Assembly (NCBI GenBank): GCA_031280965.1
Contig: JAITFZ010000005.1
Location: forward strand, 1-64,000
Origin: Oscillospiraceae bacterium
GTDB taxonomy: Bacteria > Bacillota > Clostridia > Oscillospirales > Ruminococcaceae
Reading direction: 5' to 3'
DNA length: 64,000 nucleotides
A model generated the notes under the pieces. The model worked only from the letters and a program-made list of their open reading frames with translations. It was not told where the DNA came from and ran no database searches. The position numbers were made by a program, and so were the translations under genes. Shown here one piece after another: positions 1 through 64,000 of this stretch. How positions within the stretch are numbered: position 1 is the first letter of the stretch; each line of letters begins with the position of its first letter.

Positions 1-362
1 TTGAGCGCGTCAACTTCGAGCTGGATTGCTTCTCTGTCTAATTCGTCCTTGTAGGTTCCGTTTGCGGACTGAACAGCAAGCTCTCTCATTCTCTGGAGAA
101 TCGCGTGGGTTTCGTTCAAACCGCCTTCTGCGGTCTGGATAAGGCTTATGCCGTCGTTGGAGTTCCTGATTGCCTGGGCTAAGCCGCGGATTTGGCTTCT
201 CATTTTTTCTGAGATTGCCAGTCCTGCCGCGTTGTCGCCGGCGCGGTTAATAGCAAGACCCGAAGATAACTTCTCGGTCGCCTTCTTAACCCCGGAGACG
301 TTAGTGCTAAGCTTGTTGTTAGCATTAATCGCGTTCAGGTTGTGTTGTACTACTAATGCCAT
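1..362 (-). CDS. hag: Flagellin, N-terminal part (truncated by window edge)
   Basis: Structural subunit of the flagellar filament, exported through the flagellar type III apparatus. The visible 120 residues begin [16 protein letters not shown] and continue with the conserved D0/D1 helices ([27 protein letters not shown], then [14 protein letters not shown]), typical of flagellin N-termini. The ATG lies at 362 with a strong AAGGAGG eight bases upstream. The C-terminal half is outside the window. A structured leader and a sigma-28-like promoter lie upstream, so expression is probably tied to flagellar assembly. It shows that the organism is, or recently was, motile. Confidence 0.95.
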
Positions 363-385
363 TTTGATTTCCTCCTTGAAATCCG

Positions 386-407
386 CTACCGAAATCCTTT
401 TCGGTAG
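386..407 (-). promoter_or_regulatory. Flagellin leader hairpin with GGA loop, candidate CsrA site
   Basis: A 9-bp perfect stem (CTACCGAAA with TTTCGGTAG) presents AGGA in its loop on the flagellin transcript, about 24 bases before the start codon. A second GGA lies inside the Shine-Dalgarno. In Bacillus subtilis CsrA binds two such sites, one in a hairpin and one over the Shine-Dalgarno, to repress hag translation. Two further leader hairpins lie at 420-439 and 446-463. Assignment to CsrA is inference. Confidence 0.5.
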
Positions 408-473
408 TTTTGTTTACTCGGGAAAGTATTTCTTTTCCCTGTTGCAAGCCGACATTACGGCTTTGCATATATA

Positions 474-500
474 ATATCGTATTTTTAAAGGAAAAGTTTA
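474..500 (-). promoter_or_regulatory. Sigma-28 (SigD/FliA)-type promoter of flagellin
   Basis: On the minus strand TAAA (497-500) is followed by a 15-base spacer and TACGATAT (474-481). This matches the sigma-28 pattern TAAA-N15-GCCGATAT at all four -35 bases and six of eight -10 bases. Transcription would start near 467 and give a leader of about 100 bases with three hairpins. Confidence 0.65.
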
Positions 501-594
501 GCGTTTTTTAGCGAGAATAATGAATGTTGTATGAATTTTTGGTGACAGTTGTGTGAAATATGCAAAAAAACGCAAAAAAATATAGCGGTTGTTT

Positions 595-1422
595 TTAATA
601 TCTGTTCGCCCTCCCTGCCGCCAGAGTAACCGTCGCCCCGAAAACAAACGCGCAAATCCCGGTAACAAGCGAAAGGTCAGGCTTCACGCCCTCCGGAAAA
701 ATCGCGAACAGCGAGCCTATAACAAGCCCGCTAATTATGCTGTATGTTGCGGTGTAAAAACGGGAAAGCAGGAACTTTATTCCTCTTGCGCCGAGAACCA
801 CACCCGCGGCAATTCCGATACACGCGGGAACAATCACGTAAAAGTCAAGCTCTGTCAGCGCTTTTGTAATAGTGTGGTAAACTCCGAGCAACATTAACAT
901 AAACGCACCCGAAATGCCGGGGATAAGCATTGCCGCCGCCGCAACAAAACCGCTGATTATAATCTGCGCGATAAATAAAGTGCCTGCCTGATAGGCTGTT
1001 TCGGCAGCTTCGGGCTCGCCCATTAAGCTTAACAAAACCACTAAAGCCATTGCGACTCCGGCGAGAACCATGTGCGGGGTTTTCGGCTTACCTTTTAAAT
1101 GCAGGTTTTTAAATATAAGCGGCAGACTTCCGGTGATTAAGCCGATGAAAAACAAAAAAGTCGGGACGGGGTGACGCTCCAAAAGGAAAGCCGCCGCAAA
1201 AACAGCCCCGCCAAGCCCCGCTGCCGCGCCGAAAGCGAACGGTATGAGGAAAACGAGGTGCTTTTTTATGTGCCTGAAATCAAGCGCGAGCGCGCCGCAC
1301 ACTATGTCGTAGCAACTAAATATAACGAGCATCGTCCCGCTCGAAACGCCGGGAATTACGTTCACCGCGCCGAAAACCGCACCGTTGAATATTGATGTGA
1401 GTAATTTAAACAATTTTTTCAT
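595..1422 (-). CDS. DUF368 membrane protein (PopT-type undecaprenyl-phosphate translocase family)
   Basis: Polytopic membrane protein of about 275 residues. It shows the two inverted DUF368 signatures: NVIPGVSSGTMLVIF near the N-terminus and LIPGISGAFMLMLLGVY in the second half, each followed by hydrophobic helices. DUF368 proteins (PopT) have been shown to help recycle undecaprenyl phosphate across the cytoplasmic membrane, which supplies wall synthesis. I chose the ATG at 1422. A TTG-initiated extension to 1467 would overlap the upstream ATPase gene and looks unlikely. The gene follows the P-type ATPase by about 10 bases, so the two are probably co-transcribed. Confidence 0.8.
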   Translation of the reverse strand: MKKLFKLLTSIFNGAVFGAVNVIPGVSSGTMLVIFSCYDIVCGALALDFRHIKKHLVFLIPFAFGAAAGLGGAVFAAAFLLERHPVPTFLFFIGLITGSLPLIFKNLHLKGKPKTPHMVLAGVAMALVVLLSLMGEPEAAETAYQAGTLFIAQIIISGFVAAAAMLIPGISGAFMLMLLGVYHTITKALTELDFYVIVPACIGIAAGVVLGARGIKFLLSRFYTATYSIISGLVIGSLFAIFPEGVKPDLSLVTGICAFVFGATVTLAAGRANRY

Positions 1423-1432
1423 TAATCTGCGG

Positions 1433-3916
1433 CTAACCTTTCGAGTCTCTGATTTTCGGGATTTCAACCCAAAGCTGACTTGTTATTCCGAGTATGAACG
1501 CCATTATAAAACGCAGAGGATTTATCGCCGTTAATCCGAAAGCGGTGTTAACAATCGGTATGTAGGTAATCAGGATTACGAGAAGCAGAACCGCTCCCAT
1601 TATAATAAAAGCTGAAGCGTTCTTTTTGCTCGGAAGTTTATAAAAAGGTATAGAGGCGGAAAGATTCACATAAACCGCGCTAATCAGCCCGCCCGTAAGC
1701 GCCGCTATGAAGCAGGCGTTCAGTACGCCGGGGCTTTCCCCCCACAGAACAAGCCGGAAAATTAAAATCGCCAGAGAAACGCAGAGCCCCTGGGTTATGG
1801 CGCGCAGTAAAAAGCGTTTATCCAAAGCGCGCCGCCCGACAAAACCGGAAGCCGACATCACGCCTTTTATATCCGCTCTGTTCCTGAAGAAAGCTAATGA
1901 AAGCGCCGGCAAAAGCAGAACAGACGGCAGTGAAACCGTAATCGGCGACATGCCCCTGTATCCGCCCGAAAACAAGCAGAACAGCGCAAACATCACCATT
2001 GCGGTAAGCGAAATAATCGCCGTCCCGATTGTCTGCTTTATATTATAATGTATCTGTCGGGTTTCTTTTAAGGCATCGACTACGGAATTAAAGTCGTCGT
2101 CAGCCAGCACAAGCCCGCAAACCTCTTTTGCCGCGCCCGAAGTTTCCTGCGGCAGAGCGACACCGATGTTGGCGGCTTCAAGCGCTTCAACGTCAGCCGC
2201 ACCTATTCCGGTAACGGCAACGATTTCGCCTTCTTCTTTCAGCAGACGGATTATGTAAGGCTTCTGGTCGGGGGTTACGCGGGCAAATATATTAACATCT
2301 TTTATTTCGGGATTTTCGTTGTTATAAGCACACTCACGCAGGTAGTCGCCCGTAACCGCCAATGAATCGTTAAGCCCGATTTTCCTGCCTATAGTTATCG
2401 CGGCGTCCGCGCTGTCACCTGTGGTCATAATAACTTTAACGCCTGCGCGGTAGCAACTTCTGACGGCGGCGGGCGCGCTGTCACGCGTTTGATTCGCAAA
2501 GGCGCAAAGCCCCACGAACGTATAATTCAAATCGTGAGCGTTGCGGGGCAGGTTGCTTTCATCAGCTATACGGGCATAACCGACAGCGACAACCCTGTGT
2601 CCCAGTTCTGCGTATTTCTGTTGTTTCTGCTGAACCGCGAAAAGGTAATCGGGAACGATGTCGCACTTGGTCAAAATCATCTCCGGCGAACCTTTAACGC
2701 AGAGCAGAAGAGAACCGTTGATTCTCCATAAGTTTCCGCCGATTTTAGTTTCCTCCGAGAAAGGATAACGACAGATGAGTTCGTTCTCCTGAAGCACCTT
2801 TACGTCCACACCCTTGAACGCCGCGCCGAGTATAATTGCCCTGTCCATAGCCGAAGAATCGGCAGGGTCGCATGTCAGAACCGAAATACGCCCGAGCGTT
2901 TCAGGGTCGGAAGTGTATTCATCTGTTAAGGATGTATGATTTTTGGTTATAACGCCTGTTTTATCCACGAAAACAGCCGTTATTGCCGACAGCGACTCCA
3001 TAGCGTTCAGGTCTTTAACCACGCAGTTCTTTTTAATCAGCGAGAATGCGCCGTAAAGGTAATGCGAACGCACAAGCCTCGGCATCTCTGCCGGTATAAG
3101 GCACAGCGCGAACGAAAACGCAGGAATTAATACAACAGCGGGAAAGCGTTCTAAGCTCAGCTCTCTTGTAAATATTGTGATAATGATGAACATTACTAAA
3201 AAAGCTCCCGACGCCGCCAAAAAAATCGGGCTCGCCTTGCGTGATGCGGATTCTATGCCGGTTACATAAGTTTCCGAAGCGCGAGCCTCGCCGAATTCAC
3301 GGCATTTTTTAGTGTCTATGCCGGTCGCGATTACGCGGGCTACGGCGTTGCCCGAAAGCAGGCGTGTACCTTTATATATACAGGTTTGTTTGATTTCGTT
3401 CTTAGCGTCAACGCCCGCCCGTTTAACGGCGGGTGTGCGGTCTCCGGTGAACAGGCTTTCATCTGTTGAAACGCTGTGCGCTTCCAGCAAGTGCGCGTCG
3501 GCGGGGACGCTTTCACCCTCCTGAAGTATAATTATGTCGTCAGGGACGATATACTCGCGGCGGAGCAGTGTAATCTGCCCATCCCGCAGTACGCGGAACC
3601 TCACGCCTGATACGCGCTTCAACTCCTTGAAGGAGTCGCGGCATTTCAGCCCTTTGAATATTTCAACAGACGAGTAAATTACGGCAAGCAGAAGCATAAC
3701 GAATCCTTCGTTTATTCTTCCGCCGAGCATAATCGCCCCCGCCGCCAAAATCATCACCGCAAATCTGAACGAGAACATTGCGCGGACAGGTTTAAAATCG
3801 CCGTCCGTTTCGGGAAGCCGCGATTCGCCGTTATATCCGTACATCGTAATTCTCTCGGCGGCCTCGTCCGAAGCAAGACCCCGATAACTGTCTATTTTAT
3901 CAGCAAAGCGTTCCAT
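1433..3916 (-). CDS. P-type ATPase-like protein with degenerate catalytic motifs
   Basis: About 827 residues with the P-type ATPase layout: N-terminal membrane pair, actuator domain, membrane segment with IPAEMP in place of the usual PEGLP, phosphorylation loop DKTG (Asp near 318), nucleotide domain KGSPE (near 408), TTGD (near 499) and C-terminal helices. Several invariant positions have changed. The actuator TGES reads TGDR (near 157). The hinge TGDGxND reads TGIGAAD (near 569), so the Mg-binding Asp is lost. The phosphorylation motif reads DKTGVIT rather than DKTGTLT. It may be a poorly active pump or a regulatory pseudo-pump. The start at 3916 is set by AAGGA six bases upstream. Substrate cannot be told. 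Confidence 0.8.
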   Translation of the reverse strand: MERFADKIDSYRGLASDEAAERITMYGYNGESRLPETDGDFKPVRAMFSFRFAVMILAAGAIMLGGRINEGFVMLLLAVIYSSVEIFKGLKCRDSFKELKRVSGVRFRVLRDGQITLLRREYIVPDDIIILQEGESVPADAHLLEAHSVSTDESLFTGDRTPAVKRAGVDAKNEIKQTCIYKGTRLLSGNAVARVIATGIDTKKCREFGEARASETYVTGIESASRKASPIFLAASGAFLVMFIIITIFTRELSLERFPAVVLIPAFSFALCLIPAEMPRLVRSHYLYGAFSLIKKNCVVKDLNAMESLSAITAVFVDKTGVITKNHTSLTDEYTSDPETLGRISVLTCDPADSSAMDRAIILGAAFKGVDVKVLQENELICRYPFSEETKIGGNLWRINGSLLLCVKGSPEMILTKCDIVPDYLFAVQQKQQKYAELGHRVVAVGYARIADESNLPRNAHDLNYTFVGLCAFANQTRDSAPAAVRSCYRAGVKVIMTTGDSADAAITIGRKIGLNDSLAVTGDYLRECAYNNENPEIKDVNIFARVTPDQKPYIIRLLKEEGEIVAVTGIGAADVEALEAANIGVALPQETSGAAKEVCGLVLADDDFNSVVDALKETRQIHYNIKQTIGTAIISLTAMVMFALFCLFSGGYRGMSPITVSLPSVLLLPALSLAFFRNRADIKGVMSASGFVGRRALDKRFLLRAITQGLCVSLAILIFRLVLWGESPGVLNACFIAALTGGLISAVYVNLSASIPFYKLPSKKNASAFIIMGAVLLLVILITYIPIVNTAFGLTAINPLRFIMAFILGITSQLWVEIPKIRDSKG

Positions 3917-4009
3917 ACTCATTCCTTTTTTCCGGGTACGCAACGCGCACCCCCTGCATAGTTTTCCACTGTATATTGTATCATAAACAGAAGAAATTGT
4001 CAATAGTCA

Positions 4010-4036
4010 GTTAAAACCATGACAAGCTTTTGTTAT
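4010..4036. repeat. Direct repeat, left copy, flanking the AT-rich cassette
   Basis: Reads GTTAAAACC-A-TGACA-A-GCTTTTGT-T-AT. The copy at 6141-6167 matches 24 of 27 bases in the same orientation. The pair brackets the AT-rich protease/lipoprotein block and looks like the scar of an insertion or a recombination event. Confidence 0.55.
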
Positions 4037-4040
4037 GAAC

Positions 4041-4073
4041 AAGGGCAGGAAGCGCATTGCTCTTCCCGCCCTT
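4041..4073. terminator. Terminator-like hairpin at the left edge of the AT-rich cassette
   Basis: AAGGGCAGGAAGC pairs with GCTCTTCCCGCCCTT around a short loop with one mismatch. The five-T run follows on the plus strand, but the genes on both sides are on the minus strand, so its direction of action is uncertain. It lies just downstream of the tiny ORF at 4081-4179. Confidence 0.5.
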
Positions 4074-4080
4074 TTTATGT

Positions 4081-4179
4081 TTACCTTATGTCCAACCCTG
4101 TTGCTTCCCTTAGTTCATGCATTGCTTTTTCGTCGTTTACGAATATAACGCTGTGTTCTCCTGCTTGGCAAAAAAACAT
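4081..4179 (-). CDS. Possible 32-residue peptide
   Basis: Short ORF starting MFFCQAGEHSVIFVNDEKAM and ending in LDIR. It has a GAGG Shine-Dalgarno five bases before its ATG. The Shine-Dalgarno/start region GAGGTTATT (4180-4188) is a 9-bp perfect match to an inverted copy at 4218-4226, so an mRNA hairpin could hide it. The frame is open for ten codons upstream of the ATG, so it could also be the tail of a decayed gene. I recognise no family. It lies between the lipoprotein gene and a terminator-like hairpin. Confidence 0.3.
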   Translation of the reverse strand: MFFCQAGEHSVIFVNDEKAMHELREATGLDIR

Positions 4180-4229
4180 AATAACCTCAGCTTGTATGTC
4201 GTGCAACTACACAAACGGAGGTTATTAAG

Positions 4230-4655
4230 CTATGAAATTATGAATTCACCATACCATTCATCATATACCACTCTATATCTCCCAGGAACAAAATCGAAAG
4301 AATATATATCCGATGATAAAACGGTTTCTAATTCTAACGGCTCCCCATATTCGATTCTTTTTAATAAATAGGGAATATTACCTTCGCCCTCGTTAAATAG
4401 TATTACATTCCATTTGTTATTGTCGTAATATTCTAAATTGAACCCAAGTCCACCATAATAAACAGAATCTTGTGTAATATTCCTAATTATGATTTTTATT
4501 TTTTCACCTCGATTGATATTTTTAGATTCAATTTCAATAGAAAGTGTTGTTTCGCCATCATCAGAAGAAAATAAATTTGATTCATTATGGTTTTTCGAAC
4601 ATCCGACTGTTATAAAACAAATCAAGCTCATAATAAAAATATATAATATTCTCAT
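4230..4655 (-). CDS. Lipoprotein with bacterial Ig-like domain
   Basis: About 141 residues. A lipoprotein signal ends at ITVGC-S, so it should be anchored on the outer face of the membrane. The rest looks like a single beta-sandwich of the bacterial Ig-like type: a charged strand IKIIIRNITQDSVYYGG, a W in the middle (NKWNVIL) and a closing PGRYRVVYD strand. Function unknown; such domains bind partners or surfaces. The ATG at 4655 has AGGAG eight bases upstream. It follows the protease gene by about 24 bases in the same AT-rich block, so the two are likely co-expressed. Confidence 0.6.
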   Translation of the reverse strand: MRILYIFIMSLICFITVGCSKNHNESNLFSSDDGETTLSIEIESKNINRGEKIKIIIRNITQDSVYYGGLGFNLEYYDNNKWNVILFNEGEGNIPYLLKRIEYGEPLELETVLSSDIYSFDFVPGRYRVVYDEWYGEFIIS

Positions 4656-4678
4656 CACTATAACTCCTATTCGTATAT

Positions 4679-5872
4679 TTAATTTATTCTAACACCAAAA
4701 TCAGTTTTGAATCTCACATACGGAGTAAAATAGACTTGCCTACCGCTACCACCGCACATAAGCCCCACAAAACTATATGCTCCAGTGGTTGGACTGACTG
4801 CATAAAATGGTCCCCCACTGTCTCCAGGTCCAGCTGAATACGAAGTTCCTAATGTGGCATGAGTTAAACCATTTACTGTAGTTCCTCCTATATTCGCTGT
4901 AACATTTTGAGCTTGAATAACTGATATAGCGTATCCATTATTCATGCCAAATGACATTACAGATAATCCAACAGCAAGGTCATCTACAGTCGAAGACATA
5001 TTTCGCGTATTAGAGGTAGATGTACCATACACTTTTCTTGTAGTAGAATAAGTACCTGTGTTATTTACAAATGCCCAATCCCCATTACCATTGTTAGAAA
5101 ATTCACGATGAGAAACTGCCCCAATCCTGACTGTTGATGAGGGAAGAACCAAATCAACATTTCCGCTTACCGGTACAGCGTGACCTGCAGTGAAAATTCC
5201 TTGTTGCCCATCCCTTCTACGAAAACCACATACTCCAAGAGTGGCGTTGCCAACTGAATTACTGATTTCCATACCACCAATTAATTCTGAATAAAGTTTT
5301 AATTGTTCACCCTTTTCTAAAATAAACAAATTTGAATTTAAAATTTTATCGAAAAAAATGTTTTGAATGATTATATATAATGATTTTTGAATATCCTCTT
5401 CGTTTAATTCCGAAAATTTTAACACTATTTTATTCTCCATTACATTTACATAGTGACCGATTATTGGTAAGTCTTTCATTAACGACTCAAACATAAATCC
5501 TCGGATTTCGTTTAATTCGTTTAATGAATATTGCGCTTTTTCAAAAATAATGCAATTAAATTCTTTTAGAAAATCTCTATATTTGCTTGTTATTTCTGGT
5601 TTATCTGATGTTAGAGCGATATATAATTTTCCACTATTATACCAAGCCCCTGCATAATCATCGGGATATACAACAGTACCATCTTTGTTAACAACGAAAA
5701 GGGTACGCAAAGCTGTATAAGCTTCCTGTGCCTCAACTTGTTCCTCAAAAATTCTCATCATCCAATCTGGCAAATTGTCATCACGTGGTGAACTTTCACC
5801 ACTTCCAAACAATGCGAACAACGATAACATAATTATTATCGACAAAATTAAACATAAAATTCTTCTAAACAT
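4679..5872 (-). CDS. Secreted trypsin-like serine protease with propeptide
   Basis: 397 residues: N-terminal signal segment (residues 1-22), a pro-region of about 170 residues, then a chymotrypsin-fold S1 domain. The triad can be read as His231 (TAGH), Asp265 (GDWAFV) and Ser352 (GPGDSGGPF). Cys215 lies before the His as in streptogrisin/alpha-lytic proteases. It is probably exported and self-processed. The Shine-Dalgarno is GAAAGGAAAG. Two sigma-A-type promoters lie upstream (5959-5987 and 6083-6111). Composition is markedly more AT-rich than in neighbouring genes, which suggests acquisition by transfer. The substrate is unknown. Confidence 0.85.
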   Translation of the reverse strand: MFRRILCLILSIIIMLSLFALFGSGESSPRDDNLPDWMMRIFEEQVEAQEAYTALRTLFVVNKDGTVVYPDDYAGAWYNSGKLYIALTSDKPEITSKYRDFLKEFNCIIFEKAQYSLNELNEIRGFMFESLMKDLPIIGHYVNVMENKIVLKFSELNEEDIQKSLYIIIQNIFFDKILNSNLFILEKGEQLKLYSELIGGMEISNSVGNATLGVCGFRRRDGQQGIFTAGHAVPVSGNVDLVLPSSTVRIGAVSHREFSNNGNGDWAFVNNTGTYSTTRKVYGTSTSNTRNMSSTVDDLAVGLSVMSFGMNNGYAISVIQAQNVTANIGGTTVNGLTHATLGTSYSAGPGDSGGPFYAVSPTTGAYSFVGLMCGGSGRQVYFTPYVRFKTDFGVRIN

Positions 5873-5958
5873 AATTCTTTCCTTTCACCCTTTTAGAGAC
5901 GCTAATTTGTTTGGGGCTTGACAAGTTGAGAGTTCGACTTTACCCCTCTTGCTCTAAT

Positions 5959-5987
5959 ATTATAACATAAAATTTCTCAAATGTCAA
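5959..5987 (-). promoter_or_regulatory. Consensus sigma-A promoter of the protease gene
   Basis: Minus-strand TTGACA (5982-5987), 17-base spacer, TATAAT (5959-5964): a perfect consensus match about 85 bases before the protease start. Confidence 0.75.
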
Positions 5988-6070
5988 CATTCAACACCGA
6001 AATCAATATTTATGTAGATATTTTTATCGATGACTGAAAGTTCCTCCGTTATTGTTGATTTTTTAGCCAT
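5984..6070 (-). CDS. Possible 28-residue peptide upstream of the protease
   Basis: Short ORF beginning MAKKSTITEELSVIDKN and ending DFGVEC. Its ATG lies about six bases downstream of the start expected from the promoter at 6083-6111, so it would be translated nearly leaderless; no Shine-Dalgarno is visible. Its stop overlaps the -35 of the next promoter. I recognise no family. It could be a peptide associated with the protease or chance coding. Confidence 0.25.
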   Translation of the reverse strand: MAKKSTITEELSVIDKNIYINIDFGVEC

Positions 6071-6082
6071 CGAATTGTTATT

Positions 6083-6111
6083 ATTGTAACACATTTTCCA
6101 TAATATGTCAA
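6083..6111 (-). promoter_or_regulatory. Second upstream promoter of the protease cassette
   Basis: Minus-strand TTGACA (6106-6111), 17-base spacer, TACAAT (6083-6088). It lies in tandem with the promoter at 5959-5987. The rest of the 400-base gap between the protease gene and purF is AT-rich. It holds an 8-bp palindrome (TTGCAGGC / GCCTGCAA, 6116-6139), the right direct repeat and the purF promoter. Confidence 0.55.
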
Positions 6112-6140
6112 GTTTTTGCAGGCAATTAAACGCCTGCAAT

Positions 6141-6167
6141 GTTAAAACCGTGACATGCTTTTGTCAT
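6141..6167. repeat. Direct repeat, right copy, flanking the AT-rich cassette
   Basis: Partner of 4010-4036. This copy contains a perfect TGACA-N6-TGTCA inverted repeat (6151-6166), which could also be an operator upstream of purF. Confidence 0.5.
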
Positions 6168-6207
6168 TTCATACAAAATAACAGTAATAAAGCACGTTCT
6201 TTTTTAC

Positions 6208-6236
6208 TTGATAAATCTTCCGAAATAAGGTAGAAT
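6208..6236 (+). promoter_or_regulatory. purF operon promoter
   Basis: TTGATA (6208-6213), 17-base spacer, TAGAAT (6231-6236). The leader to the purF ATG is only about 30 bases, so there is no room for a purine riboswitch. Confidence 0.65.
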
Positions 6237-6273
6237 TAAAATGTAGGGAAAGAATAAGGAACGGGGTGACTTA

Positions 6274-7722
6274 ATGTTCGGCGGTTTTGATGATTTTGAT
6301 GGTTTTGACAGCGTGAGTGAGGAATGTGGCGTCTTCGGAATCTATACCAAAGAGAACTCGGACGTTACAAGATACGCCTACACCGCGCTTTACGCGCTCC
6401 AGCACAGAGGACAGGAAAGTTGCGGCATAGCGGTCAACGACCGGGGCATTATAAATTATAAGCGCGGCATGGGGCTTGTTAACGAGGTTTTTAACAAAGA
6501 CAGCCTTGATAAACTCAATCACGGAAAAATAGCCATAGGTCACGTGCGCTATACCACCACTGGGCTTAATTCCCACCATAATACCCTGCCCATAGTGGTA
6601 AAGCACATAAAAGGCCCGATGGCGCTGGCATATAACGGCAACCTGATTAATTCGCAGGAACTCAGGGAGAGTTATGAAAATAAAGGCGCTATCTTCCATT
6701 CAACCAACGGCGCCGAAGTAATCGCCTACGCCGTAACAGAACAGCGGCTCGTCTGCGGTTCAATTGAAGAATCGCTGGAAAAGGCGATGTATAAAATTAA
6801 AGGCGCGTATTCATTGGTGATTATGTCGCCGAAAAAGCTGATTATTGCCCGCGACCCGAACGGCATCCGCCCTCTTTGTCTCGGAATTTTACCTGATGAG
6901 GCGGGATATGTCGCGGTAAGCGAGAGTTGCGCGCTTAACGCTGTGGGCGCTAAGTTTCTGCGGGATGTTTTGCCCGGAGAAATCATTGTTATTTCCGATA
7001 AAGGCATAAGCAGCATAAAAACCCACTGCGGAAACAAAGGCAGTCTTTGCGTCTTTGAGTATATTTATTTTGCGCGTCCCGACAGTGTAATCGAGGGTGT
7101 TTCGGTGCATGAGGCGCGTATTCGTGCAGGAGAATTTCTTGCAAAGGAACATCCGGTTGTCGCGGACGTGGTAATCGGCGTACCCGACAGCGGCATTGAC
7201 GCTGCGCTCGGCTACTCAAAGCGTTCGGGAATCCCGTATGACATAGGGTTGGTAAAAAACCGCTATGTCGGACGCACTTTCATTCAGCCCGCGCAGGAAA
7301 CGCGCGAATCTACAGTTAAAATAAAGCTTAGCGCGATGGGTTCGGTTGTCAGAGGGAAGCGGGTCATAGTTATAGACGACAGCATAGTCAGAGGCACGAC
7401 TATGAAAATAATCATTAAAATCATACGCGAGGCGGGCGCAAAGGAAGTACATATAAGGCTCTCGTCGCCGCCGTTCAAAAATCCGTGCTTCTTCGGAACA
7501 GATATAGATAATCGCGACTTCCTGATTGCCAATCAAAAAACGCCCGAAGAAATAAGGGGAGAAATAGGCGCGGATTCGCTCGGATATTTAAGTATAGAAA
7601 ACGTGGAAAAGGTCGCCGCGGGCGCAAAATGCGGCTTCTGCTCCGGTTGTTTTTCCGGCAGGTATCCTATGGAGGTGCCCAGCGAGATTCCCAAAGATAA
7701 ATTCGATTTAAAATTATCATAA
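6274..7722 (+). CDS. purF: Amidophosphoribosyltransferase
   Basis: Catalyses the first committed step of purine synthesis, PRPP plus glutamine to phosphoribosylamine. The 482-residue protein has a 17-residue propeptide before the nucleophile Cys18 (EECGVFGIY), so it belongs to the processed type. The PRPP loop VIDDSIVRGTT lies near residue 365. Cysteines in LCVFEYIYF, NPCFF and KCGFCSGCFSGRYP match the four ligands of the 4Fe-4S cluster in the Bacillus-type enzyme, so it should be oxygen sensitive. The Shine-Dalgarno is GGGGTGA. It heads an operon with purM, purN and the final pathway steps. Confidence 0.97.
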   Translation: MFGGFDDFDGFDSVSEECGVFGIYTKENSDVTRYAYTALYALQHRGQESCGIAVNDRGIINYKRGMGLVNEVFNKDSLDKLNHGKIAIGHVRYTTTGLNSHHNTLPIVVKHIKGPMALAYNGNLINSQELRESYENKGAIFHSTNGAEVIAYAVTEQRLVCGSIEESLEKAMYKIKGAYSLVIMSPKKLIIARDPNGIRPLCLGILPDEAGYVAVSESCALNAVGAKFLRDVLPGEIIVISDKGISSIKTHCGNKGSLCVFEYIYFARPDSVIEGVSVHEARIRAGEFLAKEHPVVADVVIGVPDSGIDAALGYSKRSGIPYDIGLVKNRYVGRTFIQPAQETRESTVKIKLSAMGSVVRGKRVIVIDDSIVRGTTMKIIIKIIREAGAKEVHIRLSSPPFKNPCFFGTDIDNRDFLIANQKTPEEIRGEIGADSLGYLSIENVEKVAAGAKCGFCSGCFSGRYPMEVPSEIPKDKFDLKLS

Positions 7723-7746
7723 CCACACCGCCGCAAAGGGGAGTCA

Positions 7747-7843
7747 TTTGAAACAACATACAACCGAAACGGGAAAATGTCGTTTTCGCTTCGTTTTTAA
7801 ACGAAGCTGTTCTCTGTTAGTGAAGAAAGGACTTTGTAAAAAT
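7747..7843 (+). repeat. Dispersed leader element, copy A (before purM)
   Basis: Full-length copy of a repeat found five times here. It starts TTTGAAACAACATACAACCG, has a central inverted repeat (CTTCGTTT / AACGAAG), carries AAGAAAGGACTTT and ends at the purM ATG. It also contains a frame beginning TTG-AAA-CAA, here open through into purM. Other copies are 11243-11297, 26662-26737, 26742-26800 and 50873-50970. Confidence 0.8.
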
Positions 7844-8884
7844 ATGAAAAACAGTCATTCCGACAGTTATAAGTCGGCGGGGGTTGACGTTGTCGCCGGT
7901 TACGAAAGCGTGCGCCTCATGAAAGATTCGGTTGAGCGGACGTATAACAAAGGTGTCCTGGGTGAACTCGGCGGCTTCGGCGGTATGTATCAGCCCGATT
8001 TATCGGAAATTAAAGAGCCTGTTTTTGTTTCCGGCACGGATGGCATCGGAACTAAAATCAAGCTTGCGATGCTTCTTAATAAACACGACACGATTGGCAT
8101 AGACGCGGTCGCCATGTGCGCCAACGATATAATCTGCTCCGGCGCAAAGCCGCTGTATTTTCTTGACTATATAGCCTGCGGAGCGGTAAATCCGGATAAA
8201 ATCGCCGCAATTGTAAGCGGAGTCGCCGAGGGTTGTGTCAGGGCGGGTTGCGCACTTATAGGCGGCGAAACCGCCGAACACCCCGGGCTTATGAAAGCAG
8301 ACGAATATGATATTGCAGGCTTTTGCACGGGCGTGGTGGATAAAAGCAAAATCATTGACCGTTCAAAGGTTAAAGAGGACGATGTTATAATAGGATTGGC
8401 TTCAAGCGGTGTTCATTCCAACGGGTTTTCGCTGATTCGGAAAATTTTCGGGATTGACAAAAGAAAGCCGCTTGACGAAGTTATTCCCGGGCTGAACAAA
8501 ACATTGGGCGAAGAATTGCTCACACCTACCGAAATTTACGTGAAGCCGTTACTGGAGCTGATTTCAAAGGTTAAAATAAAGGGCATTTCCCATATAACGG
8601 GCGGCGGTTTTTTCGAGAATATACCGCGTTGCTTTCCTGCGGGACTGAGCGCGAAAATAAACAAAAGCGCATTTGATATGCCTTTTATCTTCAGGCATAT
8701 ACAGGAAATGGGAAATATTCCGGAACGCGATATGTTCAATACCTTTAATATGGGAATCGGCATGGTGTGTGTAGTAAGCGCAAAAAGAGCGGATTCGGCA
8801 GTGAAGATTCTTGAACAAGCGGGGGTTCGGGCGTATTGTATAGGCAGAGTGGTCGAGGGCGATGAGGGTGTAGTGCTGATATGA
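7844..8884 (+). CDS. purM: Phosphoribosylformylglycinamidine cyclo-ligase (AIR synthetase)
   Basis: ATP-dependent closure of the imidazole ring, FGAM to AIR. About 346 residues. The N-terminus SYKSAGVDVVAGYESVRLMK is the standard PurM start, followed by GTDGIGTKIKLA, AMCANDIICSGAKPLYFLDY and GLASSGVHSNGFSLIR. I chose the ATG at 7844. The in-frame TTG extension to 7748 is encoded by the repeat element, not by PurM. The AAGAAAGGA inside the element is the only ribosome-binding site, about 12 bases from the ATG, which is long. The stop overlaps the purN ATG. Confidence 0.96.
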   Translation: MKNSHSDSYKSAGVDVVAGYESVRLMKDSVERTYNKGVLGELGGFGGMYQPDLSEIKEPVFVSGTDGIGTKIKLAMLLNKHDTIGIDAVAMCANDIICSGAKPLYFLDYIACGAVNPDKIAAIVSGVAEGCVRAGCALIGGETAEHPGLMKADEYDIAGFCTGVVDKSKIIDRSKVKEDDVIIGLASSGVHSNGFSLIRKIFGIDKRKPLDEVIPGLNKTLGEELLTPTEIYVKPLLELISKVKIKGISHITGGGFFENIPRCFPAGLSAKINKSAFDMPFIFRHIQEMGNIPERDMFNTFNMGIGMVCVVSAKRADSAVKILEQAGVRAYCIGRVVEGDEGVVLI

Positions 8885-9462
8885 AAAACATAGCAGTCCT
8901 TGTTTCCGGCGGCGGCACGAATTTACAAGCGCTCATTGACGCCGAAAAACGCAGTGAATTTCCAAGCGGCAGGTTAAGCCTTGTCATATCTTCAAAAGCA
9001 GATGTATACGCGCTTGAACGCGCCGTGAACAACAATATTAAAACCGCTGTCGTAAGCTGGGCAGACTTTAAGCCCGACAGAAAAGCGTTCAGCCAAGAAA
9101 TTTTGAAGCTTTTAAAAGAAAACAACATTGATTTAGTCGTGTATGCGGGATTTATGATTATACTTGACGAGTGCGTATGCACAGCGTTTCCCAATCGCAT
9201 GATTAATGTTCATCCTTCGCTTATTCCCGCGTTCAGCGGTGAGGGGTTCTACGGATTGAAAGTGCATGAAGCCGCTCTCGCAAGAGGCGTAAAACTCTCA
9301 GGCGCAACGGTGCATTTCGTCAACGAAATCTGCGACGGCGGGGAGATTATACTGCAAAAAGCTGTCGAAGTTAAAGATGATGATACCCCCGAAACGCTGC
9401 AAGCGCGTATTATGGAGGTTGAACGGGAAATATTACCTAAAGCTGTCAAATTACTTGTTTAA
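8881..9462 (+). CDS. purN: Phosphoribosylglycinamide formyltransferase
   Basis: Transfers a formyl group from 10-formyl-THF to GAR. The 193-residue length is normal. The phosphate loop is VSGGGTNLQALID. The catalytic Asn109 and His111 lie in NVHPSLIPAF and Asp152 in CDGG. Its ATG overlaps the purM stop by four bases (ATGA), so the two are translationally coupled in the purine operon. Confidence 0.95.
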   Translation: MKNIAVLVSGGGTNLQALIDAEKRSEFPSGRLSLVISSKADVYALERAVNNNIKTAVVSWADFKPDRKAFSQEILKLLKENNIDLVVYAGFMIILDECVCTAFPNRMINVHPSLIPAFSGEGFYGLKVHEAALARGVKLSGATVHFVNEICDGGEIILQKAVEVKDDDTPETLQARIMEVEREILPKAVKLLV

Positions 9463-9473
9463 GGAGTGAAAAT

Positions 9474-10016
9474 ATGAAAAACACAGCAAAAATTCTCGCA
9501 ATTGTTTTAGCTTTCATTATGTCGCTGACTTTTGCGGCTTGCGGCGATGAAATCGCAGAAGAAGCACCGGTGCGGGAGAGAACACCGGCGCGGGAGAGAA
9601 CACCGGCAGAGGAGAGAATAACAGAGGATAACGAATATCACCCCCCGCTTACGCAAGCAGACGAAAACGGCAGTACTGATGCGGTTGCAGGTATTAATGA
9701 AGACATAGTAACATATACAGACGGTGATACAACTGTCAGATTAAACTATTCGGCTGATACAATCAGCATTTACGGGAATGTGCATATTGTTTTCTCCGAT
9801 ATAAAATATTCAGATGGTGTCATCACCGCCTTTACAGAGCCGGAGCAGACTTTTGCTCCCGATGACAGCATTTCGCAGGAACAGCACTTTATAACCCTGA
9901 CAATTGACGGCGACACCATGCTGTATGAATATGTATTCGTTTTAACCCGCAACCCCGAACTTGAAAACATATCAAACCGCATGACGTCTAACGCCGTATT
10001 AACCAAGACGGAATAA
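9474..10016 (+). CDS. Lipoprotein of unknown function inside the purine operon
   Basis: 180 residues with a lipoprotein signal ending FAACG. Then comes a charged linker made of three tandem six-residue repeats of the RERTPA type (18-bp DNA repeats at about 9565-9620), and a C-terminal half predicted to be beta-rich. I recognise no domain. The Shine-Dalgarno AAGGAG lies seven bases before the ATG and only 11 bases separate it from purN, so it is co-transcribed with purine genes, but nothing ties it to the pathway. Confidence 0.6.
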   Translation: MKNTAKILAIVLAFIMSLTFAACGDEIAEEAPVRERTPARERTPAEERITEDNEYHPPLTQADENGSTDAVAGINEDIVTYTDGDTTVRLNYSADTISIYGNVHIVFSDIKYSDGVITAFTEPEQTFAPDDSISQEQHFITLTIDGDTMLYEYVFVLTRNPELENISNRMTSNAVLTKTE

Positions 10017-10043
10017 GGCAGAAGATTGAAAAGGAGCAGAAAC

Positions 10044-10763
10044 ATGCAAAAATTAAATGAAATCTTAAAATCCAACGCCTATCCGGGGCGCGGAATTATT
10101 ATCGGCAAAAGTGCGGACAGCGAACACGCCATTGCCGCCTATTTCACAATGGGCAGAAGCGAAAATTCCCGCAACCGCGTTTTTGTTGAAAACGGCGGGG
10201 GAATCAAAACCAAAGCCTTTGACGAATCTAAAATGACCGACCCGAGCCTTGTGATTTACAATGCCGTGCGGATTCTGGGCAGTAAGCTGATTGTAACAAA
10301 CGGCGACCAGACCGATACGATTGCAGAGCTGATGGACCGACAGCAGACCTTTGAGCAGTCGCTCAGAACCCGCGAGTATGAGCCTGACCCGCCGATTTAT
10401 ACGTCGCGTATTTCGGGCATTCTGCATTTTTGTGAAAATAATTTCAATCATTTTAACTACGCAATGTCTGTTTTAAAGCGCGACAGTGATGACCATGGTT
10501 CATGCTTGCGTTACAATTTCGCCTATAATGACCCAAAAGCGGGGCGCGGACGGTTTATTCACGTTTACAAGTGCGACGGCAACCCGCCGCCGAGCTTTGA
10601 GGGCGAGCCTGTTGCGGTTGAAATTGAAGGTGATATTGACACGTTTACGAATATGCTTTGGAACGCGCTTAATGAAGAAAACAAGGTTTCATTGTGGACG
10701 AGATTCATCAACCTTAAAACAGGAAAATATGAGAGTCGGATAATAAATAAAAATGGAAATTAA
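10044..10763 (+). CDS. IMP cyclohydrolase, PurO-like
   Basis: About 239 residues resembling the archaeal-type IMP cyclohydrolase family (PurO, PF07826), which closes FAICAR to IMP. The start MQKLNEILKSNAYPGRGIIIG is typical, and the core has RNRVFVENGGGIKTKAF and SRISGILHF. The ATG at 10044 follows AAAAGGAG by seven bases. Together with the stand-alone AICAR transformylase two genes downstream it supplies the two activities that bifunctional PurH normally combines. Its last bases overlap the GNAT gene. Confidence 0.85.
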   Translation: MQKLNEILKSNAYPGRGIIIGKSADSEHAIAAYFTMGRSENSRNRVFVENGGGIKTKAFDESKMTDPSLVIYNAVRILGSKLIVTNGDQTDTIAELMDRQQTFEQSLRTREYEPDPPIYTSRISGILHFCENNFNHFNYAMSVLKRDSDDHGSCLRYNFAYNDPKAGRGRFIHVYKCDGNPPPSFEGEPVAVEIEGDIDTFTNMLWNALNEENKVSLWTRFINLKTGKYESRIINKNGN

Positions 10764-11229
10764 ATATAGGAAAGCCAATACAAATGACATACCCGAACTT
10801 GTTCGGCTTCGTCTTGAGTTTTCAGAGGTATCGTGCAACTATTTTAAGTTAGAATTCTCCGACGAAACAAGGGAAATTCTGCGGGTGACAAACGCAGATT
10901 ATTTCACTGCGGGACTGCTTGACGGCTCGTTAGTTGTGTTCGTTGCCGAGGACGGCGGGAAAATCGTGTCTACGAGCGGAATTATGTTTTGGCGGCATTT
11001 ACCCGGCCCTGCGGCCTTAGACGGCAGAAAAGCTGTAATTGCAAACATGTACACTATTCCCGAATACCGCAAACAAGGCATAGCGACCGAGCTTATGCGG
11101 CTTCAGTTTGATGAGGCGAAGGCAAGGGGTGTGCGCGTGATTAACCTTTCGGCAACCGAAATGGGCAGAAAACTGTACGAGAAATTAGGTTTTGAAGCAG
11201 ACAACGATGAAATGAAAATCAGACTGTAA
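10753..11229 (+). CDS. GNAT-family N-acetyltransferase
   Basis: 158 residues with the acetyl-CoA-binding motif IPEYRKQGIATELM (near residue 98) and the C-terminal LYEKLGFE strand-helix typical of GNAT enzymes. The acceptor is unknown. It starts inside the 3' end of the IMP cyclohydrolase gene (11-base overlap), so it is co-translated in the purine operon. Confidence 0.85.
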   Translation: MEIKYRKANTNDIPELVRLRLEFSEVSCNYFKLEFSDETREILRVTNADYFTAGLLDGSLVVFVAEDGGKIVSTSGIMFWRHLPGPAALDGRKAVIANMYTIPEYRKQGIATELMRLQFDEAKARGVRVINLSATEMGRKLYEKLGFEADNDEMKIRL

Positions 11230-11242
11230 AGGAATTAAATAG

Positions 11243-11297
11243 TTTGAAACAAAATATAACCGAAACGGAAGAGGTTGAAGAAAGGGCTTTAAGAAAA
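11243..11297 (+). repeat. Dispersed leader element, copy B (before the AICAR transformylase)
   Basis: Starts TTTGAAACAAAATATAACCG, lacks the central hairpin, and ends AAGAAAGGGCTTTAAGAAAA before an ATG. It is the shortest copy of the family (see 7747-7843). Its TTG-AAA-CAA frame is open into the downstream gene. Confidence 0.7.
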
Positions 11298-12449
11298 ATG
11301 ACTGAACTTGAATTAAAATACGGCTGTAACCCCAATCAAAAGCCGTCGCGTATTTTCATGGAAACTACGCCGTCTGCCGGACACCCCTCCCCGGAGGGGA
11401 ATAAACTGCCTATTGAAATACTAAGCGGCAAACCGGGGTATATTAATTTTATGGACGCTCTTAACGGCTGGCAGCTTGTGAAGGAATTAAAGCAGGCTGC
11501 AGGCGCGCCTGCGGCTGCATCGTTCAAGCATGTTTCGCCGGCAGGCGCGGCAATAGGTGACACGCTTCTTGAAGCCTACAAAAGAGCGCGTAATGCCGAC
11601 CCTGTATCAAGCTACGGCGACTTCATTGCTTTATCCGATAAGTGTGACGCCGAAACTGCGGGCTTCATCAAACCGTATGTTTCCGATGGCGTGATTGCGC
11701 CCGATTATGAACCGGAAGCGCTGGAGATTCTTAAAGCCAAGCGCGGCGGCAGTTATAACGTTATTAAAATCGATGCGGATTACATGCCCGACGCGGTTGA
11801 ACGCCGCAGTATTTACGGAATTACATTTGAGCAGGGGCGCAACGAGCTTGAAATAAACAGCGCTTTATTACAAAATATAGTTACCGCCAAAAAAGACATT
11901 CCCGACAGCGCGAAAACTGATTTAATAATCGCGCTGATTACGCTTAAATACACGCAGAGCAACTCGGTGGCTTACGCTTATAACGGACAGGCAATCGGAA
12001 TCGGCGCGGGTCAGCAGTCGCGGATTCACTGCACTCGTTTAGCGGGGAACAAAGCCGACAACTGGTATCTTAGGCAACATGAAAAGGTTCTCGGACTGCC
12101 GTTTCTTGAGGGCTTGAAGCCTGCGGAAAAAGATAACGCGATTGATATTTACATCAGCGAAGAATACGAGGACGTGCTTGCGGAGGGTACGTGGCAGAGG
12201 ATTTTTAAGTCTAAGCCGGAGGTTTTCACACGTGAGGAGAAACGTGTGCATCTTGATACCATGAGCGGGATTGCGCTCGGTTCGGATGCGTTCTTCCCGT
12301 TCGGGGACAATATCGAGCGGGCGCGAAAAAGCGGCGTTAAATATATAGCGCAACCCGGCGGTTCCGTCCGCGATGACAATGTAATCGAAACCTGTAATAA
12401 ATACGGTATGGCGATGGCTTTTACAGGGATTAGACTGTTTCATCATTAA
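11298..12449 (+). CDS. purH: AICAR formyltransferase, stand-alone (PurH C-terminal domain)
   Basis: Formylates AICAR to FAICAR with 10-formyl-THF. About 383 residues, covering only the transformylase part of PurH with no N-terminal cyclohydrolase domain. The catalytic Lys-His pair is seen in AAASFKHVSPAGAA (Lys77, His78). The end RSGVKYIAQPGGSVRDD is conserved. The ATG at 11298 matches the family start MTELELKYGCNPNQKP. A TTG at 11244 would add 18 residues encoded by repeat copy B. The cyclohydrolase step is supplied by the gene at 10044. Confidence 0.93.
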   Translation: MTELELKYGCNPNQKPSRIFMETTPSAGHPSPEGNKLPIEILSGKPGYINFMDALNGWQLVKELKQAAGAPAAASFKHVSPAGAAIGDTLLEAYKRARNADPVSSYGDFIALSDKCDAETAGFIKPYVSDGVIAPDYEPEALEILKAKRGGSYNVIKIDADYMPDAVERRSIYGITFEQGRNELEINSALLQNIVTAKKDIPDSAKTDLIIALITLKYTQSNSVAYAYNGQAIGIGAGQQSRIHCTRLAGNKADNWYLRQHEKVLGLPFLEGLKPAEKDNAIDIYISEEYEDVLAEGTWQRIFKSKPEVFTREEKRVHLDTMSGIALGSDAFFPFGDNIERARKSGVKYIAQPGGSVRDDNVIETCNKYGMAMAFTGIRLFHH

Positions 12450-12547
12450 ATGCGGGGGGATTTTTCGTAAACTAAAAACCAGCATTTAAAATCAAGACCC
12501 GATAAGACGGGGATGGATAAAGGAAACGAATTTGTCTTTAACAATAG

Positions 12548-12685
12548 AAACAATATAGGGACGCCGTTATACCTTTGGCTAAAAAATATAATGTCATAAA
12601 AACGGATATTGACAGCTTGATATGGAGCAAATATGGCAGGCTGTTGCCGAAGATATTCCAAAACTTGAAGAAATTTTTAATATAA
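12548..12685 (+). pseudogene. Possible gene remnant
   Basis: Open stretch without a good start encoding YRDAVIPLAKKYNVIKTD and then SLIWSKYGRLLPK, which reads like the C-terminus of a real protein. A neighbouring frame upstream (about 12500-12600) is also protein-like, which suggests a frameshifted relic. I do not recognise the family. Just before it, TTAAATGC and GCATTTAA (about 12448-12490) form a loose inverted repeat that may end the purine operon. Confidence 0.3.
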
Positions 12686-12695
12686 AGGAGACACC

Positions 12696-13565
12696 ATGAA
12701 AAAACTACTGACAACCCTGATTATTCTAACACTGGCATTGTTTCTCTTTGCCTCCTGTTCCGGCAAAGAACCCGAGGCGCCCGAAGAACCGAAAGCGCCC
12801 GTCATTCCCGAAAGCGACCCGGGCGAAGCCAACTACGTAATTATAAACGTTCGCGGTTTCGGGGAAATAACTGTCGAGCTTAACCCCGAATTCGCGCCCT
12901 TAACAGTCGAGCGCTTCGTTGAAAATGTACGCAGCGGCTTTTATACCGGCAGAAACTTCCACCGCGTAATATCGGATTTTATGATTCAGGGCGGCTCTTA
13001 TAACAGACAGGGCGGCGGCGACCCGAATGTCAGGGGAGTATTTACCGAAACTCACCCCGATGCGCGGCATTATTACGGCGCGTTCTGCTTGGCGGCGAAC
13101 GAGGAGGGCTACGGCAGTGATTCATTTTATATCGTCAACAACAAAGACCCCGAGACCTTTGAAAAGCTGATAAACAATGTCGCGCTTACAATCGCACAGT
13201 ATCAGATTGAACTTCACGACATTATTGAAAATGAGCAGGAGTATGTTGAAGAGTTCGGTCAGGAAAGGGTTGATGCCGTGCTTGAGTTTCTGAATGAGAA
13301 TATGGAAAGGCTCACAGAACAGCTTGAAGAGTTCAACAACACACCTGACGAGGTTAAAGCCCGTTATGCCGAGGTCGGCGGCGTGCCTTTCTTAGACGGC
13401 GGCTATACGGTTTTCGGTTACACAATAGACGGCTTTGACGTTATTGACGCTATTTCCGCCGTTCCGGTTGAGCTGTCCGACCCGCTCCGCTCAGACAGCG
13501 AAAGAAGCAAACCTACGCAGGAAATTATTATTGAGTGGATTATTGTTAAAACAAGCCTTGATTAG
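12696..13565 (+). CDS. Cyclophilin-type peptidyl-prolyl isomerase lipoprotein with helical insertion
   Basis: 289 residues. The lipobox cysteine is at 21, so it is a membrane-anchored extracytoplasmic foldase. The cyclophilin core begins near residue 47, with the catalytic Arg in NFHRVISDFMIQGG (Arg90). The core is interrupted at about residues 149-223 by a charged, helix-rich insertion, then resumes with GGVPFLDGGYTVFGYTIDG. The usual His of the HTVFG motif is Tyr here. The Shine-Dalgarno is AAAGGAG. It lies between the purine operon and htpG and is probably a single transcription unit. Confidence 0.88.
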   Translation: MKKLLTTLIILTLALFLFASCSGKEPEAPEEPKAPVIPESDPGEANYVIINVRGFGEITVELNPEFAPLTVERFVENVRSGFYTGRNFHRVISDFMIQGGSYNRQGGGDPNVRGVFTETHPDARHYYGAFCLAANEEGYGSDSFYIVNNKDPETFEKLINNVALTIAQYQIELHDIIENEQEYVEEFGQERVDAVLEFLNENMERLTEQLEEFNNTPDEVKARYAEVGGVPFLDGGYTVFGYTIDGFDVIDAISAVPVELSDPLRSDSERSKPTQEIIIEWIIVKTSLD

Positions 13566-13568
13566 GTC

Positions 13569-13596
13569 TTGACAAAAGAAAAATTATATGTATAAT
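13569..13596 (+). promoter_or_regulatory. htpG promoter
   Basis: TTGACA (13569-13574), 16-base spacer, TATAAT (13591-13596). It is immediately followed by the CIRCE operator, so HrcA bound there would block RNA polymerase. Confidence 0.8.
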
Positions 13597-13601
13597 TATA
13601 G

Positions 13602-13628
13602 TTAGCACTCTGTTCGATTGAGTGCTAA
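13602..13628 (+). promoter_or_regulatory. CIRCE operator (HrcA binding site)
   Basis: Perfect TTAGCACTC-N9-GAGTGCTAA inverted repeat covering the expected transcription start. This is the classical HrcA operator of groE/dnaK operons, here placed in front of htpG. Confidence 0.95.
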
Positions 13629-13662
13629 CTATAGATTTATAAGAACAGAAAGGAAGATAAAA

Positions 13663-15591
13663 TTGGCTGCTAAAAAACAATTTAAGGCGGAGTCAAAACG
13701 GCTTTTGGAGCTGATGATTAACTCCATCTACACCCACAAGGAGATTTTTCTGCGGGAACTTATTTCCAACGCGAGCGACGCTATGGACAAGCTTTACTTC
13801 AAGTCTATGAGCGAGAGCATCGGGCTTTCAAGGAGCGATTTTGAGATTTTCATAGCCGCGGACAAGGAAAACCGTACACTTACGATTACCGACAACGGTA
13901 TAGGAATGACCAAGGACGAGCTTGAATCCAACCTCGGAGTGATTGCCAAAAGCGGGACGAATGAATTTCGGAAGCTCAGCAAAGAAGCCGAAGATGTTGA
14001 CGGCGACGGCTCGCATGAAGACATCAGCATAATCGGGCAGTTCGGCGTTGGGTTTTATTCGGCGTTTATGGTTGCCTCGAAGGTTGAGGTAAGGTCGAAG
14101 TTCTACGGCGCAGACGAAGCTTTTTTATGGACTTCGTCAGGCTCGGACGGCTACACGGTTGAAGCCTGCGAAAAAGAATCTCACGGCACGGAAATCAAAT
14201 TATACATTAAAGAAAACGTTATCGCCGAAGACGGTGAGACAGGCGAAGACTACGAGGAATTCCTGCTTGAATACAAAATCAGAAGCATTGTTAAGAAATA
14301 CTCCGATTATATCCGCTATCCCATTAAAATGGAATGTGTGAAGCGGGAGCGCGACGAGGAAAACCCCGACGAGTACACCGAAACTTCCGAAATCCAAACC
14401 CTCAACAGCATGGTGCCGATTTGGAAGAAGAACAAAAGCGAGCTGAAAGACGAGGACTACAACGAGTTCTACAAGAGCAAGTTCCACGACTACACCGACC
14501 CTGTCGCCCGAATTCACTCGAAAACCGAGGGTACGGCGACTTACAGCGCGCTCATTTTCATACCGAAAAAGCCGCCTTACGACTTCTATACAAAGGAGTT
14601 CGAGAAGGGTTTGCAACTGTATACAAACGGCGTTATGATTATGGAGAAGTGCGGGGATTTGCTGCCCGATTATTTCAGCTTTGCCAAGGGGCTTGTTGAC
14701 AGCGAGGACTTATCGCTGAACATCTCGCGTGAGATGCTCCAGCACGACAGACAGCTTAAAATCATCGCCAAAAGCATCGAGCGCAGTATAAAAAACGAGT
14801 TCAAAAAAATGCTCTCGAATGACCGCGAAAGGTACGAGGAATTTTGGAAAGAGTTCGGCACACAGATAAAGTTCGGGATTTACAACAGCTTCGGCGCGGC
14901 AAAAGAGGGCTTGCAGGACTTACTTCTCTTTTATTCGTCTGCCGAGGAAAAGCTTACGACGCTTGAAGAATATACAGTCAGAATGAAAGAAGACCAGAAA
15001 AGCATTTACTTTGCTTCCGGCGAGAGCATAACGCGCATTAACGCGCTTCCGCAGGTTGAAGCGGTTAAGGACAAAGGCTATGAAATCCTGTATCTGACCG
15101 ACAATGTAGATGAATTCTGCTTACAAATGCTGATTAATTATAACGAGAAGATGTTCATGTCGGTACAAAGCTCCGACCTTGACCTTGAAACCGAGGAAGA
15201 AAAAGAGGAAATCAAGAAGAAAAACACCGACAACAAGGAACTTTTCGGAATTATGAAAGAAGTTCTTGCCGATAAGGTTCAGGACGTGCGCTTCTCGCAG
15301 AAGCTGAAAACACTGCCCGTGTGCGTTTCGGGCGCGGGTGCGCTTTCGGTGGAGATGGAAAAGGTACTGGCGCAAATGCCGGGCGACAATAAGGCAAAAG
15401 CCGACAAAATCCTTGAAATCAACGCCAATCACCCCATTTGCGACAAATTACAGTTTTTGTATGATAATGACAAGGAAATGCTCAAGGTTTACGCGGATAT
15501 ACTTTATAGTCAGGCAATGCTGATTGAGGGTATAAGTTTGGAAAATCCGGCAGAATTTGTATTGAAAATAGCGGAACTGATGACTAAATAA
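13663..15591 (+). CDS. htpG: HSP90-family chaperone HtpG
   Basis: ATP-dependent cytosolic chaperone of about 642 residues. The N-terminal GHKL ATPase motifs are clear: ELISNASDAMDKL, ITDNGIGMTKDEL and GQFGVGFYSAFMVA. The middle domain has SLNISREMLQ. The start is TTG at 13663, eight bases after AAAGGAAG and downstream of the CIRCE element. The longer frame from 13618 runs through the operator and is not coding. Monocistronic as far as the sequence shows. Confidence 0.97.
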   Translation: MAAKKQFKAESKRLLELMINSIYTHKEIFLRELISNASDAMDKLYFKSMSESIGLSRSDFEIFIAADKENRTLTITDNGIGMTKDELESNLGVIAKSGTNEFRKLSKEAEDVDGDGSHEDISIIGQFGVGFYSAFMVASKVEVRSKFYGADEAFLWTSSGSDGYTVEACEKESHGTEIKLYIKENVIAEDGETGEDYEEFLLEYKIRSIVKKYSDYIRYPIKMECVKRERDEENPDEYTETSEIQTLNSMVPIWKKNKSELKDEDYNEFYKSKFHDYTDPVARIHSKTEGTATYSALIFIPKKPPYDFYTKEFEKGLQLYTNGVMIMEKCGDLLPDYFSFAKGLVDSEDLSLNISREMLQHDRQLKIIAKSIERSIKNEFKKMLSNDRERYEEFWKEFGTQIKFGIYNSFGAAKEGLQDLLLFYSSAEEKLTTLEEYTVRMKEDQKSIYFASGESITRINALPQVEAVKDKGYEILYLTDNVDEFCLQMLINYNEKMFMSVQSSDLDLETEEEKEEIKKKNTDNKELFGIMKEVLADKVQDVRFSQKLKTLPVCVSGAGALSVEMEKVLAQMPGDNKAKADKILEINANHPICDKLQFLYDNDKEMLKVYADILYSQAMLIEGISLENPAEFVLKIAELMTK

Positions 15592-15661
15592 TCTGCCGGC
15601 GATTCGCCTGTTATGCCGCCAATACCGCATTTCATACCCCGAAAAGTATAATTATTGTTGC

Positions 15662-15697
15662 ATTTTCACTGGATTTTAATGAAAATATTGTGAAAAT
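15662..15697. repeat. Interrupted palindrome between htpG and the surface protein gene
   Basis: ATTTTCAC-3-ATTTT-4-AAAAT-3-GTGAAAAT: two nested perfect arms. It may end htpG transcription or be an operator, because it lies directly upstream of the next promoter. Confidence 0.45.
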
Positions 15698-15703
15698 TTA
15701 CTA

Positions 15704-15732
15704 TTGAAATCTGTCCGTGAAATCTGTATAAT
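15704..15732 (+). promoter_or_regulatory. Promoter of the surface protein gene
   Basis: TTGAAA (15704-15709), 17-base spacer, TATAAT (15727-15732). Confidence 0.7.
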
Positions 15733-15789
15733 TAATATAGTGTATCTTCGGGGTACATAAAATTTGAATTTATTTTGGAGGAAAAACAA

Positions 15790-16995
15790 ATGAAATTAAA
15801 AAAACTGCTTGCAGTTTTAGTGGCTTGCATGATGGTTGCAGGCTTCGCAACAATGACAACTCTCACCGCAAGCGCGGATGATGACATTCTCATTATTAGT
15901 CCTTGGTCTTTCGGCGGCGGCTATGTAATGGGCTCCGGTTTGACTGTTGGTCAGGCTTACACCCTTGAAGTTGAAATTTTTGCTGACGAAGGCTACAACG
16001 GCGGTATCCGCGTAAGATATGCAGACACTGAGGAAACAAACGACTCTCTTACGGCTCCCGGCAACGCCGACCTTGAAGGCGCTCTCGACGGAACTAATGA
16101 AAAAACATTTGACGCAGTTCCTGCAAACTTCTTAGCCGGAACTCTTCCGGAAGACGAAGTCAGCCTTTTAACCATTAACTTTACTTACGAACCTTTCTCA
16201 AACGATGAGTTCACATCTAACTCTGTCGGTATCTTCGGTTACTGGGGCAGCGACCAATATGAAGTTCTTGGTATGCGCTTACTGAGCGGCGGCAATCAAA
16301 TCGCTGCTATCGGCACATTAGCTCCCGAACCTGCTGTACCTAACCTCATGGATGAAGACCTCGTAATTTCTGCCTGGTCTTGGGGCGGCGCGTTTATAAA
16401 CAACGACCTCTTTGAAGTAGGCAAATCCTACAAAATAGTTTTTGAAGTTTACTTTGATGAAGGCACAAACGGCGGTCTTCGCGTAAGATACGCAGACTAT
16501 ACGCCCGGCGATGTTAACTTAGCGGCAAATAACGCTGACCTTGACGGCGCTCTTGACGGAACAAACGGCACTGCTTTTACCGCAGTTCCTGCAAACTTCT
16601 TGAACACTGACGGACGCGATGATTCGACCTTGGAGTTTACAATTGACTTTACATTTAATCCTTTCTCTAACGTTGAATTCGCTCCCAACTCTATCGGTAT
16701 CTTCGGTTACTGGGGCGCTGAAAATTATGAAGTTCTCAGCCTGACAGTATTCGATGCCGCAGGTAATGTTCTTGCTTCTACTGAAGAAGATGAAGAAGCC
16801 CCTGACTTCGGCGCTGAAGAACCCGGCGATGGCGAAGAAGAACACGAATGTGACGATGATTGCGACCACGGCGACGGCGACGAAGAAGCTGAAGGCGACG
16901 ATGATGACACCAACCCTAAGGGCGGCGTTGCTCTCGCGGTTGTTCCTGCTCTCGTAGCAGTTGCGGCTTTAGCAGCTTCCCGCAAAAGGAAGTAA
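15790..16995 (+). CDS. Secreted surface protein with two repeated domains and a C-terminal anchor
   Basis: 401 residues. The signal peptide ends near LTASA. Two similar units of about 130 residues follow; both contain ISxWSxGG, GGxRVRYAD, ALDGTN, AVPANFL and IGIFGYWG or VGIFGYWG. Next comes a very acidic linker with Cys and His (HECDDDCDHGDGDEE), then NPKGG, a hydrophobic stretch and a final SRKRK. That tail resembles a sortase-type sorting signal, but the NPKGG motif is atypical, so membrane retention is also possible. GGAGG precedes the ATG at 15790. It has its own promoter and a strong terminator, so it is monocistronic. Domain family not recognised. Confidence 0.75.
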   Translation: MKLKKLLAVLVACMMVAGFATMTTLTASADDDILIISPWSFGGGYVMGSGLTVGQAYTLEVEIFADEGYNGGIRVRYADTEETNDSLTAPGNADLEGALDGTNEKTFDAVPANFLAGTLPEDEVSLLTINFTYEPFSNDEFTSNSVGIFGYWGSDQYEVLGMRLLSGGNQIAAIGTLAPEPAVPNLMDEDLVISAWSWGGAFINNDLFEVGKSYKIVFEVYFDEGTNGGLRVRYADYTPGDVNLAANNADLDGALDGTNGTAFTAVPANFLNTDGRDDSTLEFTIDFTFNPFSNVEFAPNSIGIFGYWGAENYEVLSLTVFDAAGNVLASTEEDEEAPDFGAEEPGDGEEEHECDDDCDHGDGDEEAEGDDDDTNPKGGVALAVVPALVAVAALAASRKRK

Positions 16996-17014
16996 TTAAA
17001 CTCTGAAACCACAT

Positions 17015-17041
17015 AAAAAGCCCCCTTATGGGGGCTTTTTT
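17015..17041 (+). terminator. Rho-independent terminator of the surface protein gene
   Basis: AAAAAGCCCCC-TTAT-GGGGGCTTTTTT: GC stem, four-base loop and T run, about 20 bases after the stop. Confidence 0.92.
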
Positions 17042-17113
17042 GCGAATACTGTGATGTAATTAAAAATAGTTTATTTATATTCCCCTCCCCGTTTTGACAA
17101 TATTTTCAACACT

Positions 17114-17144
17114 CTCTTGCTAAAATAATAGCAAGAGGTTTTTT
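17114..17144 (+). terminator. Hairpin with T run just before spoIIAA
   Basis: CTCTTGC-N10-GCAAGAG followed by G and six Ts, only about 25 bases before the spoIIAA start and 10 bases before its Shine-Dalgarno. It is shaped like an intrinsic terminator, so it may block read-through or act as an attenuator of the sporulation operon. I found no convincing SigH promoter between it and the previous terminator. Confidence 0.5.
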
Positions 17145-17166
17145 ATGTTAAAGGAGGCATAACGCT

Positions 17167-17478
17167 TTGGAAATTATAAACAGCGGCGAACGCCTGACCG
17201 TCATGCTTTCGGGCGAAATCGACCACCACATCTTAAAGTCAATGCGCGGGCCGATTGACGCGCAGATTGAACAGCACACACCCAGACAGTTAATATTAGA
17301 CTTCGGGAACGTCAGCTTCATGGACAGTTCCGGCATAGGATTGATTCTCGGGCGCAGGCGAATCGCCGAGTCTTTCGGCGGAAAGGTGTTTTTGAGGAAC
17401 GCTTCCGGCTATGTCGAAAAACTAATCAGACTTGCGGGACTTGCCCACATGCTTATAAAACAGGAGGTTAACCGGTAA
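17167..17478 (+). CDS. spoIIAA: Anti-sigma F factor antagonist SpoIIAA
   Basis: STAS-domain protein of 103 residues. In forespores the unphosphorylated form binds SpoIIAB and frees sigma-F. The phosphorylation site is the Ser in SFMDSSGIGLILGR (near residue 57). The start codon is TTG with AAAGGAGG upstream. The stop overlaps the spoIIAB ATG by one base, the usual tight coupling of the spoIIA operon. Confidence 0.95.
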   Translation: MEIINSGERLTVMLSGEIDHHILKSMRGPIDAQIEQHTPRQLILDFGNVSFMDSSGIGLILGRRRIAESFGGKVFLRNASGYVEKLIRLAGLAHMLIKQEVNR

Positions 17479-17912
17479 TGCTTATCAACAATTATATAAG
17501 GCTCGTTATTCCCAGCCACTCGCGAAATGAAGCGTTCGCGAGGACGGCTGTTTCGGCGTTCGCGGCGCAGCTTGACCCGACTATTGAGGAGATAAACGAC
17601 ATCAAGGCGGCAGTGAGTGAAGCCGTTACGAACTGCATTGTTCATGCCTATCCCGACCATATCGCCGACATTGAGATTATTGCGCGTATTCTTGAGCAGG
17701 ATACTTTTTACATACGAATCAAGGACAAAGGGCTCGGTATTGCCGATATAAAACAGGCTATGCTGCCCCTGTTCAGTACGTGTGCGGAAGGAGAACGCGC
17801 AGGTCTTGGCTTTGCGGTGATGGAAAGCTTCATGGATAAGCTTCGGGTTACTTCGCGCACCGGGAAAGGCACAAGCGTAATTATGACAAAGCGCGTAATT
17901 TCAAAGTCATGA
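17478..17912 (+). CDS. spoIIAB: Anti-sigma F factor / serine kinase SpoIIAB
   Basis: 144-residue GHKL-fold kinase that binds sigma-F and phosphorylates SpoIIAA. The ATP-binding motifs are EAVTNCIVHAYP (N box), IKDKGLGIADI (G1) and GERAGLGFAVMESF (G2). It overlaps sigF by four bases (ATGA). Confidence 0.95.
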   Translation: MLINNYIRLVIPSHSRNEAFARTAVSAFAAQLDPTIEEINDIKAAVSEAVTNCIVHAYPDHIADIEIIARILEQDTFYIRIKDKGLGIADIKQAMLPLFSTCAEGERAGLGFAVMESFMDKLRVTSRTGKGTSVIMTKRVISKS

Positions 17913-18592
17913 ATAAAACTAACAGTCGTTTTAACTCTGCCGATACGGTAGTTACTGACGAATTCGCCGAACGCAATATGGGATTGGTTCACTCGTTAGC
18001 GCATCGTTTTCGGGGCAGAGGGATTGAGTATGAGGAGCTGTTTTCGGCGGGCTGTGTGGGGCTTGTAAAAGCGGCGAAATGCTTTGATACAAGCAGGGGC
18101 TTGCAGTTCTCCACCTATGCGGTTCCGGTAATATTAGGCGAAATAAAGCGCCTCTTTCGTGACGGAGGCGCAATAAAAGTAAGCAGAGGTTTAAAAGAAC
18201 TGTCGCTGAAAGTCGCCCGTACACGCGATATGCTTTCACAAAGCGGCGTTGAGCCGCGCCTGTCCGATATAGCCGAAGCGCTCGGCATAACTACAGAGCA
18301 GGTCAGCGAGGCGTTGTCGGTGAATCTGCCGCCCGTTTCGCTCACGGACAGCGATGAATCGGGCAACGAGTATGACCTGCCTGTTGAAGCGCCGCAAACC
18401 AAGCTTACGGAACTTATTGCGCTTAAACAGTCGCTCGGACAGCTTGCCCCGGAAGACAGAAAGTTAATCATTCTGCGCTACTGGCAAAACAAGACGCAGG
18501 GGGAAACCGGCGCGCTTCTCGGTATGTCGCAGGTGCAGGTGTCAAGGCGGGAACGGAAGATTTTAGATGAGCTGAAGCGGCAGCTTGCTTAA
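17909..18592 (+). CDS. sigF: RNA polymerase sigma-F (forespore specific)
   Basis: 227 residues. Region 2 (GLVHSLAHRFRGRGIEYEELFSAGCVGLVKAAKCFD, then FSTYAVPVILGEIKR) and the region 4 helix-turn-helix (TQGETGALLGMSQVQVSRRERKIL) are complete. It directs early forespore transcription. It is the third gene of the spoIIA operon and ends nine bases from the convergent CapA gene, with no terminator hairpin seen between. Confidence 0.95.
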   Translation: MNKTNSRFNSADTVVTDEFAERNMGLVHSLAHRFRGRGIEYEELFSAGCVGLVKAAKCFDTSRGLQFSTYAVPVILGEIKRLFRDGGAIKVSRGLKELSLKVARTRDMLSQSGVEPRLSDIAEALGITTEQVSEALSVNLPPVSLTDSDESGNEYDLPVEAPQTKLTELIALKQSLGQLAPEDRKLIILRYWQNKTQGETGALLGMSQVQVSRRERKILDELKRQLA

Positions 18593-18601
18593 TTTAATCG
18601 T

Positions 18602-19888
18602 CTATCTGTTAGTGTCCCAACCGTCCGGCAAAAATTTCTCGCTCACATTCTTTCTTAAAATCTCAAATATGTAATTATAATCAAAACGCCCCCAGTTCCT
18701 GATTCCGTGACCTGCCGCGAGTTCAGGAGTGTAATCGGTCAGCGGATACAACCGAACGTTAGTGTGACCCGGGTCGTAGTGGGTGATGATAGGGATAAGC
18801 AGAACGTCGGCGATTTCAACCGCCCTTGTCTTGCTGTTAACAATCACATCAAAGGTTAAAATTCCGCCAATCATGGTCTGCGGCACTATCTGCGAGGAGA
18901 TGAAATTCGCGAGAGAATAGATTACAAGCGCCTGTGTGCCGTCGCTCTCGCGCTCTATAAACTCAATGTCACGAAGCACGTGCGGATGTGTTCCGTGGAT
19001 TATGTCCGCGCCCGCGTCAACCATACGTTGTGCCGCTGTGCGCTGATACGGCTCGATTTGGTTCCAGTCCTCAAGCCCCCAGTGCAGGAAAACAACGCAG
19101 ACATCGGATATTGCCTTTGCCGCCTCAATTTCCGCAAGCATTATATCCATATGGGCGTTTCCGAATCTGCCGACTTCTACAGGCGGTATAAGCCAACTGT
19201 CAAGCCCGTTCAGGCTCTCAGCGTAACCGAGAAACGAGAATACAACGCCGCCTATTTCAAGAGTGCGGATATTTTTCCTGTCCTCCATGTCATAATACGC
19301 ACCGAAAACAGCAATATCTTCTTCCTTTTCCGCCCAGTAATCAAGACTTGCAATCAGTCCGTCCGTGCCTAAATCAAGCGTGTGGTTGTTGGCTATATTG
19401 AAGGCGTTGAAGCCCATTTCAATCATCAGGTCGCCAAGCGGACCGGGCGTACTGAAGTGCGGCCAGTTTGAGGGCGGAATGACGTTGTTCACCAATGTTT
19501 CCTGATTAATCAGCCCGAGGTCATGCCCCTCAATTAAGTGCCAAACATTCTCATACGCGGGTCGGAAATCGTAATTATCGCCGCCGCCCGCTCGTCTGTT
19601 TGCCTGGCTGTAAATGGACGAGTGTATTAAATTATCGCCGACCGCAACGGCTCGCACGGTCAGATATTCGGGCAGTATCGGTTCGGGGTCTTTCTCCTGG
19701 GGAGGGGTGTCGTCGTCAGACGGCGGGGTTTCCGGGTCGTCTGTAATTTCTTCGCCGCCCGCTTCAACCTCATTGTCAAGAACATTTGCTGTTGCCGGTT
19801 CGCTCGGAACATCGTTGCACGCCGCCAACAATACTGACATCATCGCAAAAATAATAAGTGCCGCAAATAATATTTTCGTTCTGCTCAT
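18602..19888 (-). CDS. CapA/PgsA-family metallophosphatase-like lipoprotein
   Basis: 428 residues. The lipobox LLAAC is followed by an acidic, Pro-rich linker (about residues 25-75) and a CapA domain of the calcineurin-like fold, with VGDNLIH, NIANNHTLDLG, VVFLHWG and GTHPHV as metal-site motifs. The family is linked to capsule or poly-gamma-glutamate synthesis, but no such genes are nearby. The start lies inside the upstream permease gene's 3' end, so it is the last gene of the ABC-type operon. Confidence 0.85.
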   Translation of the reverse strand: MSRTKILFAALIIFAMMSVLLAACNDVPSEPATANVLDNEVEAGGEEITDDPETPPSDDDTPPQEKDPEPILPEYLTVRAVAVGDNLIHSSIYSQANRRAGGGDNYDFRPAYENVWHLIEGHDLGLINQETLVNNVIPPSNWPHFSTPGPLGDLMIEMGFNAFNIANNHTLDLGTDGLIASLDYWAEKEEDIAVFGAYYDMEDRKNIRTLEIGGVVFSFLGYAESLNGLDSWLIPPVEVGRFGNAHMDIMLAEIEAAKAISDVCVVFLHWGLEDWNQIEPYQRTAAQRMVDAGADIIHGTHPHVLRDIEFIERESDGTQALVIYSLANFISSQIVPQTMIGGILTFDVIVNSKTRAVEIADVLLIPIITHYDPGHTNVRLYPLTDYTPELAAGHGIRNWGRFDYNYIFEILRKNVSEKFLPDGWDTNR

Positions 19889-20754
19889 TTTAAACCTCCG
19901 TAAGCCATAATATTAATGACGCTCTTTTGATAAATTAAGAACGCCGCCAAAGGAAACAACATCATCACTGTCGCAAGCGCGACAGCAACCCCCGCAACTG
20001 CAGAATTTACGCCGACAGCTGCGTTTATCCGCGTCATAACAGAAGGGAGCATTTTTAATTCCTCGCTGTAGACAAAGTTATTAGTACCCGTATACCACGC
20101 GCTCGTAAGCGCGAAGATACCCGCCGTAATCCGTGCGGGTTTTATATTGGGGATAATCAGGTCGCGGCATATTCGCGCATGGGACGCGCCGGAAAGCCGC
20201 GCCGCTTCAATCATGTCGTCGGGCAGTTGTTTTATAAACTGACGCATAAGAAACACGCCCGGTACGCCCGCTGTTACAATCAGCGGCAGAATCAACGCCG
20301 GAAAGGTATTAATCAGCCGCAGTCTGTTAAGCACAACGTACTGATTCACAAATAACACCGCGCCCCCGAAAAGCAGACCCGCTTCAAGCAGTCTGTTGAG
20401 GAAGCCCGCGCCCGGAAAATCAACCTTAGCGAGCGCATATGCCGCAGGCGTCGCAATCCACAACTGCAAAACCACAACTAAAGCCGTAACAAGCACCGAG
20501 TTCAGAAAATAGCGCGGGAACAAGAGCGGTAGTTCAAAATCCGTGAACAGCAGGTCTGCGTAATTCCGTGCTGTCGGGCTTGCGGGCATACGGAAAAAGG
20601 TTTCGGGTGCGCCGTGAAGTTCTGTCAAAGGTGTGAACGAGCGCATTATACTTATAAAAATCGGAAACAGAAAAACTAACGCTGTTGCGCTTAAAATCAA
20701 GAATATTATAACATTGTAAATGATTCTTAAAATTCGGCTCAATCCTGCCAGCAC
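19885..20754 (-). CDS. Sugar ABC transporter permease, MalG type
   Basis: 289 residues with six predicted membrane helices and the EAA loop EAARLSGASHARICRDLIIP that docks the ATPase. Family members import oligosaccharides. Length is normal, unlike its two partners. It overlaps the upstream permease by 16 bases and the CapA gene by four. No ATPase gene is in the window, so a shared MsmX-like ATPase would be needed. Confidence 0.85.
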   Translation of the reverse strand: MLAGLSRILRIIYNVIIFLILSATALVFLFPIFISIMRSFTPLTELHGAPETFFRMPASPTARNYADLLFTDFELPLLFPRYFLNSVLVTALVVVLQLWIATPAAYALAKVDFPGAGFLNRLLEAGLLFGGAVLFVNQYVVLNRLRLINTFPALILPLIVTAGVPGVFLMRQFIKQLPDDMIEAARLSGASHARICRDLIIPNIKPARITAGIFALTSAWYTGTNNFVYSEELKMLPSVMTRINAAVGVNSAVAGVAVALATVMMLFPLAAFLIYQKSVINIMAYGGLK

Positions 20755-21428
20755 CTCCCGAATTTTCTAAGCGCGAAGTAAATAATAAGCAACGGTATAA
20801 ATACGACAAGACATAACGCCGACGCAAGCCCGATTTCAAACACGTCGGTGTATTCATGCGGTTTTGCGGCTTGCGCTATCACTGCGCCAAGCTGAATAAC
20901 AGCCGCAAATAATAAATGTGGTTTAATTGCGGGCAGTGTTATTCGTATGAATTCATGTACGCGGTTCGGTATACCTTCAATCGCCGCCGCTTCGTAGCGT
21001 TCGTGCGGGATTGTTCCTATTCCCGCAAGTATCGCCAAAAAACCGATTCCAAGCGTGAACTTCCCTTCGGCAAGCGGCGTGAAAAACGGTGCAAACAGCG
21101 CAATGGCAAACACACCGCGTAAAATCTTAGGGAGCATGGTAATCAGCCACGCAAGCAGAACAGACGCAACAAGCCCGACAAGCCCTGTTATCAGCGCATT
21201 TCCCATGCCGCCCGTAAAAGTGCGGTTGTCCCTAAACAGAATGATGAAGTTGTTGAAACCGACGAAACGAAAGGTTCCCGCGCCCTTATAATCGGTGAAA
21301 GCGATTATAAGGGTCATAACAAACGGTACTGCCAAAAACGCAAAGAAAAGCAGAAAAAACGGCGCGATGATTGCATAAACGCCGATGTTTTCACGGATTC
21401 GGCGGGTGATGTTTCTGTTGTTATTCAT
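20739..21428 (-). CDS. Sugar ABC transporter permease, MalF type, shortened
   Basis: About 229 residues, against roughly 290 for the family. The N-terminal helix (APFFLLFFAFLAVPFVM) and the EAA loop (ERYEAAAIEGIPNRVHEFIRITLP) are intact. The segment between RGVFAIALFAPFFTPLAEG and FLAILAGIGTIP is much shorter than usual, so about 50 residues seem to be missing in frame. The ATG at 21428 has GGGAGG upstream and overlaps the previous stop by eight bases. Confidence 0.8.
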   Translation of the reverse strand: MNNNRNITRRIRENIGVYAIIAPFFLLFFAFLAVPFVMTLIIAFTDYKGAGTFRFVGFNNFIILFRDNRTFTGGMGNALITGLVGLVASVLLAWLITMLPKILRGVFAIALFAPFFTPLAEGKFTLGIGFLAILAGIGTIPHERYEAAAIEGIPNRVHEFIRITLPAIKPHLLFAAVIQLGAVIAQAAKPHEYTDVFEIGLASALCLVVFIPLLIIYFALRKFGRCWQD

Positions 21429-22980
21429 GCAAGAAGCCTCCCGCGGCATAAACCTGCTGTTTAAACCGTTCCTGAATATCCTCGGACGCAAACCATTCCA
21501 AAAATTCACGCGCCGCTTCTTCGGCGTAGAAGTCGCTCATGTTCTTAAATAAAACCGCGCCGTTTGAGGCGGGAAAATCGGTTAAAAAGCCCCGTTCGCC
21601 AAGCATGGTAATTTCTTCACTGCCAATAAACAGCGCGGCGTCAGGCGGGCGTCCTGCCAGCGCGGCTTCCAAAACCGAGCCGTCAACAGGGTTAATCTTC
21701 ACATTTGCGTATCTGCTGTTGAATTCATATGCAATCATCTGCAAAAGCGCAGTGATTTCCCTGTTTGCGCCAACCCATACATCTATTGTTTTCCCTGCGG
21801 ACGGCAGTTCCGATGCGGCAGGCTCGAAGTACGAATTCATGAGCCGACTGAACCCGAACACTAAGCGGTCATAAAAAGTTTCTTTGAATTCCACGAACTG
21901 TTCGTGAGCGGTCGCGATTTCTATATAGTCAAATTCGAGTTCGCCGTGAAGCGCCTCTATAGTAAGCACATGCCGCCCCGCATCAAGGAAGATGTAAATA
22001 TCCTCTCCCCCGCCGTCCGTAAGATTCTGCCTGTACCAGTCCCTGTTATATTTAAACTCAACAGCGCTTAATTCCATGCACGGAACAATGCCGTTTAACA
22101 GTATGCGGCGATATGAAGAAGCGTTAATCTGCGCGTTCTGCCTTACTTTAAACGAGAAGCGGTAGTACCCGTCGAAGGGTACGCCGAATTCCCAGCTTGC
22201 CGCCCGTCCTTCCCCGCTCCAGCCGAGTATGTTATAAAGCCGCACCGACGGACTTGACGGAATAATATGACGGCTCCTGTTTTCGCTTGACGGCGCTATT
22301 CCGGCATCGGTCATAAAAGACGGCCTTTCGGCTTGCAAAAAAATAGCTCTCCCGCCGACCGTGTTCGTGGTTGTAAGTGCGCGTGTGGAATTAATCTGTT
22401 CCTCAGATGGTCTTATTTCCTCGTAATTCGGCGGCTTTTCGTAATTTTTGAAAGCGAAGCTTATGAAGGTTACGCCTGCCCGGTTTACTCCGGAGAGTGT
22501 GAACCAGTTTATTCCCGCTTCAAGTTCAAAGTAAATCGGCTTCGCGCCGTCCTTTAGGGTGCGGGTGAGCATACCGCCATATTCAAGGGACAGCGGCGGA
22601 ACTTCATTACCGCGCACGTCTAACAAAGCCCTGCCGCTTCTGCGGTAGCGAAAAAGAGATAAAGACAGAGGTGAATCCTGCCGCCTGCCGTTAAGAACCA
22701 TATCAAATATAATTTCGCCGTTGTAGCCGGGCGTGGAAACATAAGCGGCTTCAAGGCAGTACAATCCCGCTTCGGAAGCAATGAAGCGGTAGATTATAAC
22801 CTCATCGTCGGCGTAATAATAATCTGCCGCATCTATAGTGATTTCTTCGTTCGGATAAAAAGCGTTTTCATCATGGTAATTATAAAACGCAAGACTCCCC
22901 CGCGGCTCCGATATAACCGCCGAAGCCGAGAGAGAGATTACAAATAAAATCAAAACTGCAACAATTGCTTGCTTTCTCAC
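21421..22980 (-). CDS. Exported carbohydrate-binding-like protein with remnant solute-binding domain
   Basis: 519 residues. A signal peptide is followed by two jelly-roll-like segments (about 30-190 and 200-370) like those preceding some sugar-binding lipoproteins. Near residue 395 a solute-binding-protein start appears (IDVWVGANREITALLQMIAYEFNS, PDAALFIGSEEITML). It jumps almost at once to a family-like C-terminus (EEAAREFLEWFASEDIQERF). A full domain has about 400 residues and here about 120 remain, so sugar capture is doubtful. It is upstream of, and overlapping with, the two permease genes. Confidence 0.65.
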   Translation of the reverse strand: MRKQAIVAVLILFVISLSASAVISEPRGSLAFYNYHDENAFYPNEEITIDAADYYYADDEVIIYRFIASEAGLYCLEAAYVSTPGYNGEIIFDMVLNGRRQDSPLSLSLFRYRRSGRALLDVRGNEVPPLSLEYGGMLTRTLKDGAKPIYFELEAGINWFTLSGVNRAGVTFISFAFKNYEKPPNYEEIRPSEEQINSTRALTTTNTVGGRAIFLQAERPSFMTDAGIAPSSENRSRHIIPSSPSVRLYNILGWSGEGRAASWEFGVPFDGYYRFSFKVRQNAQINASSYRRILLNGIVPCMELSAVEFKYNRDWYRQNLTDGGGEDIYIFLDAGRHVLTIEALHGELEFDYIEIATAHEQFVEFKETFYDRLVFGFSRLMNSYFEPAASELPSAGKTIDVWVGANREITALLQMIAYEFNSRYANVKINPVDGSVLEAALAGRPPDAALFIGSEEITMLGERGFLTDFPASNGAVLFKNMSDFYAEEAAREFLEWFASEDIQERFKQQVYAAGGFLHE

Positions 22981-23013
22981 ATTTCAACCCCCGCTTACAT
23001 AGCGGCTGTGCCG

Positions 23014-24246
23014 TTACAGTACTATTCTTGCGGCGTTTTCGGGCTTGTACCTTCTGATTGCCGCCTGATTTAAGATAACTTCAAGAGTGTCGAATCCGGC
23101 TCTTATTTTTTCCTCTAACTCATCATCTTTGATTTCATGCAGAAGAAAGTTAACCGTGCTTTCATCAAGCCAATCCTCGCGTTCAAGTATATCAAGCCGC
23201 TGTAAAAGGAAGATGTTCTCCTCGGTTTTGTACGTATCTGCGGTACCGGAAACAATATCCGCTAAGAAGTTGTGTACATCTTCCGGTAAATACTGAGGGT
23301 AGCCTTTACGCTCAAGCAGGTCGAATTCGTTAGAGTCATACTGCGGATTTTCATCGGTTTCGTCCTCGTCCGGGTCATCGGACTTGTCGGGGTCATCGGA
23401 GTCATCGGGTTCGCCGGAGTCATCGGGTTCGCCGGAGTCGTCGGGGTCGCCGGAGTCATCGGGTTCGCCGGGGTTATCTTCATCGGCTACATAGTCGCGC
23501 TCTTCAACGAAATCCACGTAATCATCATAAATAATCGCAAAAGCCTCGCCGGCGTTCAGCCTTACGACAAAGTCTGCCGCTAAAACTTCGAGTTCCGTCA
23601 TCTGGTCTTCATCCAAATCATGAGTAGATAACCCTATCATGCGAAAACGCATGAATTCTTCGGCAAAAAAAGCTTTGATTTCAGCTTCGGAAACTGCTTC
23701 AATTCCGTCAGCACCGTAAAGCGCGAAAAAAACCATTTCCGACATAAGGCTGTACGATAAAATAGCCGAAAGCGATGCTTTCCCGATACCTATGCTTTCG
23801 TAAAAGCCGCCCCATGTATTGAAGCCAAGGTTAAGTGTATCAATCCCCTCGGTGCTTGCCCAAAAGCCTTCGGTATTTCTGCGGATTGCATTTTCATCAT
23901 CGTCACTCAGCGACAATCCTAACTCGTCAAAAAGCTCGGCGGTAATTCTCATCTCCTTGAGCAGTTCGATAGCGCGGTTGTTAATCCAGTCGCCGAACGG
24001 TATCCCGTCAAGCTCCTGACGGAAGTAGTTGAAATCGCCCGCATTAGTGTCAATATCGGGGTTGGTGTCTATGAATATCATCGCGGCTTCCTGTGCCGCC
24101 GTAAGCTGTGCATAAATATATTCGCCTGCGCGCACCTCTTCGCCGTTAATGGTCATGACATACCTTGTATCGGCGCAAGCCGACATGCCAAGCGTTCCGA
24201 GAATCATTGCCGCCGCTATAATAATCGCGGTTATTCTTGTTTTCAT
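23014..24246 (-). CDS. SurA/PrsA-like foldase lipoprotein with acidic repeat
   Basis: 410 residues. The lipobox GMSAC puts it outside the membrane. The N-terminal part (residues 27-230) resembles the SurA N-terminal chaperone domain (TINGEEVRAGEYIYAQL). I see no clear parvulin isomerase domain. Residues about 260-300 are a tandem EPDDSG/DPDDSG acidic repeat encoded by 18-base units at 23355-23480. The C-terminus is helical. It lies downstream of pheT by 27 bases, so it may be transcribed from the pheS promoter. Confidence 0.65.
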   Translation of the reverse strand: MKTRITAIIIAAAMILGTLGMSACADTRYVMTINGEEVRAGEYIYAQLTAAQEAAMIFIDTNPDIDTNAGDFNYFRQELDGIPFGDWINNRAIELLKEMRITAELFDELGLSLSDDDENAIRRNTEGFWASTEGIDTLNLGFNTWGGFYESIGIGKASLSAILSYSLMSEMVFFALYGADGIEAVSEAEIKAFFAEEFMRFRMIGLSTHDLDEDQMTELEVLAADFVVRLNAGEAFAIIYDDYVDFVEERDYVADEDNPGEPDDSGDPDDSGEPDDSGEPDDSDDPDKSDDPDEDETDENPQYDSNEFDLLERKGYPQYLPEDVHNFLADIVSGTADTYKTEENIFLLQRLDILEREDWLDESTVNFLLHEIKDDELEEKIRAGFDTLEVILNQAAIRRYKPENAARIVL

Positions 24247-24273
24247 TGTGTTGTAAGTCCTTTCTTTTTACGT

Positions 24274-26661
24274 TTAACGCAGTGTTATTCCTTTTTGTTC
24301 TAATGCCTTTAAAATTTTAGCGACCGCCTTGTCGGTTTCTTCATCGGTCAGCGTGGAATCCAATTTTCGGAAAATCAGCTTATACGACAGGCTCTTTTTG
24401 CCTTCCGGCACCTGATGCCCCGAATAGGTATCAAATAAAGTTATCTGCTCTAAGTTCGCCGCGTCACCTAAAATAATTTCGGAAATTTCGCCGGACGCTA
24501 TATTAATATCGCAGAGCAGACTTAAATCTCTTGTCATTGACGGGAACTTAGGTAATGCTTTGAATTTTGGGGTGTCTGCGCTGTAATGCAGAAGCTTCTC
24601 CATTTTCAGCTCCGCGCAATAAACCCGCATACCTATATCGAAGTTGTCGGCTGTCAAAGGGTGAATCTCGCCCATCACGCCTATAACCTCGCCGTTTACG
24701 CTAAGCTCGGCACAGCGACCGGGGTGGTAGGACTTGTTCGAGCGCAGCGGCGTGAATTTCACCGTAATTGCAAAACGCTCAAAGAGTTCTTCCAATATGC
24801 CTTTCAGCGCCGAAAAGTCTTCACTCTCGCCGTATAAGCCTATGCATAAAACTTTCTTCTCGTCCGGCAATTCCTGTCCTGTCGGTAAATATATTGTTCC
24901 GATTTCGTAGAAGCGTCCGCCGACATTGCGGTTGTTGAAATTCCGCATAATTACTTCAAGCATTGACGGCAACATCGAAATCCGCATAACGCCTGTTTCT
25001 TCGCCGAGCGGGTTGCGGATAATTACACTTTTGGCATCTTCAACTCCTGCTTTTTCGTAGGATTTAAGCGAGATGAAGCTGTGCGTCAGCGTTTCGTGAC
25101 AGCCCTGTCCCTGCATTATTATGGCTGTTTTCTTTTCAAATACCTCCTCCGGCTTTGTTCCGATTGCGGAATTAACACGCGGCAGGGTTGACGGGATTTC
25201 GTTGTAGCCGTAAATTCGCGCAACTTCTTCAGCTAAATCACATTCAAGCCTGATGTCAATTCTGATGTCGGGGACGACCGCGAAGCCGTCTTCAACCGTA
25301 AAACCGAGTCTTTTCAGTATTTCAAGCTGTTCATTCTCCGAAATATCAGCGCCGAGAATCTCGTTGATTCGCTTATAATCAAACTTAACGCGCATCGGCT
25401 CTTTGCTTGAATAGTCCTCGTCTATAATCGTCTTTACAACTTCGCCGCAACCGAGCATTTCTACAAGCTCACACGCACGAAGCAGGGCGTTTTTCGCGTT
25501 TATGGGGTCAATGCCTTTTTCAAAACGGGCGCTTGATTCGGTGCGTCTGCCGATTCTCTGCGCGGTTTTGCGTACCGAAACACCATCGAAACAGGCGGAT
25601 TCAAACACGACTTCCCTTGTGGCGTTTATAGCGTCCTCTATAATCCCGCTGTATTCCCCGCCCATAACTCCCGCAATTGCAATCGGCTTTTTCGCGTCCG
25701 CGATTACTAAAGTTTCGGGAGTAAGCACCCGTTCTTCTCCGTCGAGCAAGACGATTTTCTCGTTTTCGGCGGCGTTTCTGACTATTATTTCCGCGCCGTC
25801 AACATAACGCTTATCGAAAGCGTGCATAGGGTGTCCGTATTCAAGCATTACAAAGTTGGTTATATCAACAAAGTTATTAATCGTCCTCACGCCTGACGCT
25901 CGCAGTCTTTCTACAAGCCAGCGCGGTGAAGGCGCGATTTTAACGTTCTTCACGACTGCCGCCATATAGCGGGAACAAAGCTGTGTGTTATCAACGCGGA
26001 CTTTCAAGTCCATATCAGCTTCCACACTTTTAAATTCAGGCGTTTTTACATTAACAGGCAGATTAAAAGTCGCACCCGCTTCCCGCGCAAGTCCTATTAC
26101 GGAAAGACAGTCGGGGCGGTTATTGGTAATCTCGAACTCTACCGCGGTGTCCTTGATTCCGAGGAACTCAAGCATGTCCGTACCGATTTGCAATTTATCC
26201 GCTTCAGGGTCGTTGTCAAGAAGCAGAATTCCGTCCGGGTCGGCGTAAGGTACGTCTTCAAGCGTCAGACCGAGCTCGTTATAGCTGCACATCATGCCCT
26301 GACTTTCAACGCCGCGCAGTTTGCCGCGTTTTATTGTTGTAACGGTTCCGTCATGGAAGTTAAAAACCACGCCGCCTTCAAGCACAACGGGTACAAGCGC
26401 GCCCGCCCTGACATTCTGTGCGCCGGTCACAATCTGCACCGTCGAACCGCTACCGGCGTCAACCTGAGCCACCCACAGCTTCTCGGAGTCGGCGTGCTTT
26501 TCAATTGATATGACTTTACCGCAGACAATGTTCTTCAAAGGCTCTGATAAGTCAGTCCACTTCTCGACTTTTGAGCCGCTCATGGTCATCCCGCGGGCGA
26601 AGTCTTTTATAGGCATGTCGGCTTTAACGTAATCGCAAAGCCATTTCATTGACAGGTTCAT
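24274..26661 (-). CDS. pheT: Phenylalanyl-tRNA synthetase beta subunit
   Basis: About 795 residues, the normal length. It starts MNLSMKWLCDYVKADMP and has the tRNA-binding OB domain (GKVISIEKHADSEKLWVAQVD), the B3/B4 editing region (FEITNNRPDCLSVIGLAREA), the B5 domain and the C-terminal FDX-ACB anticodon-binding domain (FPSMTRDLSLL to the end). The ATG at 26661 is directly preceded by leader element copy C, whose VKKGLYEN frame is an artefactual extension. Between it and pheS lie a small membrane protein and two repeat copies, which is unusual for pheST. Confidence 0.96.
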   Translation of the reverse strand: MNLSMKWLCDYVKADMPIKDFARGMTMSGSKVEKWTDLSEPLKNIVCGKVISIEKHADSEKLWVAQVDAGSGSTVQIVTGAQNVRAGALVPVVLEGGVVFNFHDGTVTTIKRGKLRGVESQGMMCSYNELGLTLEDVPYADPDGILLLDNDPEADKLQIGTDMLEFLGIKDTAVEFEITNNRPDCLSVIGLAREAGATFNLPVNVKTPEFKSVEADMDLKVRVDNTQLCSRYMAAVVKNVKIAPSPRWLVERLRASGVRTINNFVDITNFVMLEYGHPMHAFDKRYVDGAEIIVRNAAENEKIVLLDGEERVLTPETLVIADAKKPIAIAGVMGGEYSGIIEDAINATREVVFESACFDGVSVRKTAQRIGRRTESSARFEKGIDPINAKNALLRACELVEMLGCGEVVKTIIDEDYSSKEPMRVKFDYKRINEILGADISENEQLEILKRLGFTVEDGFAVVPDIRIDIRLECDLAEEVARIYGYNEIPSTLPRVNSAIGTKPEEVFEKKTAIIMQGQGCHETLTHSFISLKSYEKAGVEDAKSVIIRNPLGEETGVMRISMLPSMLEVIMRNFNNRNVGGRFYEIGTIYLPTGQELPDEKKVLCIGLYGESEDFSALKGILEELFERFAITVKFTPLRSNKSYHPGRCAELSVNGEVIGVMGEIHPLTADNFDIGMRVYCAELKMEKLLHYSADTPKFKALPKFPSMTRDLSLLCDINIASGEISEIILGDAANLEQITLFDTYSGHQVPEGKKSLSYKLIFRKLDSTLTDEETDKAVAKILKALEQKGITLR

Positions 26662-26737
26662 ATTTTCATAAAGTCCTTTCTTCACCAACGGGGAATGAAA
26701 ACAACGTTTTCCCCGTTTCAGTTGTATTTTGTTTCAA
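26662..26737 (-). repeat. Dispersed leader element, copy C (before pheT)
   Basis: Minus-strand copy starting TTGAAACAAAATACAACTG. It has a strong hairpin (AACGGGGAAAAC pairing with GTTTTC-ATTCCCCGTT) and AAGAAAGGACTTTATGAAAAT, ending at the pheT ATG. Inside it, ATG-AAA-ATA-TGA overlaps the pheT start (ATGA). It is followed upstream by copy D. Confidence 0.85.
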
Positions 26738-26741
26738 GCTT

Positions 26742-26800
26742 ATTTTCATAAAGTCCTTTCTTCACCAATGGGGAATGAAAACAACGTTTTCCCGTTTCAA
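26742..26800 (-). repeat. Dispersed leader element, copy D (tandem with C)
   Basis: Tandem partner of copy C, beginning at the base next to the stop of the upstream gene. It lacks the AAAATACAACTGAAAC segment, consistent with recombination between two TGAAAC repeats. Because of the tandem, its terminal ATG opens a 27-codon frame that runs through copy C. Confidence 0.8.
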
Positions 26801-27187
26801 TTATAGATTAATACCGGATTTCCCGGTTTTCACTTTCTTGAAATGCGTCCTCGTCTGCCGCCAAAGCGCAAACCTTACCGCAAATGCCGACGCTATCCCC
26901 AAAAACAACGTACCCGCGAGCGTCAGCAATGATAACGCGCTGATTGTTTCATCCAATACCTCGCGCCCCGCGAAATTTACCGCGCCGGCTACAACAAAAG
27001 CCGCGGATATAAGAAGCGTGAAAATATAGTAAACAGCCCTGGCAGTGCGCGGTTTGATTAAATCCGAAATCAGCAGAGCGGTAGTCCCGATGAATATGCC
27101 GACACCAACCGCCGAGCCAAGCACCGTCGGAATCCCGACAACGAAAACAATCACGGAAACCTTGTATGCTTTGATATATTTTTTCAT
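26801..27187 (-). CDS. Small membrane protein of unknown function between pheS and pheT
   Basis: 128 residues with four likely membrane helices (VSVIVFVVGIPTVLG, GVGIFIGTTALLISDLI, YYIFTLLISAAFVVAGAV, ALSLLTLAGTLFLGIASAF) and a basic tail. No family recognised. It lies nine bases after pheS on the same strand, so it is probably co-transcribed. Confidence 0.6.
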   Translation of the reverse strand: MKKYIKAYKVSVIVFVVGIPTVLGSAVGVGIFIGTTALLISDLIKPRTARAVYYIFTLLISAAFVVAGAVNFAGREVLDETISALSLLTLAGTLFLGIASAFAVRFALWRQTRTHFKKVKTGKSGINL

Positions 27188-27195
27188 AATGTCAC

Positions 27196-28227
27196 CTAAA
27201 ACTGCCGTAAAAACCTCACGTCATTCTCGTATAACAGCCGCAGGTCGTCTATTTCATACCGCATCATGGTGATTCTTTCAAGCCCCATCCCGAACGCAAA
27301 ACCCGAATAAACCGCAGGGTCAATCCCGCAGTTTTGCAACACTTTCGGGTGAACAACGCCTGCGCCGAGTATTTCAAGCCAGCCCTCGCCCTTGCACATC
27401 GAACAACCGTCACCGCCGCACTTAAAACAGGATAAATCGACCTCCGCGCTCGGCTCGGTGTAAGGGAAGTGGTGCGGGCGGAAGCGCAGACGCACAGAAT
27501 CGCCGTAAAGCCGCTTCATAAAGGCTTCAAGCGTTCCTTTCAGGTCGGCGAACGTGATATTCTTATCAACCACAAGCGCCTCGCACTGGTAGAAAACCGG
27601 CGAGTGCGTTGCGTCAACTTCGTCCCTGCGGTAAACGCGCCCCGGACTGATAACGGCAATCGGCGGCTTGTTTTCAAGCATAGTGCGAATCTGCACAGAG
27701 CTTGTCTGTGTACGAAGCACAACATCATCGCTGACATAAAACGTGTCGCCTTCGTCACGCGCCGGATGACCGGCGGGAGTGTTGAGCATATCAAAAACAA
27801 AGCGGGTTTCCTCGATTTCGGGACCGCCGACCACCGTATAGCCCATTGAACGGAAAATTTCCTTCAGTTCATCAAGCACCACGCTCATCGGGTGGCTTTT
27901 TCCGAGCGGGAATCGTTTTCCCGGGAGCGTTACATCTACGGCTTCTTTCTTAATACGTTGCTCATAATCTAACGCCTTTAGCTTCACCATCTGCTCGGAA
28001 ACGGCTTTTTCCACGGCTTCGCGCACTTCGTTGGCTTTCGCGCCTATTACGGGACGTTCATCAGCGGAAAGCTTGCCCATTGTTTTTAAAACAGCGGTCA
28101 GCTCGCCTTTTTTTCCGAGAATCTTAACGCGAATATCATTTACGGCGTCAAGGTCTGTGCTGTCTTTTATCGCCGAAAGCGTCCGTTCGCTGATTTGTTC
28201 TATTTTTTCGAGTGTTTCTTTAATCAT
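27196..28227 (-). CDS. pheS: Phenylalanyl-tRNA synthetase alpha subunit
   Basis: 343 residues. The N-terminal coiled coil is followed by the class II core: motif 2 in SPGRVYRRDEVDATHSPVFYQCE, PHHFPYTEPSAEVDLSCF, and motif 3 GFAFGMGLERITMMRY. The Cys pairs of CFKCGGDGCSMCKGEGW are typical of the bacterial subunit. Shine-Dalgarno AAAGGATT. tRNA-Arg lies 62 bases upstream on the same strand; no T-box motif is present in that gap. Confidence 0.97.
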   Translation of the reverse strand: MIKETLEKIEQISERTLSAIKDSTDLDAVNDIRVKILGKKGELTAVLKTMGKLSADERPVIGAKANEVREAVEKAVSEQMVKLKALDYEQRIKKEAVDVTLPGKRFPLGKSHPMSVVLDELKEIFRSMGYTVVGGPEIEETRFVFDMLNTPAGHPARDEGDTFYVSDDVVLRTQTSSVQIRTMLENKPPIAVISPGRVYRRDEVDATHSPVFYQCEALVVDKNITFADLKGTLEAFMKRLYGDSVRLRFRPHHFPYTEPSAEVDLSCFKCGGDGCSMCKGEGWLEILGAGVVHPKVLQNCGIDPAVYSGFAFGMGLERITMMRYEIDDLRLLYENDVRFLRQF

Positions 28228-28289
28228 GGCAATCCTTTAATTGTTTCTCCCCGCCGCAAGCGGCGGTTTTATGCGCGGCGCTACGCCGC

Positions 28290-28361
28290 CACCCCTACCA
28301 GGAATCGAACCTGGAACTAATTCTTAGGAGGAACTTGTTATATCCATTTAACTATAGGGGC
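28290..28361 (-). tRNA. tRNA-Arg (CCU anticodon)
   Basis: 72-base cloverleaf. The acceptor GCCCCTA pairs with TAGGGGT (G-U at the end). D stem GTTA/TAAC. Anticodon loop CTCCTAA gives CCU. T arm CAGGT-TCGATTC-CTGGT. CCA is not encoded. Decodes AGG. GC-rich palindromes follow (28252-28288). Confidence 0.92.
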
Positions 28362-28404
28362 GAATTACAATTTTTAATATGCAGTTCTATACATTCGCCA
28401 TAAT

Positions 28405-28433
28405 AGTATACCAAAAATTTGAAGGAATGTCAA
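28405..28433 (-). promoter_or_regulatory. Promoter of tRNA-Arg, possibly of the pheST operon
   Basis: Minus-strand TTGACA (28428-28433), 17-base spacer, TATACT (28405-28410). No other promoter is visible before pheS, so tRNA and pheS may share it. Confidence 0.7.
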
Positions 28434-28448
28434 CTACTGCGGAAAAAC

Positions 28449-28477
28449 TTGCAAAGTCCGCGCTGTTATGTTATAAT
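28449..28477 (+). promoter_or_regulatory. ilvE promoter
   Basis: TTGCAA (28449-28454), 17-base spacer, TATAAT (28472-28477), divergent from the tRNA-Arg promoter 15 bases away. Confidence 0.65.
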
Positions 28478-28508
28478 ATTAAGGAACTAAAAGAAAGGGC
28501 ATAAAAAC

Positions 28509-29573
28509 ATGAACATAAAAATTACAAAAACCACTAATCCCAAACCTATTCCTGCCGATGATTCAACCCTCGGTTTCGGGCGCGTTTTCTCCGACCATAT
28601 GTTTGTTATGAACTATAAGAAAGGGGAGGGCTGGTACGACCCGCGCATAGTACCTTTTGACGACATTGCGCTTTCTCCCGCCGCTATGGTTCTGCACTAT
28701 TCGCAGACTATATTCGAGGGTTTAAAAGCGTACAGAAAGCCGGACGGTAATATTCAGCTTTTCCGTCCCGAAGAAAACTTCAAGCGCATGAATCTGTCGG
28801 GTTCGCGCATGGTTATACCCGAAATACCGGAAGATGTTGCGCTCGCGGGACTCAAAGAACTTTTGAAACTCGATAAAGACTGGATTCCTCACAGTGACGG
28901 CGCGTCTTTGTACATACGTCCGTTTGTTTTCGCGTCAGACCCGTTTGTAGGGGTCAGACCGGGCGAGGAATACATCTTCATGATTATAACTTCACCGTCC
29001 GGACCTTATTATGCGACCGGCTTAAACCCTGTCGGCATTTACGTTGAGGAAAGCTTTGTCCGCGCAGTAAGAGGCGGCCCCGGTTACACGAAAACCGGCG
29101 GGAATTACGCCGCATCGCTCGCGGGGCAGGTTGAAGCGCAGAAGCAAGGCTTGGCGCAGGTGCTGTGGCTTGACGGAATCGAACGCAAATATATCGAAGA
29201 GGTCGGCGCGATGAACATTTTCTTTGTAATCGGCGATGAGGTTATTACACCGGAACTGCAAGGCTCAATCCTTGAGGGAATTACCCGCAAATCAGTAATT
29301 GAACTTTGCCGCAAGTGGGGTTTGAAAGTTACCGAGCGTAAAATTTCTATTGATGAAATCGCGGACACTTACAAGAGCGGCGCGCTCAAAGAATGTTTCG
29401 GGACGGGTACGGCGGCGGTAATTTCACCGGTTGGTCTGCTTAAATGGGGGGATTTAAGCATGGAAATCAACAATAATAAGATAGGCGACGTGTCGAAGCG
29501 GCTTTATGATACGCTGACGGGAATCCAGTACGGGAAGATTACAGACGACATGAACTGGGTAAGGGAATTGTAA
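28509..29573 (+). CDS. ilvE: Branched-chain amino-acid aminotransferase
   Basis: PLP-dependent fold-type IV transaminase, last step of Leu/Ile/Val synthesis. 354 residues, of the long clade. The PLP lysine is in GPGYTKTGGNYAAS. Conserved QTIFEGLKAY, LWLDGIERKYIEEVGAMNIFF and CFGTGTAAVISPVG are all present. It is 15 bases upstream of glyS, so they form a two-gene unit. Confidence 0.95.
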   Translation: MNIKITKTTNPKPIPADDSTLGFGRVFSDHMFVMNYKKGEGWYDPRIVPFDDIALSPAAMVLHYSQTIFEGLKAYRKPDGNIQLFRPEENFKRMNLSGSRMVIPEIPEDVALAGLKELLKLDKDWIPHSDGASLYIRPFVFASDPFVGVRPGEEYIFMIITSPSGPYYATGLNPVGIYVEESFVRAVRGGPGYTKTGGNYAASLAGQVEAQKQGLAQVLWLDGIERKYIEEVGAMNIFFVIGDEVITPELQGSILEGITRKSVIELCRKWGLKVTERKISIDEIADTYKSGALKECFGTGTAAVISPVGLLKWGDLSMEINNNKIGDVSKRLYDTLTGIQYGKITDDMNWVREL

Positions 29574-29588
29574 AGAAGGAGATAGGTT

Positions 29589-30965
29589 ATGCAAAACACA
29601 GAAAAAACAATGGACAAGCTCATCGCTCTTTGCAAGGGGCGCGGCTTTATATTCGCGGGGAGCGAAATTTACGGCGGACTTGCCAATACGTGGGACTACG
29701 GTCCGCTCGGCACAGAACTTAAAAACAATATAAAAAAGGCATGGCTGAAAAAATTTGTGCAGGAAAGCAGATACAATGTAGGCTTGGACAGCGCGATTCT
29801 GATGAACCCGCAAACCTGGGCCGCTTCGGGGCATCTGGCCGGCTTTTCCGACCCGCTGATTTCATGCAAGGGCTGTAAAACCCGCCACAGAGCCGATAAT
29901 TTAATAGAGGATTTCGACGGTACTGTAACCGCCGGTTGGGAAGATAAGCGGCTTGAAGAGTATATAAGCGGGAAAAAAATTACCTGTCCCGATTGCGGCA
30001 AAGCCGAATTCACTGATATAAAAAAATTCAACCTCATGTTCAAAACCTTTCAGGGTGTAACTGAGGACAGCGTTTCCGAGATTTATCTGCGTCCCGAAAC
30101 AGCGCAGGGTATTTTCGTGAACTTCGCAAATATTCAGCGTACCACCCGCCGCAAGATACCTTTTGGCGTTGCGCAAATAGGAAAATCGTTCAGAAACGAA
30201 GTTACTCCGGGCAAGTTTATTTTCCGTGTGCGTGAGTTCGAGCAGATGGAGCTTGAGTTTTTCTGCAAACCCGGCACGGATTTAGAATGGTTTAATTACT
30301 GGAAAGATTTTTGTAAAAACTGGCTGTTATCTTTAGGGTTACAGGAAGAAAATCTGCGGCTTCGCGACCATACTGCCGAAGAACTCAGCTTCTACTCAAA
30401 GGCGACCACGGATTTTGAATACCTGTACCCGTTCGGCTGGGGCGAGCTTTGGGGGATTGCCGACCGCACGAATTATGACTTGAAGCAGCACATTGACGAA
30501 TCGGGCAAATCGCTTGAATACTTCGACCCCGAAACTAACGAGAAATATATTCCTTATGTAGTCGAGCCGAGTCTTGGTGTTGAACGGCTTCTGCTTGCGG
30601 TGCTGACGGACGCTTACGATGAGGAAATTCTGCCCGATGGCACAACGAGAACCGTTCTGCGTTTCCACACGTATCTTGCGCCTTATAAGGCGGCTGTACT
30701 GCCGCTGTCAAAAAAGTTAGCAGATAAAGCCGGAGAAATTTATGCAGAACTGTGCAGGTCTTTCGTCTGCGAATATGACGACATAGGCAGTATCGGCAAG
30801 CGGTACCGCAGACAGGACGAAATCGGTACGCCTTTCTGCGTGACGGTGGACTTCGAGAGCCTTGAAGACAGTAAGGTGACAGTGCGCGAGAGGGACAGCA
30901 TGGAGCAGGTGAGGATTGGGATAAGTGAGGTTCGGGGGTATATTGAGGAGCGGGTAAGATTTTGA
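29589..30965 (+). CDS. glyS: Glycyl-tRNA synthetase (dimeric, single chain)
   Basis: 458-residue class II synthetase of the alpha-2 type. It starts with [28 protein letters not shown]. Motif 2 is near [26 protein letters not shown]. Motif 3 is [12 protein letters not shown], and the C-terminal anticodon domain begins at about 365. The zinc-like pairs CKGC and CPDC are in the insertion. No T-box leader is present because ilvE is only 15 bases upstream. Confidence 0.96.
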
Positions 30966-31020
30966 TGCAGGGGTTGACAAACAAAAATGGTTGTGCTGTT
31001 CTGAAAACAGAAAAAGGATA

Positions 31021-31204
31021 GCAACAGTTCATTAACTCATGCGAGCGAATACCCGAGAGTGCCACCTCTCGGGTATTCATTTAAGAAATGGATAACAGCG
31101 CCATCCCTAAAATCCAATATAGTCGTTTAACTTTCAAACCACCCTGCCGCTTCACGGCGGGGTGGTTAAAATTTAAGCTGCTTTTAAAGTTAAATAACTG
31201 TTGC
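31021..31204. repeat. MITE-like palindromic element downstream of glyS
   Basis: 184 bases bounded by inverted ends GCAACAGTTCATTAACT and AGTTAAATAACTGTTGC (15 of 17 positions complementary). Inside are two 13-bp hairpins: GAATACCCGAGAG/CTCTCGGGTATTC (31047-31078) and AACCACCCTGCCG/CGGCGGGGTGGTT (31137-31167). The second is flanked by TTTAACTTT/AAAGTTAAA. No clear target-site duplication. The inner hairpins could also end glyS transcription. No coding sequence seen in 30966-31252. Confidence 0.5.
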
Positions 31205-31252
31205 AGCATTATTATAGATTTTTGTCGAATTTAAGGCGGCATAAGCCTACGT

Positions 31253-31534
31253 TTATTTATTTCCCCTTATTTTCTCAACTATATTATAAACCAGCGCGAT
31301 TTCGTCAGGTTCCAAACCCGTCACACGTATGTTCGTGCTATCGTCTAATTCAAGCAAATAATCCGCACTGACATTGAAAAATTTGCACAGTTCAACGAGA
31401 TTCGATACACTCGGAACCGATAAACCTTGTTCGTAAGAATTAATCGCGGTGCGCGATAAAGTCAAAACTCTCCCCAGTTCAGCCTGTGTCATACTCATCG
31501 CTTCCCGTAGTTCTTTTATCCTGTCTGCTATCAT
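31253..31534 (-). CDS. XRE-family (HTH_3) transcriptional regulator
   Basis: 93 residues with an N-terminal Cro/C1-type helix-turn-helix (MTQAELGRVLTLSRTAINSYEQGLSVPSVSNLVELCKFFNVSADYLLELD) and a short C-terminal tail. It is divergent from the membrane protein gene at 31702. The shared 167-base gap contains two GACGTTRT repeats (near 31598 and 31619) that could be its operator. Confidence 0.88.
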   Translation of the reverse strand: MIADRIKELREAMSMTQAELGRVLTLSRTAINSYEQGLSVPSVSNLVELCKFFNVSADYLLELDDSTNIRVTGLEPDEIALVYNIVEKIRGNK

Positions 31535-31627
31535 ATTAATAAATCTCCTTTTACTAATATGATACCCTGTTCTAATTGATATGTCGCTATCTGTGATGAC
31601 GTTATATTGTCTGATTTGACGTTGTGC

Positions 31628-31656
31628 TTGACATTTTAATATTTCTATGTTATAAT
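31628..31656 (+). promoter_or_regulatory. Consensus promoter of the membrane protein at 31702
   Basis: TTGACA (31628-31633), 17-base spacer, TATAAT (31651-31656): a perfect match. A GACGTT repeat lies just upstream. Confidence 0.75.
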
Positions 31657-31701
31657 TTGGATATTAACGGCAGAAAATGCCGACTTTAGGAGGAAGATAT
31701 C

Positions 31702-32028
31702 ATGGCAAACAAAGCAAATTATCCGTTTTTATCAATCTCAAAATTAATTCTAAGAATCATCGGAGTAATAGCTGTTTTATCAACTTTAATAGGGGCTATT
31801 GCATTGGCAAGGAGCGAATTTATCCTTGGAATATTCGACCTTTGCTGCTGTGACGGAACAGCAGGTGTAACAGTTTTAGGCTTTTTTGTCGGTCTGATAG
31901 GAGGCGCTGTAAGTGGTTTTATTTGGTTCGCCCTTGCCGAAGTTATAGCATTGTTCGTAACAATGGGACAAAATGTGGAAAAGCTCGCGCAGAACGTGAA
32001 GTCGTTAGCGGAGCGGGAGGAGGAGTAA
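31702..32028 (+). CDS. Small membrane protein of unknown function
   Basis: 108 residues with two membrane helices (about 15-35 and 50-85) separated by a short loop with CCC, then a charged amphipathic tail (GQNVEKLAQNVKSLAEREEE). Shine-Dalgarno AGGAGG. No family recognised. Divergent from the XRE regulator, which may control it. Confidence 0.65.
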   Translation: MANKANYPFLSISKLILRIIGVIAVLSTLIGAIALARSEFILGIFDLCCCDGTAGVTVLGFFVGLIGGAVSGFIWFALAEVIALFVTMGQNVEKLAQNVKSLAEREEE

Positions 32029-32037
32029 TTTTCACTA

Positions 32038-32066
32038 TTGACAGAATTTGAACAGTATGCTATAAT
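32038..32066 (+). promoter_or_regulatory. Consensus promoter of the antitoxin-like gene
   Basis: TTGACA (32038-32043), 17-base spacer, TATAAT (32061-32066): a perfect match. Confidence 0.75.
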
Positions 32067-32067
32067 A

Positions 32068-32085
32068 TGTACATAATACAGTACA
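32068..32085 (+). promoter_or_regulatory. Candidate autoregulatory operator
   Basis: TGTAC-N8-GTACA inverted repeat at the predicted transcription start, 18 bases before the antitoxin-like start codon. Antitoxins of the Phd/YefM family repress through such palindromes. Inference from position. Confidence 0.45.
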
Positions 32086-32102
32086 GAAAGAGGTGCATAT
32101 TT

Positions 32103-32360
32103 ATGATAGCTTTAAGAACAGTAGACGTTCGCAATGATTTTAAAAAAATAAGCGACATTATTAATTCCGGCGAGAAAGTTTTAATCGCCCGTCCTCATAA
32201 CCAAAATTTGGTTGTTTTAAGCGAGAAAGAATATAACGAATTGCAAAAAGCTCGTCGTAACGCGGAGTATTTTTCAAAAATTGATGAATATCTGCAACAA
32301 GCCGCTGAAGGTAAAGTAATAGCTAAAACAATGGAAGAGCTTGAGGAAATGGCGAAATGA
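32103..32360 (+). CDS. Phd/YefM-family antitoxin-like protein, no toxin partner
   Basis: 85 residues. The start MIALRTVDVRNDFKKISDIINSGEKVLIARPHNQNLVVLSEKEYNELQ is the Phd/YefM DNA-binding fold, and the C-terminal helices (AKTMEELEEMAK) normally wrap the toxin. AAAGAGGTG precedes the ATG at 32103. The region after it (32361-32527) has only a terminator and no RelE/Doc-like gene, and none lies upstream. It is therefore an orphan antitoxin or a plain regulator. Confidence 0.8.
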   Translation: MIALRTVDVRNDFKKISDIINSGEKVLIARPHNQNLVVLSEKEYNELQKARRNAEYFSKIDEYLQQAAEGKVIAKTMEELEEMAK

Positions 32361-32413
32361 AAGGAACTTGGTTATAGTTTCCTGTAAAGGTCATTATGAA
32401 AATTAAAGAAAAC

Positions 32414-32439
32414 CGCCCTCTCCCTTTCGGGAGGGGGCG
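32414..32439 (+). terminator. Terminator after the antitoxin-like gene
   Basis: CGCCCTCTCCC-TTTC-GGGAGGGGGCG followed by AATTTT: an 11-bp GC-rich stem with a tetraloop. Confidence 0.75.
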
Positions 32440-32527
32440 AATTTTGCTCAAGTCGTAATACGGGGAAACCTTGTTGCGTTGTTTCGCAGGTCAGTAAAAC
32501 CCATTTTGACTTTTTGCGTTACAAGGA

Positions 32528-32797
32528 TTATGCTCTTTGTTTTGCGAAGCACTCGCTGCAATAAACGGGCCTGTCATCGCGGGGGTTGAAAGGAATCTTT
32601 GCTTCGCCGCCGCAGTCAGCGCAGGTAGCGATAAAGGTTTCCTTGCTTCTGGATGCGCTTTTCTTCGCATCGCGGCACGCTTTACAGCGCTGTGGCTCGT
32701 TCACGAAGCCTTTCTCGGCGTAGAACTCTTGTTCGCCTGCCGTGAAAATGAAGTCTGCTCCGCAATCCTTGCATTGAAGGGTTTTGTCGTCGAACAT
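32528..32797 (-). CDS. Small double zinc-ribbon protein
   Basis: 89 residues with four CxxC knuckles: CKDCGADFIF, RCKACRDAKK, CADCGGEAKIPF and YCSECF. Two zinc ribbons can be drawn, with a basic Ser/Lys-rich linker between. The C-terminal PFNPRDDRPVYC is typical of a widespread clostridial family. Likely nucleic-acid or protein binding; role unknown. GAGGT precedes the ATG by nine bases. Confidence 0.75.
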   Translation of the reverse strand: MFDDKTLQCKDCGADFIFTAGEQEFYAEKGFVNEPQRCKACRDAKKSASRSKETFIATCADCGGEAKIPFNPRDDRPVYCSECFAKQRA

Positions 32798-32881
32798 TTT
32801 TGTGTTACCTCACACATTTTAAAATTTGACCTTGGACGGACTTACACCGACACCTTTGTTAAACAACGCTCTGAAATTAAG

Positions 32882-33463
32882 CTACTGGGCCATATGTTTG
32901 AGTTTTGCGCGGGCGCGGGAGAGTGAGTTATCAACCGATTTTATGCTGATGTTAAGACGAGCCGCGATTTGCCTGTACGAAAACGAATCAAGATACATCT
33001 CGAAAACCTTGAATTCGCGCTGTGATAAGATTCTGCCTATCTTTTTAAGAATTTCTTCCTGGCTTTCCTTTTCAATGACGACTTCTTCCGCGCCGGGCGA
33101 CTGTTCCTTTATAAGAGCGGGGTCGAATTCCTCGCTCAGCACAAGCGTACGTCTTGCTTTTCCGAGGGCATTTTTCATGCGGTTGTCAATGCAGACATTG
33201 GCATAAGCCGCGAAAGCGCCCTTTTCTTCTTCATAGGTGCGAATGGCGTTAAGAAGCGCCAAAAACCCCTCCGAAATGAAATCCTCTGCATCCTGACGGT
33301 TGAAAAGACTGAATCCGCGCGCCATCTTGTTGGCTTTCATGACAATTATGCCTACATAGCGGGTGATAAGCTCGGACATAACCATATCCTTGCGGCTTTC
33401 GTCCTGTCTCGCCGCTTCTAACAACAATTCGTCGCTCTGCCTTGCCATGTCAGTCATAAGCAT
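32882..33463 (-). CDS. Sigma-70 family factor, SigH (Spo0H)-like
   Basis: About 193 residues. Region 2 is QDAEDFISEGFLALLNAIRTYEEEKGAFAAYANVCIDNRMKNAL. Region 4 is FSYRQIAARLNISIKSVDNSLSRARAKLKHM; the KSVDN turn is typical of SigH, which switches on early sporulation. I chose the ATG at 33463 because the TTG at 33511 belongs to the TTGACA of the promoter. A weak GGGCGGA precedes it and the leader is only about 13 bases. The function as the stationary-phase sigma factor is likely but not proven. Confidence 0.75.
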   Translation of the reverse strand: MLMTDMARQSDELLLEAARQDESRKDMVMSELITRYVGIIVMKANKMARGFSLFNRQDAEDFISEGFLALLNAIRTYEEEKGAFAAYANVCIDNRMKNALGKARRTLVLSEEFDPALIKEQSPGAEEVVIEKESQEEILKKIGRILSQREFKVFEMYLDSFSYRQIAARLNISIKSVDNSLSRARAKLKHMAQ

Positions 33464-33482
33464 TTCCGCCCGTCTAACAAAA

Positions 33483-33511
33483 AATATATCATTAAAATTC
33501 CTATTTGTCAA
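33483..33511 (-). promoter_or_regulatory. Promoter of the SigH-like gene
   Basis: Minus-strand TTGACA (33506-33511), 17-base spacer, TATATT (33483-33488). Confidence 0.65.
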
Positions 33512-33627
33512 CAGAAAAAGCTAAAATAATCTAAAAAACATGAAATTATTTTAATTTCGTAAGGAAAACAACAGGAAATGCTTGTCCGGCAACCCAAAAA
33601 GTCGCTTGACTGCCGAAGCGCAGATTG

Positions 33628-35289
33628 CTAAATAATTTCCGAGTCGTCGGATTCAAGCAGGAAGTCAAAGCCGGAGCCGGTATTGGTGCGTGCGCGGACG
33701 TTTTTATTCGGGTTTGCGGCTTCGCCCACAACCATGTTGAATAAATCTTCATCAAGGTCGGGACCTTTTTCCCTGTAGTGCGGATTGCCTGCGCGTAAAT
33801 CAGCGCCTTTTTCTTTATGCGCGGGGTTCTTCGGGACTAAATTCTCGCCCTTAGGTTCGGCTTTTTTAAAGTCAAGGTTTAATAAGTCAACGAAATCCGA
33901 GTCTTCCTCAACCACATCGGCTTTCATAAGAGCGCCGGCGGCGGAGGTTACGGGGTCACGTTTTGTCTTGGCGGTGCGTGTGTACTGCTCGCTATCGTGC
34001 GGGGACACACTGCTTACAGCGGGCTTTTTTGCCTGCTGTGTTCTGCCCGGGGGCGCGGCGGCAATCGGCACACTTACTAAGAGATTGTCCATATCATCGT
34101 CGTCATGAGAAATCGCCATATCATCCGACGGGCTCGCGTCTGTTAACAGATATGAGAAGTCGTCCTCATCGTCCTGCTCTTCTATATCCTCTATCATCTT
34201 TAGATATTTTTCAGGAATTATGTATGAATCCTCAGCTTCTTCCTGGAAAATTTGAATTTTAAGCTCCGCCCTCGACAGACGCGCATTTTCTTCGCTTTCT
34301 TCCGCTCTTTTTTGCTTTTTGGTTTTCCTTCTGTCAAGCGTGTCTTCTTCAATTGCCGCTTCTTCCGCTTCCTTGGCTTTGGCAAGCTGGCTCTTTAAGT
34401 CGCCTATTTCCGCTAAAACAGTGCTGAGCGTATCGGCGAGCATAGCGGTGTCGCTTTCCGGCGCGGCGGGCGCTTCTTCAAACTGAAACTCGGCAAAGTT
34501 CAAATCAACTTCCCTTGCCGCAGGAGGCGGGGTTATTTCCGCATTAGCGGCGGCAGGTTTAGCTTTTTCAACTTTTGCGGTTTTGACGGCCTGTTCAGCC
34601 ATAAGGGCTTGCTGTTCTGCCTGTTCGGCTTTCTCGGAGAAGAGCGCGGCGTTATTCTCGGCTATGGACGCCTGCCGCTCTGCCTGTTCGGCTTTCTCGG
34701 AGAAGAGCGCGGCATTAGTTTCGGCTATTTCTAACCTGTTGGAATAATCAACGATTTCTTCTCTTGCGACGTCAAGCTTTTCTTTCGCGTCGGCATACCT
34801 CGCTTCGAGTTCGGCTAATTGCGATACGGCATCGGCGGCTTTGGCTTCGGCGTCAACTACCTTGGCTTCGGCTTTTGCGGCGCTGATTTCAGCCTTTTTA
34901 GCATTGGCTTCGGCTTCGGCAATCTTAGCCTTCGCCTGTTCGGATGTTGAACCCGTTTCGCTCAACTGGTTGGTTAATTTATCAAACTCTTCACCAAGCC
35001 TTGTACATTCTGTCTCAAGCATGGTTGTCAGTTCTTTTTCTTTTAAGTATCTTTCGTTAGCTTCGCTGAGGTGCCTTTCAAGATTTTCCATCTTTATGGC
35101 GCTGTCGGGATTTATACTGGCACTCAGGGTATCAACTTCCGCCTGAAGCTCCATATTCTTTTTCCTGAGTGAGTGCAGGTATAGATTTACCTCTTCCGGG
35201 CTGAAGCCGTAAGCTACTTTTTTGAAAGAAGCGGTATCGGAAAGAACTTTTTCACCTTTTCCCGCCGCTTTTTTGGGTGTAGACAACAT
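33628..35289 (-). CDS. DivIVA-domain coiled-coil protein
   Basis: 553 residues. A DivIVA-like N-terminus (FKKVAYGFSPEEVNLYLHSLRKK, about residues 22-50) that in the family binds curved membrane is followed by a long Ala/Glu/Lys coiled coil to about 230. This includes two copies of NAALFSEKAEQAE. After that come an acidic, probably unstructured region and a C-terminus with short HxEKG repeats. Probably a cytoplasmic scaffold for division or polar sites. It has its own promoter (35323-35351). No partners are encoded nearby. Confidence 0.7.
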   Translation of the reverse strand: MLSTPKKAAGKGEKVLSDTASFKKVAYGFSPEEVNLYLHSLRKKNMELQAEVDTLSASINPDSAIKMENLERHLSEANERYLKEKELTTMLETECTRLGEEFDKLTNQLSETGSTSEQAKAKIAEAEANAKKAEISAAKAEAKVVDAEAKAADAVSQLAELEARYADAKEKLDVAREEIVDYSNRLEIAETNAALFSEKAEQAERQASIAENNAALFSEKAEQAEQQALMAEQAVKTAKVEKAKPAAANAEITPPPAAREVDLNFAEFQFEEAPAAPESDTAMLADTLSTVLAEIGDLKSQLAKAKEAEEAAIEEDTLDRRKTKKQKRAEESEENARLSRAELKIQIFQEEAEDSYIIPEKYLKMIEDIEEQDDEDDFSYLLTDASPSDDMAISHDDDDMDNLLVSVPIAAAPPGRTQQAKKPAVSSVSPHDSEQYTRTAKTKRDPVTSAAGALMKADVVEEDSDFVDLLNLDFKKAEPKGENLVPKNPAHKEKGADLRAGNPHYREKGPDLDEDLFNMVVGEAANPNKNVRARTNTGSGFDFLLESDDSEII

Positions 35290-35322
35290 AATTACTCCTA
35301 ATTTTTGGGTAAAAATTTTATT

Positions 35323-35351
35323 TTTATAGATACCTTTTTATATTATATCAA
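35323..35351 (-). promoter_or_regulatory. Promoter of the DivIVA-like gene
   Basis: Minus-strand TTGATA (35346-35351), 17-base spacer, TATAAA (35323-35328). The remaining gap to the promoter at 35486 is AT-rich with nothing else seen. Confidence 0.55.
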
Positions 35352-35485
35352 TTTACAACGCAATTTGCAATAGTAATTATTTATAAATAATAGCCCGATT
35401 TTTTGAATGAAATGCCCATTATTGCTGATATATCTGTTAAAATATTCAAAGAAGGGCAATATTTTCTTAAAAAGCTTAAAAAGAC

Positions 35486-35514
35486 TTGCAAAATTTAAAG
35501 AAATGCTGTATAAT
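35486..35514 (+). promoter_or_regulatory. Promoter of the IreB gene
   Basis: TTGCAA (35486-35491), 17-base spacer, TATAAT (35509-35514). Confidence 0.6.
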
Positions 35515-35554
35515 AAAAATAAATTAAATCCGCCACATTTCAGGAGATATTATT

Positions 35555-35800
35555 ATGATTGATAAAACCATGACTTTTTCCGTGCATGACGACCGCGAAA
35601 GCGAGATGAAAGAAATTCTTTCCACGGTTTATGAAGCGCTTCGCGAAAAAGGCTACAACCCGATTAATCAGCTTGTCGGTTATATTTTGTCGGAAGACCC
35701 GACTTACATAACCACCTATAATAACGCGAGAAGCCTGATACGCCACATAGACCGCGATGAGCTTTTACAGATGTTGGTTAAAAGCTATCTTGCCGGTTGA
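35555..35800 (+). CDS. ireB: IreB family (UPF0297) regulatory phosphoprotein
   Basis: 81 residues, almost entirely family consensus: [59 protein letters not shown]. In Enterococcus IreB is phosphorylated by the PASTA kinase IreK and affects wall-stress tolerance. Here it is followed by a PdaA-like peptidoglycan deacetylase gene instead of the common ruvX neighbours. Shine-Dalgarno CAGGAG. Confidence 0.93.
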
Positions 35801-35903
35801 TTTACAAATTTTTCATTTCATAATCCCGGGCTTTCGAGCCTATACTACGGTTAACGGCGGTTGTTTTATATGCGCCGAATATACATGCAAAGGGATATTG
35901 AAT

Positions 35904-36959
35904 ATGAAATCAAGAAAAATTTTTATATGTGCGTTGGCTATTGTTGTATCGTGTCTGGTTTTGTCGGGTTGTATGCCGAATGTTAACAACGACGGTGCCG
36001 CCGGGACAGGCACTACACCGCTTGTTACAACCCCGCGAACAGTCACGACGACACCTCCGCCAAACCACACGACACCTCGCACTCAAACAGATGAAGCGGC
36101 AGTTGGGGAAATACCCTCAGCTGCCAATCCTTTTATTATGAAAGAATTAATGTCGAACTCCATTTTAATGGAGTTCGGGGATGCCGCAGTTTGCGAGCTG
36201 CGGGCGCTGTCGCAACAGCGCAATCCCTATTATCCGATAAACAGGTGTTTATCGGATAATAGTATAAGCACTTTCTTATCCGACACAAAAATAGGATGGG
36301 GTTTGGGCAGGGCTGTTGACGAAAGAAACCGCCCTGTCGATGCACTTGCGGCGCAGAGTAAATACGGTCATCTCGGCGCGGTTTTCATTGACGACAAAAC
36401 CGAAAACAAAATCTTCCTGACCTTCGATGAGGGTTACGAGAACGGATACACGCCTTTAATCCTCGATACGCTTAAAGAAAAAGGCGTGCGCGCTACGTTT
36501 TTCGTTACCTATGATTATTGCAAAGACCGGCCGGAGCTTGTACGACGCATGATTGACGAAGGACACGAGGTCGCCAACCACTCGTACAGCCACCCGTCAT
36601 TCCCGCATTTAAGCGATGAGCGGGTGCGCGAGGAAGTTATGAAACTGCACGACTATGTAAAGGACAATTTCAACTACGAAATGCGCCTGATTCGCTTTCC
36701 GATGGGTGAATTCTCGGAGCGTGTACTCGCTCTGACGCAGGAACTCGGATATAAAAGCGTGTTTTGGTCGTTTGCTTATGTTGATTGGGACGTGAACAAC
36801 CAACCGGAGTCGGACGAGGCTTTTCGGAAAATAACGGCGGCGGCGCATCCGGGGGCAGTGGTTCTGCTTCATGCGGTGTCGGGTACGAATGCAGAGATTT
36901 TGGCAGGGGTGATTGGGTATTGGGAGGAAAACGGGTTTGAGTTAGGGTTGATTGAATAG
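35904..36959 (+). CDS. pdaA: PdaA-like polysaccharide deacetylase lipoprotein
   Basis: About 351 residues. Lipobox VLSGC, Thr/Pro-rich linker (residues 30-65), then a NodB-fold deacetylase of the delta-lactam-biosynthetic type: LTFDEGYENGYTPLILDTLKEKGVRATFF, zinc His in NHSYSHPSF, RFPMGEFS, and VLLHAVS near the end. PdaA removes acetyl from muramic acid for spore cortex lactam. Between the linker and WGLGRAVDE lies a 40-residue stretch encoded by chained palindromes (36154-36262), absent from my picture of the family. The ATG at 35904 follows AAAGGGA. Confidence 0.87.
   Translation: MKSRKIFICALAIVVSCLVLSGCMPNVNNDGAAGTGTTPLVTTPRTVTTTPPPNHTTPRTQTDEAAVGEIPSAANPFIMKELMSNSILMEFGDAAVCELRALSQQRNPYYPINRCLSDNSISTFLSDTKIGWGLGRAVDERNRPVDALAAQSKYGHLGAVFIDDKTENKIFLTFDEGYENGYTPLILDTLKEKGVRATFFVTYDYCKDRPELVRRMIDEGHEVANHSYSHPSFPHLSDERVREEVMKLHDYVKDNFNYEMRLIRFPMGEFSERVLALTQELGYKSVFWSFAYVDWDVNNQPESDEAFRKITAAAHPGAVVLLHAVSGTNAEILAGVIGYWEENGFELGLIE
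36154..36262 (+). repeat. Chain of perfect palindromes inside the pdaA-like coding sequence
   Basis: Four successive inverted repeats: an 11-bp stem at 36154-36177 (CGAACTCCATT arm), CCGCAG/CTGCGG at 36184-36203, GCGCTGT-CGCA-ACAGCGC at 36204-36221, and a 16-bp perfect stem with a four-base loop at 36227-36262 (CTATTATCCGATAAAC / GTTTATCGGATAATAG). The reading frame stays open through all of them. Confidence 0.85.
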
Positions 36960-37080
36960 GGAAAGGGGCGGGAACCGCTATATATAAATCATATAATTTG
37001 TGTTTTTTATAATACCATATATTTCCCGATATGTCAATTTTTATATGGAACGGGTTTATATAATGTGCTGTATAATCAAA

Positions 37081-37108
37081 TTAAAGGGTGCCGTACGGCA
37101 CCCTTTAA
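37081..37108. terminator. Bidirectional terminator between pdaA-like gene and nifJ
   Basis: 28-base perfect palindrome built on AAAGGGTGCCG / CGGCACCCTTT, eight bases from the nifJ stop. It can fold on either strand and serves both convergent genes. Confidence 0.8.
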
Positions 37109-37115
37109 ACTTTAA

Positions 37116-40100
37116 TTACACTTTATAATATTCAATCAGCCCAACTAAATTATCATACTTTTTCTTAGAATCCGCTTCTGCCTTATCGAACAGTTTATTC
37201 GCTCTTTCGGGGTTTTGACGCATGAGCGAGTTGTACCTTACTTCATTCATGATGAAGTCTTTGAAACTGCTTGTCGGCGCTTTGCTGTCGAGAGTGAACG
37301 GCGACTTGCCTTCGGCAACCAAGCCCGGATTAAATCTGAACAGATGCCAGTATCCCGACTCAACCGCTTTCTTCTCGATTTCAATCATGTTTTGCAGTCC
37401 GCCCTTGATTCCGTGGTCTCTGCAAGGCGCATAAGCAATTATAATTGACGGACCCTTGTGCGCTTCTGCTTCAACAAACGCTTTAATACACTGATTATAG
37501 TCCGCGCCCATAGCGACCTGCGCCACGTAAACGTAGTCATACTGCATAGCGATTCCGGCTAAGTCTTTTTTCTTAACGTTCATGCCGCTCGCCGCGAATT
37601 TTGCGATTGCGCCAATCGGTGTTGACTTTGACGCCTGACCACCGGTGTTTGAGTAAACTTCGGTGTCAAATACAAGCATGTTCACATCCTGACCTTCCGC
37701 CAATACGTGGTCAAGACCGCCGTAACCGATGTCATAAGCCCAACCGTCACCGCCGAATGCCCACACTGACTTTTTAGCAAGATAGTTTTTATCGGCAAGG
37801 ATTTCTTTCGCCAAATCACAGCCGCAGGTTTCGAGAGCCTTGACATAATCTTTGGTTGCCGTGCTGTTCGCCGCGCCGTCACCGAAAGTATCAAGCCATT
37901 TTTGAGCGGCTCCTTTTGCTTCGGCGGTGCATTTTGGTGAAGCGATAATTTGTTCTGTTTTCTTGACTAATCTGTTGCGAATAGCTTCCTGCCCCAGGAA
38001 CATGCCGTAGCTGAATTCAGCCGTGTCTTCAAACAGCGAGTTTGCCCATGACGGGCCTTTGCCTTCTTTATTGACCGTATACGGAGTAGCGGGTGCCGAG
38101 CCGCCCCAAATCGAGGAACAACCCGTTGCGTTTCCTATATACATTCTGTCGCCGAAGAGCTGAGTGGCGAGCTTTGCGTATGGCGTTTCGCCGCAACCCG
38201 CACATGCGCCCGAGAATTCAAGCAGCGGCTGTTTAAACTGTGAGCCTTTAACGGTAGTTTCTTTGAATTTTTCAAAGACTTCCGGCTTTTCGGGAAGGTC
38301 GTAGCAGTATGCGAAAACATTTTGCTGCTGAAGCTGTGATTCAAGCGGCTTCATAACCAGCGCGTTCTGCTTTGCGGGACATACGTTGACGCAGACATTA
38401 CAGCCGTAGCAGTCTAATACCGAGTTGCCCATTGTGTATTTGAACCCGGGGAGCCCGGTTGCGTCTTTCACCATCAGTCCTTCGGGGGCTTTTGCGACTT
38501 CATCGTCGGTAAGGATATACGGACGAAGAACTGCGTGAGGACAGACATACGCACACTGGTTGCACTGAATACAGTTTTCGGGAATCCACTCGGGAACAGT
38601 AACGGCAACGCCGCGTTTTTCATAAGCCGCCGTACCCTGCGGGAAGGTGCCGTCTGCATCTTTCGCAAATGTTGAAACGGGTAAATCCGCGCCGCGGTAG
38701 CCGTTCACGGGAATCAAAATATCGTTTATAAAGTCAACTACTTCTTTACGCTTGCCCGACGAGTCAGCCTTGGGTAACGCGAAGTCGTCCCCTGCGCTTG
38801 CCCATGAAGCGGGAATCTCAACTTTTTCAAAAGAAACAGCGCCTTTTTCAACTGCCGCATAGTTCATTTCCACGACTTTGCTGCCCTTGCTGGAGAACTG
38901 TTCATGAATTTCTTCCTTCATGTACTTAATCGCGTCATCTATGGGGATAATGTCGGCAAGCTTGAAGAACGCCGATTGCAAAACGGTGCTTATGCGATTT
39001 CCGAGCCCTACTTCTTCAGCGATTTTTATACCGTTGATGATATAGAAATTGATGTTGTTCTTAGCAATGTGAGATTTGAACTTGTTTGGGAGATGCTCGT
39101 CAAGCTCTGCCGCGCTCCACTGGCAGTTAAGCAGGAACGTACCGCCCGGTAAAATGTCTTTAACCATGTCGTACTTGGTTACATAAGACGGGTTGTGACA
39201 GGCGACAAAGTTGGCTTTTGTGATAAAATATGTCGATTTTACCGGCGCCTTACCGAAACGCAGGTGCGAAATGGTTACGCCGCCCGCTTTTTTGGAGTCA
39301 TAGGCGAAATACGCCTGAATGTTCATGTTGGTATGCTTGCCGATAATCTTAGTGGAGTTTTCGTTCGCGCTGACTGTGCCGTCGCCGCCGATTCCCCAGA
39401 ATTTACAGCTCGTGGTGCCTTCGGGAATGGTGTTCGGATTTTCATTAATAGGCAGCGACAGTCCGGTTACATCGTCCTCAATTCCCACGGTAAAACGCTT
39501 TTTAGCGGTATTGCGATAAACTGCGATTACACAAGCGGGGTTGAAATCTTTCGAGCCAAGACCGTATCTTCCCGCATAAACGGGAACATCTGCGAATTTG
39601 CCTGTCTGCTTCAAAGCCGCTACAACGCTTAAATAAAGCGGTTCTCCGATTGAGCCGGGCTCTTTCGTTCTGTCAAGGACGGAGATTTTCTTAACGCTTG
39701 CCGGAATTGCGTCTACAAAAGCATCAACAGCAAACGGAAGGTAAAGCCTTACCTTAATCAGTCCGACTTTTTCGCCTTTTGAAACTAAATAATCAATGGT
39801 TTCCTCAATAGTGTCGCTTGAAGAACCCATAGCAACAATAACCTGTTCAGCATCAGGTGCGCCGTAGTAGTTGAAAAGCTTATAATCGGTACCGATTTTA
39901 GCGTTAACTTTATCCATGACGTCCTGAACTATTCCGGGCATTTTATCATAATAGGAATTGCTTGCTTCTTTCGCCTGGAAGAAGATGTCGGGATTCTGCG
40001 CTGTTCCGCGGAGAACCGGCTTTTCGGGGTTAAGTGCGCGCTTGCGGAAAGCTTCTATCTCGCTCCAATCCGTTAAATCCTTTAAGTCTTCGTCAGACCA

Positions 40101-40655
40101 CTCTTCGATTTTCTGCATTTCGTGAGAAGTTCTGAACCCGTCAAAGAAGTGCAGAAACGGCACTCTGCCTTTAAGGCTTGCCAAATGCGCGACCGCGCCT
40201 AAATCCATGACTTCCTGCGGATTGGTTGAACACAGCATAGCGTAGCCGGTTGCGCGGCAGGCGTTAATGTCGCTGTGGTCGCCGAAAATCGAAAGCGCGT
40301 GAGCGGCTACAGCGCGCGCCGAAACGTGGATTACGCTTGAAAGCAGCTCGCCCGCGATTTTGTACATAGTCGGAATCATCAGGAGCAGTCCCTGCGACGC
40401 TGTGTAAGTGGTTGTAAGCGCGCCCGCCTGCAACGAACCGTGTACCGTCGCCGCCGCGCCCGCCTCCGACTGCATTTCGACCACTCTTACCGTGTCGCCG
40501 AACAGATTCTTCTTGCCTTTCGCCGCCCAGCTGTCTGTTTCTTCCGCCATGTCTGATGAAGGGGTAATAGGATAAATCCCCGCGACCTCCGTAAATGCGT
40601 AAGATACGTGTGCCGCGGCGGTGTTGCCTTTCATCATTGATATTTTTCTTGCCAT
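37116..40655 (-). CDS. nifJ: Pyruvate:ferredoxin (flavodoxin) oxidoreductase
   Basis: Single-chain enzyme of 1179 residues that oxidises pyruvate to acetyl-CoA and CO2 while reducing ferredoxin; central to strict anaerobes. The start is MARKISMMKGNTAAAHVSYAF, followed by GIYPITPSSDMAEETDSWAA. Two ferredoxin-type cluster motifs, CIQCNQCAYVCPHA and CYGCNVCVNVCPA, lie near residues 690 and 750. A further cluster is at CAGCGETPYAKL, and the TPP site is GDGWAYDIGYGGLDHV. Shine-Dalgarno AAGGAGG. Monocistronic, with promoter and terminator both visible. Confidence 0.98.
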   Translation of the reverse strand: MARKISMMKGNTAAAHVSYAFTEVAGIYPITPSSDMAEETDSWAAKGKKNLFGDTVRVVEMQSEAGAAATVHGSLQAGALTTTYTASQGLLLMIPTMYKIAGELLSSVIHVSARAVAAHALSIFGDHSDINACRATGYAMLCSTNPQEVMDLGAVAHLASLKGRVPFLHFFDGFRTSHEMQKIEEWSDEDLKDLTDWSEIEAFRKRALNPEKPVLRGTAQNPDIFFQAKEASNSYYDKMPGIVQDVMDKVNAKIGTDYKLFNYYGAPDAEQVIVAMGSSSDTIEETIDYLVSKGEKVGLIKVRLYLPFAVDAFVDAIPASVKKISVLDRTKEPGSIGEPLYLSVVAALKQTGKFADVPVYAGRYGLGSKDFNPACVIAVYRNTAKKRFTVGIEDDVTGLSLPINENPNTIPEGTTSCKFWGIGGDGTVSANENSTKIIGKHTNMNIQAYFAYDSKKAGGVTISHLRFGKAPVKSTYFITKANFVACHNPSYVTKYDMVKDILPGGTFLLNCQWSAAELDEHLPNKFKSHIAKNNINFYIINGIKIAEEVGLGNRISTVLQSAFFKLADIIPIDDAIKYMKEEIHEQFSSKGSKVVEMNYAAVEKGAVSFEKVEIPASWASAGDDFALPKADSSGKRKEVVDFINDILIPVNGYRGADLPVSTFAKDADGTFPQGTAAYEKRGVAVTVPEWIPENCIQCNQCAYVCPHAVLRPYILTDDEVAKAPEGLMVKDATGLPGFKYTMGNSVLDCYGCNVCVNVCPAKQNALVMKPLESQLQQQNVFAYCYDLPEKPEVFEKFKETTVKGSQFKQPLLEFSGACAGCGETPYAKLATQLFGDRMYIGNATGCSSIWGGSAPATPYTVNKEGKGPSWANSLFEDTAEFSYGMFLGQEAIRNRLVKKTEQIIASPKCTAEAKGAAQKWLDTFGDGAANSTATKDYVKALETCGCDLAKEILADKNYLAKKSVWAFGGDGWAYDIGYGGLDHVLAEGQDVNMLVFDTEVYSNTGGQASKSTPIGAIAKFAASGMNVKKKDLAGIAMQYDYVYVAQVAMGADYNQCIKAFVEAEAHKGPSIIIAYAPCRDHGIKGGLQNMIEIEKKAVESGYWHLFRFNPGLVAEGKSPFTLDSKAPTSSFKDFIMNEVRYNSLMRQNPERANKLFDKAEADSKKKYDNLVGLIEYYKV

Positions 40656-40704
40656 TTAATGAGCCTCCTTGAGTTTTATAGTAGTTTTAAATGCACGTAA
40701 AAAT

Positions 40705-40733
40705 AGTATACCATATTTTGGGGGGCTTGTAAA
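40705..40733 (-). promoter_or_regulatory. nifJ promoter
   Basis: Minus-strand TTTACA (40728-40733), 17-base spacer, TATACT (40705-40710). Confidence 0.6.
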
Positions 40734-40757
40734 TGGTTTTTTAGAAATAATTGCAAA

Positions 40758-40781
40758 CCCCCGCATTTTAAAAGGCGGAGG
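40758..40781 (-). terminator. Terminator of the sigma/anti-sigma operon
   Basis: On the minus strand CCTCCGC-N10-GCGGGGG followed by TTTGCAATT, with a G-U pair in the stem; about 70 bases after the operon's last stop. Confidence 0.55.
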
Positions 40782-40850
40782 CTTGATTATGATTAGTATT
40801 TATTCTGTTTTATCTGTTGTTTGTTGCGTCGCAGGCGTATCGTGTGACTG

Positions 40851-42305
40851 TCATTCTTCAATCATAGGATTAAGTACCGCATGTCTGACGATTTCATCGA
40901 ACATTGCGCCCTCGGCTTCCCTGCTTATATCGGGCATTTCATCGGCCCGCCAAGGCTCAAAACTAAGCGAAATAAGGTTTTCGCCGTAAACAATCAGGTA
41001 ATAATATATGCGCTGTTCAAGAAGCCTTTCGTAAAATTCACCGACTGACGAACCGTTCGCGATTTCTTCTTTTGCGAAATCGTTCAGAACATAATGAAAC
41101 CTATAAACAGTGTGACCTTGAACCGAATCAAGCTTTGTGAAATCTCTGCTTAGTCCTGAACCCGTGAAGCCGTAAAACATAACGTGTGATATATCTATGA
41201 CGTTATCTCCGGTTATTTCGCCATAATAATAAGCTTCCTGTATGCTTTCGTTATACCTGCGAGCGTTGAACGGGAACATTCCTTCATAAGTAAAAAACGG
41301 ATGGTCATAGCCGAGCAGGGGCAATTCGACTTGGATATAACCGTCGAAAGGTGTTTGGGATGACCGATACGCACCCGGATATTCGTAGAGCGGAATGGTC
41401 AGCCATATATGCTCGGCGCCTAAAGCGTAGCCTTCTAAATGCGGGAAATAGTCGGTGACCGGTATGGGGTTTTCATGCGGTATATCATGTCTTTGTCGGA
41501 ACGTTGAACCAGTTTCCGTCATGCCGATTGGCTCACCCGAATAGATTAGATTATCTTTATACAGAATCATATTGAACCGCAATGCGCCCGTGAAGCCGAC
41601 GAAGTCCAAGTCCGTTTCCGCTATAACAAAATTATATACGCTTCCGTCTGCCTTATAAACGCCGTCCATATACCCCATGCCCGCCAATAAGTTCACGGTC
41701 ATCACAAATCTGCCGTCCTCGAACAGTGTTATTGAGGGATAAAACTCTTCGGCAGTGTCTGCTTCGGGCTGGACATAAAACGCCTGCTTTGTTTTCGCTT
41801 CTGCGCCGCCGCCGAGCGGTACAATGTCGATAATATTTCTGACCTGCACCGGATGAGTTTCCATAAGTCCGCCGTTGAAATAAACTTCCACCCTGTCGCC
41901 GAGCACAGCAGAATAAGACGAGTTCGACGGTATGCTTGCGGTTATTAAGGTGCTGTGCGGATATGGTTCACCCTCGTCTGTTTTAATCAGAAGCGCGTCA
42001 TTATCATATATGTGGATTATTACTCCGGCGAATCGGCTTAAATCCGGTGAATCCGGATAGTTCGCGGTTCCCGAGTCAATCGGCTCCCGCAGACCGCCCC
42101 CGTCCATAATCATCGGGAAAATCAAAACCGCCGCAGTTATAAGCAGACACGCCGCCGTCATTAAAGGCGCCCACTTCATGATTGGCGGCGCGGATTTCCC
42201 CATCGGTTCATAACCGTTTTCGAGCTTCCTGTAAAGCTCGTTTTTAACCCTGTCGTCGGGTTTCATGCGTTTCCGCATGGACTCAAATATATTACTCAAA
42301 GTCAT
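40851..42305 (-). CDS. Probable anti-sigma factor with large extracytoplasmic domain
   Basis: 484 residues. A cytoplasmic N-terminus of about 45 residues, one membrane helix (WAPLMTAACLLITAAVLIFPMIM), then an exported part. That part holds an OB-like stretch (DNDALLIKTDEGEPYPHSTLITA ... GDRVEVYFNGGLMETHPVQV) and a long beta-rich C-terminal region with no family I recognise. It starts inside the ECF sigma gene (14-base overlap), the usual arrangement for an anti-sigma that senses envelope state. Confidence 0.65.
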   Translation of the reverse strand: MTLSNIFESMRKRMKPDDRVKNELYRKLENGYEPMGKSAPPIMKWAPLMTAACLLITAAVLIFPMIMDGGGLREPIDSGTANYPDSPDLSRFAGVIIHIYDNDALLIKTDEGEPYPHSTLITASIPSNSSYSAVLGDRVEVYFNGGLMETHPVQVRNIIDIVPLGGGAEAKTKQAFYVQPEADTAEEFYPSITLFEDGRFVMTVNLLAGMGYMDGVYKADGSVYNFVIAETDLDFVGFTGALRFNMILYKDNLIYSGEPIGMTETGSTFRQRHDIPHENPIPVTDYFPHLEGYALGAEHIWLTIPLYEYPGAYRSSQTPFDGYIQVELPLLGYDHPFFTYEGMFPFNARRYNESIQEAYYYGEITGDNVIDISHVMFYGFTGSGLSRDFTKLDSVQGHTVYRFHYVLNDFAKEEIANGSSVGEFYERLLEQRIYYYLIVYGENLISLSFEPWRADEMPDISREAEGAMFDEIVRHAVLNPMIEE

Positions 42306-42783
42306 ATTCTCCTTTCAATTTTTCACGCATTAAGTCGCGCCCTCTTTTGAGCCTCATGCGGACGGCAGCGCCTGAAATTCCCAAAATACGGGCAATTTCA
42401 TCGCCTGAAAAGTCCTCAAAGTAAAAAAGGTGCAGAGCCGTGCGATATTTTTCCGGCAACCCGCGCAGTGCGGTGAAGACTAAGTTTTCTTCCCTTGACG
42501 CGAATTGATATGTTAGTTCGTGCGAGTCTTCCAAAGCTGTCGTCTTTCTGCGCCATGTGCTGTGCAGTACCCGCTTGCAACAGTTGAGCGTGGTTTTAAT
42601 CAGCCATGCCTTGCGGTGTCCCTCATCGCGGAAAGATATGTTCTTGCTGAAGTAAATCAGGAAAACTTCCTGAAACACATCGTCCGCATCAAACCTGTTC
42701 CCCAAACGACTGAGAGCTATGCCGTAAATCATGTGCTGATACTCTTCGACGGCTTGTATTGTTTCAGATGTTATTGACGTCAT
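42292..42783 (-). CDS. ECF-type RNA polymerase sigma factor
   Basis: 163 residues. Region 2 is HMIYGIALSRLGNRFDADDVFQEVFLIYFSK. Region 4 is LPEKYRTALHLFYFEDFSGDEIARILGISGAAVRMRLKRGRDLMREKL. The ATG at 42783 follows GAGGTGA. A hairpin (TCGCTTT / AAAGCGA, near 42805-42825) lies upstream. Likely autoregulated and held by the downstream anti-sigma. Confidence 0.9.
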   Translation of the reverse strand: MTSITSETIQAVEEYQHMIYGIALSRLGNRFDADDVFQEVFLIYFSKNISFRDEGHRKAWLIKTTLNCCKRVLHSTWRRKTTALEDSHELTYQFASREENLVFTALRGLPEKYRTALHLFYFEDFSGDEIARILGISGAAVRMRLKRGRDLMREKLKGEYDFE

Positions 42784-42850
42784 TTTATCACCTCTGTAAG
42801 TAACTCGCTTTTGGAAAGCGAATTGTAACAAAGAAAAGAAGATTTTTTTG

Positions 42851-42879
42851 TTGACAATTTACTTTAATTATAGTACTAT
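42851..42879 (+). promoter_or_regulatory. Promoter of the DHH phosphoesterase gene
   Basis: TTGACA (42851-42856), 17-base spacer, TACTAT (42874-42879). Confidence 0.6.
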
Positions 42880-42906
42880 TAAAAGAAAAAAGCAAAGGAA
42901 TGTTTT

Positions 42907-44421
42907 ATGTATACATTTAAATTGTCCGAGTTACTTAAATATGACAACATAGTCATTCAATGCCATGACAACCCCGACGCAGATTCAATCAGCTCGGCTT
43001 TCGGCGTGTACCATTATCTGAGGCGGAAAGGCAAGCTCCCGAAAATCATATATTCCGGCTTCGGTTTAATCAAGAAGCGCAACATTCAGCTAATGCTCGA
43101 ATGGCTTAATATCCCTGTCGAGTATATCAAAAACGCCAATGCAATCAAGAAGCCCGGCTTGCTCGTCTGCGTGGACTGCCAGTACGGTCAGGGCAACGTA
43201 ACCAAAATAAAAGCGGACAAAGTTGCCGTAATAGACCATCACTTAAAGGTAATCGGGGACGATGAGTACGACCTTGGGGTAATCCGGTCGCGCCTCGGAA
43301 GCTGCGCTACTCTTGTGTGGGATTTACTGCGGCAGGAAGATTTCGAGTTCGGAGCTGACAAGGATATACCCGCCGCTCTTTATTACGGGCTTTTAACCGA
43401 TACTAACGATTTCTCTGAAATTAACCACCCGCTTGACAAAGACATGCGCGACGCTTTACAGATTTACTGCGACCGCGGCATCGTCCGGCGTCTGCGGCTC
43501 TGCAATCTTACCATAGACGAACTTGAAATAGCGGGCGTTGCCCTGCTCCGTAATTTCAACTGCTTTAATAATCGCTACGCCCTGTTCAAGTCTGAATTCT
43601 GCGACCCGAATATCCTCGGTTTTATCAGCGATATCGCGCTTCAGGTGGATACGGTTGAGCTGTGCGTGGTTTATAACCTGCGCGAAAGCGGCGCAAAATT
43701 GTCAATCCGAAGCTGCTCGCGTGAAGTTATAGCGTCGGAGTTTGCCGAGTTCATAACCCGGGGCGTAGGTTCCGGCGGCGGGCACAGAGAAAAAGCGGGC
43801 GGCTGGATTCAAAAAGCCGAGCTTGACGAGCTGGGCATCGGTATTGACGAGTACATGAAAGCTAAGCTCAGTGAGTATTACAGCAGTTATGACCTCATTG
43901 ACGCCGCAAACCATAATATCGATGCTTCCCAAATGAAACGCTACATAAAAAAACCGCTCCCAAAAGGTTTTGCGGTTTCTTCTGACGTATTTCCCGAGGG
44001 TACGCCCGTTATGATACGAACGCTTGAGGGCGATTCCAATATTATTTCCTCAACGGATATTTATCTTATGGTTGGTGTTGAGGGTGAAGTCTATCCTATG
44101 AAAAAAGAGAAATTCGGCGCAACTTACCGGATTTGCGATGAAGCCTCGGCTGATGAATACGAATACGAACCGATGGTTAAAAACGAAATAACCGGCGAAA
44201 CAAAAAAGCTGAAGCCGCTTCTCAAATATTGCATATCGGTAGGAGATGCGCCGATTTATGCCTCGCCGCTCGTCCGTAATACTAAGATTTTCACGGAATG
44301 GAATCCGAACGGTTATATGTACGGCGAACCGGGGGATTATCTCGCGATTAAGTGCGATGATATTAACGATGTGTATATTATAGAAAAAAATATTTTTTCT
44401 AAGACTTATGATGAGGCTTAA
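42907..44421 (+). CDS. DHH-family phosphoesterase with C-terminal extension
   Basis: 504 residues. The N-terminal DHH domain has HDNPDADSISSAFG, VDCQYGQ and IDHHLKV as metal sites, and the DHHA1 domain has the GSGGGHREKAGG loop. It resembles NrnA-type nanoRNases or cyclic-dinucleotide/pAp phosphatases, which finish RNA or signalling-nucleotide breakdown. About 170 extra C-terminal residues (from IKKPLPKGFAVSSDVFPEG to PGDYLAIKCDDINDVYIIEK) form an unrecognised domain. AAAGGA precedes the ATG. Confidence 0.85.
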   Translation: MYTFKLSELLKYDNIVIQCHDNPDADSISSAFGVYHYLRRKGKLPKIIYSGFGLIKKRNIQLMLEWLNIPVEYIKNANAIKKPGLLVCVDCQYGQGNVTKIKADKVAVIDHHLKVIGDDEYDLGVIRSRLGSCATLVWDLLRQEDFEFGADKDIPAALYYGLLTDTNDFSEINHPLDKDMRDALQIYCDRGIVRRLRLCNLTIDELEIAGVALLRNFNCFNNRYALFKSEFCDPNILGFISDIALQVDTVELCVVYNLRESGAKLSIRSCSREVIASEFAEFITRGVGSGGGHREKAGGWIQKAELDELGIGIDEYMKAKLSEYYSSYDLIDAANHNIDASQMKRYIKKPLPKGFAVSSDVFPEGTPVMIRTLEGDSNIISSTDIYLMVGVEGEVYPMKKEKFGATYRICDEASADEYEYEPMVKNEITGETKKLKPLLKYCISVGDAPIYASPLVRNTKIFTEWNPNGYMYGEPGDYLAIKCDDINDVYIIEKNIFSKTYDEA

Positions 44422-44445
44422 AAATTACATTAAATCATGCGGGTT

Positions 44446-44838
44446 TTATCTTCTTTGCAAAATATTCCCGTGACCGCAACCGTCTTCCCACTCTGCGGGT
44501 ATGCGAAGCTCGTTATTTTCTAACCAGCCGACTTCTGTCCTTCCGCCGCTGTTAAATGTAATTTCCGCCGCTCCGCTGCGGCTTGATTTGGTATATGTGC
44601 CGCTTTTCATAACATTATGTCCTAAAACAGCGGTAAACCTTCCGTCGCTAAACAGCCGGACTGTTTGATATCCGGCGTTGTATACTTCCGCTTCGCTTTC
44701 TCTGCCGGACAAATATATTCCGGTTGCCACCAAAGCCGCCACTACTAAAACACAGCCGCACACGACTAATATTTTTATCCGCTTCGCTTTTTTTCTTGCT
44801 TTTTCTCTGCGAAGTGCTTTTGCGCCGCCTTTTGACAT
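44446..44838 (-). CDS. Single-pass membrane protein of unknown function
   Basis: 130 residues. Very basic cytoplasmic start (SKGGAKALRREKARKKAKRIK), one helix (ILVVCGCVLVVAALVATGIYL), then a small beta domain (TVRLFSDGRFTAVLGHNVMKSGTY ... GWLENNELRIPAEWEDGCGHG). No family recognised. It is convergent with the DHH gene and has its own GGGG-rich Shine-Dalgarno. Confidence 0.6.
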   Translation of the reverse strand: MSKGGAKALRREKARKKAKRIKILVVCGCVLVVAALVATGIYLSGRESEAEVYNAGYQTVRLFSDGRFTAVLGHNVMKSGTYTKSSRSGAAEITFNSGGRTEVGWLENNELRIPAEWEDGCGHGNILQRR

Positions 44839-44910
44839 GTAACCGCTCCCCTTTAAATCGTATTATAAGTAGATTTTATCACATTTTCCCGTTTTCGTCA
44901 ACCTGTAATT

Positions 44911-45693
44911 TTAAATCACGGTTATTATTAACCCTATTATTATACCGAACAGCGTAATCAAAGGCGCGGCGCGGGATTTGGTGATGACAACCGATTGCGG
45001 TATAATCTCTCCGAATACAACATACAGCATCGCTCCGCCCGCAGACGAAAGCGACAAAGCGACGGCAAAATCGGAAATGTTCCCGATTAATATGCCGACT
45101 AACGCGCCCAAAATTGTTAGAGAGCCGGCCAAAGCCGTCAGAAGCACCGCTTTCCGCTTATTGAACCCGCCCGCTAAAAGCGGCGCCGCAACAGCCATTC
45201 CCTCCGGGATATTATGCAACGCTATCATAATTGCGATTATTGCGCCGAGATGATAATCGCGGCTCCCTCCTGCCCCGATTGCAATACCTTCGGGAATATT
45301 ATGCAGTCCTATCGCCGTTAGCATTATAATTCCGGAACGCAACATTTTAGAGCGGTTATGTATAACCGGACTTTGGTGGTAAAGCTCTTCGTGCGTATGA
45401 TGTATATTATAGCCGCCGTCTTTTGCTTCGGTTATTTTATCAACAATTCTGTTCAGAAGCATTACAACAACAATTCCGAGAATCAGACCGAATATGGAAA
45501 CCGTAATGCCCGAAAGTTCAACCGCTTCCGGCATTAAACCGAAACATACGATGCTCGTCATAATTCCCGCGGCGAACGATAACAGCCAGCAAGTCACTTT
45601 AGCCGACGAGCGTTTCAAAAGTGTTGCGGAAATAAAACCGCCGAAACCCATTGCGAAAATGCCCGCGCCTGCGCTGAACAGAATTATTTGCAT
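44911..45693 (-). CDS. ZIP-family metal transporter
   Basis: About 260 residues with eight likely helices. The two metal-site helices carry HNIPEGIAIGAG and HNIPEGMAVAAP. A His-rich loop (NIHHTHEELYHQSPVIHN) lies between helices 3 and 4. This is the GufA/ZIP type that takes up Zn or other divalent metals. AAAGGAG precedes the ATG at 45693. A long palindrome (45726-45763) lies just upstream and may be a control site. Confidence 0.9.
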   Translation of the reverse strand: MQIILFSAGAGIFAMGFGGFISATLLKRSSAKVTCWLLSFAAGIMTSIVCFGLMPEAVELSGITVSIFGLILGIVVVMLLNRIVDKITEAKDGGYNIHHTHEELYHQSPVIHNRSKMLRSGIIMLTAIGLHNIPEGIAIGAGGSRDYHLGAIIAIMIALHNIPEGMAVAAPLLAGGFNKRKAVLLTALAGSLTILGALVGILIGNISDFAVALSLSSAGGAMLYVVFGEIIPQSVVITKSRAAPLITLFGIIIGLIITVI

Positions 45694-45725
45694 ATAATAA
45701 CGCTCCTTTGCCGATATATACAGGC

Positions 45726-45763
45726 GGCGATACCTTATCATGAATTTATGATAAGGTATCGCC
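45726..45763. repeat. 16-bp perfect palindrome upstream of the ZIP gene
   Basis: GGCGATACCTTATCAT and its exact inverse around a six-base loop, 33 bases before the ZIP start and 40 bases after the KTSC gene stop. No T run on the minus strand. It is either an operator or an mRNA hairpin. Confidence 0.65.
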
Positions 45764-45802
45764 CTCATGTTTTTCTGCAAGCCAAATAAGATTATTCATG
45801 TA

Positions 45803-46009
45803 CTACGCCATTCTGCGGGACGGAAAAGCCGAGATAATTTTCTTTGTATAAAATTCATCGTGAGCTTCCGCGTTGACAAACTCCTCGAAAACATTCGGCG
45901 GTACGCTGTTATACGAAAGAAGGCTTTCGTTTTTGAGCTTCACGAACATGATTCTGCCGTAATAGCTCACTGATTCTATAATGCTTGACGATACTTTAAA
46001 TTCTTCCAT
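45803..46009 (-). CDS. KTSC-domain protein
   Basis: 68 residues matching the small KTSC fold: VSSSIIESVSYYGRIMFVKLKN, LSYNSVPPNVFEEFVNAEAHDEFY and a C-terminal IISAF. The family is often found near phage or RNA-processing genes; role unknown. GGAGGG precedes the ATG. Confidence 0.75.
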   Translation of the reverse strand: MEEFKVSSSIIESVSYYGRIMFVKLKNESLLSYNSVPPNVFEEFVNAEAHDEFYTKKIISAFPSRRMA

Positions 46010-46084
46010 TTTGACCCTCCATAAAATGTATTATACCACATCTTGTATTTCATTGCAAGTGTTTTTTGAAAAATTAAAGTAATT

Positions 46085-46106
46085 GCCCGGGAGTTGAATC
46101 CCGGGC
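46085..46106 (-). terminator. Terminator of the CpgS-like gene
   Basis: GCCCGGG-N8-CCCGGGC palindrome, 12 bases after the stop, followed on the minus strand by a T-rich tract. Confidence 0.6.
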
Positions 46107-46117
46107 GTTATTGTTGA

Positions 46118-47455
46118 TTAACCTTTGATTTTTTTTATAAAGTCTTCGAGAACATCGCTCATATCCGGCTTGCCTATTTCCTGCAAGCTGTAATCCACGC
46201 GGGTATTCGGCTTATTTATCCTTATTACCCGCGATAAATCAATCGGAGTTGCTATAATGACGGTGTCGCAGTCGGTACGTTCAATCGTAGCGGTAAGGTC
46301 GCGCATTTGCTCCTCGCCGTAACCCATAGCGGGCAGAACACAGCCGACTTCCGGATAAATACGGAACGTTTCAGCTAATTTGCCGACCGCATAGGGGCGC
46401 GGGTCAACAATCTCAGCCGCCCCGAAGCGCCGCGCCGCAACAACGCCCGCTCCGATTTTCATGTCGCCGTGGGTTAATGTGGGGCCGTCTTCGACTACAA
46501 GAACCCGTTTGCCTTTAATTAACCCCGGGGTTTCAACGCTGATTGTAGACGCGGCGTCCACAACAACGGCTTTGGGGTTAACAAGCTCAATATTTTTCCG
46601 AACCTCCTGAATCTTTTCAAAATCAGCGCTGTCGATTTTATTGATTACCGCAACATCGGCAATACGCAGGGTTACTTCGCCCGGATAATAAGCAAGCTCG
46701 TGCCCCGGTCTGTGCGGGTCAACCACAGTGACCATTAAATCCGGCTTATAGAACGGGAAGTCGTTGTTTCCGCCGTCCCATAAAATAACATCACAACCAT
46801 CGGGGTCATCCTCGGCGGCGCGCAGAATTGCTTCATAATCCACGCCCGCGTATATGACGTTTCCGCGCACGACATGAGGTTCGTATTCTTCCATTTCCTC
46901 AATTGTGCATTTATGCTTTTCAAGGTCTTCTATAGCGGCAAATCGCTGAATTTTCTGTGCTTCAAGGTCGCCGTAAGGCATAGGATGGCGAATCGCAATA
47001 ACCTTCAAGCCGCGCTCCATCAGTATCTCAATAATCCGGCGCGAAGTCTGGCTTTTCCCGCAGCCGGTGCGAATAGCGCCGACCGCGATTACGGGTTTCG
47101 TGCTTTTTATCATAGTGCCTTTATGACCGAGCAGCGTGAAATCGGCACCTGCGGCGTTTACCATAGCGCCGATATTCATTAATGTAACGTATGGTACATC
47201 GCTGTATGAAAACACACATTCGTCAACATCTAAATCCCTTATTAATTTTTCAAGCTCTTCCTGCACGTAAATAGGGATTCCTGCCGGATATAAACTGCCG
47301 GCGAGAGAAGCCGGATATTTGCGGTCTGCGATGTCCGGAATTTGAGCGGCGGTAAATGCGACTACGTTATAAGCGGGGTTACTCCTGTAAAAAACGTTGA
47401 AGTTGTGAAAATCGCGCCCTGCCGCGCCGATTATGATGATTTTACGTTGCTTCAT
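46118..47455 (-). CDS. Cyclic 2,3-diphosphoglycerate synthetase-like P-loop protein
   Basis: 445 residues. The N-terminal Rossmann part KIIIIGAAGRDFHNFNVFYR is followed by a P-loop (AIRTGCGKSQTSRRI, near residue 128), DVILWDGGNNDFPF and a GTPase-like VINKID. This matches the cyclic-2,3-bisphosphoglycerate synthetase family known from methanogens. In bacteria the reaction is unproven, so the label is by family only. It has its own promoter and terminator. Confidence 0.8.
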   Translation of the reverse strand: MKQRKIIIIGAAGRDFHNFNVFYRSNPAYNVVAFTAAQIPDIADRKYPASLAGSLYPAGIPIYVQEELEKLIRDLDVDECVFSYSDVPYVTLMNIGAMVNAAGADFTLLGHKGTMIKSTKPVIAVGAIRTGCGKSQTSRRIIEILMERGLKVIAIRHPMPYGDLEAQKIQRFAAIEDLEKHKCTIEEMEEYEPHVVRGNVIYAGVDYEAILRAAEDDPDGCDVILWDGGNNDFPFYKPDLMVTVVDPHRPGHELAYYPGEVTLRIADVAVINKIDSADFEKIQEVRKNIELVNPKAVVVDAASTISVETPGLIKGKRVLVVEDGPTLTHGDMKIGAGVVAARRFGAAEIVDPRPYAVGKLAETFRIYPEVGCVLPAMGYGEEQMRDLTATIERTDCDTVIIATPIDLSRVIRINKPNTRVDYSLQEIGKPDMSDVLEDFIKKIKG

Positions 47456-47496
47456 ATGTGTCTTCCTTTCAGTTAAAAATCTTTATTAACATTAAT

Positions 47497-47525
47497 ATAA
47501 TAACCGAAATCGCCCCGTTTGTCAA
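47497..47525 (-). promoter_or_regulatory. Promoter of the CpgS-like gene
   Basis: Minus-strand TTGACA (47520-47525), 17-base spacer, TATTAT (47497-47502). Confidence 0.65.
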
Positions 47526-47542
47526 TATTTTTTGAAAAATAG

Positions 47543-47571
47543 TTGACAAGCGCCCTTCTTTCTGATATAAT
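47543..47571 (+). promoter_or_regulatory. tRNA-Lys promoter
   Basis: TTGACA (47543-47548), 17-base spacer, TATAAT (47566-47571): a perfect match. Confidence 0.8.
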
Positions 47572-47611
47572 GATTCTTGTTGTGGTTGAAACAGACTATG
47601 ACAGCTTGTAA

Positions 47612-47684
47612 GACCCACTAGCTCAGTCGGCAGAGCACCTGCCTTTTAAGCAGGGTGTCCCGCGTTCGAATCGCGGGTGGGTCA
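47612..47684 (+). tRNA. tRNA-Lys (UUU anticodon)
   Basis: 73-base cloverleaf. GACCCAC pairs with GTGGGTC, the anticodon loop CTTTTAA gives UUU, and the T arm is CGCGG-GTTCGAAT-like. CCA is not encoded. A 10-bp inverted repeat (ATAGCCGCTC / GAGCGGCTAT, 47691-47723) follows. It is the last host gene before the prophage, so it may be the integration target. Confidence 0.95.
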
Positions 47685-47858
47685 TAAGCTATAGCCGCTC
47701 TGCCATTAGGATTGAGCGGCTATATAATTAGGCGCAGAAACTAATATATGTGTGTTTTTGGAGTTGTTTTGTCATAATATGGTAGTCAACTATGGGTGTC
47801 ATAATTATTAGTTAGCTTGTATAACAAAAAGCGGTTTAATCGAAGTGTTTCCAACAAA

Positions 47859-48683
47859 TCACGTAATGACTTCCCCGTTCTCATTAACTTCAACTGTATC
47901 CGGGAGTACAAAAGTTACTCTTGCCGCATGAGTTTCAGAAGGGTTTTGCGTCGAAATTGTACCCGCAAAAGTAACAAAATGAGTAGCATCTGATTCCCAC
48001 CACGTCCCGGGCGTTCGCAACCACCAAGGTTGCGGCGATGGGTTGTTGGGTTGTTGCGTAATTCTGCGTCGCGCTTCTTGTATGAATTCATTAACGGCGG
48101 GGAAATATTCAAAGCGTGTACCATCTTCAGGTACGACAATTGTTGAAAGTCCTCCGACCTCTCTAAATGACGGAATAAATAATCGGCATTGAAGTCCGTT
48201 CGCCCCGCTGTTTACGTTTGTTCCCGGACCGCTTCCCGGTCTGAACGGAATACGTATCTGCATAATACGATTTCTAACGAATTCGGGCAACATGTTAAAA
48301 TAAGACGAATTAAGCGAATTATGCATTACACTATTTTCATAGTTATTCCCGCGGTTAATTGCATACCATCCATACGAACCCCACACTCCTCCTGTCGCCT
48401 GTGCGTTTCTGAGCATAACCACTGCACCGCTTTCAAACCCTTGGTATAAGACAGACGGACTGCCTTTATGCACAATAATGAACTCGTGAAACCCACCTTG
48501 AACGCGAATACGAATTACACTTCCGACAGGTAATGCGCTTAAAGGGATTGTGCGCCTGTGCGTAGCTCTCCATGTCCCGTCTATATTAACATCACCGTCG
48601 GCATTGCGGTATGTGCCGTCTATATTCAGCGGAATGTCGGAAACATTGCGGTAAGTTCCGCCGATATTTACGCTTACGGGCAT
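47859..48683 (-). CDS. DUF6273-like phage protein, probable tail tip or adhesin
   Basis: 274 residues. It starts with three short repeats (NIGGTYRN, NIDGTYRN, NIDGTWRA). A compact domain with W and G residues then ends in WWLRTPG and RVTFVLPDTVEVNENGEVI, the pattern of DUF6273. In phages such domains often occupy tail-fibre tips or variable binding proteins. It is the last phage gene, next to the tRNA. Shine-Dalgarno GAGAGGT. Confidence 0.6.
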   Translation of the reverse strand: MPVSVNIGGTYRNVSDIPLNIDGTYRNADGDVNIDGTWRATHRRTIPLSALPVGSVIRIRVQGGFHEFIIVHKGSPSVLYQGFESGAVVMLRNAQATGGVWGSYGWYAINRGNNYENSVMHNSLNSSYFNMLPEFVRNRIMQIRIPFRPGSGPGTNVNSGANGLQCRLFIPSFREVGGLSTIVVPEDGTRFEYFPAVNEFIQEARRRITQQPNNPSPQPWWLRTPGTWWESDATHFVTFAGTISTQNPSETHAARVTFVLPDTVEVNENGEVIT

Positions 48684-48684
48684 A

Positions 48685-49074
48685 TTAATTACCTCTCAAA
48701 AGTTCTTGTTCCCACCATGTAATCTGTCCTATTTTAACGATATTCACCTCATATATTTCGGGTTTTTCGACAGTTGTAGTTTCTTTAGCGACGTCTCTGA
48801 CTTCATTTCCCGCGCTTAAATAAACTGTATAACCCTCATAAACTCCACGGTTTACAGTTTCTTTGCCATCTTCGTTTTTTTCAGTTATTTCGATTTCAAA
48901 GAAAGCGGTCTTTGCTTCATCGGTGAAAATGTCATGCAACTCCTCTGTCCCCGCAATTTCCGGGTCAACCGTAAATGTTAAAATGTCGCGCATAGCCCCA
49001 CGGATAAATTGCGGAGCGCCCTGACTTGATATAATTTCAAGCTTTGTTTTGTCTGCGAAAGTAATTGTTGTCAT
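48685..49074 (-). CDS. Phage protein of unknown function
   Basis: 129 residues, predicted mostly beta (TTITFADKTKLEIISSQG, VYEGYTVYLSAGNEV). The ATG at 49074 follows AGGAG. It lies one base from the next gene. Probably an accessory of the tail-tip protein. Confidence 0.5.
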   Translation of the reverse strand: MTTITFADKTKLEIISSQGAPQFIRGAMRDILTFTVDPEIAGTEELHDIFTDEAKTAFFEIEITEKNEDGKETVNRGVYEGYTVYLSAGNEVRDVAKETTTVEKPEIYEVNIVKIGQITWWEQELLRGN

Positions 49075-49085
49075 AATAAATTCTC

Positions 49086-49472
49086 CTATACTGAATATCT
49101 GTGCCAAATATCGCCGTTCTGACCGCCCGAAGGCGCGGCTGTACTTAACACGGTTGTTCTTAACATGCGTGTTGTATACTCTGTGCTTGCGGCCGTTACT
49201 GCCGTCCCTGTAAACGAGGGGTTTGTAAACATTGTTTCTTTTGATTCATTTGTGACGTTGCCAAGTCCAATGTCTGACGCAATGATTGAAATATTTTGAT
49301 TTAATCGTTTGTTATTGACAGTGCGAGTGTCGGGAACGAAGTTTTTGATTAAATCTCCGATATTATTCTTCATACTGTGCAGATATTCAATCGCATTTTC
49401 AATTTTATTTAGATTATCTGCGTTAATCGGCGGTGATTCCCCGTTTCTCCATATGGTTTTATCGTAATCCAT
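49086..49472 (-). CDS. Phage tail-fibre-like protein
   Basis: 128 residues. The start DYDKTIWRNGESPPINADNLNKIENAI is a common N-terminal module of phage fibre and host-interaction proteins. A region TNPSFTGTAVTAAST resembles fibre shaft repeats. It is located after the lysis genes, with AGGAGG before the ATG. Confidence 0.6.
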   Translation of the reverse strand: MDYDKTIWRNGESPPINADNLNKIENAIEYLHSMKNNIGDLIKNFVPDTRTVNNKRLNQNISIIASDIGLGNVTNESKETMFTNPSFTGTAVTAASTEYTTRMLRTTVLSTAAPSGGQNGDIWHRYSV

Positions 49473-49488
49473 GCGTAACCTCCTGCTT

Positions 49489-50367
49489 TTATTTTTTTCT
49501 CAATATCTCATTTACGCGAGCTTGAACTGTTCTTGCATCATATCCTGCGGCGTTCAGTCGTTTCATGCGCTCGTCACCATTACCCCAATCCCCGCGAATA
49601 ACCTCTTTTGCAAGAGTTTCAAGAGATTTAACAGTCGGTTCAATTATTGGCTTGCGGGCAGGTACCGACGCAAGATTGGCGGCGGTTGAGTCTCCGCTTA
49701 ATATATCATTAACCCTGCCTTGAATAACCTTAGAGTCATAGCCGGCAACTGCAAGCCTTTCAAATCTTTCGGGTGCGTTACCAAACTCTCCGGCAATAAC
49801 ACGCCTTGCGATTTGGTCGATATTGTTTTGAGTTGAACTATAATTCGCCGCTTTGGGTGTTGCAGATGGAGAATTTACGCCGACCGACTGTCCGAAAGAA
49901 GTTGCCCCCATTAGAAACGGTTCGGGGTTGATTCTATTGCCGTTGTCCCATACTTCAAAATGCAGGTGCGGCGCGGTAGATAAGCCGGTGTTGCCTATGG
50001 CGGCGATTATTTGCCCTTTTTCCACTCTGTCACCGGGCTTTACTCTAATACTTCCAAAAGCCAAATGACAGTAACGAGAAACAAAACGGTTATTGTGGCG
50101 GATTCTTACAATGTTTCCGAGAACATCGGGGTGCGACCAGTTAGATTGCGGGGTGAGCGGGAGTGTAATTCTCACAGTGTCTTTAACGCTTTCGACAACT
50201 CCGCCTCCGATTGCGATTATACCGCTGTTTACTCCTACCGAACCCGGTACAAGGTCGGTGCCGTTATGAGCGCGGCCGTACTCTGCGACCATGAAGCCGT
50301 ATGTAATACGATGCCTTCCGTTTGAGAATACCGGATTTAATGGGTTAATGTTTACCATGTACGACAT
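49489..50367 (-). CDS. Endolysin: M23 endopeptidase with two CW_7 wall-binding repeats
   Basis: 292 residues. An M23-type LytM domain has the zinc ligands His34 and Asp38 in HNGTDL and the later HLHFEVW. Two Cpl-7-like CW_7 repeats follow (IARRVIAGEFGNAPERFERLAVAGYD and LAKEVIRGDWGNGDERMKRLNAAGYD), which bind peptidoglycan. It cuts cross-bridges at lysis. No signal peptide, so release depends on the holin gene immediately upstream. Confidence 0.85.
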   Translation of the reverse strand: MSYMVNINPLNPVFSNGRHRITYGFMVAEYGRAHNGTDLVPGSVGVNSGIIAIGGGVVESVKDTVRITLPLTPQSNWSHPDVLGNIVRIRHNNRFVSRYCHLAFGSIRVKPGDRVEKGQIIAAIGNTGLSTAPHLHFEVWDNGNRINPEPFLMGATSFGQSVGVNSPSATPKAANYSSTQNNIDQIARRVIAGEFGNAPERFERLAVAGYDSKVIQGRVNDILSGDSTAANLASVPARKPIIEPTVKSLETLAKEVIRGDWGNGDERMKRLNAAGYDARTVQARVNEILRKK

Positions 50368-50383
50368 AATTGTTTTCCTTCCT

Positions 50384-50872
50384 TTATAAATATTCGACTT
50401 TCGGCTTATCGCCGAGGGCGTTTTCGACTTTTCCCTCTGCTTTTTTCTCGACTGTCTTTTTAAGTCGCTTGATTACTGATATTAAGAACGGCGGCAAAGG
50501 TGCGCCGATTTCGGAAGCGTTTTCAAGAATTGAAATTGATTCGTTAATTATGAGCCATATAATCACCACCAATCCGAAGATGATGAATTCCTCACTTACT
50601 TTTACATTGACCATTAAAAGTGATTTATGTACAACCCAGTCTACAACCATACCGACCGCGACAATTAACATATAGCATAATTTTTTGACTATACCTTTGA
50701 TTCCGATTCTCGATGAGATTTCTTTTTTTACCCAGGCGGCAACCATACCGGATATGTAGTCGAGAATTATGAATACAACAAGTATAATTAACGGGACTAC
50801 GAGTATATATAAATACGCCAACAACCCCGTTAGTGCAAGGGATATTGTGGTTCTTAAAATGTTTTCTTTCAT
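50384..50872 (-). CDS. Phage holin
   Basis: 162 residues with three to four membrane helices (LALTGLLAYLYILVVPLIILVVFIILDYISGMVAAW near the start) and a charged tail. The DYISGMVAAW core is typical of the TcdE/phage_holin_4 group. It forms membrane lesions that let the endolysin out. The ATG at 50872 immediately follows leader element copy E. Confidence 0.85.
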   Translation of the reverse strand: MKENILRTTISLALTGLLAYLYILVVPLIILVVFIILDYISGMVAAWVKKEISSRIGIKGIVKKLCYMLIVAVGMVVDWVVHKSLLMVNVKVSEEFIIFGLVVIIWLIINESISILENASEIGAPLPPFLISVIKRLKKTVEKKAEGKVENALGDKPKVEYL

Positions 50873-50970
50873 GCTTTCATAAAGTCCTTTCTTCGCCAAC
50901 AGAAAATAGCTTCGTTCCAAAACAAAGTGAAAACGACATTTTCCCCATTTGGGTTATATTTTGTTTCAAA
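50873..50970 (-). repeat. Dispersed leader element, copy E (before the phage holin)
   Basis: Full-length minus-strand copy starting TTTGAAACAAAATATAACCC, with AAGAAAGGACTTTATGAAAGC at its end. It fills the whole spacer between the stop of 50973-51425 and the holin ATG. It is the only family member inside the prophage. ATG-AAA-GCA-TGA overlaps the holin start. Confidence 0.85.
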
Positions 50971-50972
50971 CT

Positions 50973-51425
50973 TTACGCCCTCCTTATCCGGTCAATGCGA
51001 ATTATTGTATGCTCGTCCGAACCTGTTTTTGTATAATTCCAAGCTATGCGACTTATTAAAATCCCGCTGTTTGGCGCGATTGTCGCGCCATCGCCCGCGA
51101 ATATACCTATTTCGGTAATTTCGCCAACTGCTTCATCTGCTAATATAACAAACTCGGTGCGTACTTCGCCAACCGCTATTGCTACGGGGGCGGCTGTATA
51201 CTGCGTCCTAAATGTTTCGTTGGCAAGCGTGACGGGGTTACTGTCCGTTATCGTGCCATTCCCTACCGCAAGATATTTGATTAATAAATTCGGCGCTGTT
51301 TCGCCTGTAAGCAACAGAGCCATATGGTTTATGTAATCGTCCGTTACTCTGTTTTTTATTGTTTTAATCAATATATTGTTTTTATAGATTTCAAAAACAC
51401 CTTCATGATTAATACTGCTATTCAT
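50973..51425 (-). CDS. Phage tail-fibre/collar-like protein
   Basis: 150 residues. VGNGTITDSNPVTLANETFRTQYTA, VGEITEIGIFAGD and a beta-rich pattern resemble small phage tail-tip or collar proteins. It overlaps the tail hub gene by eight bases. Confidence 0.6.
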   Translation of the reverse strand: MNSSINHEGVFEIYKNNILIKTIKNRVTDDYINHMALLLTGETAPNLLIKYLAVGNGTITDSNPVTLANETFRTQYTAAPVAIAVGEVRTEFVILADEAVGEITEIGIFAGDGATIAPNSGILISRIAWNYTKTGSDEHTIIRIDRIRRA

Positions 51426-52905
51426 TCAAAATGACCTCCTGTGAAGTTGATTCATTGGGAATTAGTGTTTCGGAGGGAAAGAGGATATCTGACGGGAACA
51501 GAACTCTTGAAAATCTAATCGTAGTAGACGATGTAAGCGATGACGTGTCAGAAATATCAAGAAAAAGCGTGACGGTTTCATCTATAAGAATTTCGTTCTT
51601 ATCTGTAATTAATCCCGCAAAGTATGTCTCCCACCCACCGACCGATATTCCGTCAATCGCTCTTACAGAATAAGCGAAGCCGTTTGAGCCCGCGGGTTTA
51701 ATTTCGACTGTTTCTATTAGAAATGTTTGATTTCCAATGTCGAAATCAGGTTTGTTTACCGTTAACAACTGACCTGCCGCAAGCCCCGAAACTTCTGTGT
51801 TGAATGAAATCCGGTCTTCAATTTCTCCGAATTTATTAATTAATGAGTTCCCGTGTTCAATAGCTTGTTGTCTGTTATCGATGCCGGGCTTAATATCAAG
51901 TCTCTCATATTTTCCAGAAGAACCCTCTATTTCTGCCCGTTTTGTAATTTCTGTAAAGTTTTCCATTCTTACAAATATACGAACGAGCCCGGTATAGGTG
52001 ATGCGTATGCTTTGTGTTGCGGTGAGCGGTATCAACTTATCGTCTTGTGATATGGTTTTTGAGCCAAAGGTGTAGTACCAGTGTCGCGTCCCTCTTTCAT
52101 TAAGCCCTTCAATTCCTATATTGTCAGGGGTAATTTCCGTCCATGCTCCATTAACAAATACTTCAAGAGCCATGATTTGTGCGACAGGGTAACGAGAAAA
52201 GAATATACGGCGCTCGCCGGTCGGCGGCGGTGTAAGTACTTCCCACTGCTGAATGCTTGTGCGGGTCATTCCGCACTGCATGTATTGAATGTTTCGGTAC
52301 TGCTCATGTTCAAGCGTGTGCTTAAATCCGCTATGCTGTACATCATCAGATAATGCCCACGGCGATAGTATCATTGAATTTGGTACAAAATGAAGCCGCT
52401 TTTCGCAATCTATCCACCAGTTACAACCGGTGATGTTGTGCAGATAGTTAAGCGCCTCGCCGCAGTAAATCCAATTAAAATTAGCTTTTCGCAGTTCCTG
52501 CGCCTCGACTATTTCACCCGCCGTAACGCCGTCTTCAGCTAATAACGGGAGAATCCGCTCGCGGATAATAGCGCCGACTGTAGTGTCAATTATTGACGCG
52601 GCGATGTACCGCCTGTATGCGAGTTCGCTGAAATCGCTTGCCGCTAACGAGTATTGCAAAATATTGCCGGAATACTGCTCAACCTCGGGAGTTTTAAGAA
52701 TACCGCCGAAAAGTTTTTGATTGCCGCTATAAAGTTCGATTTTATAGCCGTTCCTTAGTTTGAGGTCTATATGATTCCCGTCATAATCGATATTGAGAAC
52801 CTTGCATATAAATTCTGCGGGGGTGTTAATTTTTTGGTCTACGCTCCACCCTTGAAGCAGAACGCACGGCGAGGGCTCGCCGTTGATGTGTATGCGGTTT
52901 ATCAT
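51418..52905 (-). CDS. Tail hub / Tal-like protein
   Basis: 495 residues. The position directly after the tape measure and the fold-like pattern (gp27/gp37-type baseplate hub: QKLFGGILKTPEVEQYSGN, ASDFSELAYRRYIAASIIDTTVGAIIRERIL, LTVNKPDFDIGNQTFLIETV) suggest the tail-tip hub. No peptidase motif recognised. Its ATG overlaps the tape-measure stop (ATGA). No separate Dit gene lies between. Confidence 0.65.
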   Translation of the reverse strand: MINRIHINGEPSPCVLLQGWSVDQKINTPAEFICKVLNIDYDGNHIDLKLRNGYKIELYSGNQKLFGGILKTPEVEQYSGNILQYSLAASDFSELAYRRYIAASIIDTTVGAIIRERILPLLAEDGVTAGEIVEAQELRKANFNWIYCGEALNYLHNITGCNWWIDCEKRLHFVPNSMILSPWALSDDVQHSGFKHTLEHEQYRNIQYMQCGMTRTSIQQWEVLTPPPTGERRIFFSRYPVAQIMALEVFVNGAWTEITPDNIGIEGLNERGTRHWYYTFGSKTISQDDKLIPLTATQSIRITYTGLVRIFVRMENFTEITKRAEIEGSSGKYERLDIKPGIDNRQQAIEHGNSLINKFGEIEDRISFNTEVSGLAAGQLLTVNKPDFDIGNQTFLIETVEIKPAGSNGFAYSVRAIDGISVGGWETYFAGLITDKNEILIDETVTLFLDISDTSSLTSSTTIRFSRVLFPSDILFPSETLIPNESTSQEVILNE

Positions 52906-54644
52906 GGTCTGACCCCCGCTAAGCGCAATCGCGAAACAACCTCGTCCATAACCTCGTCTATATCGCTCTTATCTCTGAATGTCGGGTAATAGATGTTGAT
53001 GACCGTGCCGCCGCGACCGCTCCTGTAGTCCTCTGCCTGACTTGCGGTGAGAACCCGCTCACCTTTATGTAACAGTGCCGGCATTTCATCATATGGAACG
53101 TATTCCATGCCGATGCGGAGCTTCGGCAACAGTGGAATATTAATGCCTAACCCACCCACGCCCGGCACCCAATCGGGGATTGATATTTTGTTAAGTCCCG
53201 ATATGAAAGCGTTTATTCCGGTGATAACCAAGTTGAGCGGTAACTTCGCAATTCCTACAAGAGAATCAAAAACTCCTTTGAAAATATTTTTTAATCCTTC
53301 AAATGCTTTAGACCAATTTCCCGTAAACACTCCTGATATGAAGTCAATTAATCCGCTCAAGAATGTTTTTACGCCTTCAATGACAGGTTCAAGCGATTCA
53401 AACGCTCCCTTAAATACACCCTTAATAATATTCGCAACGAATTCAAGTCTCGACTGTAACAACGGAAGAACTTTTTCCAGTATTGATGAAAGAAGGGCTA
53501 TAATTGGTGGTAAAATCATATCAAGCAACTCAAGTAGTGGCACGAGTAACGCCATTAATATTTGAAGTAATGGGTCAAGGAGTTTGAAAATAGGTTCTAA
53601 TAACGGAAGAAGCGGCTCGATTAGACTAATGAGTAACGGAAGTATCATCTCCACAACTTGTATAATGGGCGGAAGTAATTTTTGCAAAAGTTCGATTATA
53701 ACAGGCAATAATGCAGATATAATCTGCATTATGAAAGGCAATAACATCATAATTAAATCAATCAAGATTGGAAATATCATTACTATTAAATCCATGAGTG
53801 GAGGAAGCATCTGTTCAAAAAGGAATCCAATAATAGGTGTAATCACCTGCACGGCTTCCATCGCCTGAGGCATGTAGAGAAGAATAAATTGCATACATTC
53901 TGTTATAATCGGTAACAAAGCTCCGCCTATTTGATTAAATAACCCCGCCCCTGCCGTTTTCATCATTGTGAGGGTGTCAGAAAATAAAACTCCTGCGTTA
54001 ATAGTGTCATCACTAAGCACCGCGCCGAGGTCATGAGCCTGTTGTCTTAATTCCTCAACGCTCTCGCCTGTAGAGTTAAGCAATGGCATAAGTTCAGAGC
54101 TTGCGCGTCCAAAAACGTCAAGTGCTAATTTTGCCTTGTCTGCTCCGGGCTCCATATCTTGAAAAGCTTTGACGGTTGCTTCAAAAGCTTCTTCAGGTTT
54201 CATGTTTTGAATTTCTTCAAAATCAAGCCCTAATTCCTTTAGTGCTTTTGCAACCTTGCCACTTTCACCGTCAACATCGCCCATAGTGTTTTGCAATCGG
54301 CGCATACCGTAAGCCATCTTATCTATAGATGAGCCGTTTTGCTCTAAGATATATGCCCACTCCTGCATACCCTGCCGAGATACGCCGAGACTTTGCGACA
54401 TTTTGTCAACTCCGTTAGCGGCTTGCGCGGTTTTATTTGCGGTCGCGAACGCCGCCGTCCCGATTGCTGTTGCCGCGCCAATAATGGCGGTTGTTACCAC
54501 CGCCGCGCCTTTAACGATGTTTCCGAATACCGCGCCAAAGCTCGTACCCATGCCTTCGCCTTTTTTAGTGGTGGTTTCTATGGCTTTATCGGCTTTTTCG
54601 TTGTCAATAAAAATCTCGCCGAAAAGTGAAAAAATACTTGCCAT
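52902..54644 (-). CDS. Phage tail tape measure protein
   Basis: 580 residues. The N-terminal part is helical with GAAVVTTAIIGAATAIGTAAFATA, followed by a long hydrophobic middle of LLPxI-type repeats (about residues 250-410) and a C-terminal GGLGINIPLLPKL segment. Length sets tail length; at about 0.15 nm per residue this would give a short tail. Shine-Dalgarno GGGAGG. Confidence 0.88.
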   Translation of the reverse strand: MASIFSLFGEIFIDNEKADKAIETTTKKGEGMGTSFGAVFGNIVKGAAVVTTAIIGAATAIGTAAFATANKTAQAANGVDKMSQSLGVSRQGMQEWAYILEQNGSSIDKMAYGMRRLQNTMGDVDGESGKVAKALKELGLDFEEIQNMKPEEAFEATVKAFQDMEPGADKAKLALDVFGRASSELMPLLNSTGESVEELRQQAHDLGAVLSDDTINAGVLFSDTLTMMKTAGAGLFNQIGGALLPIITECMQFILLYMPQAMEAVQVITPIIGFLFEQMLPPLMDLIVMIFPILIDLIMMLLPFIMQIISALLPVIIELLQKLLPPIIQVVEMILPLLISLIEPLLPLLEPIFKLLDPLLQILMALLVPLLELLDMILPPIIALLSSILEKVLPLLQSRLEFVANIIKGVFKGAFESLEPVIEGVKTFLSGLIDFISGVFTGNWSKAFEGLKNIFKGVFDSLVGIAKLPLNLVITGINAFISGLNKISIPDWVPGVGGLGINIPLLPKLRIGMEYVPYDEMPALLHKGERVLTASQAEDYRSGRGGTVINIYYPTFRDKSDIDEVMDEVVSRLRLAGVRP

Positions 54645-54657
54645 AGAATAACCTCCC

Positions 54658-54930
54658 TTACTGCATTGTTTTTCGGTGATGTTCGATGATAGGCGCGAAG
54701 TCTTTCAAAATGTCCTCTGCCGTGCGGTTTGACGGCGTTGCGGCTGTATCTGTTACGCTTTTTATCTTACCGAGCATTTCCGCATAACCTACATGTTCTG
54801 TGCCTGATAACTGCGAAAAAAGGTAGTGTGCGAGCCATAAAGGGTATGTGGTTTTTTCAAGCTCTTTTTCATACGCATAAGAAAGCAATCCTCCGAGAGC
54901 GCTGAGCGGCAATTCTCCGATGACTTGCAT
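54658..54930 (-). CDS. Tail assembly chaperone, frameshifted C-terminal part (gpT-like)
   Basis: 90 residues shown from an internal ATG. The frame stays open upstream to the slippery site at 54993-54999, giving the extra sequence QAFIAEESRSATLSLLSTYYD. It is therefore most likely made as the C-terminal part of a gpG-gpGT fusion by -1 frameshift. In lambda and HK97 the fusion recruits tape measure to tail tube. Confidence 0.7.
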   Translation of the reverse strand: MQVIGELPLSALGGLLSYAYEKELEKTTYPLWLAHYLFSQLSGTEHVGYAEMLGKIKSVTDTAATPSNRTAEDILKDFAPIIEHHRKTMQ

Positions 54931-54953
54931 GTCGTAGTATGTGGATAAGAGAC

Positions 54954-55310
54954 TTAGGGTTGCGGACCTGCTTTCTTCCGCAATAAATGCCTGAAAAAAC
55001 TTATAACACCCATATCGCTGAATATTTCCTTCATTGACCCGATGAAATCAAGCTCGCCCGCCTCCTCAAGCGAAATGCCTTTATATTCGGCAATAAGTAT
55101 AGGTAGGTCTTTTGAAATTTTTTCAAATTGCGGCGATATTGCCGCTGTAAGTTCAAACGCGATAACTGCCTTTTGTTCGTCATCTAAATCCGTCAAAGAT
55201 TTTTTTGTGTCTTTTGTGATGTCGAGAACTTTAAAATGTTCAATGATGGGTTTCAGGTCGATATTTGAAACGATGCGCGCTAAAAGGGGAATAATTTTTA
55301 CTTTTAACAT
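54954..55310 (-). CDS. Tail assembly chaperone gpG-like
   Basis: 118 residues, helical, lying between tail tube and tape measure as expected. Near its end the zero-frame codons AGT-TTT-TTC contain the slippery heptamer U-UUU-UUC. Most ribosomes would stop at the TAA and a fraction would shift into the gpT frame. AGGAGG precedes the ATG. Confidence 0.75.
   Translation of the reverse strand: MLKVKIIPLLARIVSNIDLKPIIEHFKVLDITKDTKKSLTDLDDEQKAVIAFELTAAISPQFEKISKDLPILIAEYKGISLEEAGELDFIGSMKEIFSDMGVISFFRHLLRKKAGPQP
54993..54999 (-). other. Programmed -1 frameshift site U-UUU-UUC
   Basis: Seven-base slippery sequence in register with the gpG frame (AGT-TTT-TTC). Reading after the slip gives a continuous gpGT frame to 54658. 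Confidence 0.75.
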
Positions 55311-55311
55311 T

Positions 55312-55893
55312 TTAGTTTCCTCCTGTCGGTGTTACGAGTTTGATGTCGTCAATCTCTTCGATTTTCCACAGCTTACCCTCGCCGCCGTCTGTGGGCTTAA
55401 AATGAGCGATTAATTCAAGCGAGTGCTCATTTTCCGATTTCTGCGCCGCCTTGAAGTTAAAAGAACCTTCGTGCATGGCGTTAAATATGGTGATTTTCTT
55501 GTAACTGCCGTCAATGAGCAGTGCAAAAATTGTCGCGTTCTTCAAGTATTTTTCGGGTTTAATGATTCCGTTTTCGGGATTTGTGAGTACCTTTTTCCCG
55601 TTCTCCTCCTGAATAACCACGCCCGGAATAGCAAGCGCTAAGTCCTCCTGGGAGCAACACAGCGACTTTGCTTTAACAACCGCCGACTGCTCGTCAATGA
55701 CTTGAAGCCCCGCTGTTTTGCCGCGCTTCCCATCAAACTCAATGTCGCGGATAGTTGCGGTGAGCGTTACCTCAGTGCCGCCGCGAAGCGGTGCAAGTTG
55801 CCGCTCGGTAGTTTCTCCAAAGTCGAGAAATAAGACGCCCTCGTCTATTTGGATTTTTTCAATCTGCTGCTCAGTTAGGTTTCTGTGCTTCAT
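55312..55893 (-). CDS. Major tail (tube) protein
   Basis: 193 residues, beta-rich, with FLDFGETTERQLAPLRGGTEVTLTATIRDIEFDG and a C-terminal GEGKLWKIEEIDDIKLVTPTGG. Position between tail-completion and chaperone genes supports tube identity. AGGAGG before the ATG; overlaps the upstream gene. Confidence 0.8.
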   Translation of the reverse strand: MKHRNLTEQQIEKIQIDEGVLFLDFGETTERQLAPLRGGTEVTLTATIRDIEFDGKRGKTAGLQVIDEQSAVVKAKSLCCSQEDLALAIPGVVIQEENGKKVLTNPENGIIKPEKYLKNATIFALLIDGSYKKITIFNAMHEGSFNFKAAQKSENEHSLELIAHFKPTDGGEGKLWKIEEIDDIKLVTPTGGN

Positions 55894-56314
55894 CGGTGAT
55901 GCCTCCTGTTAAGTTGTAAAATATACGGGCTGTGAGCGTGAGACGCCTGTGACATAGGTCAAATTCGGCTTCATGCACTCCCCGTTGATTGTCAAAGCCA
56001 ATGTGCGAGCTAAATGCTCCTTCGCGCCGAATTACAGCGCGAGAAAGATATGCGCGGAGCGTATCACAGAGTTTTTCGAGTTCTATAGTCGCGCCGGGCT
56101 TCTTTTCGTCTGTGTAAACGCTGATATAAAAGTTAAGTGCATCGCCGCTGTCGAGGTCGGAAACGAAAACCCCGCTAATAACCCCGAAAGGAAAAGCGGC
56201 TTCTGTAGGCGCGTCCTCGTAGAAGCATGTGATTTTTTCATTGACGTGGTCGAGCAACGCTTCAATAAATGCGGTAGTTTTATAAATCGTCCTCAACCTC
56301 CTCGCTTTCGACAA
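55871..56314 (-). CDS. Tail completion / terminator protein
   Basis: 147 residues. ITCFYEDAPTEAAFPFGVISGV and FYISVYTDEKKPGATIELEKLCDTLRAYLSR fit small phage tail terminators. The start is uncertain: a TTG at 56314 with AAGGA close by is used here; a TTG at 56296 is an alternative. It overlaps the gp10-like gene. Confidence 0.65.
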   Translation of the reverse strand: MSKARRLRTIYKTTAFIEALLDHVNEKITCFYEDAPTEAAFPFGVISGVFVSDLDSGDALNFYISVYTDEKKPGATIELEKLCDTLRAYLSRAVIRREGAFSSHIGFDNQRGVHEAEFDLCHRRLTLTARIFYNLTGGITDEAQKPN

Positions 56315-56807
56315 TTCTTCCTTGTGCCTGTGCGATGGTTTTATTAAGTTCTCCTAAAAAACTTGCTTGCGCGGCGCGTATTGCGTCAATATTCTCATAA
56401 ACGCTGTTGCGTAATACGTGAGTGCCTTTAGTGCCGGGGTGATGTACGGTCGCGCCGTAAAATTCTTCCCAAACCATCGCGCGCGCGTTTTTTGCTTTAA
56501 TTATGTGCGCGTTAGTTCCGAATTCAACCCACCACGGATTGTGATGCGGCTTTTTGTTGCGTTTTCGTACCTGACCGCGCTTATAATAACCAATCTGTAA
56601 TTGCGGTTGCCCTGTTTTTTTGCTGATAAAAGCCCATGAAGCGATATGGTTTTTAATACGCCCGCTCCTTTTCGGGATATTATCACGCATAATTTTGCGA
56701 ACAACCTTGCCGCTTTCCCGCAGAGCGGACCTTGATAAGCCTTTCAAGATTTTTATGGTTTCCTTTGAATTGTCAGTGAAAACAACTTTACTGTTATTAT
56801 CTGCCAT
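56280..56807 (-). CDS. HK97 gp10-family head-tail protein
   Basis: 175 residues. KRSGRIKNHIASWAFISKK and HHNPWWVEFGTNAHIIKAKNARAMVW are typical of the HK97 gp10 group, which completes the head-tail joint. It overlaps its upstream neighbour by 11 bases. Confidence 0.8.
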   Translation of the reverse strand: MADNNSKVVFTDNSKETIKILKGLSRSALRESGKVVRKIMRDNIPKRSGRIKNHIASWAFISKKTGQPQLQIGYYKRGQVRKRNKKPHHNPWWVEFGTNAHIIKAKNARAMVWEEFYGATVHHPGTKGTHVLRNSVYENIDAIRAAQASFLGELNKTIAQAQGRIVESEEVEDDL

Positions 56808-57117
56808 TATTCACCACCATGCTATTAACGACAAGCTCCATAATTTCGCCGTTCTTATCGTATGTGCGAATCTTTCGATACATCTTGCCGTTATATTCTA
56901 AGTACATCTCACCCCGATACTCACTTGAGCGTATTTCAAACATTAATTCCGGTCTATACCCCTGCGCGTGAGCCTGATAAAACTCAGACTGCCTTATTGA
57001 TTTCTTGTTGCAGAAAATGCGCCGCTTTTTCTTAATGTCGGGGATTTTCTGCGGCTTTCTAAAAGCGTCCAGTTCCTCTTTTTCGGGGATTAGGAAGCCA
57101 ACGTCACGCCAAAACAT
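56797..57117 (-). CDS. Phage head closure protein
   Basis: 106 residues with KKRRIFCNKKSIRQSEFYQAHAQGYRPELMFEIRSSEY, the pattern of SPP1 gp16-type head closure proteins. It overlaps the connector gene by 14 bases. Confidence 0.75.
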   Translation of the reverse strand: MFWRDVGFLIPEKEELDAFRKPQKIPDIKKKRRIFCNKKSIRQSEFYQAHAQGYRPELMFEIRSSEYRGEMYLEYNGKMYRKIRTYDKNGEIMELVVNSMVVNNGR

Positions 57118-57442
57118 CTCCGCCCCCGCTTTCTTTTTCGGTTAAATAATCGTCCGAAAGAGTAAGTTTTATTTTAAGTTTTTCAAATGACTCGCGGTAT
57201 TTAGCCGCGTCAGGTATGTCAAATCCAAATTCGGCTTTTAGGTATAAAACAACTGCTTGTTTTATGAGCGGTTGCTTGTCAAGCTGTGTCAGCTTAGCGA
57301 GTGCGACCCCTGCGAGCCCGAGCTCGCAGAACGCCGCACTTATTAAGTCGTAAATCTCACGGTCTGAAAACTTATGCGTGATTCTTAGTCTTTCGCGCAT
57401 GTCTTTTATAAAAGCGTTGGTGCGTTTTCTATCCAAAGGCAT
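57104..57442 (-). CDS. Phage head-tail connector
   Basis: 112 residues, helical, with DREIYDLISAAFCELGLAGVA and QAVVLYLKAEFGFD. This is the gp6-like connector type, directly after the capsid gene. AGGGAGGG before the ATG. Confidence 0.7.
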   Translation of the reverse strand: MPLDRKRTNAFIKDMRERLRITHKFSDREIYDLISAAFCELGLAGVALAKLTQLDKQPLIKQAVVLYLKAEFGFDIPDAAKYRESFEKLKIKLTLSDDYLTEKESGGGDVLA

Positions 57443-57460
57443 TTCAAACCCTCCCTGTTG

Positions 57461-58750
57461 TTACTTCCCTGCTTCCTTCTTGATAAGCGTGAATCCGTTA
57501 TGCGCGATAACGTTACCGCCTACAAGACATTCACCGAGGACGGCGAGCAGTCCCTCGGCAAACTTGTAATCTCTCGACACCTCTACCGAATACGGTGAGA
57601 AAAGGCTGAGCTGATACGAAAGCGATTTGCCGTAAATCATGGTGGTGTCACCAACGGCGGTTGTTGTGTCCGAAAGCGCTTTACACTCGCTGTTAATGAC
57701 GAACTTAACTGCAAGCCCGCCATCTTTTATAACGCCGATTGTGGAACTGCCCTCTGAAAACTCAATTTCATAGACAGCTTTTTTCTCGTTCGTACCGCGA
57801 ATGTCTCCGAAAGCGATGAGGTCGCGCTTGTTAAGAATAAGAACGCAGTCGCCTTCTAAGTTCTCGTCCCCGCCATAATTGAGCGCGATTTCCCTTAGTG
57901 TTTTAGCGGTGATTGCGGTAATTCCAAGAGTGCTTGCGTCTGTAATCGCGTCCGCTTTGATAATCCCGCAAATTTCGGGGTTCGGTGTAGCTGTGGGGTC
58001 GCCGCTGACAATCATTTTTGCGACTTTCTTTCTCAGTGCGTTAAACGCTGACTTGGAAACTCTTTCCATGTAGTTCAGCGGTGTCGTTTTCTCAATGAAT
58101 TTGGATATGTACGAAACTGTTGCAACGAGTACCGGGGAAATAACAGCCGTTCCGAAAGTCGGGTTGGAGGAAGTTGCGGCGGTACCGTCCTTTTTCACAG
58201 TGGCGTTGGTACCCAAAATTTCGTAGCTTACGCCGTCCTGCCCCATGCCCTCAGAGTTGACAACATTAACCATGTCAACTATGCCCGAAACTTGGTTTTT
58301 ACCCTCGGTTATTCCACTTGCCTGTGTGGGTTTTGCCAGTCCATCGGTCACAAGTGTAATACTGCGGCGGGTCGCGTCAGTGCCGATAATCATTTTCTGT
58401 GTTTTCGCAAACTCTGCGGCGCGGGTTTCAATGTCCGCTTCTGAAACGCCCACCAGTCCCGCAATATGTGCGGCGCGGGTTTTAACCTCTCCCGGGGCAT
58501 TGCGGTTTTCGGTCTTGATGTTATCAATCACCGGGTTTACAACCGGAGTGCCTGCTGTCGGCGTATTTCTCAGTTCCGCTTTAGCCTTTTCGCGTTGCTT
58601 CTGCAACTCTTCAAGGCTTCTGTTTTCCGTGTCGAGCGCTTCAAGTTCGGTTATGTAACTTTTGAGCGTTTCCGCGTCTGCGGCATCGAGTAAGCCGCGA
58701 ATTTCGAGCTTACGCGCAAGAATTTCTTCCATTCTTTTGATAATATCCAT
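57461..58750 (-). CDS. HK97-fold major capsid protein
   Basis: 429 residues. An N-terminal scaffold-like helical delta domain (1-110) is probably removed by the protease encoded just upstream. The HK97 fold follows with SYISKFIEKTTPLNYMERVSKSAFNALRKKVAKMIVSGD and a C-terminal VSRDYKFAEGLLAVLGECLVGG. TGGAGG before the ATG. Confidence 0.88.
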   Translation of the reverse strand: MDIIKRMEEILARKLEIRGLLDAADAETLKSYITELEALDTENRSLEELQKQREKAKAELRNTPTAGTPVVNPVIDNIKTENRNAPGEVKTRAAHIAGLVGVSEADIETRAAEFAKTQKMIIGTDATRRSITLVTDGLAKPTQASGITEGKNQVSGIVDMVNVVNSEGMGQDGVSYEILGTNATVKKDGTAATSSNPTFGTAVISPVLVATVSYISKFIEKTTPLNYMERVSKSAFNALRKKVAKMIVSGDPTATPNPEICGIIKADAITDASTLGITAITAKTLREIALNYGGDENLEGDCVLILNKRDLIAFGDIRGTNEKKAVYEIEFSEGSSTIGVIKDGGLAVKFVINSECKALSDTTTAVGDTTMIYGKSLSYQLSLFSPYSVEVSRDYKFAEGLLAVLGECLVGGNVIAHNGFTLIKKEAGK

Positions 58751-58772
58751 TATAAACCTCCATAAATTATTA

Positions 58773-59384
58773 TTAATATGTTAAAGCTTGTGCATATAGG
58801 CATTGGCGGCGGTACTCCACTGCCGCGAGCTCTTTCTTAAACTCCTCAGAAAAGGCGCTCCGTGTTGCAATGCTCGTTTCTTCGTAAGCGGGAAAGCTCA
58901 CAACCGAAACATCATACAGCTTTTTAACCTTCGTTATGGTGCGCGTACACACACCGTATTCTTCCTTGTACTCGGCGCCGCCCGGCGCAATGATGAAAGA
59001 AAAGCTCATCTTGTCGAGTAAGCCGCTATCCACATCCCGGTAAAGCTGGCGATGACCTTCGTCCTCGCCGCTGAGCGTAGCAACGCACTCAAATCCTCTG
59101 TCTGTGACAGAGTAGGTAAGCGACTTGTTTTTGGTGCGCGCATAAACGCGGCCCGAGTGATTGAAATTGAAAATAAAGTCGCTCATGTCAGCTTCTTCGA
59201 AAGCGTTGCGGGCGATGATTTCAATATACTTAGTCCGCTCACACTCGTAAATGACCGTTGGAGTGTTAAAAACTATGGGCTTTCCCCTGAGAATAAGAGC
59301 GGCTTTACCCTCGGCTTCTGACCGCATTTCCGTAAATGTGAAGTCGGTAAATGCGCGGTAAAGTCTATTGTCCTTGATTGGCAT
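58773..59384 (-). CDS. HK97-family prohead maturation protease
   Basis: About 203 residues. Start MPIKDNRLYRAFTDF, catalytic His in FNFNHSGRV and Ser in LLDKMSFSF. It cleaves the capsid delta domain during maturation. AAAGGAG precedes the ATG at 59384. The start overlaps the small gene upstream. Confidence 0.88.
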   Translation of the reverse strand: MPIKDNRLYRAFTDFTFTEMRSEAEGKAALILRGKPIVFNTPTVIYECERTKYIEIIARNAFEEADMSDFIFNFNHSGRVYARTKNKSLTYSVTDRGFECVATLSGEDEGHRQLYRDVDSGLLDKMSFSFIIAPGGAEYKEEYGVCTRTITKVKKLYDVSVVSFPAYEETSIATRSAFSEEFKKELAAVEYRRQCLYAQALTY

Positions 59385-59520
59385 TTTTGAACTCCTTTCC
59401 GTCAGGTAATATAATTTTTGCATTAGGATATTTTTTCTTAATTGCTTTCACGCAATTTAAAGACGGATAGTGATTAAAATTAATTGCTTCCGGCTTCTGA
59501 TTCTTTTTCGGATTTTCCAT
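59365..59520 (-). CDS. Small phage protein of unknown function
   Basis: 51 residues, basic, ending IKKKYPNAKIILPDGKEFKN. AGGAG lies about nine bases before the ATG. It overlaps both the portal gene end and the protease start, so it is within the tightly packed head operon. Confidence 0.5.
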   Translation of the reverse strand: MENPKKNQKPEAINFNHYPSLNCVKAIKKKYPNAKIILPDGKEFKNANQGQ

Positions 59521-60718
59521 CGTCTTCTTCTCCTGTTTGGTATTTATCAACTATTTTAACATTTGCGGCGTTAAGTGTTTGAATTCTTCGCTTGCCCTCC
59601 TCGCCGCCGATAGGCACCATGTTGAATATTTCGCGAACTTCGTCAAGGCTTGCTGCCCCGATATTTGTTAAGAATTGCGCAGCGCTTATTTTTGTTGAAG
59701 TGCTTGCATATTGTAAGCGGTTTGCTTCGATTAATATTTCGTTTCCGAACCCCCGCTCCCGTTCAGAAAAAAGACAATTCGTCATAGCTTGTCCGAGTTG
59801 AATAGCAAATGGTTCGATTTCTCCCTCGTAAAATGCCGACCATTCTTCAGCGGAGAACTTGTTTTGCACAATTTTTTCATTAACACCGAAATAATCATAT
59901 ATTTCGTTTTTAATAAATTCAAGTTGCCCTTTCGGGATTGGAATTGATTTATCGGTGATTGGTTCATAATCGTACTTACTATCGGTCACAACAATGCCCG
60001 AACCGTTATTTTCAATTTTAAGATTATCACGAACAAAATCATTTCGACGTTTATTCAAGTCTTCGCCTTTTACCGCAGTTGAAACTTTAAGTATTCCGCG
60101 TACAACTGCAATCAGTTCTGCAAATTTACTCATAGATTGATTAAATGTGTGCGCCGTCTCTAAAATAGGAGACAGGGCGCGGTTATTCGACCCGAAAATG
60201 TCATTGTCATAGAAGTAATTGCGAATATGTATGATGTCGCTATAAGGTAATATATGTGATTTCCCCGATGCAAAGCTAAACTCACAATACATCTCACCCC
60301 TGTACTCAATAAGGTTAATCTGTTGCGCCATTATCGGGTACATAGCTGTGAGTTTAGAGCCTTCCCACGCGGGATATAAAAATGCGTTGTTTGTGAGCTT
60401 ATAGTTTGTTGCAATTTTATAATACATAGCAAATGCGGTCATGTAAGGGTTAGGTTTGTATTGTAAAATACGGTCGATTTCGCTTTTAGCGTTTGTGAAA
60501 GTATCATCGCCACACCGAATATGCCGGGGTGTTAATTTTGCGGCATTTCGCGCAAATGCATTAACTGCGGCGCGAACTGTTGCTATTTCCCACTGATTAC
60601 CCGAAAATGGCGAAAACGATGTGTCCCAGCTGTTAAGCAGTTTAAAAGCCGTTGCGTTTTCAATTTTGTTTTTAATTTTTCCGAAAATAGAATTTATAAA
60701 ACCTCGTTTTTGTTTCAA
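59480..60718 (-). CDS. Phage portal protein (HK97 type)
   Basis: About 412 residues. NSWDTSFSPFSGNQWEIATVRAAVNAFARNAAKL at the start and the core FIKNEIYDYFGVNEKIVQ are typical of HK97-type portals. I chose the TTG at 60718, which has GGGGTGA four bases upstream. An ATG at 60733 inside terL is an alternative. Confidence 0.87.
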   Translation of the reverse strand: MKQKRGFINSIFGKIKNKIENATAFKLLNSWDTSFSPFSGNQWEIATVRAAVNAFARNAAKLTPRHIRCGDDTFTNAKSEIDRILQYKPNPYMTAFAMYYKIATNYKLTNNAFLYPAWEGSKLTAMYPIMAQQINLIEYRGEMYCEFSFASGKSHILPYSDIIHIRNYFYDNDIFGSNNRALSPILETAHTFNQSMSKFAELIAVVRGILKVSTAVKGEDLNKRRNDFVRDNLKIENNGSGIVVTDSKYDYEPITDKSIPIPKGQLEFIKNEIYDYFGVNEKIVQNKFSAEEWSAFYEGEIEPFAIQLGQAMTNCLFSERERGFGNEILIEANRLQYASTSTKISAAQFLTNIGAASLDEVREIFNMVPIGGEEGKRRIQTLNAANVKIVDKYQTGEEDDGKSEKESEAGSN

Positions 60719-60722
60719 TCCG

Positions 60723-62375
60723 TCACCCCACATTGTACATATAATCCTCGTAGTGCTTGACATATAAAACCCAAGCGTTCAAAAGAGAGACGGCTCCGTC
60801 TATGCGCCGCTTATCAGTAATTTTTATCGGTTGTATGTTGTTTAAACCGCTTTTTTTAATTGCTGTATTTGACATACACCAAAGAAGAATTGGGTTTCTG
60901 TTATAGTTAGCAAGTTTATCCGAGAAAGCGGCTCCCATTTCCCTCATCGGTTGGCTCCACGTAAAGGCACCCTGTGCTACCGCTTCCATATCAAAGCCGT
61001 TTGCCTTCATTTCGTCAACCCAATACCCCGCAAAGGCGCGGTCGTAACCGATTTTAAAAGCGTCTATTTTATATTCGTCCCGCATTTGACAGAACCATTC
61101 GGTAACTTGTGAATAATTGATGCGGTTGCCTTCACAAATCGTTAGTAGTCCGCGTTCTGCCCACAATTTATACGGAGCTTCGTTCGTGTTTTTTTCTTCA
61201 AGATGTTCAATTCTTGCGCGAGGAAGAAAATAATGTTGTAAAATATAAATCGTCTTGTCATTAGGTTTGCGAATTATAAGCGACGAGCAAGTAAGGTCGG
61301 TCGTAGCCGAAAGGTCGCACCCGCCTACCGCGTAAGTATTATAAACATGTTTCATGTCAAAAACAGCGTTGTTTCTAATCTGCTCGTATGAAAGCCATGC
61401 AGTGGAATCCTTTTCGCGCACATTAAAATCTTTACACAGAACACCCGGCAGGTCGGCGGCGTTATTTTTTGCGCGTTCAACAAAGGAAACAAGCGTTTTA
61501 TATTGTTTTATAACTCCAAGTCCGGGATTTGCTTTAATCCACATTTTGGGCTTAGTCCATTCTTCCCGCTTGTCAAGCTCGTAAAGTATAGGTAAAAACG
61601 TATCATCTTTTATTTTACCATCGGCAACATCACAGGCATATTCATAAAGATTATCATAAACGCTCTCACGTACGCTTCCGGCTGTGGTTATCATAACGAC
61701 AAGCGGTTGACGGCGCGAACTTGTGGACTGCTTCATGACATCGTATAAGTTACGGTCGCGAATTGCATGAAGTTCGTCAATAATAACACCATGAGCATTA
61801 AGACCGTCAAGTGTATTTGAATCAGATGCAAGGGCCTCGAATACAGATGCAGTAGCAGGGAAAAACATATCGTTTCGCCTTTTCTTGATAAGTGCGCGTA
61901 GTTCCGGTGACTGCTTAACCATGTTTACCGCTTCGGTGAATATTTTCTTTGCCTGGTCTTTTTTTGTCGCAACACTGTAAATTTCCGCCGCGCCCTCGTG
62001 GTCGGCTACAAGCAAATATAAAGCGATTGCCGCGAGTTCGGTTGTTTTCCCGTTTTTACGTCCGACTAATTTAAGAGTTTCACGATACCGCCTAAATCCT
62101 GTTCCGCGCTCTAACCAACCGAAAAGCAATTGTATAAACGCTTTTTGCCAAAGCTGAATTATAAGCGGTTCCCCTATAATGCCCTGACTTTGCTTGCAAA
62201 ATTGTTCAATGAATAATATGGGATGCTCTCCCGCGTCCTCATCAAAATAATATTGAGGATTGCTCCCGCTCCTCTCTATTTCTTGTACAGCCCTTTTATA
62301 AACAGCGGAAACACGCCTGCTTGTTATAATCTTGCCGCTTTTAATTTGTTCGTAATATTCTTTTACATAGTTCAT
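60723..62375 (-). CDS. Terminase large subunit
   Basis: 550 residues. ATPase Walker A GRKNGKTT (105-112) and Walker B VIIDE (about 197-201) with HA following. The nuclease acids are in GGCDLSATTD, GYDRAF and DGAVSLL. It packages DNA with TerS and the portal, both adjacent. Its ATG overlaps the terS stop. Confidence 0.95.
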   Translation of the reverse strand: MNYVKEYYEQIKSGKIITSRRVSAVYKRAVQEIERSGSNPQYYFDEDAGEHPILFIEQFCKQSQGIIGEPLIIQLWQKAFIQLLFGWLERGTGFRRYRETLKLVGRKNGKTTELAAIALYLLVADHEGAAEIYSVATKKDQAKKIFTEAVNMVKQSPELRALIKKRRNDMFFPATASVFEALASDSNTLDGLNAHGVIIDELHAIRDRNLYDVMKQSTSSRRQPLVVMITTAGSVRESVYDNLYEYACDVADGKIKDDTFLPILYELDKREEWTKPKMWIKANPGLGVIKQYKTLVSFVERAKNNAADLPGVLCKDFNVREKDSTAWLSYEQIRNNAVFDMKHVYNTYAVGGCDLSATTDLTCSSLIIRKPNDKTIYILQHYFLPRARIEHLEEKNTNEAPYKLWAERGLLTICEGNRINYSQVTEWFCQMRDEYKIDAFKIGYDRAFAGYWVDEMKANGFDMEAVAQGAFTWSQPMREMGAAFSDKLANYNRNPILLWCMSNTAIKKSGLNNIQPIKITDKRRIDGAVSLLNAWVLYVKHYEDYMYNVG

Positions 62376-62767
62376 TTTCTTGTTAATGTAGGCGATGTAA
62401 TAAACTGCATAAGAGTTTCGCCCGCCTTTTGTTTTTCATCGTTCGGGAGCAATTCGCAGAGCTGTTTAGATAAAGCGGTATAGCTTTTTATTGTGGCGTT
62501 ATATGACCTAAGGGCAGGATTTTCCCGTTTAAATTTTTGGGTGCCCTGTGAAAAATTTTCAAGAATATCGCTGTTGTTAATTTCATAAACAAGACGGTCA
62601 AGGGTCACTTGTAAAAAAGCGAGTTGCTCAAGCTGTCGGTCAACGAGCCGTTTTCTTTCTTTGCTTAAATTCTTAAAAAGCGGTTTAATTTTCCGCATTT
62701 CGGTGTTGATTTTGCTTGATATTTCTATGTCTTTTTTATTCTCCATACTTTCCATATTATTTATCAT
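62372..62767 (-). CDS. Terminase small subunit (P27 type)
   Basis: About 131 residues, basic and helical, with KPLFKNLSKERKRLVDRQLEQLAFLQVTLDRL and the end NPALRSYNATIKSYTALSKQL. Position before terL fits. The ATG at 62767 follows AAGGGGGT. Confidence 0.78.
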   Translation of the reverse strand: MINNMESMENKKDIEISSKINTEMRKIKPLFKNLSKERKRLVDRQLEQLAFLQVTLDRLVYEINNSDILENFSQGTQKFKRENPALRSYNATIKSYTALSKQLCELLPNDEKQKAGETLMQFITSPTLTRK

Positions 62768-62861
62768 AGAAAAGTACCCCCTTATCGCATACCCCCCTCT
62801 ACACATGACCCGAGCGATTCTAAACGGTACTCATGGGCGGTTCATGTACAGGCAACACGGC

Positions 62862-63086
62862 TTATGAAGTGGGGGGTGTTTCTTCTTTCGTTTCTTTTAT
62901 CTCTACGGCGATGACGTTGTCGGGATTAAGTGCGAGGCGCGAGCCTTCAACTGTGTCGAGGATAAGCGCTTCGCCTTCCGCGAGCGTCTCCGCGATTTCA
63001 TCGCGCATATTCTCCGCTGTGTTTTTTATATCAAACGTGATTACGTTTCGCACCGTGTAGATGATAAGCGTTAATTGATTTTTCAT
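62862..63086 (-). CDS. Small phage protein of unknown function
   Basis: 74 residues: a beta-rich start (LTLIIYTVRNVITFDI) and an acidic C-terminus. Its ATG overlaps the HNH stop (ATGA). No family recognised. Confidence 0.55.
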   Translation of the reverse strand: MKNQLTLIIYTVRNVITFDIKNTAENMRDEIAETLAEGEALILDTVEGSRLALNPDNVIAVEIKETKEETPPTS

Positions 63087-63388
63087 TCATTACTCCTGTG
63101 TGCCGGCACAAGCTCGCCGAAATCATCAAACATTAAGTCGCCGTCCGTGGCGGGTTCGCCGCCGTGCTCTGAGCCGTGACATTTGCTACATGTTAGTTCG
63201 AGGTTACCCTCTCCGAAAGCTATAAGCGGGTCATTAACGTTCAGCGGTGTCAGGTGGATAATGTGATGAACGATGTTGCCGGGTTCGCCGCACCGAACGC
63301 ATAGCCCGTTGTCTCTGTCGATAATGTACGGGCGGACTTCATAGCGCCACTGCTTTGACTTGTAGATGTGTGCCGCCCACTCCCGCAT
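63083..63388 (-). CDS. Phage HNH endonuclease
   Basis: About 101 residues. The zinc pair CVRCG, the HNH core VHHIIHLTPLNVNDP and CSKCHGSEH are intact. Such enzymes nick DNA to help cos-type packaging and lie beside terminase genes, as here. The ATG at 63388 follows GGTGA. Confidence 0.88.
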   Translation of the reverse strand: MREWAAHIYKSKQWRYEVRPYIIDRDNGLCVRCGEPGNIVHHIIHLTPLNVNDPLIAFGEGNLELTCSKCHGSEHGGEPATDGDLMFDDFGELVPAHRSNE

Positions 63389-63401
63389 ATGTTCACCATG
63401 C

Positions 63402-63425
63402 AAAAAGAGAGCGGGGACGCTCTCT
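63402..63425 (-). terminator. Terminator just upstream of the HNH gene
   Basis: Minus-strand AGAGAGCG-TCCC-CGCTCTCT followed by TTTT, ending 14 bases before the HNH start. It lies between the DUF1492 regulator and the late operon, so late transcription must begin after it or read through it. Confidence 0.7.
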
Positions 63426-63448
63426 GTAAGTCATTCTTTTACATTTAC

Positions 63449-63478
63449 AGTATAACACGGTTGAACAGTCTAAAACAA
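63449..63478 (-). promoter_or_regulatory. Candidate phage late promoter
   Basis: Minus-strand TTGTTT (63473-63478), 18-base spacer, TATACT (63449-63454). The -35 is poor, which fits an activator-dependent promoter, and the DUF1492 (ArpU-like) gene ends just upstream. Tentative. Confidence 0.35.
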
Positions 63479-63489
63479 TACAAATCACT

Positions 63490-63885
63490 CTAAACATTTA
63501 TTTTTCTTAAAGCCTTCGCGTGCAGGACATGTACGCCGCTAACAGAACGATTCATCTTCTCGGCTACCTTCTCCCATGTTTCAAAGTTTAGATATTTAAG
63601 TTCGAGCAGTGTTTTATAGTCCGTGTTTTCAAGTTCACGGATTTTATCGTAAATGTCAGCCTTTAAATCAATCTGCCTGTTGATGTCTTCATTGATTTTG
63701 CTTTCAAGTTCTTCGATTTTTTCGAGACACTCGCCCATCTTATCGCGTGTGTGAGTGTTGCCGCCTGCCGAAGATAGCGACCGCAGATTTTCAGCGCGTA
63801 CTCTGAGCCTCATTATTTGCTCAAGCTTGGCGTCAATCGAAACGTCAACATCGCGCACTTGCCTCAGGTGTTGCTTGGCTGTCAT
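63490..63885 (-). CDS. DUF1492 phage late-gene regulator (ArpU-like)
   Basis: 131 residues. A long coiled coil (residues 15-85) is followed by a sigma-region-4-like helix-turn-helix (LLELKYLNFETWEKVAEKMNRSVSGVHVLHAKALRKI). This is the DUF1492/ArpU type that controls late phage genes. The ATG at 63885 follows GGAGG by eight bases. Confidence 0.8.
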   Translation of the reverse strand: MTAKQHLRQVRDVDVSIDAKLEQIMRLRVRAENLRSLSSAGGNTHTRDKMGECLEKIEELESKINEDINRQIDLKADIYDKIRELENTDYKTLLELKYLNFETWEKVAEKMNRSVSGVHVLHAKALRKINV

Positions 63886-63899
63886 TCCATTCTCCTCCC

Positions 63900-64000
63900 T
63901 CAATTCCTCTTGTACATTTGCACGTATATGTAAACACCCGCAACGTAGTCGCTATGCTTAACCTCGATGTCTTTGAAAACGTAGCCCTTGTACAGCTTTT
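63900..64000 (-). CDS. C-terminal end of a phage gene cut by the window
   Basis: 33 codons ending at 63900, including KGYVFKDIEVKHSDYVAG and VQMYKRN. Not enough to name; lies directly upstream of the DUF1492 gene on the same strand. Confidence 0.5.
   Translation of the reverse strand, partial: KLYKGYVFKDIEVKHSDYVAGVYIYVQMYKRN

Follow-up and report, generated by a model that had tools for sequence, protein, structure and literature searches.

A MIRU-like repeat that probably inserts at start codons in Oscillospiraceae

Main

A short repeat, in units of ~76–101 nt, was found in front of the start codons of unrelated genes, and in gene orientation, across the genome of an Oscillospiraceae bacterium (G000) and in two relatives of the same genus (G012 and G027). 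Runs resembling a Shine–Dalgarno (SD) sequence lie upstream of part of the copies, orthologous genes in relatives present the same site empty, and identical copies stand at unrelated loci in one relative. The reading that we judge to be probably correct is that these are short, non-autonomous mobile elements which insert at translation starts, their impact on the host gene being softened by termination–reinitiation. The best name that we can propose is MIRU-like, start-codon-inserting mobile repeat of Oscillospiraceae.

Five copies in a 64-kb window

The window, the whole 64,000-nt stretch of DNA that was analysed, is part of the 2.01-Mb, 36-contig genome G000. A profile search of all of it, with filters off and E up to 1, returned exactly five matches (7748–7841 and 11240–11296 on the plus strand; 26664–26741, 26744–26821 and 50897–50973 on the minus strand), at the five dispersed places picked out in the initial annotation of this DNA, and every copy has the orientation of the gene downstream (Table 1). 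That annotation held that the element always ends at an ATG; four copies do adjoin the ATG of a gene, but copy 4, the second one before pheT, abuts the next unit (copy 3) and has no gene start at its end. The frame opening TTG-AAA-CAA-AAT that was noted there has different endings in different copies. In copies 3 and 5 the upstream open reading frame (uORF; 26737–26666, 23 amino acids, and 50969–50877, 30 amino acids, respectively) finishes at a TGA stop that overlaps an ATG in TTATGA, whereas copy 1 (TTG at 7748), whose frame lacks one base relative to the consensus, and copy 2 (TTG at 11244) read in-frame into purM and the AICAR transformylase gene. The gene behind copy 5 encodes a phage-type holin (Pfam PF05105).

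Table 1 Element copies and probable native SD sequences in the window
Feature	Position	Strand	Gene start adjoined	Basis
Probable native SD of purM, AAAGGGGAG, upstream of the element	7735–7743	+		Read directly
Copy 1, long form, between purF stop (7722) and purM	7747–7843	+	purM ATG, 7844	Profile and direct reading
Probable native SD of purH, AAAGGA	11228–11233	+		Read directly
Copy 2, centre deleted, before AICAR transformylase gene purH	11240–11297	+	purH ATG, 11298	Profile and direct reading
Copy 3, short 80-nt form, directly 5' of pheT	26662–26741	−	pheT ATG, 26661	Profile and direct reading
Copy 4, 5'-truncated unit, in tandem with copy 3 at an 80-nt period	26742–26806	−		Profile and direct reading
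Copy 5, long form, before holin gene	50873–50973	−	holin ATG, 50872	Profile and direct reading
Probable native SD of holin gene, AAGGAGG, 9 nt before the uORF TTG	50979–50985	−		Read directly

Copy number, unit and distribution

The 3'-end motif GAAGAAAGGACTTTRT, with up to two mismatches allowed, has 135 sites in G000 (reversed control, 6); the 5'-end motif has 79 (control, 0). Units in this genome run from AAGTTTGAAA at the 5' end to AAGAAAGGACTTTATGAAAAT at the 3' end, as a rule with the start codon of the gene directly after, and measure ~80 nt (AAGTTTGAAACAAAATACAACYGAAACGGGGAAAACGTTGTTTTCATTCCTTGTTGGTGAAGAAAGGACTTTATGAAAAT) or ~101 nt; the ~100-nt form carries an inserted palindrome that is seen directly, and tandem units repeat with an 80-nt period. 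The G000 profile set comprises 107 distinct copies, compared with the 135 motif sites, locus-edge duplicates having been removed and the centre-deleted purH copy being absent from it; such duplicates are still included in the counts given below on frame retention, start context, frame ends, core identity and SD-to-TTG spacing. Copies from G012 and G027 come from the loci examined, which cover part of each genome.

The close family, searched by a short 3' pattern, occurs in 3 of 99 genomes, all of one genus, and the wider family, searched by profile with up to 66 candidates scored per genome, in 8 of 71 genomes of that genus; both counts include G000. The related gut bacteria that bear the element are probably from termites. 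In an order-wide sample of 245 genomes G000 was the sole match, with 19 candidates scored per genome under strict filters, which makes for a weak test outside the genus. Spread by phages or viruses was also considered and found no support, viral contigs yielding no exact match to the 3' end in a search that may omit records near G000. Diverged subfamilies are present in G046, G020, G056, G100 and G006. What most of their copies have in common is AAGTTTGAAA at the 5' end, a centre resembling GGGGAAAACGAA, an SD of the AGAAAGGRC type and an immediate start codon; an SD-like run often lies upstream, and in several a TTG/ATG ORF reads LKINLQNRGKR-like. Further subfamilies appear in G027 (L123:3406–3636, L144:4701–4851 and L141:3988–4066), some of which have GGACATGGTGAAA or a related sequence at the 3' end, and arrays of that genome join different subfamilies at one gene.

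Copies lie at gene starts

The units considered were those that have a complete 3' end and no less than 160 nt of sequence downstream, once locus-edge duplicates had been removed. For each, the offset is the distance between the ATG of the element and the start ATG of an ORF (60 amino acids or longer) on the same strand, over the range −12 to +38. G000 has 104 such units, 18 of which are followed by another; among the 86 that are terminal or single, 82 have an ATG at +0 to +19 (+8 in 61, +11 in 12, +0 in 8 and +19 in 1) and 4 have none. G012 has 39, with 3 followed by another and a same-strand ATG in 33 of the other 36 (absent in 3). Of the 166 in G027, 36 lead into another unit, and the remaining 130 show an ATG at +0 to +33 in 108 cases, a non-ATG start in 3 and no ORF in 19, several of these preceding a diverged unit that the follow-on test missed. 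A random position and strand in the window has such an ATG at +0 to +19 with a frequency of 7.7%, or of 0.4% for a single fixed offset. The initial annotation had proposed asking whether copies genome-wide lie at starts and in gene orientation; overwhelmingly they do both, which is also the placement of MIRUs, the mycobacterial repeats discussed below.

The start codon beside the element tends to be followed by A. At offset +8 this is so in 54 of 61 cases in G000 (gene start ATGA), 29 of 34 in G012 and 49 of 67 in G027, compared with 55 of 120 element-free genes, a control picked by SD and ORF length in which false starts are possible; at +11 it is so in only 4 of 12 (G000). Element-free pheT begins TTGA in five genomes and ATGA in two. 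The preference at +8 agrees with two readings, a target that ends in TGA and selection for the stop of the short frame ATG AAA ATA TGA. MIRUs prefer a DTGA target, and our search of open-access PMC papers found, among the matches listed, none on this preference.

These counts also bear on an element with no target preference at all, of which only expression-preserving copies near starts would survive in a compact genome. Truncation in the G000 profile set is skewed to the 5' end (20 of 107 copies, compared with 2 of 107 at the 3' end), as would be expected if the 3' SD must stay, and usually essential genes have been struck. Neutral intergenic sites should, however, keep insertions, yet only 4 of 86 terminal G000 units have no ORF downstream, and the one exact offset (61 of 86 at +8) and the ATGA preference are left unexplained; we regard this alternative as unlikely. 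Under the preferred reading, of insertion at translation starts, the start-proximal position could still reflect, in part, selective retention instead of targeting.

Probable insertion between Shine–Dalgarno and start codon

Complementarity of 5 nt or more to the 16S tail, within 20 nt upstream, was scored as an SD-like match. First or single units have one in 26 of 60 cases in G000, 20 of 33 in G012 and 54 of 95 in G027, compared with 55 of 420, 30 of 231 and 120 of 665 control windows further upstream, respectively. By the measure used, about half of the first units have no such match; element-free ORFs of at least 200 amino acids in the window have one before the first ATG in 23 of 31 cases, so some element sites have lost, or never had, a clear SD. 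The distance from SD to TTG is mostly 7–9 nt in G000 and wider in G012 and G027.

In congeners that lack the element, the SD adjoins the start codon at purM, purH and pheT, and in G000 the element sits between the two. For purM, 55 of 60 congeners searched gave a match and 30 loci were read; the element is present in 3 (G000, G012 and G027) and absent in 27, all of which have, by eye, an SD-like run directly 5' of the ATG. At purH, G013 reads AAAGGAGTAGTAAG-ATGACAGAGCTTGAACTT, with SD and ATG adjacent and no element, and G045 has no element and no clear SD either. For pheT, 68 of 71 genomes matched and 30 loci were fetched, the start being resolved in part of them; where the element is absent, an SD is followed by TTGAAY (G012, G027, G023, G046 and G017) or the gene reads ATGAAC (G056 and G020), and in G000 two units are followed by ATGAAC. 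A gene that we take, from our own reading of its N-terminus, to be lipoprotein-like has the order TAATGGAGGTATTA-element-ATGAAAAAATTA in G000 (L205) and is empty, as TATGGAGGTTACA-ATGAAAAAG, in G027 (L144). Another, whose product begins MANLKGTKTEQNL and is presumably rubrerythrin-like, bears the element in G000 and G027 but not in G012.

The three occupied purM genes carry copies of different sequence types, that of G012 belonging to the identical group of its genome (see below); the same start codon may have been hit more than once, or conversion may have taken place. Conversion is central to a further explanation, by which a once-native leader was copied by gene conversion or tandem duplication and spread only through recombination between leaders. 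It would accommodate the near-identity that is often seen between tandem units within a locus, and, as an alternative to repeated insertion, the differing purM types. The presence and absence of the element between SD and start at orthologous genes, and its dispersal to unrelated genes, nevertheless require insertion, and we consider spread by conversion alone very improbable.

By eye, the 5' flanks of the insertions vary and the 3' spacer is nearly constant. No target duplication was seen, one of 1 nt being possible. A target-site duplication through the SD-spacer of G100 (L311, L318 and L333) was considered and rejected, the same 3' end being found in other G100 copies, so that these sequences are better taken for tails of earlier units.

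Probable spread to unrelated genes

Among 33 copies compared in G012, six share an identical 76-nt core in front of different genes and 15 lie within two mismatches; a second search of this genome found seven places identical over 83 nt. The flanks of the six have a mean identity of 0.32 upstream and 0.38 on the gene side, and the identical copies are therefore not segmental duplications. These six copies point to a recent spread. Nearly all cores differ in G000 (69 different cores among 70 copies compared) and in G027 (83 among 86), which leaves G012 as the one species that shows the burst. The initial annotation had raised the prospect that the copies are parts of larger duplications; that they are not was shown for G012, by the unrelated flanks, and in G000 the cores are diverse.

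In G000 arrays, for example L035, L045, L058, L068 and L212, the first unit is 5'-truncated in several and later units are full and nearly identical, which hints at how arrays grow.

From 30 G000 targets drawn at random, 25 were scanned with Pfam; 18 of 20 matched, to unrelated families, and 3 of a further 5 had matches. The targets of the element include usually essential genes (DnaB, a Trp/Tyr-type tRNA synthetase, PheT and iPGM, by Pfam).

An autonomous long version was sought in the examined G000 loci, by looking for 5' ends with no 3' end in the next 125 nt, and was not seen; such 5' ends are few, about four of them decayed ends additional to the truncated copies above, and are decayed or truncated copies or chance matches. 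The consensus ends, AAGTTTGAAAC and GACTTTATGAAAAT, are seen directly not to be inverted repeats. A REP sequence mobilized by IS200/IS605-RAYT, or an element mobilized by reverse transcriptase, was rejected because neither enzyme is enriched in bearers: Y1 transposase was found in 1 of 8 bearers compared with 19 of 63 non-bearers, and reverse transcriptase (RVT_1) in 2 of 8 compared with 22 of 63. Most bearers have neither.

An internal reading frame that may couple to the host gene

The consensus uORF has 23–30 codons, starts at a TTG behind the native SD and stops at ATGA/TAATG next to the AAAGGA SD of the element itself. In 40 of 66 copies in G000, 25 of 30 in G012 and 41 of 76 in G027, the TTG frame terminates within −25 to +14 nt of the gene ATG; the other two frames do so less often (G000, 2 and 13 of 66; G012, 0 and 3 of 30; G027, 1 and 10 of 76). 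The copies share descent and so cannot each be counted as separate support for the open frame of the consensus. In 14 of the 19 diverged copies listed, uORF start and gene ATG were resolved, and the stop lies within the same range in 9 of the 14. Among 82 full G000 copies, 47, of long and short form alike, keep the frame to the TTATGA/TTATAA overlap and 26 have an internal stop. TTATGA is the commonest stop context in G000, and CTTAATG in G012 and G027. The ATG that the stop overlaps is, in most copies, the one within the element, which precedes that of the gene by 8 nt. Copies with the stop right at the start codon of the gene (+1 or −2) number 4 of 66 in G000 and, among the classes listed, 8 of 76 in G027.

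We propose that a non-autonomous element inserts, in gene orientation, between SD and start codon, and that the native SD, left in front, would drive the TTG-initiated uORF of ~23–30 codons within it. This uORF would stop at ATGA/TAATG beside AAAGGA, and terminating ribosomes, or ribosomes binding AAAGGA, would then start the host gene. With ribosomes handed over in this way, insertion would be nearly silent even in essential genes. With later drift, the uORF would decay or become fused in-frame to the host gene, copies would lose 5' parts, and units would multiply in tandem. The initial annotation had described a mobile or copied 5'UTR module in front of unrelated genes that brings its own Shine–Dalgarno, and its account is supported by the genome-wide copies, the empty sites in relatives, the identical copies in one relative and the unrelated targets; that the module 'resets translation' of its host genes is plausible, judging from sequence.

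The encoded peptide was a further candidate for function, rejected because selection on it was not detectable in G000 (nonsynonymous differences 113, compared with 124 expected; synonymous 76, compared with 67; stops 11, compared with 8.6). In G027 the frame has 8 stops compared with 26.5 expected and 387 nonsynonymous differences compared with 359 expected, for which shared descent may account. Given the G000 result and the internal stops in 26 of 82 copies there, coupling is at most a property of fresh copies, and we take the uORF to have belonged to the active founder and to decay once a copy has inserted.

Rickettsia palindromic elements are short repeats that can join the reading frame of a protein, and the present family might likewise add N-terminal peptides by in-frame insertion. 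The purM and purH copies of the window are fused in this way, as are 4 of 66 terminal copies in G000. Such fusions are, however, a small minority here, the frame of most copies ending at or before the gene start, and with no peptide selection detectable in G000 we think this explanation extremely unlikely.

RNA structure and regulation

A cis-regulatory RNA leader, riboswitch-like or protein-binding and recruited to a regulon, would also lie nearly always in the 5'UTR in gene orientation, and many housekeeping genes carry the element. The initial annotation described a hairpin-forming centre, and the centre is indeed self-complementary, the named stem being complementary in 90.2% of cells compared with 57–80% in slid controls; a hairpin is nonetheless weakly supported, and the stem covaries no more than in shuffles. 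For the five window copies the folding z-scores range from −1.64 to +0.32, the consensus fold over 54 copies has 3 pairs at −0.07 kcal/mol, and Rfam matches in the window at gathering score are two tRNAs only. We rejected a regulatory RNA on the covariation and Rfam results, and a regulon by function on the unrelated Pfam families of the random G000 targets. Identical copies also precede unrelated genes in one species, and the element is missing from orthologues; a regulatory leader appears distinctly unlikely to us.

Comparison with known elements

Start-codon-targeting repeats with a coupled ORF were known to us only from mycobacteria, where MIRUs were reportedly described by Supply et al. 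in 1997; the present family, from Bacillota, would be a second case. The initial annotation knew of no named element of this kind, but MIRUs fit its description as they are portrayed in the pertinent passages of a 2025 review, being apparently mobile, inserting at start codons and containing an ORF whose spacing to the coupled gene is −4 nt, a placement for translational coupling that is thought to limit harm to the host gene (PMC12548453). Their units, dispersed and tandem, measure 46–101 bp in the cited text of PMC3914561. M. tuberculosis H37Rv has 41 MIRU loci. The Oscillospiraceae element resembles them in its short units (~80/101 nt), dispersed and locally tandem, and in start-codon insertion, gene orientation and internal ORF, a parallel in design that sets it beside MIRUs by description. 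It differs in its host phylum and its abundance (135 motif sites compared with 41 loci), may differ in having its own SD-like AAAGGA, and is one step removed in its putative coupling, the uORF stop usually overlapping an ATG within the element, 8 nt from that of the gene. A search of open-access PMC papers gave, among the matches listed, no title on such an element outside mycobacteria.

The pneumococcal repeats BOX, RUP and SPRITE are small and interspersed, and were judged parasitic, non-autonomous and spread mainly in a burst (PMC3049150). Some BOX copies form ORFs, with no good SD candidates in three loci examined, and BOX overlaps 58 CDSs, 36 of them at the extreme 3' end (PMC3049150). 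The present element shares small size, interspersion, non-autonomy and, with some BOX copies, an ORF, but the cited passages of PMC3049150 describe no binding to start codons. MITEs, defined there as short, AT-rich and devoid of a gene for their own movement (PMC3049150), are similar in all three respects; they differ from our element, in which neither terminal inverted repeats nor target-site duplication was seen.

The family could belong to a new class of mobile element, at ~100–200 sites per 2-Mb genome, with no inverted repeats, an insertion machinery that recognizes translation-initiation sites and an origin in Bacillota independent of MIRUs; we put this forward tentatively and with considerable doubt. 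The target recognized would possibly be the SD together with the start codon, perhaps in mRNA or on the ribosome, or else a DNA motif with TGA at its end. If so, start-codon insertion with a coupled uORF would be a recurring strategy of bacterial genome parasites. The greater abundance of the Bacillota case, its empty sites and its signs of a recent burst make the transposition mechanism and the idea of harm avoidance testable. For annotation, the starts and N-termini of many genes of the bearers, usually essential ones included, are easily misassigned.

Other features of the window

Nine-base tandem repeats at 23348–23491 encode a stretch rich in Asp, Ser, Gly, Glu and Pro within an ORF at 23014–24246 on the minus strand. 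At 16063–16736, two pairs of segments, ~78–82% alike and 468 bases apart, suggest a duplicated domain.
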